In this document: positions 1 to 64,000 of the stretch, in pieces
Numbering within the stretch: position 1 is the stretch's first letter
Layout: each line of letters opens with the position of its first letter
From: Powellomyces hirtus
Taxonomy: Eukaryota > Chytridiomycota > Chytridiomycetes > Spizellomycetales > Powellomycetaceae
Direction: 5' to 3'
NCBI GenBank assembly: GCA_025526995.1
Contig: JAHLKG010000005.1
Span: forward strand, 434,001-498,000
DNA length: 64,000 nucleotides
The notes under the pieces: generated by a model
What the model was told of the DNA's origin: nothing
The model's database searches: none
What the model saw: only the letters and a program-made list of their open reading frames with translations
Translations under genes and position numbers: made by a program

Positions 1-192
1 TAACAATAGCTGATGGGAAGCACAGCGGCTATAGAGAATGTTCGTACGTATGATTTTCACCGAAATGGGGTGTCCATGTCTATGCTGTTCTGGGGGATAT
101 GGGATGTGATATCTATCTCCTATGCGGGGGGTAGCTAACGCTTGGGCAGATTACTAGAAATCAAAGGGTGTTTGGAGGCTACAAGATACTTT

Positions 193-1408
193 TTAAAGCG
201 CCGCAGCAATCACTCCAGCAGCTCCCATGACCAGAGCACCTGCAACCGAGCCCGCGACCTTGTTTCCAGAAGAAGGAGCATCGGCAGGCTTGTTAGTAGC
301 ACCGGCGGCGGACGCGGGGCGGCTGGTGGAAGGGTCAACGACGACGGTGGTGACTTCAGCGCCGGGCGGGACGACGGCGCCTGAGGTGGCCGAGGGCAGA
401 GCGGCCGACGTAGCGGAAGCGACGGTTGACGAGGCGGCGGCTCCTCCGGCGGCGACGCTGCCAATCATGATCGGAGCGGCGGGGTCAGCGGCGGGGAGGT
501 TGGCAGGGATAATGACAGCGTCGAGGGTGTGCATGGAACCCGCCGAGGAGGGGACATCGACCAGAGCTCCAAATGTGTTTCCGTTAATGGATGACTTTTC
601 GCCAGTGACGGCAAGAGTCAACGGGACGTTGTTGATCGAAGGCCATGCTCCAGGGGTCAGTTCCGTAGTGTACTTTGTTCCAGTGGCAATGTGGGCCGAC
701 AGGACGTAGGCCAGCTGGTTAGGAGCCAACGCAGCAATAGCGGGGCCAGCAGCAGTGAGGGCAGCAGCGGTGGGGACAAAGATGCTGACGCCCTTGAGCG
801 AGTCGAGCGCCGCGACAGCATTGATTTTGGCAAACAGGGCAAGGAAGGCGTCAAATTGACGGGCGGCCATGACCTTGGATGGGGCCAGAGCGGGCTCGTA
901 GGCAATGTTGGAGACGTACAAGAAACCGTCGTCGCAACGAACGAGACTGGTGACGAGACCTTCGACGCTGGAAGATCGGGTGTGGATCTCGGGGTTGGTG
1001 GGCTCGAGGGGAGTGTAGTTGTCTACCAGAAAACACAAATAGATCATTAGCACTCTGGAAGCAGGTCCTACCGAAAATCCCACCCACTCAAGCCCACATA
1101 CCAAACAAAATACTCGTGTCCGGCCCATGCAAGATCTTATAGTTTGCCCTATCAACATGATCCACCGCCCGCGGGAGGAAGAACACACCCAACTGGTCCG
1201 CGGGGAGGTTTCCCGCGGTCCGGGCGGCCGCAATGGCAGCATCAGTGGGCGCAAGCAACGTCTTGGCGGGGGCAGCGGCCCATTCCGGGTGGGTGGCGAC
1301 ACCGGCCTGCACGAGCTTCAGGTTGGGGTTGGCGGCAATGGCCTGCAGCACGGTGATGGCGTTGGCGGAGCCGGCGAGGAGGGCGGTGAGGAGTAATGTA
1401 GCGCGCAT
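193..1408 (-). CDS. Secreted fasciclin (FAS1) domain protein, probable GPI anchor
   Basis: Two exons (1408-1102 and 1022-193) join in frame across a GTATGT..TAG intron and give about 378 residues. I chose the ATG at 1408 because it opens directly with a signal peptide (MRATLLLTALLAGSANA); an open frame continues upstream but adds nothing secretory. Two FAS1-like repeats follow. The first is degenerate, around the LLAPTDAAI segment. The second is better preserved: IFVPTAAAL, then a YVLSAHIA helix and a closing HTLDAVIIPANLP strand. The last 120 residues are Ala/Ser/Thr/Pro-rich, as in O-glycosylated wall stalks, and end in a small hydrophobic tail (GALVMGAAGVIAAAL) suited to GPI attachment. 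FAS1 proteins act in cell-surface adhesion; that role is inferred from the family. I am confident of the family and less so of the exact GPI site. Confidence 0.82.
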
Positions 1409-2017
1409 GATGGGACGTGTGGGGCTAATGTGAAATGTGTGCAGAAGAAGTTGGGGGAAAAGCAGTTGCAAATGTGCCGGCAATGTAAGGAGAGGCTGTA
1501 GAAGGTTCACACTAGACCAGCTAAGTGATAAACAGGGGCGTCCACGAGTCCCTGCTTTCTATAAATAAATTTGCGCCCCGACTGACAGACCCGACCGACG
1601 CTAGCTTGTTTCTTCCTTTCCATCTGGTTGTTCCTTTTGGACGGACGACTCGGGACGAGGTGTGAGGGGAACACACACATGGACACGGACATCGACACAA
1701 AGCGGGCTTGGCGTACCCAGTCGGAGTGGTGTTGTTGACGGAAAACATGTCAAACTTCAGCACACAAAAACGCGCTTTTGCCTCTCCCCGACTTGACTCC
1801 CAACGGGTCGGGGGACTCGTGGTAGTGATGACAGTTTCCCATCAAAATTCAAAACCCAAAAGTCATGCAGGAGTTCTGCGAGCAACTGTTTCTTCAATTT
1901 TCGAGTGTTTTTTATGTATACATTAGAGACAAAAAGTCTGATTAAATGCATCTATGCCATCTGATGTCTGATATCTACCTATAAACTACATATACGCTAG
2001 AGAACTCTACATATTTC
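1409..2017. other. Intergenic region upstream of the FAS1 gene
   Basis: About 600 bp lie between the start of the FAS1 gene and the 3' end of the RhoGAP gene, both on the minus strand. It should hold the FAS1 promoter and the RhoGAP polyadenylation region. An AT-rich TATA-like stretch lies near 1558-1572. I see no open frame with protein-like composition and no repeat. Confidence 0.5.
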
Positions 2018-5000
2018 TTAACCCCACTGGAGGTACTCGCTCATTTCCTGGGCGCTGCCCGGGAACATATGGTTTCGCATTTCCACATCCTGCTCAGTGT
2101 TTTGTTCTGGCTGCACTCCCGCATTCTCTTCAGTCTCACCATCATCATCATCATCAATGACGACTTCCTCGGCTTCTTCATACGTTTCATCCGTTTCTTC
2201 ATAGTCCTCTTCTTCTTCTTCATACTCTTCTTCGTATTCGCCTTCACCGTCAGTGTAGCCCTCGCCGTCTTCACCTTCCTCGTAGACGGATTCGGATTCC
2301 GTGTAGACCTCTTCTTCATCCTCGTCTGCCTCGGCACCTTCCTCGTGCTCTTGCTCCTCCTCCCCTTCTTCGATCACAGACGCTGCGTCTTCGTGTTCGG
2401 GTTCCTCATGCGCAGCCGCATGGTCGGCGTTGATGACATCCTCGTATGGAGATGTGGTCATTGGGGCCTCAACCGGGACCATGGTGACTGCCGCGGTCGC
2501 AGCCACAGCCGCGGCAGCGGGAGCGACTGCCACAACGGCAGGAGCTGGGGCCGGGGCCGGTACAGACTTTGGGCTGAGTTCCTCTTTCGCCTTGACTGGT
2601 TCCTCTTTCGGGGAACCCAAACTGCGGCTGACGACGCTACCAAGGAAGGATTTGGCCACAGACGCAACCGACGCAACCGATGGGGATCTGTAGATGGAAG
2701 GTTTCTTCTCAACAATAACTTCCCTAGCCGCAATATACTCTGGGGAAAGCTCGACAGGGTCTGCCGGCAATGTCGTCGTGGCGATCGGCTCGGGTTTGTC
2801 TGCCACGGGGACAGCGTTTTGAGTCTGATCCACACTCCGGGGCACTTCGGACGGCTGGCTTGCCGACGACTTGGAAGAGAGAGAACCTGTTGACGGTTTT
2901 TTCTGGCCCAGGAACGATTTCAGAGACGACCACGGGTTTTCAGCCGTGTCTATTGGAGTAGCCGCAGCGGTCTCGACCTCTGCTGACGTCTGAGGTGTCT
3001 CATCCACGTCGTCCGTAGGAACAGGCACGGATCCTTTAGCTTTGGCCAAAACGCCAGCGAGGCGGTCCTCCAAGCGAGAGGTGCGACGTTCGGCTTTGAC
3101 GGCCTTGTCCGCCTGTAAAGTAGAGCGTTCGTTGGTTGGGGATTCCACGATGTCAGGAGACAGTTGTTCTGCTTGGGAGGTGGTGGCAGTTGCACCTGTG
3201 CCAGTCAGCGGCCACGGGAACCATGATCCTTGCCCCTTGGCGCCCACAGGCTCCCTCAATGGCGGTGTGCCGGGCGGGGTGGCCTCAGTGCTTCTGACCG
3301 GTGTGACGTGTGTGTTGATTCCACTGAGCGGTAGATCGTCTTGGCCTTCGCTTTCGTCCTCCGGTTCCGGGGACGGAGGCGAGGTGATTTCCAGCATCAG
3401 CGCCGCCTTGTCAACGTCCCCAAAGAGCTCAATGTGGCGGACCATCAACTCAAGCGAGAAGCGCCACGGGTGCTGGTCCTGAAGGGTTTCAGGTGTCTCG
3501 TTGCTTGGTCGCAATATGCATGGGCTTATGGTGTATGCGAGACGTATGATACGCTCGTCATTCTCATCCAAAGGTTTGACCAGTCTGAGCAGAGGAAGTG
3601 AGTTAGCCACAGGAAAAAATGAAGTTCATCACAGCAGAGGTGATCACAAAAACCCAAACGTACTCATGCAGATAACCCGTGAAGAACTTCAGCGTTTCAT
3701 AGTGTGGTGGAGACAAGGTCGACAGCAGAGATTTGACAGACTTGATCCGGACTTCATCCTCCAAAGTTTGGAAGTCTGCATGAAAAAGGCAATGAGTTCA
3801 CGATTATATTTAGATGACTGACCCGAATCGTACATACCATCCGAATACAACATCCTCAAGGTTTCATACGTGTCATAGCTGCAGAGACTAACTGGTGCCT
3901 CGACCAAATAAAGCTTGAGGACTCCAGCATGGACCTGCGGTTGATATCTTTTCAGGGTTGTAGCGCTGACCCGTCCACATCGGGGGGAAGCGTTGAATTC
4001 CATGCGCAAGAACTGGACTGATGGGAGATCGGGGTTGGGAGTGATCCACGTCTCGACAGAGGAGCGCCCGCTGAGGAGACTTTCATACAGAGCGGACACG
4101 CAGCGCCTGACAATCGGCGGGATGGGTGTTTTGGTGACCTTGGAGAGCTCCTCCAATCCGATTCCAAACACTTGGTGCGGCGCCCGGCCGTTCTTGTAGG
4201 ATTCGAAAACAAATGGTTTGGATCGCAGGTGTCCTGTGCGGTGGCGGCGAGCTATATATTGAACACCTTCTTCCGGGTCGGGAGAGACGAGGAGTGTTGC
4301 CGGTGCAGGCGTCTCTCCTTCTTTCACTTCCTGGGCTGCGGTGTCCACAAGCGCTGGAGGTCTCCACGCAGTTTGCATCTCCTCGAGAACAAACACCTGT
4401 GCGGCTTCAAAAGCCAGAACGGCTTCCTTGGTCACTTTCAAACGGTAGCGTTCTGCTTCTTGAGCAGCTAGGAGGTAATCGGTGATGTGGAACTCCAGAG
4501 CCGAGCGCGTATGTTCAGCAGTCTTGATCGCGGAATCATAGTCCAGGCGAGCCATCTCAGAGTCCTTGCGCGCTTTGACATGGGGCGGTTCGCCGGATTT
4601 CAACAATGGTCTCCCAAATTGGTATGGGAGTTGAGGGTCAAACGAGCCATCGTTCGGCCCGATGAGGGGAGCCATCAAGCGTCTAGCCAGGATCTCCATG
4701 CATATCAAGCGCAGGTCGCCCCGTGGAATCCCTGGGTACTTCTTCTTCAGATGCTCCACTGCGTCTTCACCCATGAAGCACCCCTCGAACAAGCCCAGTT
4801 CGGTCATGATGCTCTTGGTTTTGACTTCCTTGCGCATAGTTTCGACAATTTTCTGAAACTCGTTAGGACCGACGGACCGACTGCCGATCATAACGGGCCC
4901 ATTGGAGATGCGGCTTGCACGAGACTCGCCGTCCTGGCGAAACTTGCGGTCTTCCTCCTCGGCGATTTTGCATTTCTGGATATAGATGGTATGGCGGGCT

Positions 5001-5656
5001 TCGATATCGGCAGCGAGCCGGGCGAGTTGCTGGTGGTTGAGATCGACTTCGCTCTTCTTCTTGGTCATGACGCGTCGATGTTGCTCGACAAAGGCTTGAA
5101 GGGGGGAGATGACAGCCATGGTGAGGGTGTCGGCGTGGCGTCGGTGGGCAGCCGCCATAGCTACCATCTGCTCGCGGAGGGTTCGAATAACAGGGCGCAC
5201 GCTGGATTCATCGTCGATGGGTCCGACAGTGCTGGTGTCGCTATCGGGCTCGGCAGTCATGTTCCAGCCGGTCGTTCCCGGAAGCCGCGAGGAAGCCGCC
5301 GCGGACTGGAGCATAGCAGCCGCGTTACCGAGTCCCTGAGCAATATGGTTCAGACTCATCCTGTTCTTGTCCCCCGTGAGGCCTGTCATTGTTCCGGCAG
5401 CAATTGCAGGCGTCGAGGCTCTCGAGTAGCGTCGCTGCTCTTTGGTGGTCGAGGGTCCCGCCGACACAGACCCACTGTGGCGGCCGAGCTCGAGAAAGTT
5501 GGAAGCGTACACTTCTTCCGACGACACTCGCGCGCGGACCATTGCGAGAAGGTCTTCGGCTTCAGCGAGGTGCTGCATGAAGACGGTGTGAAGCGTCCTC
5601 ACGCCGACTGTCGGGTCCTCGCCGGTGCCCCAAAAGCAGTCGTCGAACCTCAGCAT
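2018..5656 (-). CDS. F-BAR / DEP / RhoGAP protein (Rgd2/Rga8-like) with acidic C-terminal tail
   Basis: Three exons (5656-3838, 3775-3664, 3584-2018) join in frame and give about 1165 residues. The N-terminus is an F-BAR (FCH) helical region beginning near RTLHTVFMQHLAEAEDLL. It is interrupted by a Ser/Thr-rich insert and then by a DEP domain (KSIMTELGLFEG through RRLMAPLIG). The F-BAR helices resume after the DEP domain, as in fungal Rgd2-type proteins. A RhoGAP fold follows from FGIGLEELSK; exons 2 and 3 supply its later helices (LSPPHYETLKFFTGYLHE, then LVKPLDENDERI and SPCILRP). Such proteins bind curved membrane and act on Rho/Cdc42 GTPases in polarity and cytokinesis. The place of the usual GxxRxSG arginine finger reads ETWITPNP, so the catalytic Arg is not visible. 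The C-terminus is a Pro/Ser-rich linker ending in about 110 residues dominated by Glu and Asp. Confidence 0.88.
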
Positions 5657-6817
5657 GGCTATAGAATTAGGGTTCGAAGGAAGGGTATGAGAGAGAGAGC
5701 TCTCGTGTATAGTATGTGAAAGGTTTATTAATGTATTGAGAGTCGCAGGAGTTGGCAGGTACAGTAGTTTAGCGAGCAACACAGAACAGCCGCGCCGCTA
5801 ACTCATGCCGTTTGGCGGCCAAAAGAAGCAAATCTGCAGGTGATACTTTTGTCTCACTCGGCGAGTCGCATGTGAGATAGATCTACCACCAACTTGAAGA
5901 ACTGTTTCCTCCTTCCTTCTTTTCTTCCATCTACGCATTTATTAAAGTTTCACCCAAAAAGGGCGAAACGGAAGAAGTCAGCAAGCGGCAATTATTTTGC
6001 ACAAGTCGCGTCGTACAAAATGTGGCTTTTTTGCTTTCTTGTGGCGTCCAACGCGCGTCTCTTGTGTTCATCAAGCCCTGCCTATATATATATAGGGCAC
6101 TCTTCTGTCGCCTGGGTAGTGTTTTTCACAATGGGCGTGTGAAAATCCCCACTCCCTGTTCCCGTACAATGTTTTCAATCGCTGTGATTCACCGATAATG
6201 ATATTTACCATGATCTTATGAAGGTCGACACTCCAAATGAACGCCAGTCGGGAGTTGCATGAGAGGAGAGGGCCGAGGACTATTGGTCTATTCGCATCCA
6301 GCGCTTGGCTCGTCCATCTATGTTGCCTCAGCATATTCGCTTCTCTTCCTTGTCCGTAGATATCCCTTAAAACCGTTAAACAACACTTCTTCTCGCGCTC
6401 ATCAACAACAGCGCCCCCCCCAACTAAGGAGATTCTCTAGCGGCAAGGAGATCGTAGGCGTTCATCATCATCTCGACGTCAACATTGAAGCCGCAGGCAG
6501 ACAATCTGAGTGCAAGAGCCAAAATAGCATCTGCACCTCCCCATTTCCAGCGAGCAATGTCCAACATCTCCATGTCGCAACATCGGGCAACATTAAAGCC
6601 TCTGATTTGCTCGCACGGCATCCCACCTCGCAAAACATGTTTGTCAAAAAACTCCTCTGTACCAAGATCCTCTGCTCCAAAGCAATACCACCAGTTCACC
6701 CCAACACATCCAACCTAACAAGTCTCATGAGCAAGAAAAACAACTCTATTCCGATCCAACTGCCTGAATAAAAAAAAGTATGTGGCAGAACGTGACAGGT
6801 GCGATTCGCGCTGGCCA
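5657..6817. other. Intergenic region upstream of the RhoGAP gene
   Basis: About 1.1 kb between two minus-strand genes. It contains the likely RhoGAP promoter and a TATATATATATA run near 6083-6094. Apart from the doubtful open segment at 6424-6714, listed separately, I see nothing gene-like. Confidence 0.4.
6424..6714 (-). pseudogene. Possible orphan exon or gene fragment, unrecognised
   Basis: An open minus-strand segment of about 96 residues starts directly behind a splice-acceptor-like TTGTTAG and ends at a stop near 6424. It has no ATG at its start. Its composition is protein-like rather than low-complexity (for example EMLDIARWKWGGADAI and ALALRLSACGFNVDVEMM), with two amphipathic helical stretches. 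No upstream exon could be joined convincingly, because the small gene on the same strand ends at its own stop at 6818. It could be the last exon of an unseen alternative transcript, a decayed gene copy, or chance. I do not recognise the family. Confidence 0.25.
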
Positions 6818-7244
6818 TCAAGCCTTCGACTTCCTCTTCGTCGTCGTTTTCGCCGTCGTCTTCTTCTCAACGTCCTTTGAAATGGTGGCCACAATATCTT
6901 GGTCGTATTGCCACTTGTCCCAACCCGCATGTGGGCGGTCAACCTACCAAAAAAGCAGAAAACAAAAAAAAAACTTAATCCCAACCCCTCATCCCCCCAA
7001 CCACGGTTGACAAATCACATTCATTTCAACTCACCCCAGCCCCCGCCAACTCATAATACCGCGGACTTCTCAAATTGACCACATATCCTTCAGGCAAATG
7101 GTGGTACTTGTTGCCGACCGTAGCCGCTTTGGTTCGCGCCAAATCGCCAGCAGCCATACCGGCACCGCCTTTCGGCGTTTTGTCCGTAGAGCGCTTGATG
7201 ACGGAACGCAGGATGGCGGCGGTGTGCAGGGCGCGGACGTGCAT
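6818..7244 (-). CDS. Small basic protein, probably mitochondrial, unknown function
   Basis: Two exons (7244-7035 and 6943-6818) join in phase 0 over a GTGAGT..TAG intron and give 111 residues. The N-terminus (MHVRALHTAAILRSVIKRST) is Arg/Ser/Ala-rich without acidic residues, as expected of a mitochondrial presequence. The middle holds a Gly-rich stretch (GGAGMAAGDLARTKAATVG) followed by KYHHLPEGYVVNLRSPRYYE. The second exon begins VDRPHAGWDKWQYDQDI and ends in a Lys/Thr-rich tail (TTAKTTTKRKSKA). Length and composition fit a small mitoribosomal or respiratory-complex subunit, but I cannot name one. The gene structure is well supported; the location is inferred. Confidence 0.6.
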
Positions 7245-7528
7245 AGTGGGCGTTGGAGATCGATGGAAGGATGGGAAGATGGGGTGGGGAAGCGGTTTGT
7301 TCGAAAGTGGGGGATTTGTTGAGATGACTCTACTGATGGCGTAATCAGGTGGAGGCCGTCATTGTTTTTCGAGTGCCCACGCGGCCCTGTCAATGACAAT
7401 TCTTTATTTGAGAAACAGAGTCAATGTTATCAATACTGATGCCAAATGAATAAGGAAAGGAAAAATATAAAATGTACATATTACCGTAAACAAAACACAC
7501 ACCAAGAAATGATGTCTATCAAAAAATT

Positions 7529-10500
7529 CTAAGGTCGTCCAGCCTCATCATCGGAACTCGAACTGTCAGAGTCACTGCTGCTGCTGCTACTACTACTGCT
7601 ACTACTTTCCTCATCCAAGCGAAGTGCGTCCAGGGTCTGCTGGAGCGCGCGACGCATTCGTATTTGCGCCACTCCCCGCATCCACGCGCGTTTGCCAGAG
7701 GACCTCGAACCTCTTCTCGTGTCCTGCATAGCATCCGCCTCGGGGATGGTCTGTGGCTGTGGGATGGGGTCCGAGGTTGGCATTGTTTCTGCTGGCGGGT
7801 GGTCGACTTGAACTTGTGATGCAGTGGCCGCAAGCAGGTGGAGATTGTCCGCCGAGCATAGAGATACTCGATCGGACGCCTCAGTGTGCACTGTGTGGTC
7901 TCCAGTCTCTTCAACAGCCGTCTTCTTCTCGTCGTTCTCATTGCGAGGAAGGACCAGACTTGACCGATCGCCCCTGATATTCTGATGCGCAACGACCAAT
8001 GTGCTGGCACTGTGGTCCATATGGCGATCAGCTGTTCCATGATCAGGATGTCTTCGGTGGTGAGTCGTCCTTCTGGACCCAACATGTCTCCTTCTGGCTC
8101 CCGATTCATAAGCGTGGATACCTCGGAGGAGGTCCTTCCGGGTGACCAGACCAACCAAGAACCCATCGGCATCAACCACCATCACATGTCGCAGCCCCAG
8201 GGTTCGGATGACCGAAAAGACCTTGGAAGCGGTCGCATCTTCTTTCACAATGGTCGGGCTCACGTTCATAACACTTGTTAGATCCACTCGCGTGGTTTCC
8301 ATGTCATACCCTTCTCGAGTGAGATTTCTCACTGTTTCTCCCAACAGGTCGCGCATGACAAATCCGACGGGACGATATTTGGTCATGGTCCGGCCCAGCG
8401 CATCTTCCACGTCCAGCTTTTCGCAAACGGGAAACCCAATGTGGCCGGTGTCGATTGCTTCGACGCAAGCAGATAAGGTAGCGGTGCAGGTCACCACCAC
8501 TAGGTTTCGATACGCCATAATCTTCCTGATCGTGATTGAGCGGAGGACATGTGGGGCTTCGAAAGGTAATATGGGCACCTTCATCCGGTGCGCTTCTCGG
8601 TGGTACAAAGAGTCTCCCAGGAAGCTCGAGCAGAAAGCCGCAGAGAAGCAAGTCACGATCAACGCTGGGATCGCGTCGTAGTCTCCCGTCATTTCAAAGG
8701 CGATGACAATAACTGTCAACGTGAGGCGGCTCGTGGCAGACCACATCCCGGCCATTCCCAACAGGGCAAAGAACCCTGGATCCTGATCGAGCCCAGTGGT
8801 CAGATAGTTCCACGCCATTCCCAGGAGTCGTCCCGTTGTTGCTCCCATGATCAAGTTCGGAATCACCAAATCGGTCGGCAAGGCGATATAATAGGTGATC
8901 AGACTGAGGAACATGTAAACTCCCCAGAAGATGCCCAAGGATTTAACGTCCAGCAAGCGATATAAACCTCTCGACAGGAGCACTTTGAGTTGCTGTTCCG
9001 GCATCGCATAGAGCAACGACCGAAGCTGATAATAGCATTCGCCTTCCGCGTCCAGCTTGCCGTGCTGTGCATGCAAATCCGTTATCGGAACCAGGAGGTC
9101 ATTATCCTCTAACCCTTTTTGGGCGGGTGGTAACACTTCTTCCTGTCGTTTTGACAGAGCGCTACGCCTGTTTGCAGCGGAGCGCATTCGCAGACCGAGT
9201 GATCGCAAGTCGACCGGCTCTGATGGTGAGGAGCTGGGACCGAATTTTGTCAAGTTCATAACCGGAATCGCTCCTGCTTCTTGTTCAACTGGGACGGGCT
9301 CTGTTGAAGCTTGTTCAGTAGGTTTCCCAATGACCTATTTGTCAAACCGATACGAAAGTTATATAAGCGTTGTAGGCGAGCTTGAGCACGCTCAATTTGA
9401 TCATACCGTTCGGTTGCCTGCCGCTTGAACTTGACTGTCGCTGTAAAAATTCCGTATGATATTCTAGAAACCCAAAGACGTAAACATCAGGAAATAAGGT
9501 TTGTATAAGGAGTGCTGACAAACCTCCTGATATGCAGTCTTCAGTTCCGAGGGCAGACAGACACCTGCAAGACCCTCCAAACAGGAGCGGAGAGTGGAAT
9601 CCGAGACGACTGTAGCATTAGTGACCACACCTTCAAAGCAAGCAGCCGGTGTGTAATCCAACACATGCTCTGTCGCTTTAGTGAGAGGGATACAGGGATC
9701 CACATCATGTGACGTCGGAAGCAACACCACAATAAGCGTAGTGATAATGCACACGATCGCAACTTCGGTGAGTCGCATGATGCCAACGACCGTTCGGCGG
9801 GTGTGTGAGGGTTGAGCAGATTGCACGCGAACCGGTTTGCGAGGCGCGGTCAACGTGCCGCATTCTTGGACAACGTGCTTCTTCCCTCTGTGACGCCTGA
9901 CTTCGGTTTTGACTTTACGAGGCTTCGTTTCGACTGGCTTGGGCTCCAGATGAAACACCGTATATGGCTGCCGAAGATCTTGGACTTTGCTCAATGCTCG
10001 GTTCCAAACGGTGCCCAGTAACGACAAACAGACGCCAAACAAGGCGTAGCCGGCAAGAAGGAACACGGCTTCACCGGTGGTCATTTGTGTGGTGCGATTG
10101 CAATGCACCTCTGTCGGAAAAAGAGTGAGCTGCAGACCGCCCAGGCTCGAGAATGATTCATCCACGGTGGGAAGGTGGAGGATTCTCGCCATGTGAAAGC
10201 CAACCAGCAGAGCGGCAATCATGGTACAGAACAAGGCTCGAGTGAGAATACGCGGCTCGAAAAAACTTGTAGTTTCCTCCAGCGTGAACATCACACCACC
10301 CAAGGGACTTCGAAAGATGGCGGAAATCGCAACCGCAGCGCCCAGCGTGGCGAAAAGACGAAGAGCTTTCTGTTCGAGGAAAGAGAAGAGGGCATTCCGT
10401 CCGGCTTTGACAGCATGATCTGCATTGTCGATGGGTCGCGCTTCTCCATAAAAATATCGGCGCACCAGTGGAATCTTTCGAACTCTCTGCACAATGTTTA

Positions 10501-11245
10501 CGGCGATGGAAGCTCCAATCATGGCCATGGGCCCGTCAATTCCACTGTAAAGTCCACTGATGGATATCCCATATATACCAAAATATCTCGCCCACAGATT
10601 GGTGATGGTACTCTTGGTAATAGAATTCGCACCGTTGAGGAACGCAATGAGCTGAACCATTCCCGATCCTATCACACCCGGCGCCCATAATAGAACCACG
10701 ACGGCCGGGATCAACGCGGCAAGGAGGCACGTCCACAAGGCAAATACTACTGCGTCTGCCGTGTGTCCCTCCTCGACGAGTTCGGCATAGTGGTGAATGC
10801 GTTTGCTGGCTAGCTTCTCCGTCCCAAAAAAGAGCAGCATAACCAAACCAGCGATTTGTAGTGTCATGGCCGAGGCGAGCACATACTGAAGGACTTCTTC
10901 GATGACTCGAGTCCACTTGGTTTGTTTGTGGTAATGTCTTCGGAGTCCTGGGCCATCGGGCTCCTCGAATGCGATACTCTGTAGGAACAAGAATTAGCAG
11001 GCAACTCCGAGAGGAATTCACACTGAATTTGTGGGAAACCACACCTCGTAAGGAATAAAGTGTTGTACATGCGGAGAATTTTCAGTGTCCAGGTCGTTTA
11101 TGAAGGTGGGAGGGGCACGCAAGGGGTGGTTGATGACCAGTTTCTTGGCGACACTCTGCATACGATGCATCTTGGGTCGTTCATTGGTGGCCGGCGACGC
11201 GGCACTCGGGCCAGCGGGGGCGGGAGAAGCCCGGCTTTCTGGCAT
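7529..11245 (-). CDS. CLC-family chloride channel/transporter with CBS domains
   Basis: Four exons (11245-11045, 10978-9524, 9463-9407, 9334-7529) join in frame and give about 1172 residues. After a 65-residue N-tail, the two-half CLC membrane domain is clear: GSGMVQLIAFLNG, SGIDGPMAMIGAS, SPLGGVMFTLEETTSFF and VIPNLIMGATTGRLLG are the CLC pore and helix-N signatures. Two CBS modules follow (KIMAYRNLVVV..GFPV and LTSVMNVSPTIV..GLVTRKDLL), which in this family bind nucleotides and control gating. A long basic loop (KPRKVKTEVRRHRGKKH) sits between the halves. The tail ends in a Ser/Asp run encoded by a degenerate AGC/AGT tract. The gating glutamate of the GxEGP motif is Asp here. The protein probably moves Cl- in the plasma, vacuolar or endosomal membrane; which membrane cannot be read from sequence. 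The first donor (GTGTGG) is the least certain junction. Confidence 0.9.
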
Positions 11246-11600
11246 TCACTTCGACGGTATGTACAGAATAGGGATGGGCACAACGGAACTATGTACAAGA
11301 ACTGAGAAAGCTGTGAGCTATCCTCCTTTCAGCCCGTCTTGCTGAGATGCTTTGCTTTGCTTATTTTTTGTTTGTTCGACTTGTTCCGCAGCCCCCTGAA
11401 AATATCGATTGCAACAAAGCCCCGTTTTCGTTCCGCCGGTTCGGTTCTCGGATGAGACGCGTCAATCCCATGGGTGCGGGAATTCTACGATGTCGTGTTT
11501 GTTCTATTTGTTTGCAATGGATTATTTAGATGGTATAGATGTATACAGTTGTTATCTACAGTAGAGACCCACGCATGTACCCTTCTCCACAGCCTGCTTT
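11246..11600. other. Intergenic region, CLC promoter and pectate-lyase 3' end
   Basis: About 350 bp between two minus-strand genes. No open frame of protein-like composition and no repeat was seen. Confidence 0.4.
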
Positions 11601-12392
11601 CTACATGTGGTTTGATATACAGGAAACGTTTCCAAGAGGGGGGAAGTCCTCTTTCGAGATGCAGCTCACGCCGTCGGGACCAGAGCCGATCTTGGTAGGC
11701 TCGCCCGATGTGGTACCCTCGAAACGATCGCACAGCTGCTTCACCCCCGTCATCTTGACGTTCTGCAGAGTGACCACATCGTCGAAATTCGAGTTGACGC
11801 CAGCGATGACCTTGCCCTGGTCGGCGAGAACATTGGCGATGGTGACGGTCCGCTTGCCCTGCGTTTTGCAGTTTCCGCACGATCGGTAGAGCTTGCCAAA
11901 GTTTTGCACAGCAAAGCCAGAGATGTCGACGTTGCCGATGCCGTTATGCTGAATGACCTTGTCGGAGGCGTCCTTGGCACCTCCACCAATGACCTTGCTG
12001 TTACCGGGACCCTTGAGACTGAGGGCATCCTCGCACACTTTGGGCCAGAAGACATTCTCAATAGTACAGGCACCGAGACAGTGGACACCTTCGATCTGAT
12101 TCGGGCCGATGATGGCGTTCTTGAGAGTCGCGCCGTCAGCAAGGATGAAGACAGCATCTTTGTTACCGCCTTCCGCTTGGCCCGTGCAGGACACTCCTCG
12201 GTCAAAGCTCTCCATCTTGCCGTCAAATGTCGCGCCGGGAGCAATGTTCTGGGGTACGGTTAACACGTTGTTCTTGGTGGCGGTCGGAAAGATGAATGAG
12301 GTGGGTAGACCTCCGGCGGCAGGCGCAGCAAGGGTGGTGGCGGTGAGCGAGCAGAAGACTGCAGCGCCGGCGAGAACTTGGGAGAAGTGCAT
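11601..12392 (-). CDS. Secreted pectate lyase, polysaccharide lyase family 3
   Basis: A single exon of 263 residues. The ATG at 12392 opens a signal peptide (MHFSQVLAGAAVFCSLTATT, cleaved near LAAPAA); the open frame continues upstream without another secretory start. The mature part has the PL3 parallel beta-helix signatures: GGNKDAVFILADGATLKNAI, then HCLGACTIENVFWPKVCEDA and LSLKGPGN, then a Cys pair in YRSCGNCK. Several cysteines (GVSCTGQ, HCLGAC, SCGNCK, KQLCDRFEG, DGVSCIS) would form disulfides. The enzyme cleaves de-esterified pectate by beta-elimination with Ca2+ outside the cell. Its presence suggests growth on, or infection of, plant or pollen material. The length is normal for the family and nothing looks broken. 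Confidence 0.92.
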   Translation of the reverse strand: MHFSQVLAGAAVFCSLTATTLAAPAAGGLPTSFIFPTATKNNVLTVPQNIAPGATFDGKMESFDRGVSCTGQAEGGNKDAVFILADGATLKNAIIGPNQIEGVHCLGACTIENVFWPKVCEDALSLKGPGNSKVIGGGAKDASDKVIQHNGIGNVDISGFAVQNFGKLYRSCGNCKTQGKRTVTIANVLADQGKVIAGVNSNFDDVVTLQNVKMTGVKQLCDRFEGTTSGEPTKIGSGPDGVSCISKEDFPPLGNVSCISNHM

Positions 12393-13201
12393 GATTGCTT
12401 GCTGTGAATTGAGAGAATGTGTCGTGGGAGTGCGCTGAAAGCCTAGGCACTGAGCCGGCAGCACTCCCCTCTTAAAGCCAGATAAAAATCCGTGGCTTCA
12501 CACACTCAAGGCATATGAAACAAAAGGCTTGGATACGTATGGTCGAGGTGGAGAAGAGTACGTGCGCTGCCGGCACGACTGGCAGTGGCATGATTCGACC
12601 AACTCATGCAATGTATGGACACATACGTCCGTTGGGGGCAAAGCGACTGGACTACATACACGGGGTACGAACAGTCGTCGCTCCGGCCCCCATCCTTCGC
12701 TCACAATGGTTTTCGCGTGTTCATTGTACAGGCCACGCGAAGCCGCGGAGCCATGTCATCTCAACAGTTATCCAACTCACGGCATTGGAGCGTGGTTCAC
12801 GTCGAGTTTCACTGGCACGCTTTGCACAGTAAGCCGGCTACTTGGGCATAGGTGCCATGTCTGCCATTGTTAAGCCTGCGTACTACAACCAAAGTTTAAA
12901 TTTTTCGCTATGGTGGGATCTATCTATCATGTTACAAGGAGGCCGGAGGGTAATTTGTCTCATAGCGTGGGCACACCGACGAATGAATGGATGGAGGGAG
13001 GGATGGGGGTTCGTGGGATTGGTTTAATTCGTTTCTTGTTGTCGATATGAGGCTTTGTATCCATCCCATCCACTGCAATGCGAGGCACCGCGACTGTCAT
13101 TCCGCCGCAATGTTGAAACGTCGTTCCATTCCCCGTGGAAGACCAGTGTTCCAGAAAACGACAGACCGGTAAATGGATGGGCTACATTTGGCTTGATCTC
13201 C

Positions 13202-13229
13202 CACGTGAGAGGGCAACTCGGATCACGTG
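13202..13229. promoter_or_regulatory. Paired CACGTG E-boxes upstream of hydroxymethylbilane synthase
   Basis: Two perfect palindromic CACGTG hexamers (13202-13207 and 13224-13229) are separated by 16 bp, about 255 bp upstream of the haem-gene ATG. CACGTG is the core site for fungal bHLH factors of the Cbf1/Pho4/SREBP type. Regulatory use is inferred from position and pairing only. Confidence 0.35.
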
Positions 13230-13310
13230 TGGGGACGCCCTCCGGTCTGAAATGGAGAGTTCCGGGTTTGCAGTCGTCGTCGTAATTTCTACCTGTTTCT
13301 TTTTTGTGGG

Positions 13311-13336
13311 GTCGTCGTCGTCGTCGTCGTCGTCGT
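13311..13336. repeat. GTC trinucleotide microsatellite
   Basis: About eight uninterrupted GTC units lie in the 5' flank of the hydroxymethylbilane synthase gene, roughly 150 bp before the ATG. A shorter GTC run sits near 13274-13282. Confidence 0.85.
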
Positions 13337-13482
13337 AGTCAGTGAGGAGTGTACCATTTGTCGATCATCTCGGTGGAAAAACATCTACTCGCAATCCCCC
13401 AGTTCGACAGATAGACCCCCTCACTCAGTGCTGTAGGCAGTCTGGTTTGTCATTGTACATCCACAATACCCCCTCGCCCACC

Positions 13483-14655
13483 ATGACCGCCACTTCGTCC
13501 GCTCGAGCCGAGCTGCAACACCCACCGTCCGTCACAGCAGCCGCAGCAGCCACCACAAGTCCACCATCACACAACACTGGCCTCTCCACTCCCGAATTCA
13601 CCCCCACCGCCACCACCGCGACCGCCAACAACCACAATTCCAACACTAGCCCCGAACGCCATTTCGTCATCGGCACGCGCAAATCGCAATTGGCCATGGT
13701 CCAAGCCAAAGAAGTACAAGCCGCCCTTGCGAAATCCCACCCCACGCACACCTTCACAATACACGGCATGACCACCAAGGGCGATAAAGTACTCGACACG
13801 GCACTGTCCAAAATCGGCTCCAAATCCCTCTTCACCAAGGAACTCGAAGTCGCCCTCGCGGACGGGACCGTCGATATCGTCGTGCATTCCCTCAAAGACC
13901 TCCAAACCGTGCTCCCCAACGGCATGATCCTGGGCGCAGTCATGACCCGCGAAGACCCGCGCGACGCCCTCGTCCTCTCCCAACGCGCCATCGCTCAAGG
14001 TCTTACCACCATCGAGTCCCTCCCCCCGGGAAGCGTCGTCGGCTCGTCCTCGGTGCGCCGCATCGCTCAGCTCAAACGCCGCTTCCCGCACATCACCTTC
14101 CTGGACGTGCGCGGCAACCTCAACACCCGCTTGAGCAAACTCGACGACCCGAGCGGACCGTACACGGCGTTGCTCCTGGCGTACGCCGGCCTGCACCGTC
14201 TCGGCTGGAATAACCGCATCTCCCACGTCCTCCCCCCAACAACAATCCTCCACGCCGTCGGGCAAGGCGCATTGGGAATCGAATGCCGCGCCGCGGATGC
14301 AGCCACTCTCGACATCCTCGCGTCCCTCGATCACACAGAAACCAGACTCAGATGTACCGCCGAACGCGCCTTTATGCACTTCCTCGAAGGCGGATGCTCC
14401 GTACCCCTCGGCGTCTGGACAGAACTGGACCCGGAAACACATGCTCTCCGCATAGAGGGAAATGTATCTAAAGTGGACGGATCAGTCGAAATCAAAGACG
14501 AGGTAGCAGTCACCTTGGACCCATCCGCGTCGCACCTGGCCCACCTCGTTGCGGCCGAACAGCTCGGCGAACGGCTCGCGCAGGCGCTCGTGGACAGAGG
14601 CGCGCGAGAGATTCTGGATGAGATCAAGAGGCAGCGCGTGGTTCTGGTCGATTGA
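13483..14655 (+). CDS. HEM3: Hydroxymethylbilane synthase (porphobilinogen deaminase)
   Basis: A single exon of 390 residues that joins four porphobilinogens into hydroxymethylbilane, the third step of haem synthesis (EC 2.5.1.61). The ATG at 13483 is the first that fits; it adds an Ala/Thr-rich leader of about 60 residues before the enzyme proper starts at HFVIGTRKSQLAMVQAKEVQ. Visible signatures are TKGDKVLDTALSKIGSKSLF, VVHSLKDLQT with the catalytic Asp, SSVRRIAQLKRRFP and DVRGNLNTRLSKLD for substrate binding, and FLEGGCSVPLGVW with the cysteine that carries the dipyrromethane cofactor. All are intact. The leader is longer than in yeast Hem3 and low in complexity, and it is not clearly a targeting peptide. 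The first half of the gene is strongly C-biased at third positions. Confidence 0.96.
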   Translation: MTATSSARAELQHPPSVTAAAAATTSPPSHNTGLSTPEFTPTATTATANNHNSNTSPERHFVIGTRKSQLAMVQAKEVQAALAKSHPTHTFTIHGMTTKGDKVLDTALSKIGSKSLFTKELEVALADGTVDIVVHSLKDLQTVLPNGMILGAVMTREDPRDALVLSQRAIAQGLTTIESLPPGSVVGSSSVRRIAQLKRRFPHITFLDVRGNLNTRLSKLDDPSGPYTALLLAYAGLHRLGWNNRISHVLPPTTILHAVGQGALGIECRAADAATLDILASLDHTETRLRCTAERAFMHFLEGGCSVPLGVWTELDPETHALRIEGNVSKVDGSVEIKDEVAVTLDPSASHLAHLVAAEQLGERLAQALVDRGAREILDEIKRQRVVLVD

Positions 14656-15044
14656 CGGAATCAAAAATATGAAATATAATATACCGTATGTCACTCTCGA
14701 AAGCCCCCTATTTCCAACAACAGAAGGCGTACACATCCCACTACCATCCCAGCATATCCTGTATCTCGCATTCCTTTTTGCATTGAATTACTTTCATTAT
14801 AGATCTACTTTATAATTTTGTGAGATCCAAATGTTAACGCGTCATTGTCAAGGATAATGTACATCTTCCACGTGCAGACGTTTTTGTCACTTGCAACCGC
14901 TTTTTACGTTGTTTTCTTAGAGCACCTTATGATATTACACTTGTATGAACCTTGAATGCAGTTTTTGCCTTTCCGTGATGTTGTTATGTACACAGCAGAT
15001 CCCACCTATATATATACTGTACCGATATGGTACCATCGACCCCG
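14656..15044. other. Convergent 3' intergenic region
   Basis: About 390 bp between convergent genes. The sequence is AT-rich, with a short TATATATATA run near 15008-15017. No gene or repeat of note. Confidence 0.4.
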
Positions 15045-18000
15045 TTACCGCTGCAGATCCGCCCGGACCGCACTCAGTTTTGGATTGTGCAAGCGGTTCA
15101 CGTACTCTGTCCACTCGTCGAGCGAGAATCCAGCGGGCCGCTCAATGGGTTGTTGCAGCGGGGTGGGCATAGTGCCGAAACGTATGCCCAGAGCTCTCAG
15201 GACTGCAGCTCCATCTCTTGGCGCCGGGGGTGGTGGTGCTGGTCCGTTGGTTCCCGTGGGAGCGTTTGTTGAAGCGCTTGTTGAAGCGTGTATTGGAGCG
15301 TTGAGTGGAGCATTGAGTGAAGCGTTGATTGGAACGGTGGTAGGAATGCTCAATGAAGGGAACGTGGGAGGGTTCATTTGAGCGTTGATTGGGGCGTTCG
15401 TTAAAGCGTTGATTGGAGCGGTGACTGGCGCGGGGGTAGGCATGGTCGTTATCGCAGTTCCATCCCCACCCAATCCCGCACCAACCACTCCCCCCCTCCC
15501 CAACCCCGACTTTCGTCTCATCTTCTCCTGCTCCAACATCATCCTACTTTCCATCCTCTCCTCCTCATTCATTTCATTCTCAATTTCTTCCACATCATGT
15601 TTGCGGATGGCCACGAGATCCTGACGGCAATCGTCTTGTGCGTCGGCCAAAATGGCATTCAGGATCGGGTCGGCTTTGCGGACAAGTTCCTGTTCCTGCT
15701 CTGGTGACAAGTCCCACGCAGAGTCGGCCGCGGGAATCCGAAGATACTCCTTCATTTCGGCTTTGGTGAACGAGCGCGCCGTGTTGACCTTGTCCACTAC
15801 TTGTCTGTAAACCAGCACAACACACAGGGTTTAGCCTGGTCCCGTTCCCGAACTGGGATGGGATTTCTGGAGCTCTCAACTCACTTTGACAGTTTCACTT
15901 TGTGGACGTTGGTCTTGAACAGGGTGCTCTCAAAAGTGCCACATGTCTGCAGTCGATACACAATCACCGATTCCTTTTGGCCATATCGGTACGCCTGTAA
16001 CAGTTGACCCACGCCAATCAGTACATCCTGTCGCAGTAGCTGGCTTTGGAAGCTCAGACAACTTACTCGAGCAATGGCTTGTTCAGCGTCCGACGGGTTC
16101 CACCCAATATCAAATATGATCACGCGCGTAGCAGCTTGCAAATTGATACCCATCCCACCAGCCTTGGTAGAGATCAGAAACACACTGACATTGTCGGTAC
16201 TGTATTGGTCAATGCGCCTCTGCCGCTCCTGATTCAAAAAAGAGACCAATGAGATGCCACCCTTCATTGCAAAACATTGCGACAAGAGGGCTTACAGTTG
16301 CGCTAGTCTTCCCTTCCAGTACATAGGAGGCAATGTCCATGCTTTCCAATACGCTTTTCAAATGATCTGGAACAACCCACACATAACGTAAATGATGAGA
16401 AAATAGACAGGTGACACCGCGCTGACTCAATTAGACATACGTAAGGTTGGGAGACCGGTGCTGAAGATGAGCACCTTCTTTCCGCGAGCTATGGCAGCCT
16501 TGACGATTCTCTTGGTCATTTTGACCTTTGATGAATAATTGTCCGACATGTAGTCTACCCCAATTCCCACGGTCAGTACGGAAGAAAACTGACATGTGTC
16601 CAGAGAGTTTGCGTGGGTACCTGGATACTTTGCGTAGATCTGGTCAAACGTCGGGCGAACATCCTGGAGTATTGCTCTGTCGACAATGTTAACGATGCTC
16701 TAAACGTTCGATTCGCAAGTAAGAAATCCTTACAAATCAGCTGCAATTGCCTCCAGATTCTCTACAGCCTCTTTTTCCGGGGAAGGAGTGGATGAACCTG
16801 CCACTTCTCCTTCGTTGTCCGCGGAAGACGCAGACGGGTACGCTACCACTCCTTCGTTATCCGCGGAAGAAGCAGACGGATTTGTCAATCCGTCAGCAAT
16901 CAAATGCATCGAGTTGATTTTGCCTTCATCCAACTGTCGCTTGCCATCCAGTTCATTCTAAAGCACAGGTGTCAGAGGGGTTCCTTATCAAAGCATGCAC
17001 TCGATTGTTCATGTTACCTTGAACACTCCCGGATGTCCGCATATCATAATCATCGAGTGCATATTAGCTACGATGTTCGCTGACTCTTGAAGTGAAATCA
17101 AATAGGTCTTCAAAAAAAAAAAAAATTGAGCGATCAGATATACGCAGGCGGATTGCAATAACATGGGAAATTGATGAGCCTGGCATGACCCACCTTGTAA
17201 ACTTCATGTTGCAAGGGTGTCAGCTTGCAGTTGATCAAAAATTCCGACTTTGCCGGCAGCTCGTGTTTCAACGGAGCCGTGTCGATTCGCTGCACGATCG
17301 GCGCAATCAATGCAGTCAAAACATCCATGCGGACCCGCATGAGTTTAATGTCGCCGGCGGTCGAGTCGGAACAGAGCCCGTTTTTGATGGGATTTTCATA
17401 AGCATTGCGGAACTCGGAGAGATCCCCCAAAAAATTCGATACTGCAAAGTCAATCATGCACCTAAAATTTGAACAGAGTGGAAGTGTGAGTAGCGGGCAC
17501 ATCCGTTGTTTCACGCTGACCAGAACTAGCTAACCAGTATTCACTCAGATTGTTCTGCAGCGGGTAGCCAGTCAAAATGATGCGCGATGGCGTCTTGACC
17601 TTGTCCAAAACTAAGGTTCGCTTCGCTTTCCGGTTCTTCAGCTAAAAGGAGGAGACAAAGTCGTTAGAGTCTGTGTGAATTGTGGCAGAGCAACCATACC
17701 TACCAGGTGGCCTTCGTCGCAGATGAGTAAGCTGGCTCCATTGAACAGTTGCTCCATGAGTTGTTCGCCCTCGACGTCAACACTCGTGCTCATGTCGCTC
17801 AATACGCCCATCATTTCATATCCCACAATGAGCACCCCGCCGCTTTTGAACCACATGTCCACAATCTCGAGCCGGCGAGATCGTTGCGAGTCAGAAGCTC
17901 CGCCCGCCTGCAGGGTATATATTTTCTTCAATGTCGTGCTGATATCCTCAGCGTCGATCCATTTGGTGATTTCTGCCTTCCAGTTAATGACAACCGACAC

Positions 18001-21000
18001 CGGCACAACAATGAGGATACGTCCCTCCTTCAGATGGGGAGGAATCGCTTCATTTCCTTTACGGATCTCATCCATCAGCGTGTAAATAAATGTGATGGTC
18101 TGAATGGTCTTTCCCAGTCCCATGGCATGAGCCAAGATGCATCCAGCATGCCGCATCGCTTGTCCATCAGGACTAGGCTGTTTCACCATGATGATGTTTT
18201 TCCACATGAATTGAATGCCTTGAATCTGATGGTCTTTGAGTTGCCCAGCCAAGAACGGGGCTACGAGAATATGTTTTTCTTTTTCATCGTGTCCGAGATT
18301 GATGATGACATCTTTCGTTGCTGCCATTTCTTTCGCTTGCCTTTTCTTTCGTCGCTCAATTTGCCCTTCTTGGCGTTTGCGATCGTCGCGAAGTTTCAAG
18401 GTTTTGGCGTTCTCTGGTCGGATCTTCAAGATATCCCTTCTGTGGTCTCCGGTTTTCTGACTGTCGTGTTCGCCATCCGACTCCTCGTCATCTGTTCCGA
18501 GACTCTCGCACGATTCTTCATCGTCTATAATAATCGGAGACGCCTTGCGCAATGTTTTTTTGGGTTGACGTTTCCTGTTCTCGTTGGCTCTGATGTTCGG
18601 TTCCAATCGTTTCCGTTCTTTTAAAGGCCCTATAAAGAACGCAAGTAAATCACAAGTCGAATAGGGTAGTGTAACATTGTCTCGAACCTGGGAGTGTATC
18701 ATCATCATCTGAATCCGGCAATTTGAATGACTTTGTCCGACGCGCTGAAGATTGGACCCCACTCCAACCCTTTTGGATGTGCGCATCATCGAGATCTTCT
18801 TCGATATCAGAGTATGACATATTCGTGGATCGCCATTCGATAAACCGTTCCAAATTTTTTCTGTCCTTGAAGTTCATTTGCCTTTCTGACGGGTGAAGGA
18901 TACGTTGTCGAGCTGTCAGCCCGTTCCGTCGGTTGAAATCATTGGTTTCCCACATGAATTTCTCAAACTCCAAGACGAGCTGGCCGAAAAATGCACTAAG
19001 ATACGATGGGCACAAGTTGTTAGTAACGACATATGGTAATCAGAGAAGCAAGACATTTCCAGATCCTTACTCTTTCGGCCCTAAGCCATCGATTGGCTCT
19101 TGTCTGTATCCCTCAATCAGGTCGAGAAGCTTCTCCGCAGGGACTAGAACGGAAATCAGCAAAAAGCGCCGTTATTTTCCGTTTGAAGCAGCTGTTACCA
19201 ACCTTGTGACCAGTTCTGCAGGAAGTATTCGTTCAATTCTTTTCTGCGCGACCTCCGCCTTTTCAGAGAAAGAATGGCTTTGAGATGCTTTAACCTCTCA
19301 GCTGGGTGGAACGTGGATGACAACCCGTGGCTCCCTTTGTCGGGGTCTGATTTCTGAGCTGGGTGCGCTGTGGAAGATGACGGGCGCACAACGCCATTCA
19401 ATGATTTTCGGCTGACTGACATGGGACGCCCATCGCCTGCTGATCCCTCCATCTTCCGCCGGTCAGCTAGAGCCGACTTGATCGAATGCAGATTCCGTAT
19501 GGTTTCATGTCCTTTTGTAGCCGCAGACGCAGACGTGGTCTTATTTGTCGGTTGACGTTCGAAACCTTCGAACTCATCGTCGGACAGTAGGGAAACAATT
19601 TCGGCAAGTTTTCTCAGAGTATTGCCGACTTGTGATGACTCTAGTTTCATTGCTGCCTTGAGCGGTTTAACGTCCGGTTGTGCCAGATCATCATGCGCAG
19701 CCTGTCCAGATTTTGGTGCCTCTTCTAGCATGGGAGGCGTTGGATCCGCATGCCCCGATTCCCTCCGCGTAGGTTGCTTAGCTGCGATTCCGATCTTTGC
19801 TGGAGGCCCGCCACTGTCATTCGCCTTTGTAGTGGAATATTCTGCTTCTCCCGACCTTAGAGGCTCTAAGCTGTGAAGAATGACCTCAGGCGTCCTCGAT
19901 CTCCAAGTCGCCGGCGCCTCAAAGTCCCATCCATGTTTCTGCTCCATGCCTTGGCTGGGTGTGAGGTCTTGGGGGGAGACATTCAGCTCGTCGGAAATCG
20001 ATTCACCGTCTGTGTCATCAACGGGCGGTGCAGATGCAACCCTCGTCTGTTGCGGTGCTTCCGGCTCTGGCCCAGAACTGATGTCCATGGACTGATATCC
20101 ATCGGCGTACTCGTCCTCGCTGGCGATGAAGTCTGACCACCTATCTGACTCTTCACCTTTGTCCTTTGACCCGATTCTTGGTTTCCCAGCATGACTCTGC
20201 TTCTTCCTTTCTTTTGGAGGTGGTTTTTCTGGGCAAGCTCCTTTAACTAGCTCAATATACCATTTCAGTTCACACATGAGATGGACAGTAGGCTCCAAAT
20301 TTGCGCATTTGGATCGAACGTCCTTTTCGTTACAGTTTCGCTGAGCAAGGTAGCTGTCAATCTGTCTGGATACCCGTCGTGTGTGGAGATCCTCAAGTTC
20401 TGCCTTCATATCATCCAGTAACCCCTTTTTTTTCTGAAACAGGCGGTAGGCATTTCTTTCCAGCTTCACCAATTCCTTTTCGCGCCATCTTTCTTTCATT
20501 CGCGCTATTTCCGCGTCAATGATGCTCCGGATAGCATCGTCTGACAGATATCGGTTGGTGGTGCCCACCACCACTCGAAGGGCATTTTGACTCTTACGTC
20601 CGCGTCGTCCTGTATACCGCGAGGAACGCTTGCGCTTGCCGCCCCACCGCTTTCCGCTACGCGAGAAATCTTTCAGGTCATGAACTCCAGGTTGCTCATC
20701 CGGTATCTCCTGATCCCGATTTCTGTGTCCCGACCCGGTTGGCGCCGGCGCCACTTGTTGACCAGATCTTTCCAGACAAACTCCATTCTTTTCCGCTTCC
20801 TCCTGATCCCACTCGGAATCAGATTCATACTCGGCATCGTCGGATTCTCCATAGAGCGGGAGAACATCGTCAGAATCCTCATCCAGGTCATGCTTGCGTC
20901 TGCTGCAAGAGTATCCACCAGCCACCTTCTTCACAAACCCGTGATTGGCGATCAACACCGGCGTCTTGCTGTGATGCGAAATGGCTTCTTGCGCGGCTTC

Positions 21001-21964
21001 CTCCACATCATCATCGGCAGGGAAGTCAAAAGCACCATTATTGTCCACGAAATCTGGTACCGATGGGGACAGTGTCAGAAGAAAACCTCGCATGTGTGAG
21101 TGTCACCATATCATGACGCACCTTCAACGCCCTGTGTAGTCCGCTTGAAGGCCCGGACAGGAGCATTTGTTGCTCGTATCGGGGGCCTCCAAAGCGCAAT
21201 CAGATTGTTTTTCTGTAGATGTCCTGTATCGTCGTCTGCTGCATAGATGATGTTCGATTTTCGCAACATTCGTTTCATCATTTTCTTACGTAGACAGCAT
21301 CGGAACGTTAGTTGGTAAAACATCTCGTGGACCAACAACAGACGACGCTTCGCATACCTGAGTCAACCGATCGCGATGGGAACGGGCTTTGGGAAAAGAC
21401 GGCAACCGTGAACAAGACTGAAGTGGGAGTCGAAGGGATTGCACAGGATACCCACCTCTTCTCTCCACACGGGAAAACTCGGTGTCATCCTCTGTCGCGT
21501 TGCCAGCACGCTTCCCAAAAGATCTATGCGTAAACATGCTCGCCACATCCACATGATGGTCCAGATCCGGAGGCCGCTTCCGTTTCAGCGGCAAGCCTTC
21601 CGACTTGACAGGTGGTGTCACTGACAGGCTCACAGCCGACTCATATCTTGATGACGGCGTAGCCTCTTGCTTTGGTTCCACAGTGGGTTCACGCAACTCT
21701 TGAATCAAGGCCATGATCCTGCGGCGCTTGCCAAGTGAATGGACGCCAAGTTCGTCTTTCAAGTCCTTTTCAGTGATGTCATCCAGGAGAATCGCGCCGT
21801 TGATATCGTTATCTAAATGCAGGACAAGAACCTTGAGACTTTGAACGACTTGCACAAACACCCATTCGTTTGACTGTACCATGAAACGTTTTGATAAGCT
21901 CGTTCTCAAATCCACAGGACCTCAGCCATGCGGAGACGGCGGCAATGTCCCACGCCCGGGCCAT
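15045..21964 (-). CDS. ATRX/ARIP4-like SNF2 chromatin remodeller with N-terminal SAM domain
   Basis: A many-exon gene (about 15 introns by my reading) giving roughly 2000 residues. Exon 1 (from 21964) encodes MARAWDIAAVSAWLRSCGFE and splices in frame to NDINGAILLDDITEKDLKDE, which makes a SAM domain of about 65 residues. Exons down to about 19.2 kb encode a charged region with acidic and basic blocks and a coiled-coil-like segment (RMKERWREKELVKLERNAYR). The SNF2 ATPase then starts at LKDHQIQGIQFMW: Walker A AHAMGLGKTIQT, Walker B-type ICDEGH (the DEGH variant of ATRX/ARIP4), and later STKAGGMGINLQAATRVIIF and NPSDAEQAIARAYRYGQK, with the arginine finger. The C-terminus carries a repeated Asn-Ala-Pro segment. 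It is a nuclear ATP-dependent DNA translocase; targets are unknown. The SAM exons are assigned to this gene because every joining intron keeps frame. Middle exons (16.4-17.6 kb) are the least certain. Confidence 0.85.
15262..15432 (-). repeat. Degenerate 12-bp coding minisatellite
   Basis: Inside the last exon of the SNF2-like gene, about a dozen degenerate units related to GCGTTGATTGGA (plus strand) encode a run of Asn-Ala-Pro/Ser-Ile/Leu tetrads (NAPINA, NASLNAPLNAPIHAS). The reading frame is kept throughout. Confidence 0.75.
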
Positions 21965-22784
21965 TGGTGGAGAAGCGTCCTACTCCAGAGTTAGACTTTT
22001 GACAGTTTGGTGGGAAAATACGCTGAGGTGTGTGCTAAAAAACCGCTTCGCAATGTGACAGCAAGGCCTCGAGCAAAGTTTATCCACATGTGCAGAACCC
22101 CCAGCTTTTTCCTTAAGCGGGGCAATAGTGTCTGTCTTGTTTGTGTCCTGTAGAGTCTGAGTGATTTCGGCCAATGAGCGGGTTTCACATTGGTTTTCGA
22201 CAGGACAGTGAGACAACACGCTCTCTCGCGAAGGCGAGGCTTTCAAAAGCAATTAGACCGCTTTGGGCTCAATCAGCAGTCACGTGGAAGATCCTGGGCA
22301 CGTGCAGTCATGTGACAGGCGGGCGATTCCAGTGACGTTCTCCAGTTGGCGCCAGTAGTCCCAGTACCAAGGAACGCAAAGGAGAGACAGGGAAAGGAAG
22401 GAAGGCGATGATGGAATCCAAAAAGACAAAATGTACGACTACTGTCCTACTGTGTTGCTCGAAAACACTTCCAACTCTCCGCAACCCTCCTTTCTTTGCC
22501 TTTGCATATTAGATAGATAAGCTTCGTCTTGTTCGGAAACAGTCGTACTACTGTAGGTTGTCTGACTCGAGTTAGAGTTAACCGAAATAAGCAAAGCTTA
22601 AACAAAAGACACCTCCGGAGCTCCCAGCTTTCCCGCCCCGAGTGAGGCTTGGTTATTGTTTCCCACGCAGTCTGCATCGAACTACTCCACTGCTATTGCC
22701 ACATCACCAGCCAAGGCCGAGAAACAACGACACACGACTCACCCCGCTCCTGCACTCGTCTCGGCAGACCCGCACACAAATCGG
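21965..22784. promoter_or_regulatory. Divergent intergenic region, SNF2 / Mg2+ transporter
   Basis: About 820 bp between the divergent starts of the SNF2-like gene and the NIPA-like gene. Near the middle it holds two CACGTG E-boxes, listed separately. No gene-like open frame was seen. Confidence 0.5.
22281..22304. promoter_or_regulatory. Paired CACGTG E-boxes in a divergent promoter
   Basis: Two perfect CACGTG sites (22281-22286 and 22299-22304) are separated by 12 bp. They are followed by a related CATGTG at about 22310. They sit about 320 bp from the SNF2 ATG and 480 bp from the NIPA ATG. A bHLH-type regulator is inferred. Confidence 0.35.
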
Positions 22785-24435
22785 ATGGTTGGCGGCGGCC
22801 CTGCGCCCGGATACGAGGCCCCGAATTGGCACAAATATGTCGGCATTTCTTTGGCGCTGCTCTCGTCGGCATTCATTGGCTGCAGCTTTGTGATCAAGAA
22901 GAAGGGGCTGCTAAAGTCCGGGATGGGCGCCCGGCCGGGAGAGGGACATGCGTATCTGAAGAATTGGATGTGGTGGACCGGAATGGTCATGAGTATGTCA
23001 TCATTGCATTTTCTTCCGCATTCTTTCCCAGGATGCTAGGCTGACCCTGACGCCTCTTTTTCTACAGTGTTGGCCGGTGAAATACTCAATCTCGGAGCCT
23101 ACAGTTTCTCACCGGCGGTTCTCGTCACACCACTGGGAGCGCTATCAGTGGTGATCAGCGCCGCGCTTTCTTCCGCAATACTGAAGGAACACTTGTCGTT
23201 CGCGGCAAAGGTCGGCTGCGCGCACTGCGTGCTCGGTGCCACGATCCTTGTCCTCCACGCACCCGCAAGCAGCAGCACAACAACAATGGAGAGCTTCTTT
23301 GATCGCGTTGTCAATCCTGGTGAGCAAATAAACGGCACCCGGGGAATGTTTTGCATGTTTTTTGCGTGCGTGGCCGCCTTTGGCTCACACAGTCCGGCAT
23401 CCTTTTAGGGTTCCTCGTTTACGGCGGTCTGAATTTTCTCGCCGTTATTTTCCTCATCTTCTACCTCTCACCAAGACAAGGGCAAAAGCACCCTATCATC
23501 CCCATCGCAATCTGCTCCCTCGTTGGCGCATTCGTCGTCATCGCCACGCAAGGATTCGGGTCCGCGGTCGTCTACTCGATATCCACGCCAAGCGAACCGT
23601 CCCAGTTCAGAGAATGGAAACTGTGGATCCTTCTCGTATTTATCCTCGGCTGCGGCGTCCTGCAGATCAACTACCTCAACAAGGCTCTCAACATTTTCAG
23701 CACAGCGATTGTAACGCCTATTTATTACGTGTGCTTTACTGCTGCGACGCTGATTGGAAGTGCGATCCTCTTCCGATCCTTTGCGCTTGCCAATGCGGTC
23801 AGCGCGGCGAGTGTGGTGCTGGGCTTTCTCGTCATTGTAAGTGGTTGCCGACTCACTCTGCAGTACTTGTGCGTTTGGGCCACCCGGTAGGCTCATATGT
23901 GGGGTTTGATCTATTCCAGGTCGGCGGAGTATGTCTCCTCTTTGCCTTTTCCCGCCAAGAACGCCTCCGCGAAAAACTGCAAGCCGAGGGCTCCACCCAC
24001 CCCGACATTGACCTCGTCGAAGCCATCACCACCGACCACCCCGACAAACCCACCTCCTCGCTCGACGCCGCCCCGGTCCCCCGCCAGCTCCACGACCCGT
24101 TCCGCGCCTCGGCCTCCACCACCACCACCACCTCTGCATCCCTCTCCTCGGTCGTCAAACCCCCACTGACCAACGCCATCCTCGACGGCGGCGGCTACGA
24201 CCCGGCCCCCTTTGTCGCGGACAACGGCGACATCCATATCCGATCCACCGGCGCCCGCCCCCGCGTCGCCTCCTCCTCCGCATCCATCACCACGTCCACC
24301 TCGTCAGCGTCCTCCCACAACACAACACCATCCTCCTCCCTCCCCCGCCTCAATGCCACCATCCCCCCGCGGTTAAGCCTGAAAAGCGACCATTCACCCT
24401 GGTGGGCCACGGATCGGTCTGCGGATCGGCTGTAA
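22785..24435 (+). CDS. NIPA-family magnesium transporter
   Basis: Four exons (22785-22992, 23068-23319, 23409-23836, 23920-24435) join in frame and give 467 residues. I chose the ATG at 22785; the open frame upstream has no ATG. The NIPA fold shows as about nine hydrophobic segments. It opens with [20 protein letters not shown] and KKKGLL, then [20 protein letters not shown] and [29 protein letters not shown], and later [20 protein letters not shown] with YYVCFT. These blocks are typical of NIPA1/NIPA2 proteins, which move Mg2+ across plasma or endosomal membranes. The C-terminal 150 residues are a Ser/Thr/Pro-rich cytoplasmic tail, strongly C-biased in codon use, with no recognised domain. 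The family call is firm; the ion is inferred from the family. Confidence 0.92.
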
Positions 24436-25265
24436 AGAAAAAAACAATTACACAAGTTGGACAAGACACACCCTTTTTTCCTTTTGGTTTGCCACATCCC
24501 GCCCCCTCGCCCTCCCTCCCTCCCTCTGATACGATATCTCCTCCTCCTCCCCCTCTCAAAACTCTATATCTTTATGCAATGTCCGTATCTGTTGACCCCC
24601 GCTACGTTTACCTACGTAAATGTCCCACGTTGTAATCCCCCTGCCCCATTCCTGCAACTAGGAACTTTGAAACATATATATATATATTGGGATGCATCTA
24701 TTTCGGTCCGTCCCACCATGACTTGAGCAGAAATCCATCGGCAAAATACGATTCGTTCGCGACTCGCGACGACTGGGTTGGTTTAAACCCCGATGCGCGA
24801 CTACCACTACCAAACTTGCAAGCTGGCAACACGAGACGCGGTTTTGCGGAACACAAGATGGGACATGTGGGTGGGAAAAGAAAAAGAGTTCTGGAAGCTA
24901 GTAGTACGCCCATTTGGAGAGCCAGATTCTTTTAAATTTCTATGCACAACAAAATAATATTTTACAATTATACAAAAAAAAACAGGTGAACAGCTGCCCC
25001 TCGGTGGTTAGTTTGCTAAAGAAAAAGACCACCGAGGCGCGCGGGGGGGGGGGGGTGCGAGTGTGGCGTGCGTGCGTGTGTGTGTGTAGGGGGGGTTTAG
25101 GGTTTGCGCGATCCCGGCAGGATCGAAAACTGCAAGTGGAAGAGGTTTCTTGGAGGTGGGGCGGTTGGTTGAAACGCGAATGTCCATGTCGCTGTGTCGT
25201 TATGAGTGGAGGCGGGCGGGGGGGGAGGAAAAAGTTGGGAGGATTTTTTCGTCTTGTCATTTTCG
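24436..25265. other. Convergent 3' intergenic region with homopolymer tracts
   Basis: About 830 bp between convergent genes. Visible are C/T-rich runs near 24500-24560, a TATATATATA run near 24676-24687, a G run at about 25043-25056, and a GT run near 25071-25086. The G/GT tracts probably lie in the 3' region of the cyclin transcript. No gene was seen. Confidence 0.5.
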
Positions 25266-26501
25266 CTACACCTCCCAACTGGTCGCCATGGCCGACTCCT
25301 CCATCGCCGCCTTTTCGCGTTCCGGGACGGTTCTGACGCGGCGCAGGGGATCGTAGTCGGCGGCAAGTTGGTCGTTGGCGGCGACGCCGAGGGCGTGTTC
25401 CACGCGCGCTCGTTTGACAATCTGCGAGTGTTCTTGGCCGAGGACCTGCACGCTTCTGAGCCATTTTTCATAGTCTTCTCGGGTGACATGCAGTCGGCCG
25501 CCAACGCCGGTGAGAAACTCGCGTTCCATGGTGTTGATGTCGCGGAGGGGGAGGCCCGTCATGTTGGCCCATGTTTTGTTGGCAAAGCGATCGTCCGTGT
25601 GGTACTTTTGGGCCAGGATGAGGGACGAGACAAAGACTCGGAACTCGGAGCCTTCGCCGGTATGTGTGGATGGTATGGCGTTGCGGAGTCGTGTGACGTA
25701 GAGCAATGAGATGAGAATGTGCGGGAGGGTACAGGATGCGCGGGTGATGAGGTTGTGGACGGCTTTGACAAAGGAGGGATACCAGGCGGCAGTGCCTGGT
25801 GGTGAAACAAGGCCGTTTTCGTTGATGGTGGGGGAGACGGACGTGCCGGTGAATGAGGCGGTGGGGATGCTGGTGGTGGGTGATGGCGGGACGCTGGAAG
25901 GTGGGGATTGATAGGATATTCGATGCCATATCCGGTGGACGGCAAAGCAGACAAACTCGCTGGCATCGGCCGACAATTTCGATCCTTGGGGGGTAGTTGG
26001 GGTGGTGGGCATGGAGTTGGCGGCAGAGCTGCGCCCAGAGACGGACAGGTGAGCGGTGGATATGGGTGGTGGCCTCAGCGGCCCTGGTATTGACAGGCCA
26101 TCAAGGCGGCACCGAGCGCCGTTCTGTGGGTTCTGAGCATGAGGTGTTGCGGCGGCGGGGGTGACGAATGCGCCCGAGTCTGGGGGTCTTGGCGGCATGC
26201 CAAACCCATGTGTTGAGGGGAGTTGGAGCTGAGGGTGCAGTTGCTTCTGCTGTTGCTGGTGAAGGTGCTGGAGCTGAAGGTATTGCTGTTGCTGCAGCGA
26301 GAGTTGTTCTGGCGGTTGAGGGGAAGCCTCATGCCGCAATTGCACGGTGGTGGTCGTCTGAGCGGTTGATATCCGCGGAGGAAGCTTTCGAGGCGGCAGC
26401 GCACCGGGTCGTATATGCGGATGGCCGTCAGTGACGATGCGGACGGGGAGGGTTTGTTTGTTGAGTGCTCCGTTGAGAGATGATGGATCAGTAGAGTTCA
26501 T
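25266..26501 (-). CDS. PHO85-type (Pho80/Pcl-like) cyclin
   Basis: A single exon of 411 residues from the ATG at 26501. The N-terminal half is low-complexity: Pro-rich, with a Gln/Leu/His tract (LSLQQQQYLQLQHLHQQQQK) of the kind seen in fungal regulators. The cyclin box lies roughly at residues 245-360: FVKAVHNLITRASCTLPHIL, then GSEFRVFVSSLILAQKYHTD and NKTWANMTGLPLRDINTMER with EFL. The NKTW and MEREFL motifs are characteristic of Pcl/Pho80 cyclins. These bind the CDK Pho85 and act in phosphate, glycogen or polarity control; the specific output cannot be read from sequence. A short upstream frame overlaps the start codon and is listed separately. The C-terminal tail after the box is basic and polar. 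Confidence 0.88.
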   Translation of the reverse strand: MNSTDPSSLNGALNKQTLPVRIVTDGHPHIRPGALPPRKLPPRISTAQTTTTVQLRHEASPQPPEQLSLQQQQYLQLQHLHQQQQKQLHPQLQLPSTHGFGMPPRPPDSGAFVTPAAATPHAQNPQNGARCRLDGLSIPGPLRPPPISTAHLSVSGRSSAANSMPTTPTTPQGSKLSADASEFVCFAVHRIWHRISYQSPPSSVPPSPTTSIPTASFTGTSVSPTINENGLVSPPGTAAWYPSFVKAVHNLITRASCTLPHILISLLYVTRLRNAIPSTHTGEGSEFRVFVSSLILAQKYHTDDRFANKTWANMTGLPLRDINTMEREFLTGVGGRLHVTREDYEKWLRSVQVLGQEHSQIVKRARVEHALGVAANDQLAADYDPLRRVRTVPEREKAAMEESAMATSWEV

Positions 26502-26518
26502 GCCAGCGGAATGTCCAT
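26498..26518 (-). promoter_or_regulatory. Short upstream frame overlapping the cyclin start codon
   Basis: On the minus strand a six-codon frame (MDIPLA) begins at 26518. Its TGA shares bases with the cyclin ATG in an ATGA overlap at 26501-26498. If the mRNA starts upstream, ribosomes would meet this frame first, so reinitiation or leaky scanning would set cyclin output. It is seen directly; its use is inferred. Confidence 0.35.
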
Positions 26519-26887
26519 TTGACGCAGCACGATATTGGCGGGGGGGAAGGAGCAAAGAGAACAAAGGAGCGTCGAACGAACGACCAACGACGGTATTGTT
26601 TGTTTTGGCGGGGGGTTGCCGTTAGCTTTGCGCAAAAAGTTTTCTGGCTGGGTGCTGAGCTGGCTTTCTACTGTATCGATAGGTGGGAGCGCTTGCTGGG
26701 GCAGCTTGTTCAAGCGAGTTGTGCGACTGACGTGGGGGGGTGAGGGGGTTTGGAGGGGGAAGTGGCTGGGGGTGGGCGGGAGGAAAAGAAAGTAGAAAGG
26801 AAAGAAAGTTCTCTTGGGGCGGGCGGGTGGAGTCTTGAGAGGAGGGCTGCCACTATACTATACTACTTACTAACTATCGATACGGGA

Positions 26888-27220
26888 GTCACTTCACTCA
26901 CTCACTCACTCACTCAGGCAAAGGGGAGTCACTTCACTCACTCAGGCTGTGAGCCAAAAGGGGGTCCTCAGTCAGTCAGTCCGTCCGTCAGACAATTCAC
27001 ATTCACAAAAAGGTTAAACAAACTGCATATCGATACTAAGATTAGTCTGGGGGGGTGAATCCAATCCACTCCACGCCCATTCCTCATCCAATCCCATTCC
27101 TCAGCCATCAGCCATGGCCAGTGGGAATGATATCATCATCCCTCCACTCACTCACTCAGCCATGGCACTCTGCTAAATCAGAAGGCGGAGGTCACTCACT
27201 CACTTGGCTGAGGGCCCAAT
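26888..27220. repeat. CACT/CAGT simple-sequence cluster
   Basis: Tetranucleotide runs of CACT type (26892-26917, 26931-26942, 27146-27158, 27193-27202) alternate with CAGT/CCGT runs (26970-26990). The first run is flanked by a near-duplicated segment, GGAGTCACTTCACTCACTCA, that recurs at about 26924. This looks like slippage plus a local duplication. Confidence 0.8.
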
Positions 27221-27921
27221 GAGGCTGAGCCCTACATCAGCCCAGCCCTCCCGTGGGTTTCCGCCGCTGAAACCCATACAACCCCTAACTTGCGTTTACG
27301 TTTGCGGGGCCTCTGGGAACTGCGGCCTCGTCCCTAGAATCAGTATTGTAATTATTATATAAGCCGTCACGTGTCTGCACACGCAGTCCGAACTTGTCCG
27401 GAGATGCACCCAAGGACTGTGGGTGACGGAAAAGGGAACGCCTTCATCGGAACGGGGCGGCCGTCTAAGCTTGGCAGTACTTTCGAAAGAACGTGTGGGG
27501 CAATCCGCAGTGGGGCCGCGTGTATAGGAAGGTGACTTGCGTCTCTGCCATTTGACTCCATGCAAGTGGATGTTCTGCTTTCTCACAAGCGCTTTGTGTG
27601 CGACGCTTGGGGTCCCCTAACCTACCGTCCCAATGTTTGGGTGCCAAGTCGTTGGGTTTGTGGGCGCCACAGAGTGCGCCTGAGGAGTCACCACTGCCGT
27701 TCCGATTGGGTCCCAACTGCGACGGGGGAAAAAAAACCAAGAGCTTTTTGAAAAGGCGAGGACTGGGCGTGCATGAATAACAATGCACAGGAATCTGAGG
27801 AGATAGGTAGCATTTAAAGCGGGGCGATGGCAGAGCGATGGGGGGGTTTATATTCGGAAGAGAGGGCTCTTTCCAACAGTTTGCCATCTGCTCTGCCAGT
27901 GAGTAGCCTGGCAATCATATA

Positions 27922-28240
27922 TGTGACATATCTTTCGGGCCGAGCGGGAAGAGCACCATTCTCCTTGACTTGACAGCTGTCTGTTGACAACGTTGCGCAG
28001 GTCAAGGGAAGATTTTGTGTCATGCCACATCATATGAAACTGGCATGGAGTGATTTTAAGGCGTTGTGGACACGTCTTTAGGGCCGAGCGTGGGAGGGAC
28101 CATCTCCCCGACTTGACAGCTGTCTCTGGACGACGTTGCGTTCCATGTGATCTGAACGCTTCACTGGGAGAAGCACCGACGAAGGCCGGGAGAAGATGGA
28201 GAACTTTCTCGTGGCAAAGTCACTGTGACGTATCTTTCAC
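27922..28240. repeat. Diverged tandem repeat, about 143-159 bp period
   Basis: A block starting TGTGACATATCTTTC at about 27922 recurs in diverged form at about 28065, and its first part recurs again at about 28224. Within the first two copies a 60-bp core (27937-27997 and 28081-28140) shares GGGCCGAGCG, then ACTTGACAGCTGTCT, then ACGTTGCG. A perfect palindrome, GACAGCTGTC, is conserved in both copies at 27972 and 28115, spaced 143 bp. Coding is not apparent. Confidence 0.65.
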
Positions 28241-29157
28241 GACATCCAAACCGTTCGCCAAACGCTAGGCTACCAAATTGAGTAAATAGCACAACCTGTC
28301 AACGTGAGAGATCACCACCTCTGCTCCATTATGCACACCAGAACCGTTGGATGGGACGACAGCGACATCGTCGCAGAAGAGAGGAGGCTTGCGCGGCGTT
28401 GATGGAAAAGTCAAGAACCCCCCAGTCAAACAGTCAGCAGCACCATATTCAAAAGAGACCATTCTTTATATGGTTCCCTCCCACCGATCCGCGCCGCGTC
28501 TCGAGCGTCGAATTCCTCATCGTTGTCCCAAGACGGGCCAACGACAAGACCGTCCGGGATATCCGACGTGACCATGTCGCCCGACAGTGAGGTTTGTTTG
28601 GCTATGGGAATGGGATGCGGGGAGATTGAAGATCTTCTCCCCTCCTGCGCACATTAAAGGCTCTTGTTCACGGTTACTCGTGGGCTTGTCCGCTTCCGCA
28701 CATGCTCTTCAATGGCGCAAGAGCATAAACTTTTGACGTTCACGCAGACCAGTCAGGACATAGGAATATCTACAGCCGAAAGCGTAGCCCTGTTTGGAAG
28801 GATTCCTACTTCCAAGTTCCTTGGAGCGTGTTCAGTTCTGTTCAATCCGTTGACCATTTCGCCAAGATTTTGGCCAAAGTGTCACTCACAGAATTCAGGG
28901 ACTCAAACCTTGCCTGCTCCCAAAAACCAAGAGTTCTGCTTACCAGGAATCTGGTGCGCGGTAATTGATTTCGAACGTTTTGAAGGGGTTCTAGAACCTC
29001 GTACAATTGTGACTTTGTTGCAGATCATATATCACGTGTGCTTATGTTTCTCGATCAACAGAGTTCGTCTCGATCGATCTCGCGAGGTCCGTTTGGAAGG
29101 TTGTTCGCGTACACGAACCTGGGCCGAGAAAATTCAACAGTTGCAACTGTCGGCGCA

Positions 29158-32100
29158 ATGACGATACGGTCGCCATCAACAGACTCTGGCGGAACTGGAA
29201 CCTATGTGTATCTGGCTGATGGCGGCGAAATGGGGCGGCGGATGAAAGAATTTGACTGGTCGAAAACCTCGGTATAGCCTGTCAATGTTCGGCAATGTTT
29301 GCTGCAGTCTTTCGGAGAATCTGACTAAACGACCTTGACTGGTTTGCGGCTATTTGGTTTATATAGGTTGGTCCTCGGGAAAACTGGCCGCCTGCGTTGT
29401 CCACAACAGTCAACATGCTTTTGACCACAAGCTTTTCGTGCGGGCTGTTCTGGGGCCCCGACAGGTTGCTTTTCTATAATGACGGCTATTCGCAAATCCT
29501 TGGGCCACTACACCCAGAAGCTTTGGGACGGTCTGCACCTTTGGTGTGGGGGGAGGTCATCTGGCCAATGATTGAGGGAGATGTTCAACACGCTTTCGAT
29601 GGAATGGCTGCGAGCCAGCAAGGAAAACAATTTTTCTTCGCACGGCCAACTTACTTGATGGAGGCGTACTATCTATTTACGATATCTCCAGTACTGCTCA
29701 ACGATGAGGGGCACATTGAAGGTTGCTTGGTTTTGGCTATGGACGAAACTGCTCGCCTGCTTCATGAGCGACGGGAAGTCTGCTTGAGAAATCTGGGAGC
29801 GCGAGCTGGGAACATCTTGCCAATCAAAGGGGTATGGCCGCATCATCACAAATTCTGGTGTATTGTAGTATTGGGTTTCCGAGATATTCATTGATTTTTT
29901 GTGGTAGACTTGTGTAGCGGCAAGCGAAACATTCTCGCAAGCTGGGGCCGACATTCCATTTTCGCTGATGTATCTCATTGAAGGGCACAATGACCACAAG
30001 CACTGCGTCCTCGCATCGACCTCCGGCATCGACGAAAACCATCCCAAGGTCCCACTCAGCATCCCCATAAAGAGTGGCACGCCTACAGTCTGGGCAGTCG
30101 ATGAGGTTCTTCGAACGGGAGATGTCGTCGAGATATTTGACCTGATCAGTTGGAATCTTCCGGGTGGTGTATGGCCAGAAAACACAACTGAAGCTGTTGT
30201 TATACCCGTTTTCGGGATGAGGCAAGACATTATTGGTGTTTTGGTTTTGGGGATCAGCGCGAGGCGAAAGTTGGATCCGGCATACCGCAATTTCCACACG
30301 CTGGTCGGAAGGCAACTGTCGAGCAACTTGTCCATAGCACAGAGCGCCGAGGAAGAAAGATTCAAACGCGAAGAAATGGCCAAACTCGACCGGGCGAAAA
30401 CAACGTTCTTCAGGTATGTCAACTCAATAGGGATTCTCCATATAACTGGATGTCCACCTGACCTCATCATACCTATCATCAGTTCGGTGTCGCACGAATT
30501 GAGAACGCCATTGACGCTCATATTAGGTCCTATTGAACATCTTCTGCGAGAGAATGAGATTTCACAATCAGTGCGCGATGAACTGTCCGTGGTGAATCGA
30601 AATGCTCTACGCCTGTTGAAACTAGTGACCAACTTGCTGGACTTTTCCAGGGTAGGTATGTATGTGGCTTATTGAGGATGGAAGGATAGCGTCATATGGT
30701 TTTGCTAAACGGGTGCCCATCACAAACCTCTAATTTTGCAGAGGCTGGACGCATGCAGGCCATGTATCGACCTACGGATCTGGGCTTGATGGTGCAGGAT
30801 CTCTGTGCTGTATTTCGAAGTGCTATTCAGCGGGCAAACCTTGAACTCGTCGTGGACATCAAACCATCCCGCGAACGGGTCTACGTTGATGCGGACATGA
30901 TTGAGAAGATCATTTACAACCTGCTGAGCAATGCCCTCAAATGTACTTTTGAAGGGCGTATCTGCGTGCACTTTGAGATTGTGGACCAGAGCGCGAAGAT
31001 TCTCGTCAGCGACACGGGAGTGGGAATCCCAGAATCACAACTGAGCCATGTGTTCGAGCGGTTTCACCGGGTGGAGCAAGTATATAAGCGAAGTACCGAA
31101 GGAACGGGAATAGGGTTGGCTTTGACTATGGAGCTCGTCAAGCTTCATGGTGGTACCGTCAGGGTCGAGTCAACGCTCGTCCAGGGGTCCACCTTCACTG
31201 TAGAGATCCCGCTCGGGCGCGCCCACCTGCCTGACGATCGGATTGAGGAAAGTAGCGTCAACAACCGCGCGACGGGTAGCTTGGACCTCCAATTTCTCGA
31301 AGAACCTAAAGGCTGGCTACCAAACGGCGAAAAAGACACCTCGCCGCCGGCATTGACCATGCCAGCCAGCGATGTAGGGCGGAATGCCCCAAAACCCCAG
31401 GCTTGGTCTTCCATTGGGGCGGTGGATACCGCGGCGCCGCAGTCCTACATTCTAGTTTGTGATGACAATGCCGACCTGCTTTCCTTCATACAGTCCCTCC
31501 TCAGCCCTCACTGGCGCTGCAAAACCGCCAGGGATGGTCAGGAGGCACTGGAAATGTGCAAACGCCATCCGCCAGGTGGGCTCAGAAGAACGCTGATCTT
31601 AATTCCAAATCTCACACCGATGTACCCTAATCCCCGTTCTTTTTTCTCTTGCAAGGTTTGATTGTCAGCGATGTTTCCATGCCGGTATTGGACGGATTTG
31701 GTCTAATTTCCCGCATTAGAGCCATTGAGAGTCTGAAACTGACCCCGATCATCTTACTGAGCGCGCGTGCCGGTGAGGAAGCTCGCGTGGAGGGCCTCGA
31801 GCGCGGCGCAGATGATTACCTATCGAAACCGTTTGGAGCGAGAGAGCTCATTGCCCGGACCAGAATCCACCTCGAACTTGGAAGATTGCGGCGCGAGTTG
31901 GCACACATGGGCAGACTCTCACCGGTTGGTATCTACAGGAGCAATCGCGAGGGAGTCGTGCTGTACAGGTCGCAACGTATGTGCGAGATTAGCGGAGGAC
32001 AAGCAGATGATGCTGGGATGGCCTGCGTGCACCCGGACGATATGGCAATGGTGAAACGCGTTTGGGAAGAAAGTCTTGCCTCGGGACAATCGGGGAAGGC

Positions 32101-33795
32101 AGAATTTCGCTTTCTGAGACCTGACGGATCGGTCATCTGGTGTATATCACAATGGATTCCAGAGACTGATGAAGACGGGGTCGTTATCGGGTTCGTGGGC
32201 GCCACAACCGACATAACGGAGCGCGTAGAGCTGCAAGCGAAACAACTGGCCGAAGCGGAAGAGAACCGAAAGTCGCAGGAGATGTTCATCGATATGATTT
32301 CGCACGAAATCCGGAATCCGCTTTCGGGCGTTTTGTAAGAACGCACGGCAGTGATGGGGGTGCCGAGCTCATGTACTCCATGTTAACGCTTATAATTTGG
32401 TAGGGGCAACGTCGACCTCCTTCGCGCATCTATCTCGGCGCGAAAAGCATTTGCTGAAAAACTCGCTTCTGATACATCGAACAAATACTGGGAGTCCATC
32501 CTCAAGCACGCTTACAAGCAAATCGCGGTGGATGAAGAAAGTTTGGACGCCATTGAGAGCTGTGCACAGCATCAACGAGTCATCACCGATGACGTGCTCA
32601 ATCTTAGCAAGCTCAAGAGTGGAACATTTGTTAGGGCGAGAGAACCGTTTCAGCCCGTGAAATGCGTTAAGGCGGCGATCAACATGTTCAAAGCGCAAAT
32701 GCAGCAAAAGCTTATCGACTTTAGCTTGAGTGTGCAGTGGGAGGACGAGAAAGTTTATGGAGATCCGGAACGATTGAACCAAGTACTCATAAATTTACTG
32801 GGTAACGCAGTGAAGTTTACTGAGAAGCGGGATGTGCGGAGGATCGATGTCACTGTGAAACCGGTCCCCGGAGATGGCCATTTCACCAATCTCTGCATTG
32901 CGGTGTCGGACACGGGAATTGGGATGTCTGCAGAAGCGCAGAGCAAACTTTTTGAAAGGTTCTCACAGGCCACTATCCGGACGCATCGCGAATATGGCGG
33001 GACCGGCTTGGGTCTGCACATCTCGAAGCAGATGGTCCATGTCATGGGCGGAGACATCACAGTGGAATCCGAGCTTGGCAAAGGCACAACCTTCTCCGTC
33101 TTCATACCCGTCATTCGCGACACGACCGCCGTTAAAGAAGTTGAAACAGCACGGAAACCTGACGCAGATCGGCCATTGATTCCTGTGAAGACGAGCGAAC
33201 CGATCTTGAAGAACGTGAACAGTCGGAAGGTAGATGGGACCGGAATATCAGTGCTGATTGTTGAAGACAACCGAATCAATCAGCGAGTGTTGAAGCGGCA
33301 GCTGGATCGTGTGGGCTTTACAACCTTGTTGGCAGATAACGGTCAAGAAGCCCTGGATATTTTCAAAGGAGGAAACAAAATAGATATTGTTCTCATGGAT
33401 ATTGAGGTATTTGCTGATATGTGCTTTGCAAGTCGGTTGAACGCCCCCGCATTAAATTGAAATGCAGATGCCGGTGATGGGAGGCCTTGAATCAACACGG
33501 AAAATGCGCAATTATGAATCCAATCTTCGGGATTCTCAATCATTACTATCACCGCCGTCTCTCATGCCCATAATAGGTAACTCGGAACTCGGCCTGGTTT
33601 ATTACATCAAGCGCTTACACGTGTGTCATTCCAGGATTGAGCGGCAACGCCCGCAGCGAGCATCGAGAACAAGCCATTGAGGCTGGGATGAATGAATACC
33701 TCGTCAAACCATACAGCGCAGACGTACTGACGAATCTGATCGTCGAATGGGTCAACAAAACAACCAGAAAGCGTTCCCACGATGAGACTCTTTAG
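29158..33795 (+). CDS. Dual hybrid histidine kinase (PAS-GAF-HK-REC-PAS-HK-REC)
   Basis: Nine exons (29158-29271, 29367-29831, 29908-30413, 30483-30651, 30744-31575, 31656-32334, 32404-33406, 33468-33576, 33635-33795) keep frame and give about 1345 residues. Order: a PAS-like sensor (FSCGLFWGPDRLLFYNDGY), a GAF-like region (CVAASETFSQAGADIPFSLM), HisKA 1 with SVSHELRTP, an ATPase with NLLSNALKC, DTGVGIP and GTGIGLAL, receiver 1 (CDDNADL, Asp in VSDVSMP, Lys in LSKPF), a PAS/PAC module, HisKA 2 with DMISHEIRNP, ATPase 2 with NLLGNAVKFTE, DTGIGMS and GTGLGLHI, and receiver 2 (VEDNRIN, Asp in LMDIEMP, Lys in LVKPY). Every catalytic and phospho-accepting residue I can check is present in both units. 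No membrane segment is seen, so it is probably a cytosolic stress or redox/light-type sensor; the signal is unknown. The start is uncertain: an in-frame ATG at 29044 would add 38 residues. Confidence 0.9.
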
Positions 33796-33994
33796 TAGAG
33801 ACATTTACCCCCCTACCCTTTAGATTAGAACAATTTTGGACTTTTCCAATATATCACATATTTTTGTACCGATTCCCGGGATTGTGGAGCAAGTATTCGT
33901 GGCCCTAGTACTTGGAGCCACCAACACCGCGGCGAAGGAGAACGCACTTGCGTTTTGCGAGATCGCTGTCTCGTCGGAGCATTCCTTCCAAATA

Positions 33995-36900
33995 ATGGCG
34001 GACGTCCAACGAGTTCCCGCAGAGGCCCCTCCGGCCGCAGGGGGCCAGCAACTTGCTAATGGAGACATGTGGACAACGTTGAAAACTGTGGGGAGAATGA
34101 TTCTAATGTACTATGCAGTCAATGCTGCAATGGGTTAGGAAACACAACAGTCACCTTCTCCGTTGACAGAACATTGTGCTAAACGAGACTTGATATCATA
34201 CCTCAGGCTATCTCCGAGGTGCACCCACGCCCTCTCCTGCGACTCCCGGCTCCGTGGTGCAAAAATCCGTTCCTAGCGGTAGCGCCTTCTCGAACAACCT
34301 GGTTCCGTTGTGGGATTTCGGCACGACCGCGGTACATATCAACCTCGAGAGATTTCCTTAAAACACCAATCTGACTGTCATGAATTTTGAAAGGACTTGA
34401 AAGCGTTTGTGTCTGAAAACGAATACCTGTCCGGCACTGAGCGCCCGATATGGGAAGAAATGGGATTGGTGTTTGGAGAGTGGGAGGAACGGCGTAAAGA
34501 CCTGACGATAGATGTTCCGGAGGTACGACGCCGGGCAAGCACATTATGTGAGGGGAGACCTGGGGAGATTCTCAAATGGAGCTTGTCTGCCAGAGCGTTC
34601 AGCACAATGGAAGTCTGTACGCGCATTTCTTCTTGACGCCTCGGGTCGGTTCTTCGAGCTCTGAGAAAGATCAGGAGGAGCTCGAGCCGTTATACTATCG
34701 AAAACGTACGTCTTCTGAAAACATATTTGCCAGATAACGAGGTGTGTACTAACACATTGCCGTCAGTTCTTACACGATACATGCCGAAGAAGAAGACGGT
34801 TCTGAAAAAGAAGCTCGTGGTTGCCAGTGGCGAAAAAGCCGAGCCTGAGGTTTGTGGTCCTGCGCTGACAGTTCCATGACTTTCCGGCACCCCCGCTCAC
34901 TGATGGATCTTGCAGCAAGAGCTCCAGGAAGCTGAAGAAGAGACTCCGATCATTTCCTACTGGTGGAATAATGTAACGCTCGAAATAGTGAACTCGCGTG
35001 ATGAGATTCCGCTCAATGCTCCCCCGCTCTTGACTAGAGGTATGAGTGTTATCATAAGAATGGTAAAGCCAACATAAAGCTGACGAACGATGTTCATACC
35101 ATCAGACCTTCGTGTTGCGCGTGACGGTATCCACTACTACCCATTTTTCCGCGTGAATGATTTTTGGATGCTATCCGAACAGCTCATGCCCATCAACGAT
35201 ACTGTGAAGTACGTAATATAGTGGGAAAGTTCAATCACGTTTCCCAACTGACCATACGCGACTTGTTCACAGAACCGTCAACATGTCACTGGCGTTCACA
35301 CCTATCGCGCGATGGAAGTCACAAGTGTATGCAACGTTTGAGGAAAACTTCCGAGTGCAAAAAGATATGATGGGAGTTGCGTCCTCGGAAACGGACGATT
35401 TGAAAGTGAGAGAACAACCATAGCCGTCATTCTTCAGCAAAATATCTGTTTGCTCATCCGCCTCGTTCGGTCTTTAGCGCATGTTTTTGGACACCAACCC
35501 GATCTTGTTGGGAGTTACATTCGCGGTGTCGTTGCTGCACAGTGTATTTGATTTCCTGGCTTTCAAGAATGGTAGGAAGCATATGTGGAACCTATGTCAT
35601 GCTTGACTACTCTAGGATCTACCACTACACGATGCTGACCATGCCCTGCTTCGCGTCAAACAGACATCCAATTCTGGAAAAAAAGGAAGACAATGGAAGG
35701 ACTTTCATTCCGCACCATTGTCCTCAATGTCGTCTTCCAGTTGATCATTTTCCTGTGAGCCCCGCATCGGTTCATCCCATCCCGTCAAACATGCTTTCCT
35801 CTCCGACGAGCAATGCATCCGGCGCTAACTCATTGTTGAATCTCCCAGGTACTTATTGGAGCAGGAGACATCAAAGGTAATGCAGAGACAGAAAACTTTA
35901 CCGCTGGAAACATGTCCTGATCCAAGTTTGGCTCCGTAGGTTGTCCTGTTTTCCACTTTCTCTGGTCTTTTGATCGAAGTTTGGAAAATCAAACAGTGTG
36001 TCATAGTAAAGGTAAGGGCTTTGTAATATACATTCATGCATCATCCTCAGCTAACATCCTGCGGTGGGAAACAGACCAGAACCGACTTCCCTTACATTGA
36101 ATTCCTGGACCGCGTGAAACCATCCAAGCTCGTCAAAAAGACACAGAAATATGACGAGATTGCCTTCAAATACGTCTCGTATCTCATGTACCCGTGTCTC
36201 GTGGCCTATGCCGTGTATTCCCTCGTCTACGAGGAACACAAGGGCTGGTACTCGTACGTCATTGGCACTCTCGTGGGCTTTGTCTACGCGTTTGGGTTCT
36301 TGGCGCTTTTGCCCCAGGTTATCTTGAATTATAAGCTCAAGTCGGTTTCCCATATGCCGTGGAAGACGTTCATGTATAAAGGTAAAAAACTTGCTTTTCC
36401 ACGATTTCTGACCAGATTACTGGTATTGATTGCATTAATTTTGATTTGTCAAATGGGTGATTCAGCTCTCAACACCTTTGTTGGTATGTAATGCTCACTC
36501 GGTCGTTGTAACTGACTGTCCTGGCGCACTTCACTCACATTTGTTTGCGGTCAATAGATGATCTATTTGCTTTCGTGATCAAAATGCCGTGGCTGCATAG
36601 AATTGGTAAGGGGACTGGTTCTGGTATCACTGACGTATGCGGTCGTAAAAAGTATTGACACTGCTCTCATATACAGCTTGTCTTCGTGATGATGTTGTCT
36701 TTTTAATCTACCTGTACCAAAGGTGGATCTATCCTGAGGACAAACGCCGAAGAAACGAATATGTATGTTACTCGAAATGAGAGTTACACGCCTCAGATGA
36801 ACGGGCATGAGAACACGTCACTGACATACGCGCTGAATGTTAGGGACAAGTCGGTGAAGAGGGCGGGTCAGAAAGTGAGGACAGCAGCGAGGACGACGAG

Positions 36901-36996
36901 GCCAAGCCGGCTGAGGCCGCCGCTCCCAAAGCCGTCACGGACACCACTAACGTTGCAAAGAAAGAGAAGAAGAAGGAAAGGAAGAAGGATAAATGA
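33995..36996 (+). CDS. CLPTM1-family ER membrane protein
   Basis: A many-exon gene (about 13 exons) read in frame from the ATG at 33995 to the TGA at 36994-36996, roughly 600 residues. The N-terminus (MADVQRVPAEAPPAAGGQQL) precedes one hydrophobic segment (ILMYYAVNAAMG). The lumenal half shows family blocks: LWDFGTTADLKAFVSENEYL, WEEMGLVFGEWEE, SVQHNGSLYAHFFLT, YWWNNVTLEIVNS and DGIHYYPFFRVNDFWML. Then come the multi-spanning blocks NPILLGVTFAVSLLHSVFDF, KPSKLVKKTQKYDEIAFKYV and LLPQVILNYKLKSVSHMPWK, with KALNTFVDDLFAFVIKMPWL and DDVVFLIYLYQRWIYP. It ends in an acidic then Lys-rich tail (KKEKKKERKKDK). CLPTM1-like proteins sit in the ER and act in receptor or channel assembly and lipid scrambling in animals; the fungal role is unknown. 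Family assignment is strong. Confidence 0.92.
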
Positions 36997-37265
36997 TTTG
37001 TCCTTGGCTGTATATGCGGCTGCTTCGACATATTTGCTGGCAAGCATTTACACCCTACTATTTCCTTGTTTTATGTAATATACAACACCTTGCCACATAT
37101 ATTGGCAGGCATTTCGACATGCTTATGATTTCTCTACTAATGGTTCGCATGGCCCGCCAGCTCCCACCAGCTATCGTCACCTTCCCTGATAATGGCGTCT
37201 TTATCTCTTCATTCATAGCACTGAGGTCCGACATGAACGCATATTGAGCAAACCTATCTTTAAAA

Positions 37266-39698
37266 TCAATGCCTATGATAACAGTTGCTACATTGATCTC
37301 GTCTAAAAGCATTCGGCGCAAACTCATCGCATCCGCATGTCGCACATGAAGCAACCGATGACGATACATCGTGCCTGCTCGTGTCCGCCGCCGCCTGCAC
37401 GCGGCTGGCAGGAGACGCGGGAACCGTCGGCGGAGCAGCACCATAGGTGGTTGACGGTCGCCTGGGCCCGCTCTCATTGAGTTGTTGTGCGGGTATAGGA
37501 GCATTGTTGGGAACAAAGGAAAGCCGCGATATGTGCGAATAAGGGCGGTCTTGTGGGCGTTGTTGGCTGAGGGCCGTTGGAGAGAAGTTGATGTCTGAGT
37601 TGGGTCGCGGTGGTACGTGTTCCTCATTCGGAAGACGATAATCGAGCTCTGGCTCCTCCACAAGATTATTGCCAAGAACAGGTTCGTGCCTTGCAGGCAT
37701 GACTGGTGGTTCCAAGCTCATCGGTCTAAAGTTGTTAAGGTAGAGTGAGAACTTGGGAGGGGAACAACAGCAAGAGTCCCATACTTACTCCACGTAATTA
37801 CTTGGAAACATCCCGATCCTACCAGTACCAACAATCTCTCCTTCCCACCATCCTTCATCAATTTCGCAGATGATACTAACAATTTCTCCTTTGCGCACTG
37901 CAAAACTATCGAGTGAGGTTTACGGTTTCGCAACTTGTCATTTGCAATGGTTATCGTACATGATAGTTCTTCTGGTCCCTCGGCATCAAAATCAAAGACG
38001 ACCTTCACTTGCTTTTGTTGAGTGGTTGAAGCGCTCAACATGCTGCTTGCAGGTAGGACAGGGGCTAATCGGGACATATTTGTGATTAGTAACCAACACG
38101 CACTGAAGAGGGGCGCATGTATGTAGCTTGAACGAGCGGCACTAGTGTCCCGATTAACAAGTTACCTGAATGTTGTCGGTGGGGCGCTGGTGCAGGCACC
38201 ATGGAACCGTTTGGACCGGCCATCGGGTACACCATTGAACCTGAGCTGGAGGCATATGACAGTTTCCGGTCTACGCCAGCCGGACGCGGGGCTTGAAGGT
38301 TGATGCTATCGGTACTACCGCTGCGCGAGGGTAGGTGGTCGGCACTGGCCCGAACTATAGATGGCCTCCGACGTCGTACGGTGTTGTCTCGTGGGATGCT
38401 ATAAGTACGTTGCCAATCGCGTGGTAAGTAGGAGTTCAGCTGAAGAAACCAAAAGCTAAGCACTGACTCGGCCAGGGCTCGTTGCAACGACGCTATTGTT
38501 TCTAAGCTCTTCCTGTGATATTCTGCTTCGGCATCCATGAACCGCAGCAGATCTTCCAATTGCTCATCCTGAGAAGTGTAAAGTGAGATCAAGTACATCG
38601 ATCTCTTGTCGGCGCAACCACATGCAAGCGCACGGACGCCATGACACTCTCCTTACTTCGTTCGAGTTCAATTCAATCATTTTGCTGGTGGTATCAGTGA
38701 GGCTTTCCTCGTACTTTGCTTGCGCAACTCGTGTTTCCTCCTCCAGTTCCGGTTTCTCCTTCCGACTCTTATGCACTTTGTTCAATTTGGCGTCGAAGTC
38801 CAACCTGCGTCGCTCCAGCTTCGCTTTGTGGGTCTGACGCAATTGAAATGCTGTTGGAACCGTACCTCCAGAGTAACATTTCACAACTTTGGCTTACGGC
38901 ATAATCCTTCATGTCCGCTACGATTCGTTCCAAGTTGTTGACGTACGATTCCCTGACAGCGGCAATCTGGGCGATGCGTCAGGAGTTGTGCCAAAGCTCA
39001 AGACACAAACCTATGACGTACGTATTCTACTTGATAGCTGGCAATCTTTTCATGAGATTCACCAAATTTCAAGAGAGCTTTCCCTGGTTACGTTGCATAT
39101 GAGCAGACGGCTTCGTTTTCTACATAATGGAAGGGCGCCATACCGTACAGAGATTCCTCATTCAGCATGGTACCAAAGTGGATCATGGACTCCGCCATGA
39201 TTTCCAAAGGCATCTTTTTAACCTTTTCTGAGACAGACTCCTTTCTTTTCCCTTCATGCAAGATATGCGTGAGTTGAAGGTGAGGGGTTGGAAGTAAGCC
39301 TCGTTGCTCACCCATGGACTTCAGGTATATGGTAAGAGCTTCATAGACATGTTCTGTAAAATCTCTCCGAATGTCGGTCTCATGCTCTAGGCGTTTGAAC
39401 TCCTCGCTCGTCTCTGGAATGAAGGTAACATTAACTCGGTCCAAACACGGCTGGCTTTTTGACATTATCGCCATACCAGTTTTCTGAGAGTTGCCCATCT
39501 TTTCGCCTTGTAAGTCGGAGACAATGAATGATAAGCTGATTTCTCTTTTCAATTGATTCTCCTTCAACTGTCAAAGTACCTGTCCACTATGCATGTTTCA
39601 CAAGGGAGCTGGAGTTAGTGGGGAGGCATGCCGTTCTACAGGCGCTGCTGCGAACAAACCTGGCGAAACTGGCCGAGTTTCTTCCCAAGTGAGGCCAT
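37266..39698 (-). CDS. Endophilin-like BAR-SH3 protein with Cys/His tail motif
   Basis: Read from the ATG at 39698 to the stop at 37266-37268, about nine exons. The N-terminus MASLGKKLGQFRQ, then GEKMGNSQKT and EEFKRLEHETDIRRDFTEHV, is the opening of an endophilin-type BAR domain. It continues with LPLEIM-type helices (KKMPLEIMAESMIHFGTMLN), KALLKFGESHEKIASYQ and AAVRESYVNNLERIVADMKD. A Ser/Pro/Arg-rich linker follows. The SH3 domain (VKVVFDFDAEGPEELS, then FAVRKGEIVSII, GWWEGEI, IGMFPSNYVE) is split by an intron and complete. The last exon encodes a disordered segment ending in a Cys/His cluster (CATCGC..CSNCYHRH). BAR-SH3 proteins bend membranes and recruit actin or dynamin partners in endocytosis. 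The exon 1/exon 2 junction is uncertain: a conserved Trp expected there is not recovered. Confidence 0.85.
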
Positions 39699-39984
39699 AC
39701 TGATAAGTAGCGTACGTGAGTGGCAGTCAGCGAGATGTTGCGCAACGGCAGCGGGAATTTTAGTCCTATGTAGCAAATGCAGGCTGGAAGTGTTGCCCTC
39801 CCCTGCAAACGCGACGCGACGCGGCAAAGAGTCAAACGATCGCTTCTTCACGGACTCGCAATGACCACCGTTTTGTTGCCCTGCCAGCTAGTCGCCATAT
39901 TTTCATGGATGCCCTTGTCTTTAAGTATTGTGTTTCCCTGTCGATATCTCCCTGTCGCCAGAACGCCCCGTGAAGATCTTAGTA
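39699..39984. other. Short divergent intergenic region
   Basis: About 285 bp between the BAR-SH3 gene (minus) and the K+ channel gene (plus). It must serve both promoters. No feature stands out. Confidence 0.4.
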
Positions 39985-42290
39985 ATGACCACACGCCCAA
40001 GCGCTCCTCACGGCATTGTGAACAGAGGGTCTCGTCTTCAGGGACATGGGGACCAACAAAATTTATATGGATCTGTGCAATGGAAGCTTGCGGATAAAGA
40101 CAGGTATACTTCCTTCAGTTGCTCCATAATGAATAATTCACTCACGTTTATGTTCTCCTCTATCCAAGCGCTAGGCCAACGAACATCGATAGCGACGAAT
40201 CTCTTCACGCCGGTGTTGACGTCAGTATCGACGATATTGAGGATGATGTTTTTGGAGGCGCGGACACGGACAACGGTGCTGATTTTGACATGGTTGACAC
40301 GGTCGACTCCAGCGCTTCTCGCGACCACACCCTTTCAATGGATGTCCCTCCGTCGCCAGGTTGGGACACCGCGACTTTGACGTCACGCCAGCGACTGGAA
40401 CTTATTCTGCTGAACAATAAATGGGCGAGCCGATTCTTTCTTGGGGCGCTTTTGGTTTCACTTGTGACCATGTGCCTGGGGACGGTTGACTACATCCTTG
40501 TGGACCCTGCCCGGACGCGCCTCGTATACGGTACATACTTACCTTTCTAAAACAAACCCATTCTGTGCGATATCTCTAACCTACTTTGAAGGCATAGAGG
40601 CGTCTTGTCTTATCATAGTGCGTAGTTTGCGTCAATCATCTGAGTCAATCATCACCGACATCTGAGAACAACGATCCCTTTGCTAGTTTACATTGGAGCT
40701 TTTGTTGCGAATAATCTGTGCTCCGTCCCCGTCCTTTCGATCCCGGATGTTTAGATTCAATCGGTTTATCGATGTCCTTACGATTTTGCCATTCTATATC
40801 GATATTGGTCGGGCAATCCATGGCCGGAGAACGCTTTACGAAACGACTTACGAAATCGAAGGTGGTGCATGGGTTCGTATTCTAGACCTTGCTCGCCTTC
40901 TCCGACTGTTCCGTTTATTCCCCAAAAGTGGAAAGGTGCTGATCTTGCGTTGTGAGTCTGTCAATACGCTGTTCATGCTAACATGTTTACCCATTCCATT
41001 GTCTAGCTCCGGATGATGGGACGGGCATTTTGTGAGTTCCTTTCAATTAGCTTTGCTGTTATAACGTATCTCTAACTAATGGATGGATAAATTGATGCAG
41101 CTCAGTCTATTGATGGTATGTTATAGTCGAGCTATCTGTGACGTGAGTCATGCAACTCAAAAAGCTCTCTGGCAGGTCTCTGGCTGTTGTTCATTCTCCT
41201 TCCCCTACTGGTCATCCTCTTCTCAGTGCTGTTGTTTTACGGTAAGCCCTTCTTTCAATCCGCCGTCCAAAAGACTAGCTCTTACGCGGCGTTTTCAACA
41301 GCCGAGCAAACTGGTGAATATTTTGACGAAAACGCACGATTGTGGTACTATCATGACGGTCGTGTATCTCCATTCCAGTCAATACCGGACTGCTTCTGGA
41401 TCACGATTGTCACCTTGACCACAATTGGATATGGCGATGTTGTTCCTGTCACTCTCATTGGACGGATACTTACCAGTGCCCTTATGATCACGTCTCTGTT
41501 TCTGGTGGCCTTCCCGCTGACAATGATCACCAGTCAGTACGCACTGGTGGCAAATCGTTATGCTGAGAAACGGTCTATTGCGCGACTTCACCGAGCAGAA
41601 AGGCTGGAAAGGCGGCGGCGGCGGCAGCAAATGATGAACGAAACCACTTCTACCAGTGACGGGTCTATCGTAGACAGTCTCAAGAACACGGTCAATCTTT
41701 GGAAAGGTCTTGTTCAGAAACGGCCCGAGTCAAATGAAAGCCTGAACATGAAAAGAGTGATGACGGCCCCGACTAGGTCATCAAAAGGGAAGACCAGTTG
41801 GGGCTTAATACATTCAGATACGCAAAGGCGGACCGCCAGGGGAAAGGCTAATGAAACTCCGCTCCATCTCCTGGAGCATCGGGAAGTTACTGATGCGGAG
41901 GGCTCAGAAGGAGCAAGTCATGAAACACTTCTGGTCTCGAATGCCCAAGCCACAACAAAGTCAGCCACTATATCGACAGGGTCAGTCAGGCCGACGCTGG
42001 TTCACAGTAGTTCACTGCCCGATCTACAAAGGGCAGGCATGAACGGTTCCCCTGCACCTTCGGACAATATTCTGCGCGTGGTATCTTCGGGTTCAAGGGC
42101 TGGTGCCGCCCATCGAAAATCCCCATTGGCAATGGTGACAATCATCGTCAAGCCAGGGCTGACTCTCCCAGCTTTGCGTGGAAGTAATAATCTAGAGATT
42201 CTGCAGGAAGCTGATGGGTCTGTCACAATTAAGGGCACATGCCAAAATCAAGGGCAAATAGACGCCGTGATCAACGCTTTCACATACTAG
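39985..42290 (+). CDS. Voltage-gated potassium channel (Kv type)
   Basis: Several short exons from the ATG at 39985 to the TAG ending at 42290, roughly 570 residues. An acidic N-tail (DDIEDDVFGGADTDNGADFD) precedes S1 (ASRFFLGALLVSLVTMCLGT) and S2 (CLIIFTLELLLRII). S3 is FIDVLTILPFYIDIG. S4 is WVRILDLARLLRLFRLF, with Arg at every third position after an Asp-containing first turn. S5 is LLFILLPLLVILFSVLLFYG. The pore helix and filter are CFWITIVTLTTIGYGD, the canonical K+ selectivity sequence. S6 is LTSALMITSLFLVAFPLTMI. The C-tail begins Arg-rich (ERLERRRRRQ), is then long and polar, and closes with a compact, conserved-looking block (PALRGSNNLEILQEADGSV, then TIKGTC). It should be a tetrameric outward K+ channel in the plasma membrane. 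The S4-S5 exon junction near 40950-41010 is not settled. Confidence 0.88.
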
Positions 42291-42420
42291 AAAGATTGTT
42301 CATACAACTGTAATTCATGCTCGAGTTAAAATGCAAAGTCCTCTGGAAAGCTGGTCCTTCTGATGAACTTAATCACCAATTACCGCTGTGTGCCACCTAT
42401 TTGTGTGAGCTCTCGCTCAA
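42291..42420. other. Short convergent gap
   Basis: Only about 130 bp separate the stop codons of two convergent genes, so their 3' untranslated regions probably overlap. Nothing else is seen. Confidence 0.5.
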
Positions 42421-45400
42421 TCACTTTTTCTTTCGAACGCCATCCTCGGCGAACATTCCGCCGCTCTCGATGAAACGCTTGATTTCAGGAACAGTTTGAA
42501 TAGCCGTCTCTGGAAGAGCGAACACCAGGGTGACAGCACAGTCCATCTCGACCATGCGTGCCCGCGTCGTGTATCGGAAGAAAAAGAAAAAGGAGAGGGC
42601 GAGTGCAATAAGAGCGCCGCAAAACAGAACAATCATGGCAGTCTGGCCCACTTGGTTCCTTCAAATATTATATGATGACACATGGTCAGACAGTAACCAT
42701 CAAATGCTAACGGTAAACGGCACCTACCCCTCCAAAATTATCAACTGGAATTGGTCATCCAGCTGGTTCAAATTGTCAATGATGCTGCTGAGCATCGAAG
42801 TCATGAAGTCTAGCTGCGGCATGCCGCCTGCGACGTCATCTTTCAGAACATGACCATGGAAGTCGTGCGCCGCTGTCATGAACATCTCAATCTGTGCATC
42901 CAGGCCTGCCGTCAGGTTCCCACAAGCTGGCTGGCAGGGGGCATCCACCAATGTAAAATGTTGTAGAGCTGGAATTGACGCGGTGGCCATGCAGTTGACG
43001 CCCGTTATTGAGTCCTGGTGAAGTTTTTCCAACAGAGACAGTGAATTTGTGAACCACATGACTGGATCATGTGGAAGCCATGTCGTGTTGTCGAACCGGG
43101 TTATCTATCCAAAAAAAATGGTTGAATCAGTGCAAGGGGGCGGTAGGCATGTTATGTCTCAGTCGTGTCCAAACCTCTCTGCCGAGGAACACGGTACTTT
43201 CTGCATGCAGCCTTCTACCGTTTGTATAGTTCATTGTTACAGCATACTTCACTGAAATCAGTGCCCGCATCTTTGTTTCAGGTTAATATCAATCATTGGT
43301 CATCTGAGAGTTTGCTTCACGCTACTCACAATCGGGGCAATTAACAGACTAATGGCGGGGAGGGTCAGAAGCGAAATGCCTGCCATGTATCTCCAAACAT
43401 GCTTTTTGAAGGGGCTCTTTTTTATCATTGCATCAGGATCGACCGTTCGATTAAGCAATCGATTTGCCGCCGTTGCCGCCGATTGGTTTTGGTTCTCGTT
43501 TTGCTCCGTACCGTTTTCATTGCTGGATTGCGATGCAGCCGTCATCTCGTCGGTTATAGATTCAATCTGGCAAGGAGAGTGAGCTCAGCGCAACATTTGG
43601 TGTGATGCGAATTACTTTACCTGTTCTTCAAGTTCTGTCAACATATGGAGAAGGATCTTTTTCGGCAGATAGGCGAAACATCGCAGACTTCTCACTTGCT
43701 CTTGGTGTGAGTGATGGATCATGGGCCAGAATACCAGATATCCCCAGGCCATCATGCACAGAAGCACTAAAGCAAGCAATCCATACAGTATGTACTGCGC
43801 GTAAAATTATATTGTTATTGGCAATGAATGTTACTGTTGAACTGCAACATGTGTGCACTCACCACATTCGTCATTGATGCACTAGTCCAAGCTTGTTGAC
43901 CTCTCAGGATTGCCCTTTCATAGGCCTCAGCAACTTCAAGGACATTGTCCAGAAAGAAACGAACAGTGTTATCCTGGAGACGAGGTGTTCGGAAGTATTC
44001 CCAGCCTGTAGCGAACCACAGCATCAACCCAATGACGTTCAGGCGGTAATTTGGCCCATGGACCTGGAGCTTACTAACCATGGGAAAGAATTGCCTGCCC
44101 GTGCTGGTAAGTCATCTTTGTGACTTCGTATGCATTGACGTGCGAAATGGTCTTGACCGGAAGGGGGTAGGTGGAAATCTACATCAAGAACATCGTTGAT
44201 TGTTCTTGAGAACGGGGTTCCGACAGGTCGACTATCCTAAATTACCTTCACAGCAATATCCCTTGGGTCTGCGTAAAAGGCTGCTAGATAGGGCAGTTGG
44301 TACATGCTGAAGTTTTGCATCATGCCCTCGAAAGTTTCGTGTCGGTCGTTGAATTTTGCTTGAGAAGCCGCTTGTGCTTGAGGGTCACTCGAAACGTCGG
44401 CGACCCTTACGAAGGATCGAACGGCATTTGTAAGATAGACCATATTGCGCGAGAGTCTGGTTCCCCGCGCGAACCCCTTGATGGAACCCTCTACGAAATG
44501 TCCAGTTCGTGATTAGTTTCCGGAGTGTATGCATCACGCCAGAGCCCACACTAACCGGCAGCACTGAAGGACCACAAGCCTATGGCGAATGCCACCACAA
44601 TGTTCACGATATAGACTGATCCCATGATCTTCTGGTCTCTGTCAAGGCGCACGACAGGCTCTTTCAGACGGGTTTGAAGCTGCAATTTGTTGTATAGCTA
44701 TCAAAAGAACGGTTTGAACAATCGCCGAATGCCATGAAGGGAGACTGGAACGAGGGACTCAGCTGCGTACCTTCAATTTAGCTTCGCGCTCCGAGGACTT
44801 TGTGCTTCCTCCATTGGACTCGCTTGGCATGCGGTTTTCTCTGAAGCCTGGATCGTCTTCCGACGGAGCGACATTGAATCCAACGCCTTTTGTCTCCGCT
44901 GAAAGCTGTGGGCCCATTCCCGCATCCCCCTCTTCCTCATTGTATTTCGACAGGCTCATACGACGTCGAAGTTGTGACGTGTTGACCAGACTAACGGATT
45001 TCTGAATGGGTTGTTCCTCATCGAAGTCAAGCTCGACTGATTCTTCCGGCGATATATGAGCTCCAGGACTTTGCATTAAGGTGACAACCGGGACCCCTTG
45101 TAAGCCCGAGAGATCGCTGTCCGAGTCGACAACTTTGGATTCTGCAGGGGACATAATGGTGTCTAGTCTGGTCTTTGGTTTGCTCATCACTTTTTTTGTC
45201 AACGTATTGCTGCGGGACAAACTAGTGCGGGAAGAAAGATTGGCAAGACTTTGAGATGCTTTGGCTGAGCTGCGTGTAGATCCATGCCGCTGGAGTACAG
45301 GTGCAGTCGACATCCTCGTCTCAATCTCTTCAATCTCCTCAGCCATCAGCATGTATTTCGAAGCTGACTCGCGTTCGTTCTGTTTGTAACGCACTTCAGA

Positions 45401-47674
45401 AACTTCTAGGTACAGAAGCATCATATTACACGCTCTTACCTTGATTTGCAACAAAAACGAGCCGTACATGCGAAGCAGCACCTTGCTTTTTGGCCATCTG
45501 GCTATCAGCTTCTTATAGTATTCACTCGCTCTTTGCTCTGCCTCACTGATTCGCTGCAGGAAAATAGGATACGTTTTTGGATCTCGTCCACGCTGACCGT
45601 TCCGGATGTGGGACAAAAAGGCACGCAGCTCAATGAGCGTCGCTAAATGATCCCGACGAGCACCATTCTGCATAGTTTGGAATTCCACATATGACGAGAT
45701 GTTCAGCGTTGATGCATTGAGGCCTTCTGTTCTTTTGGATTGCTCAAGAATTCGATCCTTTGACACGAGTAGTGAGTCTTTGCACATCCCCTACTTGTAA
45801 CACAACTATTATACGGCGATGATACCTGCATGAAGATGAAGAACCTGGCATCGAACGCGGGTTTCAAGGCTTTGGCAAGTTGAACAAAATATGCAGGTTC
45901 CTGATTTGTTGAGTCGGTGAACACTTCAAGGTACCCTGCATAACTGCGGCGCTGGATGAGCCATTGCAACGGTCAACCATGACCAGCGAACAGTTGGAGA
46001 CTACTTACACTAATTTCAACAAGGCATTCTTTGGGAATTGCTCGAAGCCTTCACCGAAAATCTCTTCCATTATGTAGAGGGCTTCTGGAGAACGATTGTT
46101 GTGGACGAAACGACAGGCAATTTCCACTTCTCCAACATGACGAAACACGTGGATTGTCTACCAATTGGCAAGACATGTCAGAAATACTTTCTAAACCTTT
46201 GACTTGAATGGGATTCCAAACCTTTGGCCTAGTACGGGTGCTTGTTATCCTATGAATATCCCGTATCGCCGACGTGCCAGTGAACATATCCCCGAGTTCG
46301 GGGTCATCGGACAGGTCCCGAGTACTGTTGATCTCGGGATCGGCTGGGACGCCAAGGGCCTGGAAGCTCTTTCCTAGCGGGCTCTTTCCTAGCGTTTCGT
46401 GTTTCACCTGAATTTGGCGATACACTCGATTGATGGTTGTCTTATATACCCGACGACACGTAAAGACACCGACGATCGCACCGACTGGCGCGCTGGCTGC
46501 TGTGGCGATGGGTAAGGCAATTGTATCCAACTTGAGCAAGTGCGAGATCAAAGCAACGACGGCGGCCGAAGCGGCAGCAAAGAAAAGTGCAGCTCGAAGC
46601 TCGTTGTACAATGAGATGTAAAACGGCTGGTATCGAATGATCAGTACCGACAGCATAAATGTCACCATGATAAGGAATGCGATCTTCAATGCGGGCGTCC
46701 GGGTCAACGTAAAAATCATCACAATAAAAATTCTAGCGATTGCGTCTGGATCCAAACGTATGAGTAATTTTTGCTTGTACGAGCAGAAACGACACGGTCA
46801 ACTTACAGATGGTGTCGAGTCTGCCAATTGGTGTTCGGGATGCCTTGTTCACTCGAGAAGGCGATGTATCCAAATAAATAGCGGACATCGCAATGTTGTA
46901 TGGGATAAAAAGTAACAAGCTCAAGATAACAATGATCGTCTGCGCCGAATACGCTCCAGAAAAACATTGCACTTGCGGGTACTCTCGTAAATGGCTTTGT
47001 TCCCCAGTGCAGGTTACGGCCGCCAGAAGTATCTCCAAGAAGGGGATGAAAAGAATCGTACCCAGTAGACTAGTGATCAGCCGCAAGGTTTTCAGTGCCA
47101 GCAGAGATGCTCCGGCAAACTGAACGAAAAAAATGTGAGCTCCCTAATGAAGATCAATTTTGAAATGTAGGAGCGCGGTCCGCTTACCTTTCCACTGCCA
47201 AAGGACATTGCGACTTCCACGGCACACACGACGGCCAAGACAAGGAAACCAATGACAATTCCGAGCAGGATGACAAACGCAGAGTACTCTGCTGGGCGAT
47301 AAGCCAACGGATTGGTGACGTGCATCGCCCAGTGTGGCATGTGTTGATAGAATTCGGGGCTGAACGCAAACGAAATCAACTATCCCACACACAGAGAGCG
47401 GTTGTTACCATGTATCTCGTCTTTCGTGATGGAAGAAGAACTTTGAGAAGTACCTGCATATCCTCAAACAACATGATCACGCCATTGAGAAGATCACTGT
47501 GGTCATTGTTTCCTGACACCATGGAGTACAGCACAGAAAACGCAATGTGCTCCAACTTGGAGCCAAGCGACGTTGCGACATGCTGTGATCCGATGGCAAC
47601 CCGTTAGTTGCGAAGGCAAGTTCAATAGTGCAGTTGGCGCTAACCTTTTCTGAATTGAGTCCTGTTTCACCCAT
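42421..47674 (-). CDS. TmcB/TmcC-type multi-pass membrane protein with TPR-like region
   Basis: A long gene of about 17 exons. It starts MGETGLNSEK at 47674 and splices to HVATSLGSKLEHIAFSVLYS; it ends at the TGA at 42421-42423. The N-terminal third is a cluster of membrane helices (YSAFVILLGIVIGFLVLAVV, TIIVILSLLLFIPYNIAMSA, KIAFLIMVTFMLSVLIIRYQ). A helical repeat region follows: EVEIACRFVHNNRSPEALYI, NISSYVEFQTMQ, ASEYYKKLIARWPKSKVLLR with MYGSFLLQIK, and ASKYMLMAEEIEEIE. These match the TPR-like block of the TmcB/TmcC family known from Dictyostelium, ciliates and chytrids. A disordered Ser-rich stretch then leads to a second membrane/extracellular half: MGSVYIVNIVVAFAIGLWSF, a large loop with Cys pairs (DAPCQPACGNLT), and a final helix (IVLFCGALIALALSFFFFF). 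Function is unknown; a surface sensor or adhesion role is plausible. Several 3' exon borders (43.5-44.7 kb) are approximate. Confidence 0.78.
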
Positions 47675-48197
47675 GCCCGACTATTCTACTCGGTTATACG
47701 TAGATAAATCGATCACAATTTCCGGGTATAGTTTGTATGGTTTGTAGAGTTTGCGCAACGCTTAACCATGGGCGGAGCCGAGCGGAGTCTGGGTGGGTTG
47801 ATTACGCCAGTGCATGTGTCGTGGGGTGGCCAAGTCACCTGACAGTCGGATGTGACGCAGCTTACTACAGTAGTGGTTGACACCACAACGTCGGAGGGGA
47901 ATGGGCTGGTTGGGAGACAGCACGTCAATCACGTGAGCCGTTTGCGCGGAATCTTCCAAACTTTGTCTCCCACCAGCCCCACCCTTCGGAGCCTTCAGAG
48001 ATAGAAGCTGTCGTGGCTGACGGGCTTCTTGAGGAAGCGAGACTTTTGTCACCGTTTGATATGCCGAGAGCACCTCTTTGACCGACCCAACACTTAATAG
48101 ACGATCGTCCAGCATGAGGGCCCTGTTTAGTTGGCTGCTGCTGCCTTGGTCGCTGGGGCAGAGATTGAGAGCAGCTCCAATTACCCATTTGGTGATA
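47675..48197. promoter_or_regulatory. Divergent intergenic region, TmcB-like / DOMON gene
   Basis: About 520 bp between divergent starts. One CACGTG E-box lies at about 47930-47935. An in-frame ATG at 48114 could extend the DOMON protein into this region. No other feature was seen. Confidence 0.4.
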
Positions 48198-51100
48198 ATG
48201 CGAGTGGTTGTCCTATGCTCCTTGGTAGCGGGCGTCCTTGGACAACAATTGAGTGAGCCGAAGAACATCGTTGAGATCGGAGCCTATGGGCAACCACGAT
48301 TCCGTGCAACAGAACTTCCTGACCTCACTGCGTACGGTCCGCTGTCAACACTGGCGCGACACAATGGAGGCGAATATACGTTCGGTGTATATATGGAGAA
48401 TGATGCTTACGTTCGGTTCTATCTCTCACTGAAAGGGATTCCTTTTGGCACGGTAAGCTCGAATTGCTAATTTGAGTGAGTACTGTTTACTAAATATTCT
48501 CTGTGCAGCCCTGGTTCGGAATCGGGTTTGGGGAGTCAATGTTGGGTGCGGATTTCATTGTGGCGCACCTGTACAGTAATTCGACCGTTGAAGTGCACGA
48601 GCATGTTCCCCGGAATCAGTATGCACCCCCTTTCGCCTCGTTTAATCCGGCTCCTTGGGCCATGGAGCCTTTAAATGGTGGATACGTTGACGGCAACTTC
48701 TTCGTCGAGGTTCGAAAACCGCTGGTACCCGAACCTCGCCCATATGACCATGAGACGCTCGTGTCCGGGAAAAATGGGGAGTCTCAGCGGATGATCTGGG
48801 CGTACAACCCCGCTTCGGTGCGGAATCATTGGACAGGCTTTTTTGCTTATCACGGCGAAAATCCAGGTAAGCTCCGCCGTCATCCTTTTGCTCTGCTGGT
48901 CTCAAGGTGTTCACCCAGGATCTTTTTCCAGGTTCTCAAACTGGTTTGCCTTCCGAGCCCGACCAGACGCACGGAGCCATGTCCGTCAATTTCGAGCAAA
49001 AAACTATCCAGTTCATTCCCGTAGCACAGCGCATCCGCCGGGTTGCTCACGCCTCGGGCATGTTTGTAGCTTGGCTGGTTCTCTTCCCCGCCGGCGCGTT
49101 CTGGTCTCGCTATATGCGTTTCTTGCCGAGGTGGATTTGGGTACACGTTGGCATGCAAGTTCTCGGGGTCTTCCTGTTGATCGCATCTGTGGCCACAATC
49201 GTCGCAACACTTGGAAGGGTTCGGTTCCACGCTCATTCGATTCTCGGTTTGATAATGATTTCCCTCTTGGTCCTTCAACTGTTGATGGGCCTTACAAACC
49301 GAACCCTTCTACGGACGGACCTCCCAGCCACCAATCGTCGACGCTTCGTGAGACTGTTTCATCGGATCAACGGCTACATCTTACTTCTGGCATCCATAGC
49401 GCAGGTCGCTTTGGGGTTGCGGATCTTATATCCCATTGAAGAACCTCGTGGTGATGCCTTTTGGATCATGTATTTCTTGATTGTGGGCTTCTGGGTCGTT
49501 CTCTTCGGGCTGACTGAAGCTTTCCGAAGACTGTTCTTTGTCATCAAAACTCATCGTGCGGGTGACATGGTGGAAGATGGGGTAGCGAAGTATCAACTTA
49601 CCGGCAAGCCAGCCGGCATTGAGGAGCTTGCGAAACGGCAGGACGCCCGTCATTATCCTGAATTGAAGTCATACAACTGGAAAACCTTGGATGAAGCGGT
49701 ATCCAACGGGTAAGACCGTCCTCAAGTTCATCCCAGCGACTCACGGTATCTGACCGCTTCTCTGTGCACAGAAAGCTTCTTGTGGTGGCGGATGGCAGAT
49801 ACGTGTATGATGTGTCCAAGTGGATTTTCTCCCATCCTGGGGGTCAGGTATGATTGATTGAGATCCAAAAATGCCTTTCATCGTTTCATATGGAAATCTG
49901 GCTGACCCTTTTTCGCCCAGCTAATCTTACTTGCGGTGGCTGGAACTGATGTCACGAGCGATTACTTCAATGAAGGTGAGGCACAACGGGACTTCTTTGT
50001 TATTAGCAACATTCTCATTCTCTGTTGTCGTTTACTTTTCTTAGCTGGCTACGATGCAGCCGAGTTCACTCCACCCCCTTTGTTTCCGCAGCAGAATACC
50101 CGACGTCAAACTGTGTCTCAATTCCACGAGAAGCTTTCCGAGCCTATACCCTCCTCCCAAATATCCGTTGTTTCTGAAAGCTTCATCAACACAGCATCTC
50201 TCGTTCTCACACAAACGGACTGGTACCGGATATCTCGGGCTCGTCGGACTCATGTCCACACGAAGGTATGTGTGTGAACTGATGGCGCTGTTTTCACATT
50301 TGTCACATAATAACAAGCATCCCCTGTAGCTTGCTATCATGCGCCTATCGCATCTTCTGGTCGGCGAGATTATACCATCGCCAGAAAAGTCAAGCTCAGA
50401 TGCCGACACACTGGTTCAGATGGGCAGGGGATTTGATCGCTTCGAGTATCGGCGCTATGCTCTTACACAGAAGGAGCTCCTGACAGATGCCAGTCAGGGA
50501 AGCTCCAATCCTATATGGAGACTTCGATTCTGCTTGCTCTATCCATACGAAACTCGGGATGGTCAACCTGAAGAATTTCAGCCCGGCGAATGCGTAGAAG
50601 TTCAAGTAAGAGTAGACGGCGTTCCAGCAGCGAGGTACTACTCTCCAGTCTCTGGGAACATTACGGCCTTTGATCTGTGCGTCAAACAGTATCCATCACA
50701 TGGTGTATCGGCATGCTTATGCCGAGAACGCCCGGGAGAAACACAATTCAAGATTCGCGGACCGTTTGGGCAGTCTCTGGTGCCTCCGTTACTTTCGTCC
50801 ATTTCTTCAAGTGTCAGTGTCACAAGCCATCCAGTCCCGAAAGGATCGATTCTGTTCGTTGCCGGTGGAACTGGAATCACACCGTTTTTGCAGTTGCTGC
50901 AACACATCTTCCTTCCCACGGGGATCCCATTGAAGGTATTTTTCATTTCCCCTGGATTGGCTTGCTCGTAGTGCCCGTGACTAAGAGACATTTTACAGGC
51001 TGCTAGTGGATACGAGCCTACGATGCCCGACGAGTTGGCCATTGCGAAAGGTGACAATCTGGTAAGTTTCATAGAGCCTGTTGGAATCAGTAGCGTGGGC

Positions 51101-51819
51101 ACTCATACTATCGCGCAGGTTGTACGGCATCACTACATGGATGGCTGGGCAATGGGATGCAACACGAAGACGGGTCAGGAAGGAGTGTTTCCTTTGCCAA
51201 AAACATTCCCTCGCTATGGACCTTATGTGAAGCTCGTCCTACTCAATTGTGTCCTCACTCCGGGAGACATGGTGGGGTCCGAGCTTATTGACGCGGTCCT
51301 ATTGGCGTACCCGCAGCAATTCGAAGTCCATCATGTCATCAAAGCTGGCGTGGAGGATGGGCGAGGACAATTCAGGTACATACGGACTTCTGACTTACAA
51401 AGGCACCTTAGCATCAAGGGGGAGAGTAATCTGATCTATCACAATTTGCATTTTCTTTCAGCGGATTTGGGTACGAGGGAGAGATAAGCGAACCCATCCT
51501 GAAGGAAGCAGTCAGTGGCGCCGTTCCACCTTCCCGTCCGGCGGAAACAGAGGATAACGCTGAGCATGCTGTCCATGATGGATTGCTGAGAGTCGCCTTC
51601 GTGTGCGGTCCCCCTGATTTCAATACTTACGTTCGAGGAGAGGTAAGCTGCACCGCGATATGTTATGCCCATGTTTCGTATTAGTCTCATTAGTAACATG
51701 CTTGTCACCAGCTGGAAAACAAATTCGAGTACAAGCCATCCGACATCACGGTCCTCTCGAGCCTGGCACCAAACCGGATGGAGCATGGCAAAATCAACGC
51801 GAAACTATCCAACTGCTGA
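48198..51819 (+). CDS. DOMON / cytochrome b561 / cytochrome b5 / flavin reductase fusion with embedded SH3
   Basis: About nine exons, roughly 1050 residues. The start at 48198 opens a signal peptide (MRVVVLCSLVAGVLGQQ); an ATG at 48114 is an alternative. Domains in order: a lumenal/extracellular DOMON (YTFGVYMENDAYVRFYLSLK, then WFGIGFGESMLGADF); a cytochrome b561 membrane domain with its His ligands (RVAHASG, IWVHVGMQ, FHAHSILGL, FHRINGYILL); a cytochrome b5 domain (YVYDVSKWIFSHPGG, later VHTKLAIMRLSHLLVGEI); then a cytochrome-b5-reductase-like module with FAD motif ARYYS, IRGPFG, NAD motif VAGGTGITPF and terminal CGPPDFNTYV. An SH3 domain (GYEPTMPDELAIAKGDNL, then DGWAMG and GQEGVFPL) is inserted in the NAD-binding half. 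The expected role is to pass electrons from cytosolic NAD(P)H through b5 and b561 haems to an outer acceptor such as Fe3+, Cu2+ or ascorbate-like donors. The acceptor is inferred. Confidence 0.9.
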
Positions 51820-52496
51820 ATTGCTACTATGCATACATCATGCGCACATATCCTACGGCGTTCTGCGAGTAGTTTCCTTTTTGGGTTGGCGTATCCTGTG
51901 GTTCGCCCGTCGCTGTACATACTAGTAGTACGATACTATATTAGCAATTTTCCTCGCAATCATATCAAGCATTTCAGCAGTAAGATTTGATGCATGACGG
52001 TGTGAAAAATTCAACGTAAAAAGTCACATGACATTCGCACAAGGTTTGCGTGCTGTTGGAAGGAAACCTGTTTGACTTTTGTCTCTCCGACGCGCGACTA
52101 AGCCACGGTCCTGGGCGCAAAATTTCATAAGGGCGTCAAAAGGCGACAACTCGGCGCGCGCAATTCCCAACGCCAACAGGCAATTTCTACCTGTTTCCAC
52201 AGGCGCTTGGCGTTCGTTCGTTTCGTTCGTTGCACAACAGCGGCCAGGAGAGGTTTGGCAGGCGGAGGAGGAGACGGCCTGGCGTTGGTTGGGCTGGCCG
52301 GCCGTAGTATGCGGCTGGTTGCGTGTAACGGTAAGAAACAGACAGCAAAGAAACGTACACATACAGAAATCTATTAGTAGACCGGACTGTCCCCCATAAT
52401 TCAGACAGCATCACGGTATAGGTACACGGACTCACGCTCCTGGGCACAACACATTGCGACGTCCACCTCTCACTCCTGACTACTTTCGCTTCGGCA
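51820..52496. promoter_or_regulatory. Intergenic region upstream of chitin synthase
   Basis: About 680 bp between two plus-strand genes, holding the chitin synthase promoter. Short direct GTTCGTTC repeats lie near 52211-52230. No gene was seen. Confidence 0.4.
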
Positions 52497-55400
52497 ATGG
52501 TCGCTGGGAAAGATCGACCGCTGCCTGGAGCAGCGCTTCGATATCAGCAAGGCTCGCTGCGCAGTCAGTCTCAGGAAGCTTTACTCCAAGCAGGCCGTCC
52601 AAGTGCAGAGTACAGCCGCCCGACCGTCCCTGCCGCACCTCGCTTGCCCGCCCCCGCTCCGCCAACTGGACCTCAGCAACGTCCTCCGAGGTCCAGCCCA
52701 TTGGCACCCCGTACGAGATTGTCCATTGCATTTCCACAGAAAGCTAGCGCCGCGAACAGCAACAAAGATGAATTGCCAACCAAATCTCCACAGGACGCGT
52801 TAGGGGCGCCACCACTACATCCCGTATCCATGCGGCAGCAAGTGGGACCGGCTGGGAATGTGTCACGAAAGAAGTCAATGGTTCGACACGACAGGTCCCT
52901 GAATCGGAGACCTTCCAGCAACAGACGGGCCTCGATGTCTGGTCTTGGAAGGTCGGACACGCTGCGTCGCCGCCAACCAGGGGCTGCACAGCGGCTTACG
53001 TGGTGGAGGGGCGTGGTCAACACTCTCACAGTGTGCTTGCCGGCGCCACTGTTGAGTTTCTTCAACATGAAGGATCATGGACTACAAATCGCATTCAAGG
53101 AGAAGATAGCGTTGTGCATTCTGATTTTTTTGTGCATGGCTTTTGTCGGATTCATCACTTTTTTCTTCAATACGCTCGCCTGCTCGGAGAGTGGTGTCTC
53201 TCCTATCAATTACAAAACTTTGAATTCAAGCAGCTACTTTGCCGTTCGTGGCGCAGCGTACGACTTGGACGAGGTGTTGAAGATTCCAATCAAGAAACAT
53301 GCACTACTGCCTGGCGTCATGATCGATTATCCTCAGGTATGGCGAACTCATGTAGGTCCTCGTACGCAGAAGACACTAACCAGGAATTTGCGTACAGATG
53401 AAAGGCCAGGACTTGAGTGCCCTGTTTCCTGTCGTTACCTCGAAGTGCTTCGAAATGCAATTGACCCTTCCGTGTACGGTGCCAGGCGTATGGCCACCAA
53501 ACTCGTAAGTCAGCGCAAACGAGTACTTTCATCAGCTTCTGTTTCTTAATGCTTGCTGTTTATTCCAGAACAAGAAACTACGACACTAAACCATCTTGTC
53601 ATAGCACGTATAATGGCAAACCCCAGAACATCATTGGGGATTACACACCGGCTACCAGCCTTTTTCTTGATTTCGATGAGGTGAAAGATAGCCCGAACCG
53701 ACTCATTTTCAACGGGAATGTATGGGACATTTCACGAATGGGCGAAATACAAGCAAGTCTAGACAAAGTCGACCCTCGAGCGTATCAACTAATCATGGAC
53801 AATCGTGGGCGCGATGCAACAAAGGCGTTTACTAGTAGTGATAAGATGCATAATGCGGCCAAATGTCTCGATCAGGTGTTTCGTATCGCGAAGGTTGACT
53901 CCACAAGCATCGGATGTGCCGTATCGAATGTCCTCGTCTACATCTCCTTTGCGGTCATCATCGGGACCGTGGGAGCTAGGTTCTTACTGGCTGTGATCTT
54001 TCAGTGGACCATTGGATGGCGCCTAGGTGCACGAGACAAGGGCTCGCGTGTGGCGGAGGATTTGAAGCGTAGACGTCACGAACAATCCACCATGAGCCGT
54101 CAGCCCCGCCCATCACTCAATGCGCCTTCGGCAGCCGAGAGCAAAACAGCTCACGACGCAATTGAACTGAATGAGATAGCGGAAGAGGGCTCTCCTAAGA
54201 AACCTGCAGCTGTTCGCGCCTCGGGGCTGATGGTGCGAAATCCTTCCGGCGAGGCTGAAGGGAAATCAAACACTTCCGCTGGAGCGGAAGTCAAGTCCGT
54301 CATTCCAAACCAAGCTGTGACACTTACTTCGTCAGAGCACAAACGAAGTGCTTCCACCAGGTCGAGTAAAGCGATCAACCCTGATTCCGCCCTAGTCCGT
54401 GGCCCAAACGGTGTGATGATGCGCCCTACCCTTCCAACCGTGGAATTACCAGAAATGGACCTTTCGTTGTCGAACACTTTCCGAGATCTTGAGCAGTCGG
54501 CTCCCTACACAAAGACTGATCCCACGTTGAACGACCCTACATTAATGCATACGCTAGTGATGGTTCCTTGCTATTCCGAAGGTTATGAGTCTTTGCGAGC
54601 CACTCTCGACTCGGTAGCTCGCGCCTACTATCCATCCACTCACAAGACAATTTTTGTGATTGCGGATGGAATAGTCCAGGGATCAGGCAATGACAAAACG
54701 ACTTCCGATTATCTCATAGACATGATGGAGATTGATGAAAGGTTCAAAGAAGATGATCCGAAGCTGGGAGGGGAGCCACAGGCTTATAGCTACGTTGCTA
54801 TCGCAGACGGATCCAAGCGGAAGAACTATGCTAGAGTGTATGCCGGCTGGTATCGATACGCCATAACCGACGAGAAGGCCAAAAAAGATGCCGGATCAGC
54901 GAAGGACATCAGTTCCAGCATGTATCGGACGCTGACAAAACGAAAGAGGGGGAAGGTGCCAATGATTTTGGTAGTGAAATGTGGCAATGAAGAAGAACGG
55001 CATCCGGAGACCGGAGCGGCGAAACCGGGCAACCGAGGGAAGCGAGACTCTCAGCTTTTGCTCATGCACTTCCTGTCCAAGGTCATGTTCGACGATCGCA
55101 TGACCGAACTGGAATTTGAGATCTTCCATAAACTCTGGAGCATCAATGGCCTCCATCCGGAAATGTATGAGACTGTTATGATGGTCGATGCGGACACACG
55201 CCTCTACCCGGATTCCATGACGCATCTCCTTGCATGCATGAAGCGCGATCCCCAGGTCATGGGCGTTTGCGGCGAAACAAAGGTCTACAACAAATGGGAC
55301 AGCTGGGTCACGATGATTCAAGTCTACGAATACTACATCTCGCATCATCTCTCCAAAGCTTTCGAATCCGTCTTTGGAGGTGTCACATGTTTGCCTGGCT

Positions 55401-56700
55401 GCTTCTCTGCATACCGGATTAAAGCCCCGAAAAATGGCCAGTGGGTCCCGATTCTGGCAAACCCCGACATCGTGGAAGAATATTCCGAGAACGTCGTCGA
55501 GACTCTTCACACCAAGAACCTGTTGCTACTTGGAGAGGACCGATTTTTGACGACACTTATGTTGAAAGCCTTCCCGAAACGCAGAAACGTCTTTGTCCCT
55601 CAAGCTATCTGCAAAACAGTTGTTCCGGATACTTTCAGCGTGTTACTGAGTCAGCGGAGACGATGGATCAATAGTACCATACACAATCTTTTGGAGCTTG
55701 TTCTGGTGCGGGACTTGTGCGGAACATTCTGCTTCAGCATGCAGGTAAGCTTCTCCTCTCCTCTCATAAGATCAAATGCATCTTAAGTCTTACGCCCGTT
55801 CTATTCCAGTTTGTCATCTTCATGGAGCTCATTGGGTCCATCGTTCTGCCAGCGGCCTGTGTGTTCACGGTCTACCTTATCGTACAGGCTGGCATAGGTC
55901 ACCTGCAGCTGATTCCACTGATTATGCTTGCCGCTATTCTCGGTCTTCCCGCGCTACTCATCCTTCTCACTGTCCGACGCATCGTCTACTTCTTCTGGTT
56001 TGTCATATACCTTCTTGCGCTACCGATCTGGCAGTTTATTTTGCCTCTATACGCTTTCTGGCACTTCGACGACTTCACCTGGGGGGATACCAGAATCGTG
56101 TCTGGAGAAGAAGGCAAAAAAGCCGAAGACCATTCCAAGCGCGATGGAGAGTTTGATTACAATGGAATCAATATGAAGCGATGGCAGGAGTGGGTCCGTG
56201 AACGTGCGACGCTCTTGGAAGTGAAGAGACGAACCGCGGTTGCAGCTAAACAAGCAAAGCAAGGAAAGGCCCCACGCCCCGGTCCTGGTCCTTTTGTTCC
56301 GTCCCCCTTCTCTGGTCCCGGATACCACCCATCACATGCCTCTTTCCTGCCACCCGTGAGCGGGCCGATGGTGCCTCCAGGAGCATTCTCTAACCCATCT
56401 CGAGGCGCCGGACGAGGCATGATGCCACCTGGGATGTTCAGGGCACCTCCAGGCGCCATCGCCACTAATATGTGGACCCCCGGGTCGCCCTACGGCCATC
56501 ATTCCCCGATTCGTGCGCCAGGGTCACCTGGATCAGGTCATTCGCATTCCCCAGGAGCATCGCCTACTTACAGGGGCTACTTCCCACCCCAGTCGCGCCC
56601 AATTCCTAGCGGATCAGTGAGCTCCCCATCGCACAGCACCTCGACTTCAACCCTTGTCGCGTCTGAGCCACAGGCTGAAAAGGAATCTAAGGAGACGTAG
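52497..56700 (+). CDS. Chitin synthase, CHS3-like (class IV type)
   Basis: Five or so exons from the ATG at 52497 to the TAG ending at 56700, about 1280 residues. A disordered Pro/Ser-rich N-tail precedes two membrane helices (ALCILIFLCMAFVGFITFFF and SNVLVYISFAVIIGTVGARF) that flank a large extracellular/lumenal part with a cytochrome-b5-like segment (RLIFNGNVWDISRM). The GT2 catalytic domain follows: MVPCYSEGYESLRATLDS, FVIADGIVQG, VDADTRLYPDSM, GGVTCLPGCFSAYRI, GEDRF and the product-binding QRRRW. These are complete and of the CHS3 class. Terminal helices (FVIFMELIGSIVLPAACVFT, IVYFFWFVIYLLALPIWQFI) are followed by a Gly/Pro/Ser-rich tail with PPG repeats. The enzyme extrudes beta-1,4-GlcNAc chains from UDP-GlcNAc into the wall. 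It is marked as a plasma-membrane/chitosome protein on family knowledge. Confidence 0.95.
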
Positions 56701-57195
56701 AAGTTGCCTTGTTGTTTCCCTTCCTTGTCGTAGATCAGCACTTTTTCAACAGTCTGTTTCATATATAGAGCAAGATATTTCGACTTCCGAACAATATCCA
56801 TAGATAGGTTTTAATACCGTAGACATTCAAATATAAGTGGCTTCTATCGTCCTTGCGCAAATACTCCCTCAACTATCACTAATTCAAGAGTGGGGCATAT
56901 CGATATCAAGTTGAATATGATAGTTACACGACGACGCGACCGGGCTGCTCGATCCGCGTTTTCAAGTTGCCCTGCGTCTTCAAGATCTCGCACTCACATA
57001 AGGAACGCAAGAAGGACGTGGAACTCTCACCAACCCCGGCCAGGTTGTCATGTCGATGCAGCGGCGTTCTTCTCGTCGGAAGGAAACGGCTGGGAACACG
57101 TATGAGTAGGTTCTTATTCTCCGCATTCACTCAAGTCCGCTTATTCCTAACGCTCTTCTCTTCAGAAAAGGTGAGCTGCTGCTTTCGAGCTGATA
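56701..57195. other. Intergenic region and uncertain 5' part of the UBZ4 gene
   Basis: About 500 bp between tandem genes. From about 56895 an open plus-strand frame without ATG (KERKKDVELSPTPARLSCRC) runs through an intron-like 57102-57171 into the next gene in frame. It may be 5' coding sequence reached from an upstream start such as 56917 in another frame. Confidence 0.35.
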
Positions 57196-60048
57196 TGCGA
57201 GCAGCCTTGGGCGCTGAGCGTTTACGTTTGCGTGAAACTTACGTCTTTCGCACGGCAGACACGGAGGATGAACTCACCCGCGCCATTTCTGAAAGTCGTC
57301 GGGAGCAGGAGATATCACAACGAAGAATCTTGAATCAGATAACTTCGTCCAACACGAAGCGGACGGAGCCTGACCGCACAAACAGGAGACAGCAGTCCGT
57401 AGAAATTGATCTGACGAATTCTCTGGATTCTCAGGACTACCTCGCCGAGTTCTCAACGGACCCATCTCGCATCAGCAGTCCGCTTGACGTGTTTAGCAGC
57501 TCTGGGAAATATGCTGATAGCAAGTCCAGAAGCGGCGATTTGAGAACCTCATCTGAAGATAATGCCTTTGACTCCAAGAAGCACCCGGGCATGCTCAAGG
57601 AGGGAAGGATGAATGAGGATAGGATTCGGTCAAGGAGTCACCACGGAAAGATTAATCCAAGGAATGGCCGTACGACTGACATGTACGAGGACATGGGCCT
57701 CATGACTCGGCCTAAGCCTACAACACCAGTCGGTAGCCAGATATTTGATGTCACTATGCACGAAGTTGAGAATGTCTCATATAGCATGGGACCAGAAACT
57801 CCGACCAGATTCAAACAGCACGAAGTCGATCATGCATGCGAATCCGCTGGCGCCATCCATGACCGATCACGGTGGATGTCAGATGCAGAGAGGCAGCGTC
57901 GACATGTAGCTTTCGTGAAAGCTCTGATGCAAAAGTATCATGCTTTGCCTGCCTCAAAGCCTGCGAAACGAACTCCATCTACAAACACCTCGCGATCTCA
58001 AACTAGACCTCGGATGAAGCGCACGCCCAAGACTCATGCGATAGGTCATGACGTGCGGTTTCCAGAATTGGAGGACGAGGAGCATGATTACAGCGTGCCA
58101 GTTTCTGGAGGCATTTCGCGCTCAATGTCACCGCTAACTGAGGAGCTCAATGCCATGGTTGACAGCCCTGCAAGTACTTCACATAAAGCTGATGAATCAT
58201 CGAGTTTAAGAAAGATGACATTAAGCTCGGTACTCAAACAGTCGGCCACGCCAGTGTCAATAGTGAAAGACCAATCATGTTCACGAAACCCACAATACCA
58301 TAGTCTGGGAGAAAATAAAGACACATCGCAAGTTATGGAAGATTGCGGTGACGACCGTGATGCCAAACGACGCACGTCCCCGGAAGTTCCCATGCTTCCT
58401 GAAATTTCGGAGGTGCCTGAGACCGTCCGGAAGAGAAAGAAGACGGGCGAGCATGCAAATGGCCCCCTGCCGAAAATCTCACCTGCTTCTGTTGAACGGG
58501 CCACTATGAGGTCAAATTTTTCTGATGTGGAATCGGAAGACGAGCTCGTATCTGCGTGCGCAGACACGAGGATGGGGACTCCCAAGCCTATCCGGAGACC
58601 TTTTGTGGATTCCGGCAGTGATGACGAGGACGAGACGGATCGATTACTCATGTCAACGCCGGGTTTCGGCTCAGGCCGGAAGGCTGGGCATGCAGCACGA
58701 GGATTGTCCAATGTTGTAGGATTGAGATCCGCGACAACTACGCCTTCGACGAAATGTAAACCAAGAAGTACGCCCACGAGTGGAAGATTGCCCTCCCCAG
58801 CTTTTCAAAGCGATCAAACCCCAATCTCAGCACAAGAAAGACAACCCGCATCGAGAGCTAGCACTCCGTCACATAAGAGGAAGCGTCCAGAAAGCGATGG
58901 TCTATCATTTACGCCTGTCATGGAATCAGCTAAACATGAGGTATGTTAAATGTTCGCTTGGCGAAGCCTTGACAATCTGGCAAACCTATGAACCTCTTTG
59001 GAAGATTCCATGCCCGATGTGCAATAGGAACTTTGGGCCAGATACGATTGAAGTGCATGCGGCCACCTGCGAAGGCTTGGACGACGACGAAGTTTGCGAA
59101 GAACCCGCGTCTCGTTCCAGCACAGAAGTATTGACGACAAAAACAAAGAAATTGGAGGAGCTTGCTAAGAAGCGTCGGAAAAAATCGCGAGGGATAGTGG
59201 ATGACATTGAAGAAGATACCAGCGATGAACGTCCTCAATTCCCGGATCCGGATAGGATGCCTGGTCCTTCAATCTTGTCGTATCTCACGAAGTCTAGTGG
59301 TGAGTCAAAGTATCAGGGTTTCGCAGTTACAGTATGTCCCACGCTGAAGACTACGGACAATCTTTAGAAAAAACGCCTCCCAGAGTGACTCAAAAGGCAC
59401 GAAGTGAAGGGGCAGCGTATGAGGAATGCTCTCATTGTGGTGCATGGATCACTCGATGCCAAACCATGCAACATCAGCAAGAATGTCAATCAAGTAGAGA
59501 TGCAGGAGCAAACCAAGATGACATTGGGAGGAGAGACAATATGGGATTGGAAGCCGCACAATCGAAACTCCCAAAGCTACAATCGACTACCTCCAGCGGA
59601 GTCAGCGATTGCCCATTTGCATTGGAGCGCGAAGAGCCTCGCCACCGAGATGATCCAGGTGATTATGAGCACGACGATGTGTTCGCTCAAGCCACTCAGA
59701 TGGATTACGAAGACATGGAATCGACGGAAAATTACTACGATGAGCAGCTCTCCCCACTCGAAGGATTTGAGGACATGGAGAATGACGATGGAGATGTGGA
59801 CTGGTTCAACGTGCCGGCCACAAGCACGAAAAAACCGAGGGCAACGCCGAAGAGCACTCGAGGGAGAGGTGGAGGTGGCAATAGCAACTCCTGGCGAGGA
59901 AAAGGTCGTGGGCGCTCAAATTGGAGAGGAAAAGCTGGCAAAAGGAACTCGGCTGCTGGTAGAAGCATGCAGTCGCGTGGGTAAGTTTTTCAAGAGAATT
60001 TTGCTATTCATTATGGTTCATGGCAGACATCGGAGGAAGCACTGGTGA
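57196..60048 (+). CDS. Nuclear-type protein with two UBZ4-like zinc fingers and RG-rich tail
   Basis: Four exons from a conservative ATG at 57196, about 880 residues. The real start may lie further 5'. The N-terminal 580 residues are mostly disordered and charged, with a helical segment near RAISESRREQEISQRRILNQ and an RHVAFVKALMQKYHAL block. Exon 2 carries a first zinc finger, CPMCNRNFGPDTIEVHAATC. Exon 3 carries a second, CSHCGAWITRCQTMQHQQEC. Both fit C-x2-C-x11-H-x3-C, the RAD18-type UBZ4 ubiquitin-binding pattern. An acidic patch and a Gly/Arg-rich C-tail (RGRGGGGNSNSWRGKGRGRS) end the protein. UBZ4 proteins act in ubiquitin-directed DNA repair, and SLX4 also has tandem UBZ4 fingers, but no SLX4 BTB, SAP or SLX1-binding domain is seen, so I leave it unnamed. 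Confidence 0.75.
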
Positions 60049-60684
60049 GCAAACACGGCGTTGACCACCGCCTCTGCTCCACGATTCCCACTTCTGCAGC
60101 TGATCATACCAAATCTATCTTCTCGCGAAAAGGCGGGGAGGGGCCTCCTCCAATGCCGAGCGATCCACGCCTGCTGCAGAACCTCGCAGAAACTATTACG
60201 CGGATAACCCAGGCTTCACTGCTCACGAAGCGGGAATGCGATGGGAGGGCTTCAATGGTGTCTCCTTCTGAAACTGCCGTATAATGTAGCTTGTAGACTG
60301 TAGCACGCTTCTGCACCTTTGTCAGCGTTTACAATCAACGCTCAAAATCTGGATATAGATTTGCATCATCACAAAGGTCCTAACATGCCAATTCACTGAA
60401 CAGCTGCAGTTCAAAACCCCACAAACAGATAACAGATTATTTTAATTAAAGTAATTTGATTTCGCGCTCTCTACCTCCGTTGCTGAAGATTTTTTATCTA
60501 ACTATGTGACCGGCCTCAGGTCCTCGAGTCTATCTTGAGCAGATATGAGGACGTCGAGTGCACAAAGATGTGCTATTTACGCTCCGGCCTTCGACTCTGA
60601 TGGCCTGTCGGGGTTGAACTTGTCGCAAGGCCTAAATACATTGCACTGGTGTTTCGATGCTACGTGCTTGCCCAGGGTGTTGAA
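60049..60684. other. Convergent 3' intergenic region
   Basis: About 640 bp between convergent genes. An AT-rich TTATTTTAATTAAAG patch lies near 60437-60451. No gene, repeat or RNA signature was recognised. Confidence 0.4.
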
Positions 60685-63380
60685 TCATGATCCCGCTCGC
60701 GGTTCGCATTCCAAGGACATCTCTTGCAGTTTTCCAATTCCCAGTTCCACAACTGGATTTTGGATGTACTCTTGAAAGTCGGGATCAAAACTCCACCATT
60801 TGTATTCCGATTTCGCAAAGGCTGTTATCCCTTTGACGCAGTCCGTTATTAGCCGGAGCTTCTCAAAGTTGATTTCGTTGTTGGCGAGCCGGGATTCGTT
60901 ACCATCGTTCATGAATGTAAGATCCTTGATGAAAATAGCTTTAAATGTCCGCAAGATTGAAGTAAAAGACGTCAGTCATGGTACATCAACCACCGGGGCT
61001 CCTCACAGATAGGAAATCCTGAAATAGAAATACATACGCAGAAAAGGAACCAGTGGCGGAACGGAATCGTCCAGCTTATCCCGATAAGTCTTGAAATTTT
61101 TGGAGACGTCAGTAAATTTCTCCAGCTCCGCCAAGACTTTCTTCTTGTTATCCGAAAGGCCCTTGAATCGTAGAAAGACGCAATTATTGTGTGTACGTTC
61201 CTTCTACACCGTAGTCCACCGTACCTCCCATGTTTTCTTCAGCCTTTGTACCGGACTCAGGCTGAGCCCAAACATAATGGCAAAGACACTGAAGAAATTT
61301 TGAGCCTCGAGACATTCCTTTATGAAAGACAAGGCAAAACAACGTGAGCGGTACTCCTTCGACCACAAGCCAATTGACCTGTCATACGTACTTTCGCCGT
61401 CACTATGAATGTCCTGAGCACATTTATTCTCGCTTTCAGATCCCGCTTGGCCACGATCTCAGTAGCCACCCAATACGACTCTTTATCGAATCTCGATATG
61501 AAGTAGCTGAGCGTCGGTGACGTCTTTTTCGACACCAGATTTACAAACTCTATCGAATCGATATGTCGAAAAAGCATTGAATCGTACAGACAGAGCTGCT
61601 GCGCGAGCTTATCCGGCGAGACGTCCGGCGTTAGTAGTGACTCGTTCACGGTCCGTATGATGTTTGTAGCTGGATCCATAATGTCTCTCATATGTGCGCT
61701 GCGGATGGCGTGCTTTGTGCTCTGCAGATCAAAAACGGTGATGAACATTCAAGGACTCCATTGTGATGCAAGATCTAGGCAAGACGTTTATCCACCTGCT
61801 TTTCAACTGCTGCCTTTAGTTGATTGGCATGGCTCGTCCCCAAAGCTTCTCTTATCTTTCCGATTAGATCCATTAGTGAAGTCTTTAGCTTCATATTTGA
61901 TGCGAAATCATGCCATTGTTCGTTGATCCAGGCCGTGAGCACTGCTGCGACGCTATTTGACGAGCTTTGTTGGAGGCACCCTGTTGTATTAAACATGTTC
62001 AATGTTCAGTAACTTACCCATGCTGAGCTGCTACGGCGTTCTCAGTAGAGACATACAAATTGGATGCCGATGTATGCGCTTCGTCAGAATGGCCGCGAAA
62101 CTGGTCTTGGAGCCAGCTGAGTAGCTCCTCCGGCTTCATGAAAGTTCGATACGTCAGGAGAAACTCGCTCATATACGACGGCCCAGCTAAAAAGAAAGGG
62201 ACGACGGTTAAGATCATTCCCCTCCGGTCTGAACAAGTGCTAAACCTACATTGCTTTGGCTGTATTAGCGCTTGCAGAAGCTGCTCTCGCGACCCACTGT
62301 ATATTTGTCCTGTGCCTCCTAGCATATTTGCAGCCATCTTTGCCGATGAGATAGTGCTTGCGGAACCCAAACCTCTGGTGGGACTCAACTGCACTGCCTG
62401 CAGATACTTTCCGAAAATGTTTTGAACCATACTAGGCGTGACGGGTTTTATGAGGATATCATTCATGCCGGCAGCGAGGTATGACGTTCTCAGGTCCGGG
62501 CTATCCACGCTGGTGACAGCAATAATGGGTACAAGCCGGTTTTCGCCCAAGATGCGAGCGCCAATAGCTGCTGGAGACATGGAACCCTCTTCAACCGAAA
62601 ATGCAGGAGGAATGTTGCCGCGAGACGTCGGCCGAGATATACTGGCGGCACGACGACGACGACTGAGAGTCCCTCCTGCTGAGAACGCCGAAGGGCTTAG
62701 ATCTGACCCAGTTTTCGACTCAGTCAGTTCTTTTATCTCATTCATTAGGTTGGATATTGGCAGGCCCACATGCTCCCCGCGGATGAGTTTTGTAGCTGCC
62801 CATCCACTCAGGACTGGCATCTCTGCGAACCGACAGATTCTGAGTCAATTGATATGTTTTCCGCACAACTCACGTAAGGTCGTACCGATATCCATCATGA
62901 TCAAGTCATATCTAAAGGCACGACAAACAAATGTCACTATCAAGTCTGGAGTTGAGGGAAATGACATGAAGCTCACCGGCGGAATTCCAACGCTTGAAGA
63001 AGTTTGAGACCATTGTCGAATATATCATCTGATTCGGTGTAAACTCAGTATCACATGCTCCCTCAGAAGTGCTGAGTTGCAATTACCATTTGAAACGTTG
63101 ACCCGGAAGAACTTTTTTAAAGATTTCTAAAGAACGGGTGGGTATTAGAGCAACACCGACCAGCAGCATTTGTGCATCATACGTTTCAAATTAATTACCG
63201 TGAGGATTTTCTGAACGACCAGGTTATCATCCTTGAACAGCCCCAAATCGACGCATTAGGATAATTCTTGTCTGAGATATCTATACAATTGAACCAACTC
63301 ACCACAATTGCCACTCTGAATTCTCCATAGTCCCCTCCCACAATTTCTACACCCTTCTCTAATGGCTTTCGTAAAAACAT
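60685..63380 (-). CDS. Response-regulator receiver domain fused to RasGEF
   Basis: About eleven exons from the ATG at 63380 to the TGA at 60685-60687. The first exons splice in frame to a complete receiver domain: FRVAIVDDNLVVQKILT (acidic pair), FDNGLKLLQALEFRRYD, MMDIEMPVLSGW (phospho-Asp codon at 62890-62892), LVPIIAVTSVDS (Thr) and AAGMNDILIKPVTP (Lys). A polar insert of about 73 residues separates the third helix from beta-4. Next comes a RasGEF N-terminal (REM) module (SREQLLQALIQPKQ, YMSEFLLTYRTFMKPEELLS). The CDC25-type catalytic domain follows: SPDKLAQQLCLYDSMLFRHI, IDSIEFVNL, LEAQNFFSVFAIMFGLSLSP, VQRLKKTWE, KDLTFMNDGNES and NEINFEKLRLI. The REC fold should be switched by a histidine phosphorelay and the GEF should load GTP on Ras-type GTPases. 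Coupling of the two is inferred from the fusion. Junctions in the GEF part near 61.0-61.4 kb are approximate. Confidence 0.88.
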
Positions 63381-63486
63381 TTTGATTTATTGTGCGATGA
63401 TGATTGCGGCAGGTTCAGAAAGTGCGTTGATCGGCAACAGCGACGTTTTTCTAGAGCCCAAGTGATTTAACAATTTTCCAGTTGTT

Positions 63487-63813
63487 ATGAAGGTCGCTGT
63501 CAAATTCGGATTCAAAGATATTGGGCAGCCGAAAACCAGGTAACATCTGCCGCCACATGCATAGCGGAGTTTGGGTGCAGCGGACGCTTACTCAGCAAGC
63601 CACGTCTACCTCATTCAATCCATTCATTCCATCCACACACACATTCCAAACTCTGCTCCTAGCGCTCCGCATATCGGACGCCAACTTCGGACGCGTCTCT
63701 CGCGTGCCGTCACTCACGCCCATGTCACGTTTTGGCACGCACAAAAATTACTGGCGGGATACAACAACCCGTTTAATCCGTTCTTCCCATCGCACGTTTA
63801 TAAAGTTCTCTGA
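63487..63813 (+). CDS. Candidate small two-exon protein, unrecognised
   Basis: An ATG at 63487 opens MKVAVKFGFKDIGQPKT and meets a good donor (CAG|GTAACA) at about 63540. The acceptor CTCCTAG at about 63661 restores frame and adds a basic and aromatic stretch (RQLRTRLSRAVTHAHVTFWH, LLAGYNNPFNPFFPSHVYKV) to a stop at 63813, about 67 residues. Frame agreement across the intron is the main support. It could be a small mitochondrial subunit or chance. I do not recognise it. Confidence 0.3.
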
Positions 63814-63822
63814 TGGAACAAC

Positions 63823-63948
63823 ATGGCTTACCGCTACGTCTTACCCTCCGTTGATTGGAGAGACCAGCTGGTGGGACAGCGATACTTCGTCTCATCAGCG
63901 CAAGCTCCGCCAAAGTTGTACGTCAAGGTCGCCTTTGACCGAGTGTGA
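63823..63948 (+). CDS. Candidate short frame at the window edge
   Basis: An ATG at 63823 opens 41 residues (MAYRYVLPSVDWRDQLVGQR, then VSSAQAPPKLYVKVAFDR) up to a TGA. A GTGTGA just before that stop could instead be a splice donor into sequence beyond the window. Composition is protein-like, but the length is short and no family is recognised. Confidence 0.22.
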   Translation: MAYRYVLPSVDWRDQLVGQRYFVSSAQAPPKLYVKVAFDRV

Positions 63949-64000
63949 CGGCACGTTCCGATCCCAGGGGCTCCTCTAACTCGCACGGGAGTACTGGCGC

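Follow-up and report, generated by a model that had tools for sequence, protein, structure and literature searches.

A receiver domain fused to a CDC25-type exchange factor in Powellomyces hirtus and related chytrids, with Rap1 as its likely client

A receiver (REC) domain that directly gates an enzyme in its own chain has a precedent in RegA from Dictyostelium, in which a REC is joined to a cAMP phosphodiesterase and fed by RdeA, and in which phosphorylation is activating (PMC11988041, in the portion available). RegA and the protein analysed in this work, here named REC-GEF, share a eukaryotic REC located N-terminal to a signalling enzyme, and RegA is phosphorylated through an Hpt (PMC11988041, same portion). 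However, the output of RegA is the hydrolysis of cAMP, whereas the output predicted for REC-GEF is nucleotide exchange on a GTPase, and a Pfam search found no class I phosphodiesterase domain in REC-GEF.

A second comparable system has been described in Myxococcus, where the response regulator RomR, together with RomX, is tied to GEF activity on the Ras-like GTPase MglA (PMC7332107, in the portion available). These are two separate bacterial proteins, a clear difference from REC-GEF. Neither of them is known to hold a CDC25 domain.

With respect to the exchange factor itself, the closest animal groups in the tree of catalytic domains are Epac (RapGEF3-4) and PDZ-GEF (RapGEF2-6), which combine a REM and a CDC25 domain as REC-GEF does. 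In both groups a regulatory module precedes the REM, and in REC-GEF it is a REC that holds this place. No cyclic-nucleotide, DEP, PDZ or RA domain was matched in REC-GEF (Pfam, E 0.001). The protein has therefore not been classed as an Epac proper, because the cyclic-nucleotide-binding domain is not matched, and assignment to PDZ-GEF proper was rejected on the absence of the PDZ and RA domains at the same threshold.

Among fungi, most known response regulators belong to the Rim15, Skn7 and Ssk1 groups, with Srr1 restricted to a few yeasts, and the regulators named in the main text of the census of Bourret et al. (2021, PMC8510515, as far as available) include no GEF. According to the same source, the α3-β4 loop of the Ssk1 REC is disordered and spans 38 ± 16 residues, and 31% of the RECs of fungal hybrid histidine kinases (HHKs) present inserts of at least 10 residues in the α2-β3 and/or the α3-β4 loop (PMC8510515). 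REC-GEF and Ssk1 are alike in being fungal and in having a REC with an α3-β4 loop that is disordered, by prediction in the case of REC-GEF, but Ssk1 works by binding to the kinase Ssk2 (PMC8510515, same portion), while REC-GEF carries its GEF in the chain.

The REC-GEF gene and its product

The gene lies in a window of 64,000 nucleotides of the Powellomyces hirtus genome (assembly GCA_025526995.1, contig JAHLKG010000005.1, positions 434,001 to 498,000 of the forward strand); coordinates given without a contig label refer to this window. It runs on the minus strand from 63380 to 60685 and comprises 12 exons, whose spliced translation yields 646 amino acids plus a stop, with the ATG at 63380 and a TGA that ends at 60685. 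The 11 introns are all of the GT-AG type, measure 53-99 nt and have consistent phases, and both the start and the end of the model match those of the public records P0001 and P0005. The features of the gene are the following:

60685..63380, minus strand: complete REC-RasGEF_N-RasGEF gene (spliced translation; ends as in P0001 and P0005)
62386..63317, minus strand: REC domain with its insert, residues 22-222, encoded by exons 1-6 (Pfam Response_reg and residue map)
63226..63231, minus strand: metal-binding acidic pair D27 D28 (8/8 sequences reaching that part)
62890..62892, minus strand: phospho-acceptor Asp, D75 (11/11 sequences)
62557..62775, minus strand: REC insert, some 70 residues long, in the α3-β4 loop, predicted to be disordered (alignment; pLDDT below 50 at 97-168 in the P0001 model)
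62512..62514, minus strand: switch residue T180 (Thr in 10/11 sequences, Ser in 1/11)
62446..62448, minus strand: catalytic Lys, K202 (11/11 sequences)
62250..62822, minus strand: exon 6, residues 77-268 (second half of the REC, linker and start of RasGEF_N, unspliced)
61883..62307, minus strand: RasGEF_N (REM), residues 249-351, exons 6-8 (PF00618, 59 bits)
60688..61649, minus strand: CDC25-type catalytic domain, residues 405-646 (PF00617, 186 bits; Pfam part 60853-61607)
60922..61047, minus strand: PFLPIFIKD segment, as in Epac and PDZ-GEF (Pro at a position that is Gly in the rows of Cdc25 and RasGRF)

Three Pfam families are matched above their curated cut-offs, namely Response_reg (62 bits, residues 23-99), RasGEF_N (59 bits, residues 249-351) and RasGEF (186 bits, residues 419-591). 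No other family is matched at E 0.001, and at this threshold histidine kinase and ATPase domains are absent from the chain. The Response_reg match looks shortened owing to an insert of about 70 residues that separates α3 from β4; when the insert is removed, the REC covers positions 1-105 of the 111 of the model and reaches 76.6 bits.

The unity of the chain relies on exon 6, which contains the REC from just past the phospho-acceptor (β4 to α5), then the linker and the N-terminal 20 residues of RasGEF_N. The stop-to-stop frame 62014-62844 stays open across this exon, intron 6 and exon 7. Since exon 6 spans REC and RasGEF_N with no splice site between them, the exon structure speaks against a GEF half that is a gene of its own, and if the whole GEF part had its own promoter and ATG, these would have to interrupt an exon. 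A chance fusion is excluded because ten protein records from five other genera, some of them incomplete as gene models, present the same architecture. That REC and GEF represent two genes, brought together by chance splicing or by an assembly or annotation artefact, is thus extremely improbable and was rejected: two public models (P0003 and P0008) do begin inside the REC, but a single exon holds the second half of the REC and the start of RasGEF_N, and the fusion recurs in the assemblies of those five genera. As far as can be read from the sequence, the fusion of REC, RasGEF_N and CDC25 domain in one chain is real, and internal promoters or truncated isoforms of the gene may exist. The initial annotation had read the three domains into one chain at 60685..63380, and this reading holds, as the exons splice into one open frame of 646 codons and a separate start for the RasGEF part fits poorly with exon 6. 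It had also named a DDN pair, the Asp in MMDIEMP, the Thr in IAVTS and the Lys in LIKP as the residues for phosphorylation, all of which are present (D27 D28 N29, D75, T180 and K202).

These residues are maintained throughout the six genera, with the acidic pair found in 8/8 sequences, and the phospho-acceptor Asp, the Thr/Ser and the Lys each in 11/11. Every one of the eight sequences that cover all five catalytic residues keeps them, including the most diverged, P0139. Identity between P0139 and the window protein is 54% and 33% in the two parts of the REC core and 52% in the catalytic part, with 11% in the insert and 12% in the linker, and in the two most distant members of the REC-GEFs the identity of insert and linker drops to 11-15%. 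The chemistry of the phospho-acceptor has therefore been kept while the insert drifts. The possibility of a degenerate (pseudo-) receiver was rejected on the conservation of the catalytic REC residues.

The fast-evolving insert holds a basic Ser motif, RRRRAAS (62641-62661), and a basic run followed by Ser occurs in the insert of 11/11 sequences (RRRRAS in P0007, for example). This motif is a possible site for a basophilic kinase and a possible second phospho-input, and the predicted disordered α3-β4 loop in which it is located may act as a second input or as a docking site.

An AF2 model of P0001 obtained from an alignment of REC-GEFs only shows a REC core (pLDDT 73-84) in which the strands and helices to be expected are mostly present, an insert and a linker with pLDDT below 50, a RasGEF_N with pLDDT 73-90 that dips to 50-55 at 301-320, and a catalytic part with 43-78. 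A mixed alignment of RBD and REC proteins produced a poor REC. The mean pLDDT of the two models, 61 and 63, is moderate, with no reliable contacts between the REC and GEF domains, and no REC structure appeared among the 50 Foldseek matches listed for each model.

Relatives, paralogue and source of the REC

Nine public records with both REC and RasGEF (P0001-P0009), eight of them also with RasGEF_N, were retrieved by protein search, and a tenth, P0139, came from a search with the catalytic part. These proteins, which come from Geranomyces (five), Rhizophlyctis (two), Thoreauomyces, Fimicolochytrium and Gaertneriomyces (one each), share 35-71% identity with the window protein in the part that aligns. 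Together with the window they represent six genera of the orders Spizellomycetales and Rhizophlyctidales, the order placement of Geranomyces and Thoreauomyces being presumed. An alignment-based search revealed no further REC-RasGEF among 120 of its 141 matches; P0139 was also missing there, so this search is no proof of absence elsewhere. The search with the catalytic part gave no REC-RasGEF besides the ten among 120 of 186 matches, and the relatives listed in the three protein searches include no public record of the P. hirtus REC-GEF itself.

Six of the ten relatives have imperfect public gene models (P0002, P0003, P0004, P0006, P0007 and P0008). P0002 is devoid of a catalytic exon and P0004 misreads one, P0007 reads through an intron, and P0006 has no RasGEF_N. 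The part of the REC that bears the acidic pair is missing from P0003, P0006 and P0008, the models of P0003 and P0008 starting at a Met just before the phospho-acceptor Asp.

P. hirtus also has a protein with the architecture RBD-RasGEF_N-RasGEF and no REC (P0144), whose locus in this genome, on contig C24, is covered by seven tblastn pieces of 91-100% identity, five of them at 95% or higher. In this protein and in P0136 of Spizellomyces punctatus the RBD is N-terminal to the REM, where REC-GEF has the REC instead, and the catalytic parts are 50-53% identical to that of REC-GEF. Proteins of the RBD type have also been met in Blastocladiella, Allomyces and Neocallimastix, and both forms coexist in P. 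hirtus, Geranomyces variabilis, G. michiganensis, Thoreauomyces humboldtii, Fimicolochytrium jonesii and Rhizophlyctis rosea. For S. punctatus the catalytic-part matches listed (120 of 186) contain no form other than the RBD one, so the fusion may be dispensable or may have been lost there.

In a tree of 55 catalytic domains, from which P0002 and P0004 were left out for their damaged catalytic exon and P0006 for its 93% identity to P0001, the REC-GEFs constitute one clade (8/8 rows, support 100/99), which is nested in the chytrid RBD-GEF family (support 97/89). By these relationships the REC-GEF gene is a paralogue of the widespread chytrid RBD-RasGEF_N-RasGEF protein.

Regarding the origin of the REC, the closest one in the same genome seems to belong to L104, a stand-alone response regulator encoded on the minus strand of the same contig (C5:564700-566600), about 68 kb beyond the REC-GEF gene. 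L104 exhibits all the REC residues and an insert in the α3-β4 loop. Its REC, spliced by hand and with the insert removed, is the best blastp match in its own genome for 8/8 complete REC-GEF RECs (37-44% identity over 123-128 positions, 84-103 bits, versus 56-77 bits for the next gene), a comparison that favours L104 because the other split RECs were compared unspliced. Left unspliced, its first half appears among the five matches listed for 7/8 REC-GEF RECs, with 55-72 bits over 58-60 positions. These scores are about as high as those of the best full-length RECs, and the window REC is the sole query for which this half outscores every other gene. A profile built on the REC-GEF RECs gives 67.9 bits over 60 positions to the first half of L104 and 68.6 bits over 122 positions to the best full-length REC of another gene. 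The REC fragment of the Skn7 from the same genome obtains 42.7 bits over 69 positions, and fragment L085, which looks Ssk1-like by its motif, 31.6 bits over 70 positions. The α3-β4 loop of REC-GEF is predicted to be disordered, as in Ssk1 RECs, but a derivation of its REC from Skn7 or Ssk1 is unsupported, as the fragments reach 42.7 and 31.6 bits versus 67.9 for the stand-alone regulator.

A tree of RECs from 37 loci groups the REC-GEFs with L104 and two long or half-filled rows, with a support of 84/95 that is below the starred level. This tree leaves out four near-copies and the fragments with fewer than 63 model positions or less than 15 bits, draws on a Response_reg search in which 50 of 74 candidates were scored, and includes 29 rows labelled 'HK', a label that is provisional as to kinase domains. 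The simplest history would be that an RBD-GEF gene was duplicated and the N-terminal region of one copy was replaced once by a REC of the type found in the L104 regulator.

The probable phosphorelay and the proposed control of exchange

One Hpt locus was found in the genome, which is Ypd1-like, shows the motif HFLKG and scores 75 bits to a solved fungal HPt and 54 bits to yeast Ypd1. HisKA matches amount to 28, with 26 over the cut-off, some of them being pieces of one gene or near-copies, and Response_reg matches to at least 52 (50 of the 74 candidates scored). An HSF-REC pair at C3:453.6-455.4 kb reads as Skn7. In these profile searches no RasGEF match lies within 20 kb of any Response_reg match listed; the Response_reg search missed the REC of REC-GEF itself, which is split into short exons, so other split RECs beside GEFs could be missed.

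REC-GEF is probably a response regulator with a Rap-type GEF output, to which kinases would signal through the Ypd1-like Hpt and Asp75, with exchange on Rap1 as the result. In the mechanism proposed, hybrid histidine kinases would pass phosphate via this Hpt to Asp75 of the REC, and phosphorylation would alter the packing of the N-terminal REC on the REM and CDC25 domains. The altered packing would open (less likely close) the catalytic site, and the opened GEF would load Rap1 with GTP. This would be the logic of Epac, with the receiver standing where the cAMP-binding module would be. The broader reading, which joins a His-Asp relay that ends on a GEF and a phospho-Asp that gates the loading of Rap1 to a single chytrid origin with replacement of the RBD region by the REC, is given an even chance.

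The sign of the control could also be the opposite, a tentative and rather doubtful alternative in which the phosphorylated REC would keep the GEF off and a stress-induced loss of phosphate would turn it on, just as unphosphorylated Ssk1 activates Ssk2. This is the sense found in yeast Ssk1, whose RECs carry a disordered α3-β4 loop of the same kind as the longer one of REC-GEF (PMC8510515, in the portion available), but such inserts are not unique to Ssk1, as they also occur in the RECs of fungal HHKs (PMC8510515). Moreover, RegA, the nearest fusion of a REC with an enzyme, is activated by phosphorylation (PMC11988041, in the portion available), which speaks against this alternative.

The likely client GTPase and the place of REC-GEF among known regulators

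In the tree of catalytic domains, the chytrid GEF family joins animal Epac and PDZ-GEF with a support of 99/96, Epac and PDZ-GEF meeting on long branches. Trees constrained to unite the chytrid family with Cdc25, RasGRF or the two at once were rejected (p-AU 0.0006, 0.0002 and 0.0015, respectively) and cost 41-55 log units, the groups for these AU tests having been chosen once the tree was known. Among proteins of solved structure, the one that matches best in sequence is Epac2, at 124 bits with the catalytic part only, ahead of Cdc25, RasGRF1 and SOS2 at 98, 97 and 90 bits. The catalytic segment PFLPIFIKD presents the Pro of the Epac and PDZ-GEF rows, where those of Cdc25 and RasGRF have Gly. 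Furthermore, the genome encodes a Rap1-like GTPase, which scores 260 bits to Rap1b versus 165 to KRas over the part assembled, and whose switch II reads DTAGT-EQF. Sequence comparison places the GEF on the Rap-GEF (Epac/PDZ-GEF) side, and its likely client is Rap1 and not Ras.

It is unlikely that the GEF acts on Ras, which would make the relay drive Ras directly. The CDC25 fold is common to Ras GEFs and Rap GEFs, and possible Ras clients are at hand: the motifs of 20 other GTPase loci suggest two of the Ras type, with one each that we take to be Ral-like, Rheb-like and otherwise Ras-like. Foldseek on the predicted models ranked Epac2 first for one and SOS1 first for the other, and did not separate Epac from SOS. 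Ras has nevertheless not been kept as the client because the tree, the AU tests, the ranking of PDB sequences and the catalytic segment favour the Rap-GEF side. The initial annotation had proposed a switch from phosphorelay to Ras; its fusion of REC and GEF stands, while Ras gives way, as the catalytic domain groups with Epac and PDZ-GEF and not with Cdc25 and RasGRF.

Even less likely is a REC that serves as a scaffold or localisation module by binding Ypd1 or a kinase, with a phosphorylation that does not control catalysis. Control by localisation is common among GEFs, which lends this alternative some plausibility, and in Myxococcus RomR together with RomX is both the GEF and the recruiter for MglA (PMC7332107, in the portion available). 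Against it, all five catalytic REC residues are conserved in 8/8 covering sequences, and a scaffold would not need all of them.

Proteins in which a REC is joined to an effector and Rap-GEFs are both known kinds, and what appears to be new in REC-GEF is their fusion. The Rim15, Skn7, Ssk1 and Srr1 regulators act on transcription or on kinases. The literature searches found no description of a REC-RasGEF fusion, in agreement with the initial annotation, which did not know the architecture as described; the table of enzymatic regulators of Bourret et al. (2021) lay outside the coverage of these searches, and an earlier tabulation in that census is possible.

If the proposed mechanism is correct, REC-GEF would connect histidine kinases to a Rap-type GTPase in one step, linking two signalling systems that are usually separate. 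Relatives of Rap guide polarity and adhesion. The system is compact and has been conserved across two orders, and three proteins (Ypd1, REC-GEF and Rap1) would suffice to test it in vitro. The same REM-CDC25 core would accept exchangeable regulatory modules, an RBD or a REC in chytrids and cAMP-binding domains in animals, and REC-GEF would then be the phosphate-controlled counterpart of Epac.

Some other observations concern the surroundings of the gene and the RECs of this genome. The convergent neighbour, at 56883-60284 on the plus strand, contains repeated CxxC...HxxxC-like motifs, and two open frames tested gave no Pfam match. Four REC matches (C25:31325, C3:286930, C8:782113 and C11:541, the last being L083) reside in equal frames of 231 amino acids with near-equal scores; they are far apart, with one near a contig end, and may reflect a mobile or subtelomeric spread. 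Finally, a double-core hybrid histidine kinase of several exons is encoded on the plus strand of the window at 29367-33460, with HisKA, HATPase, REC, a second HATPase and a second REC.
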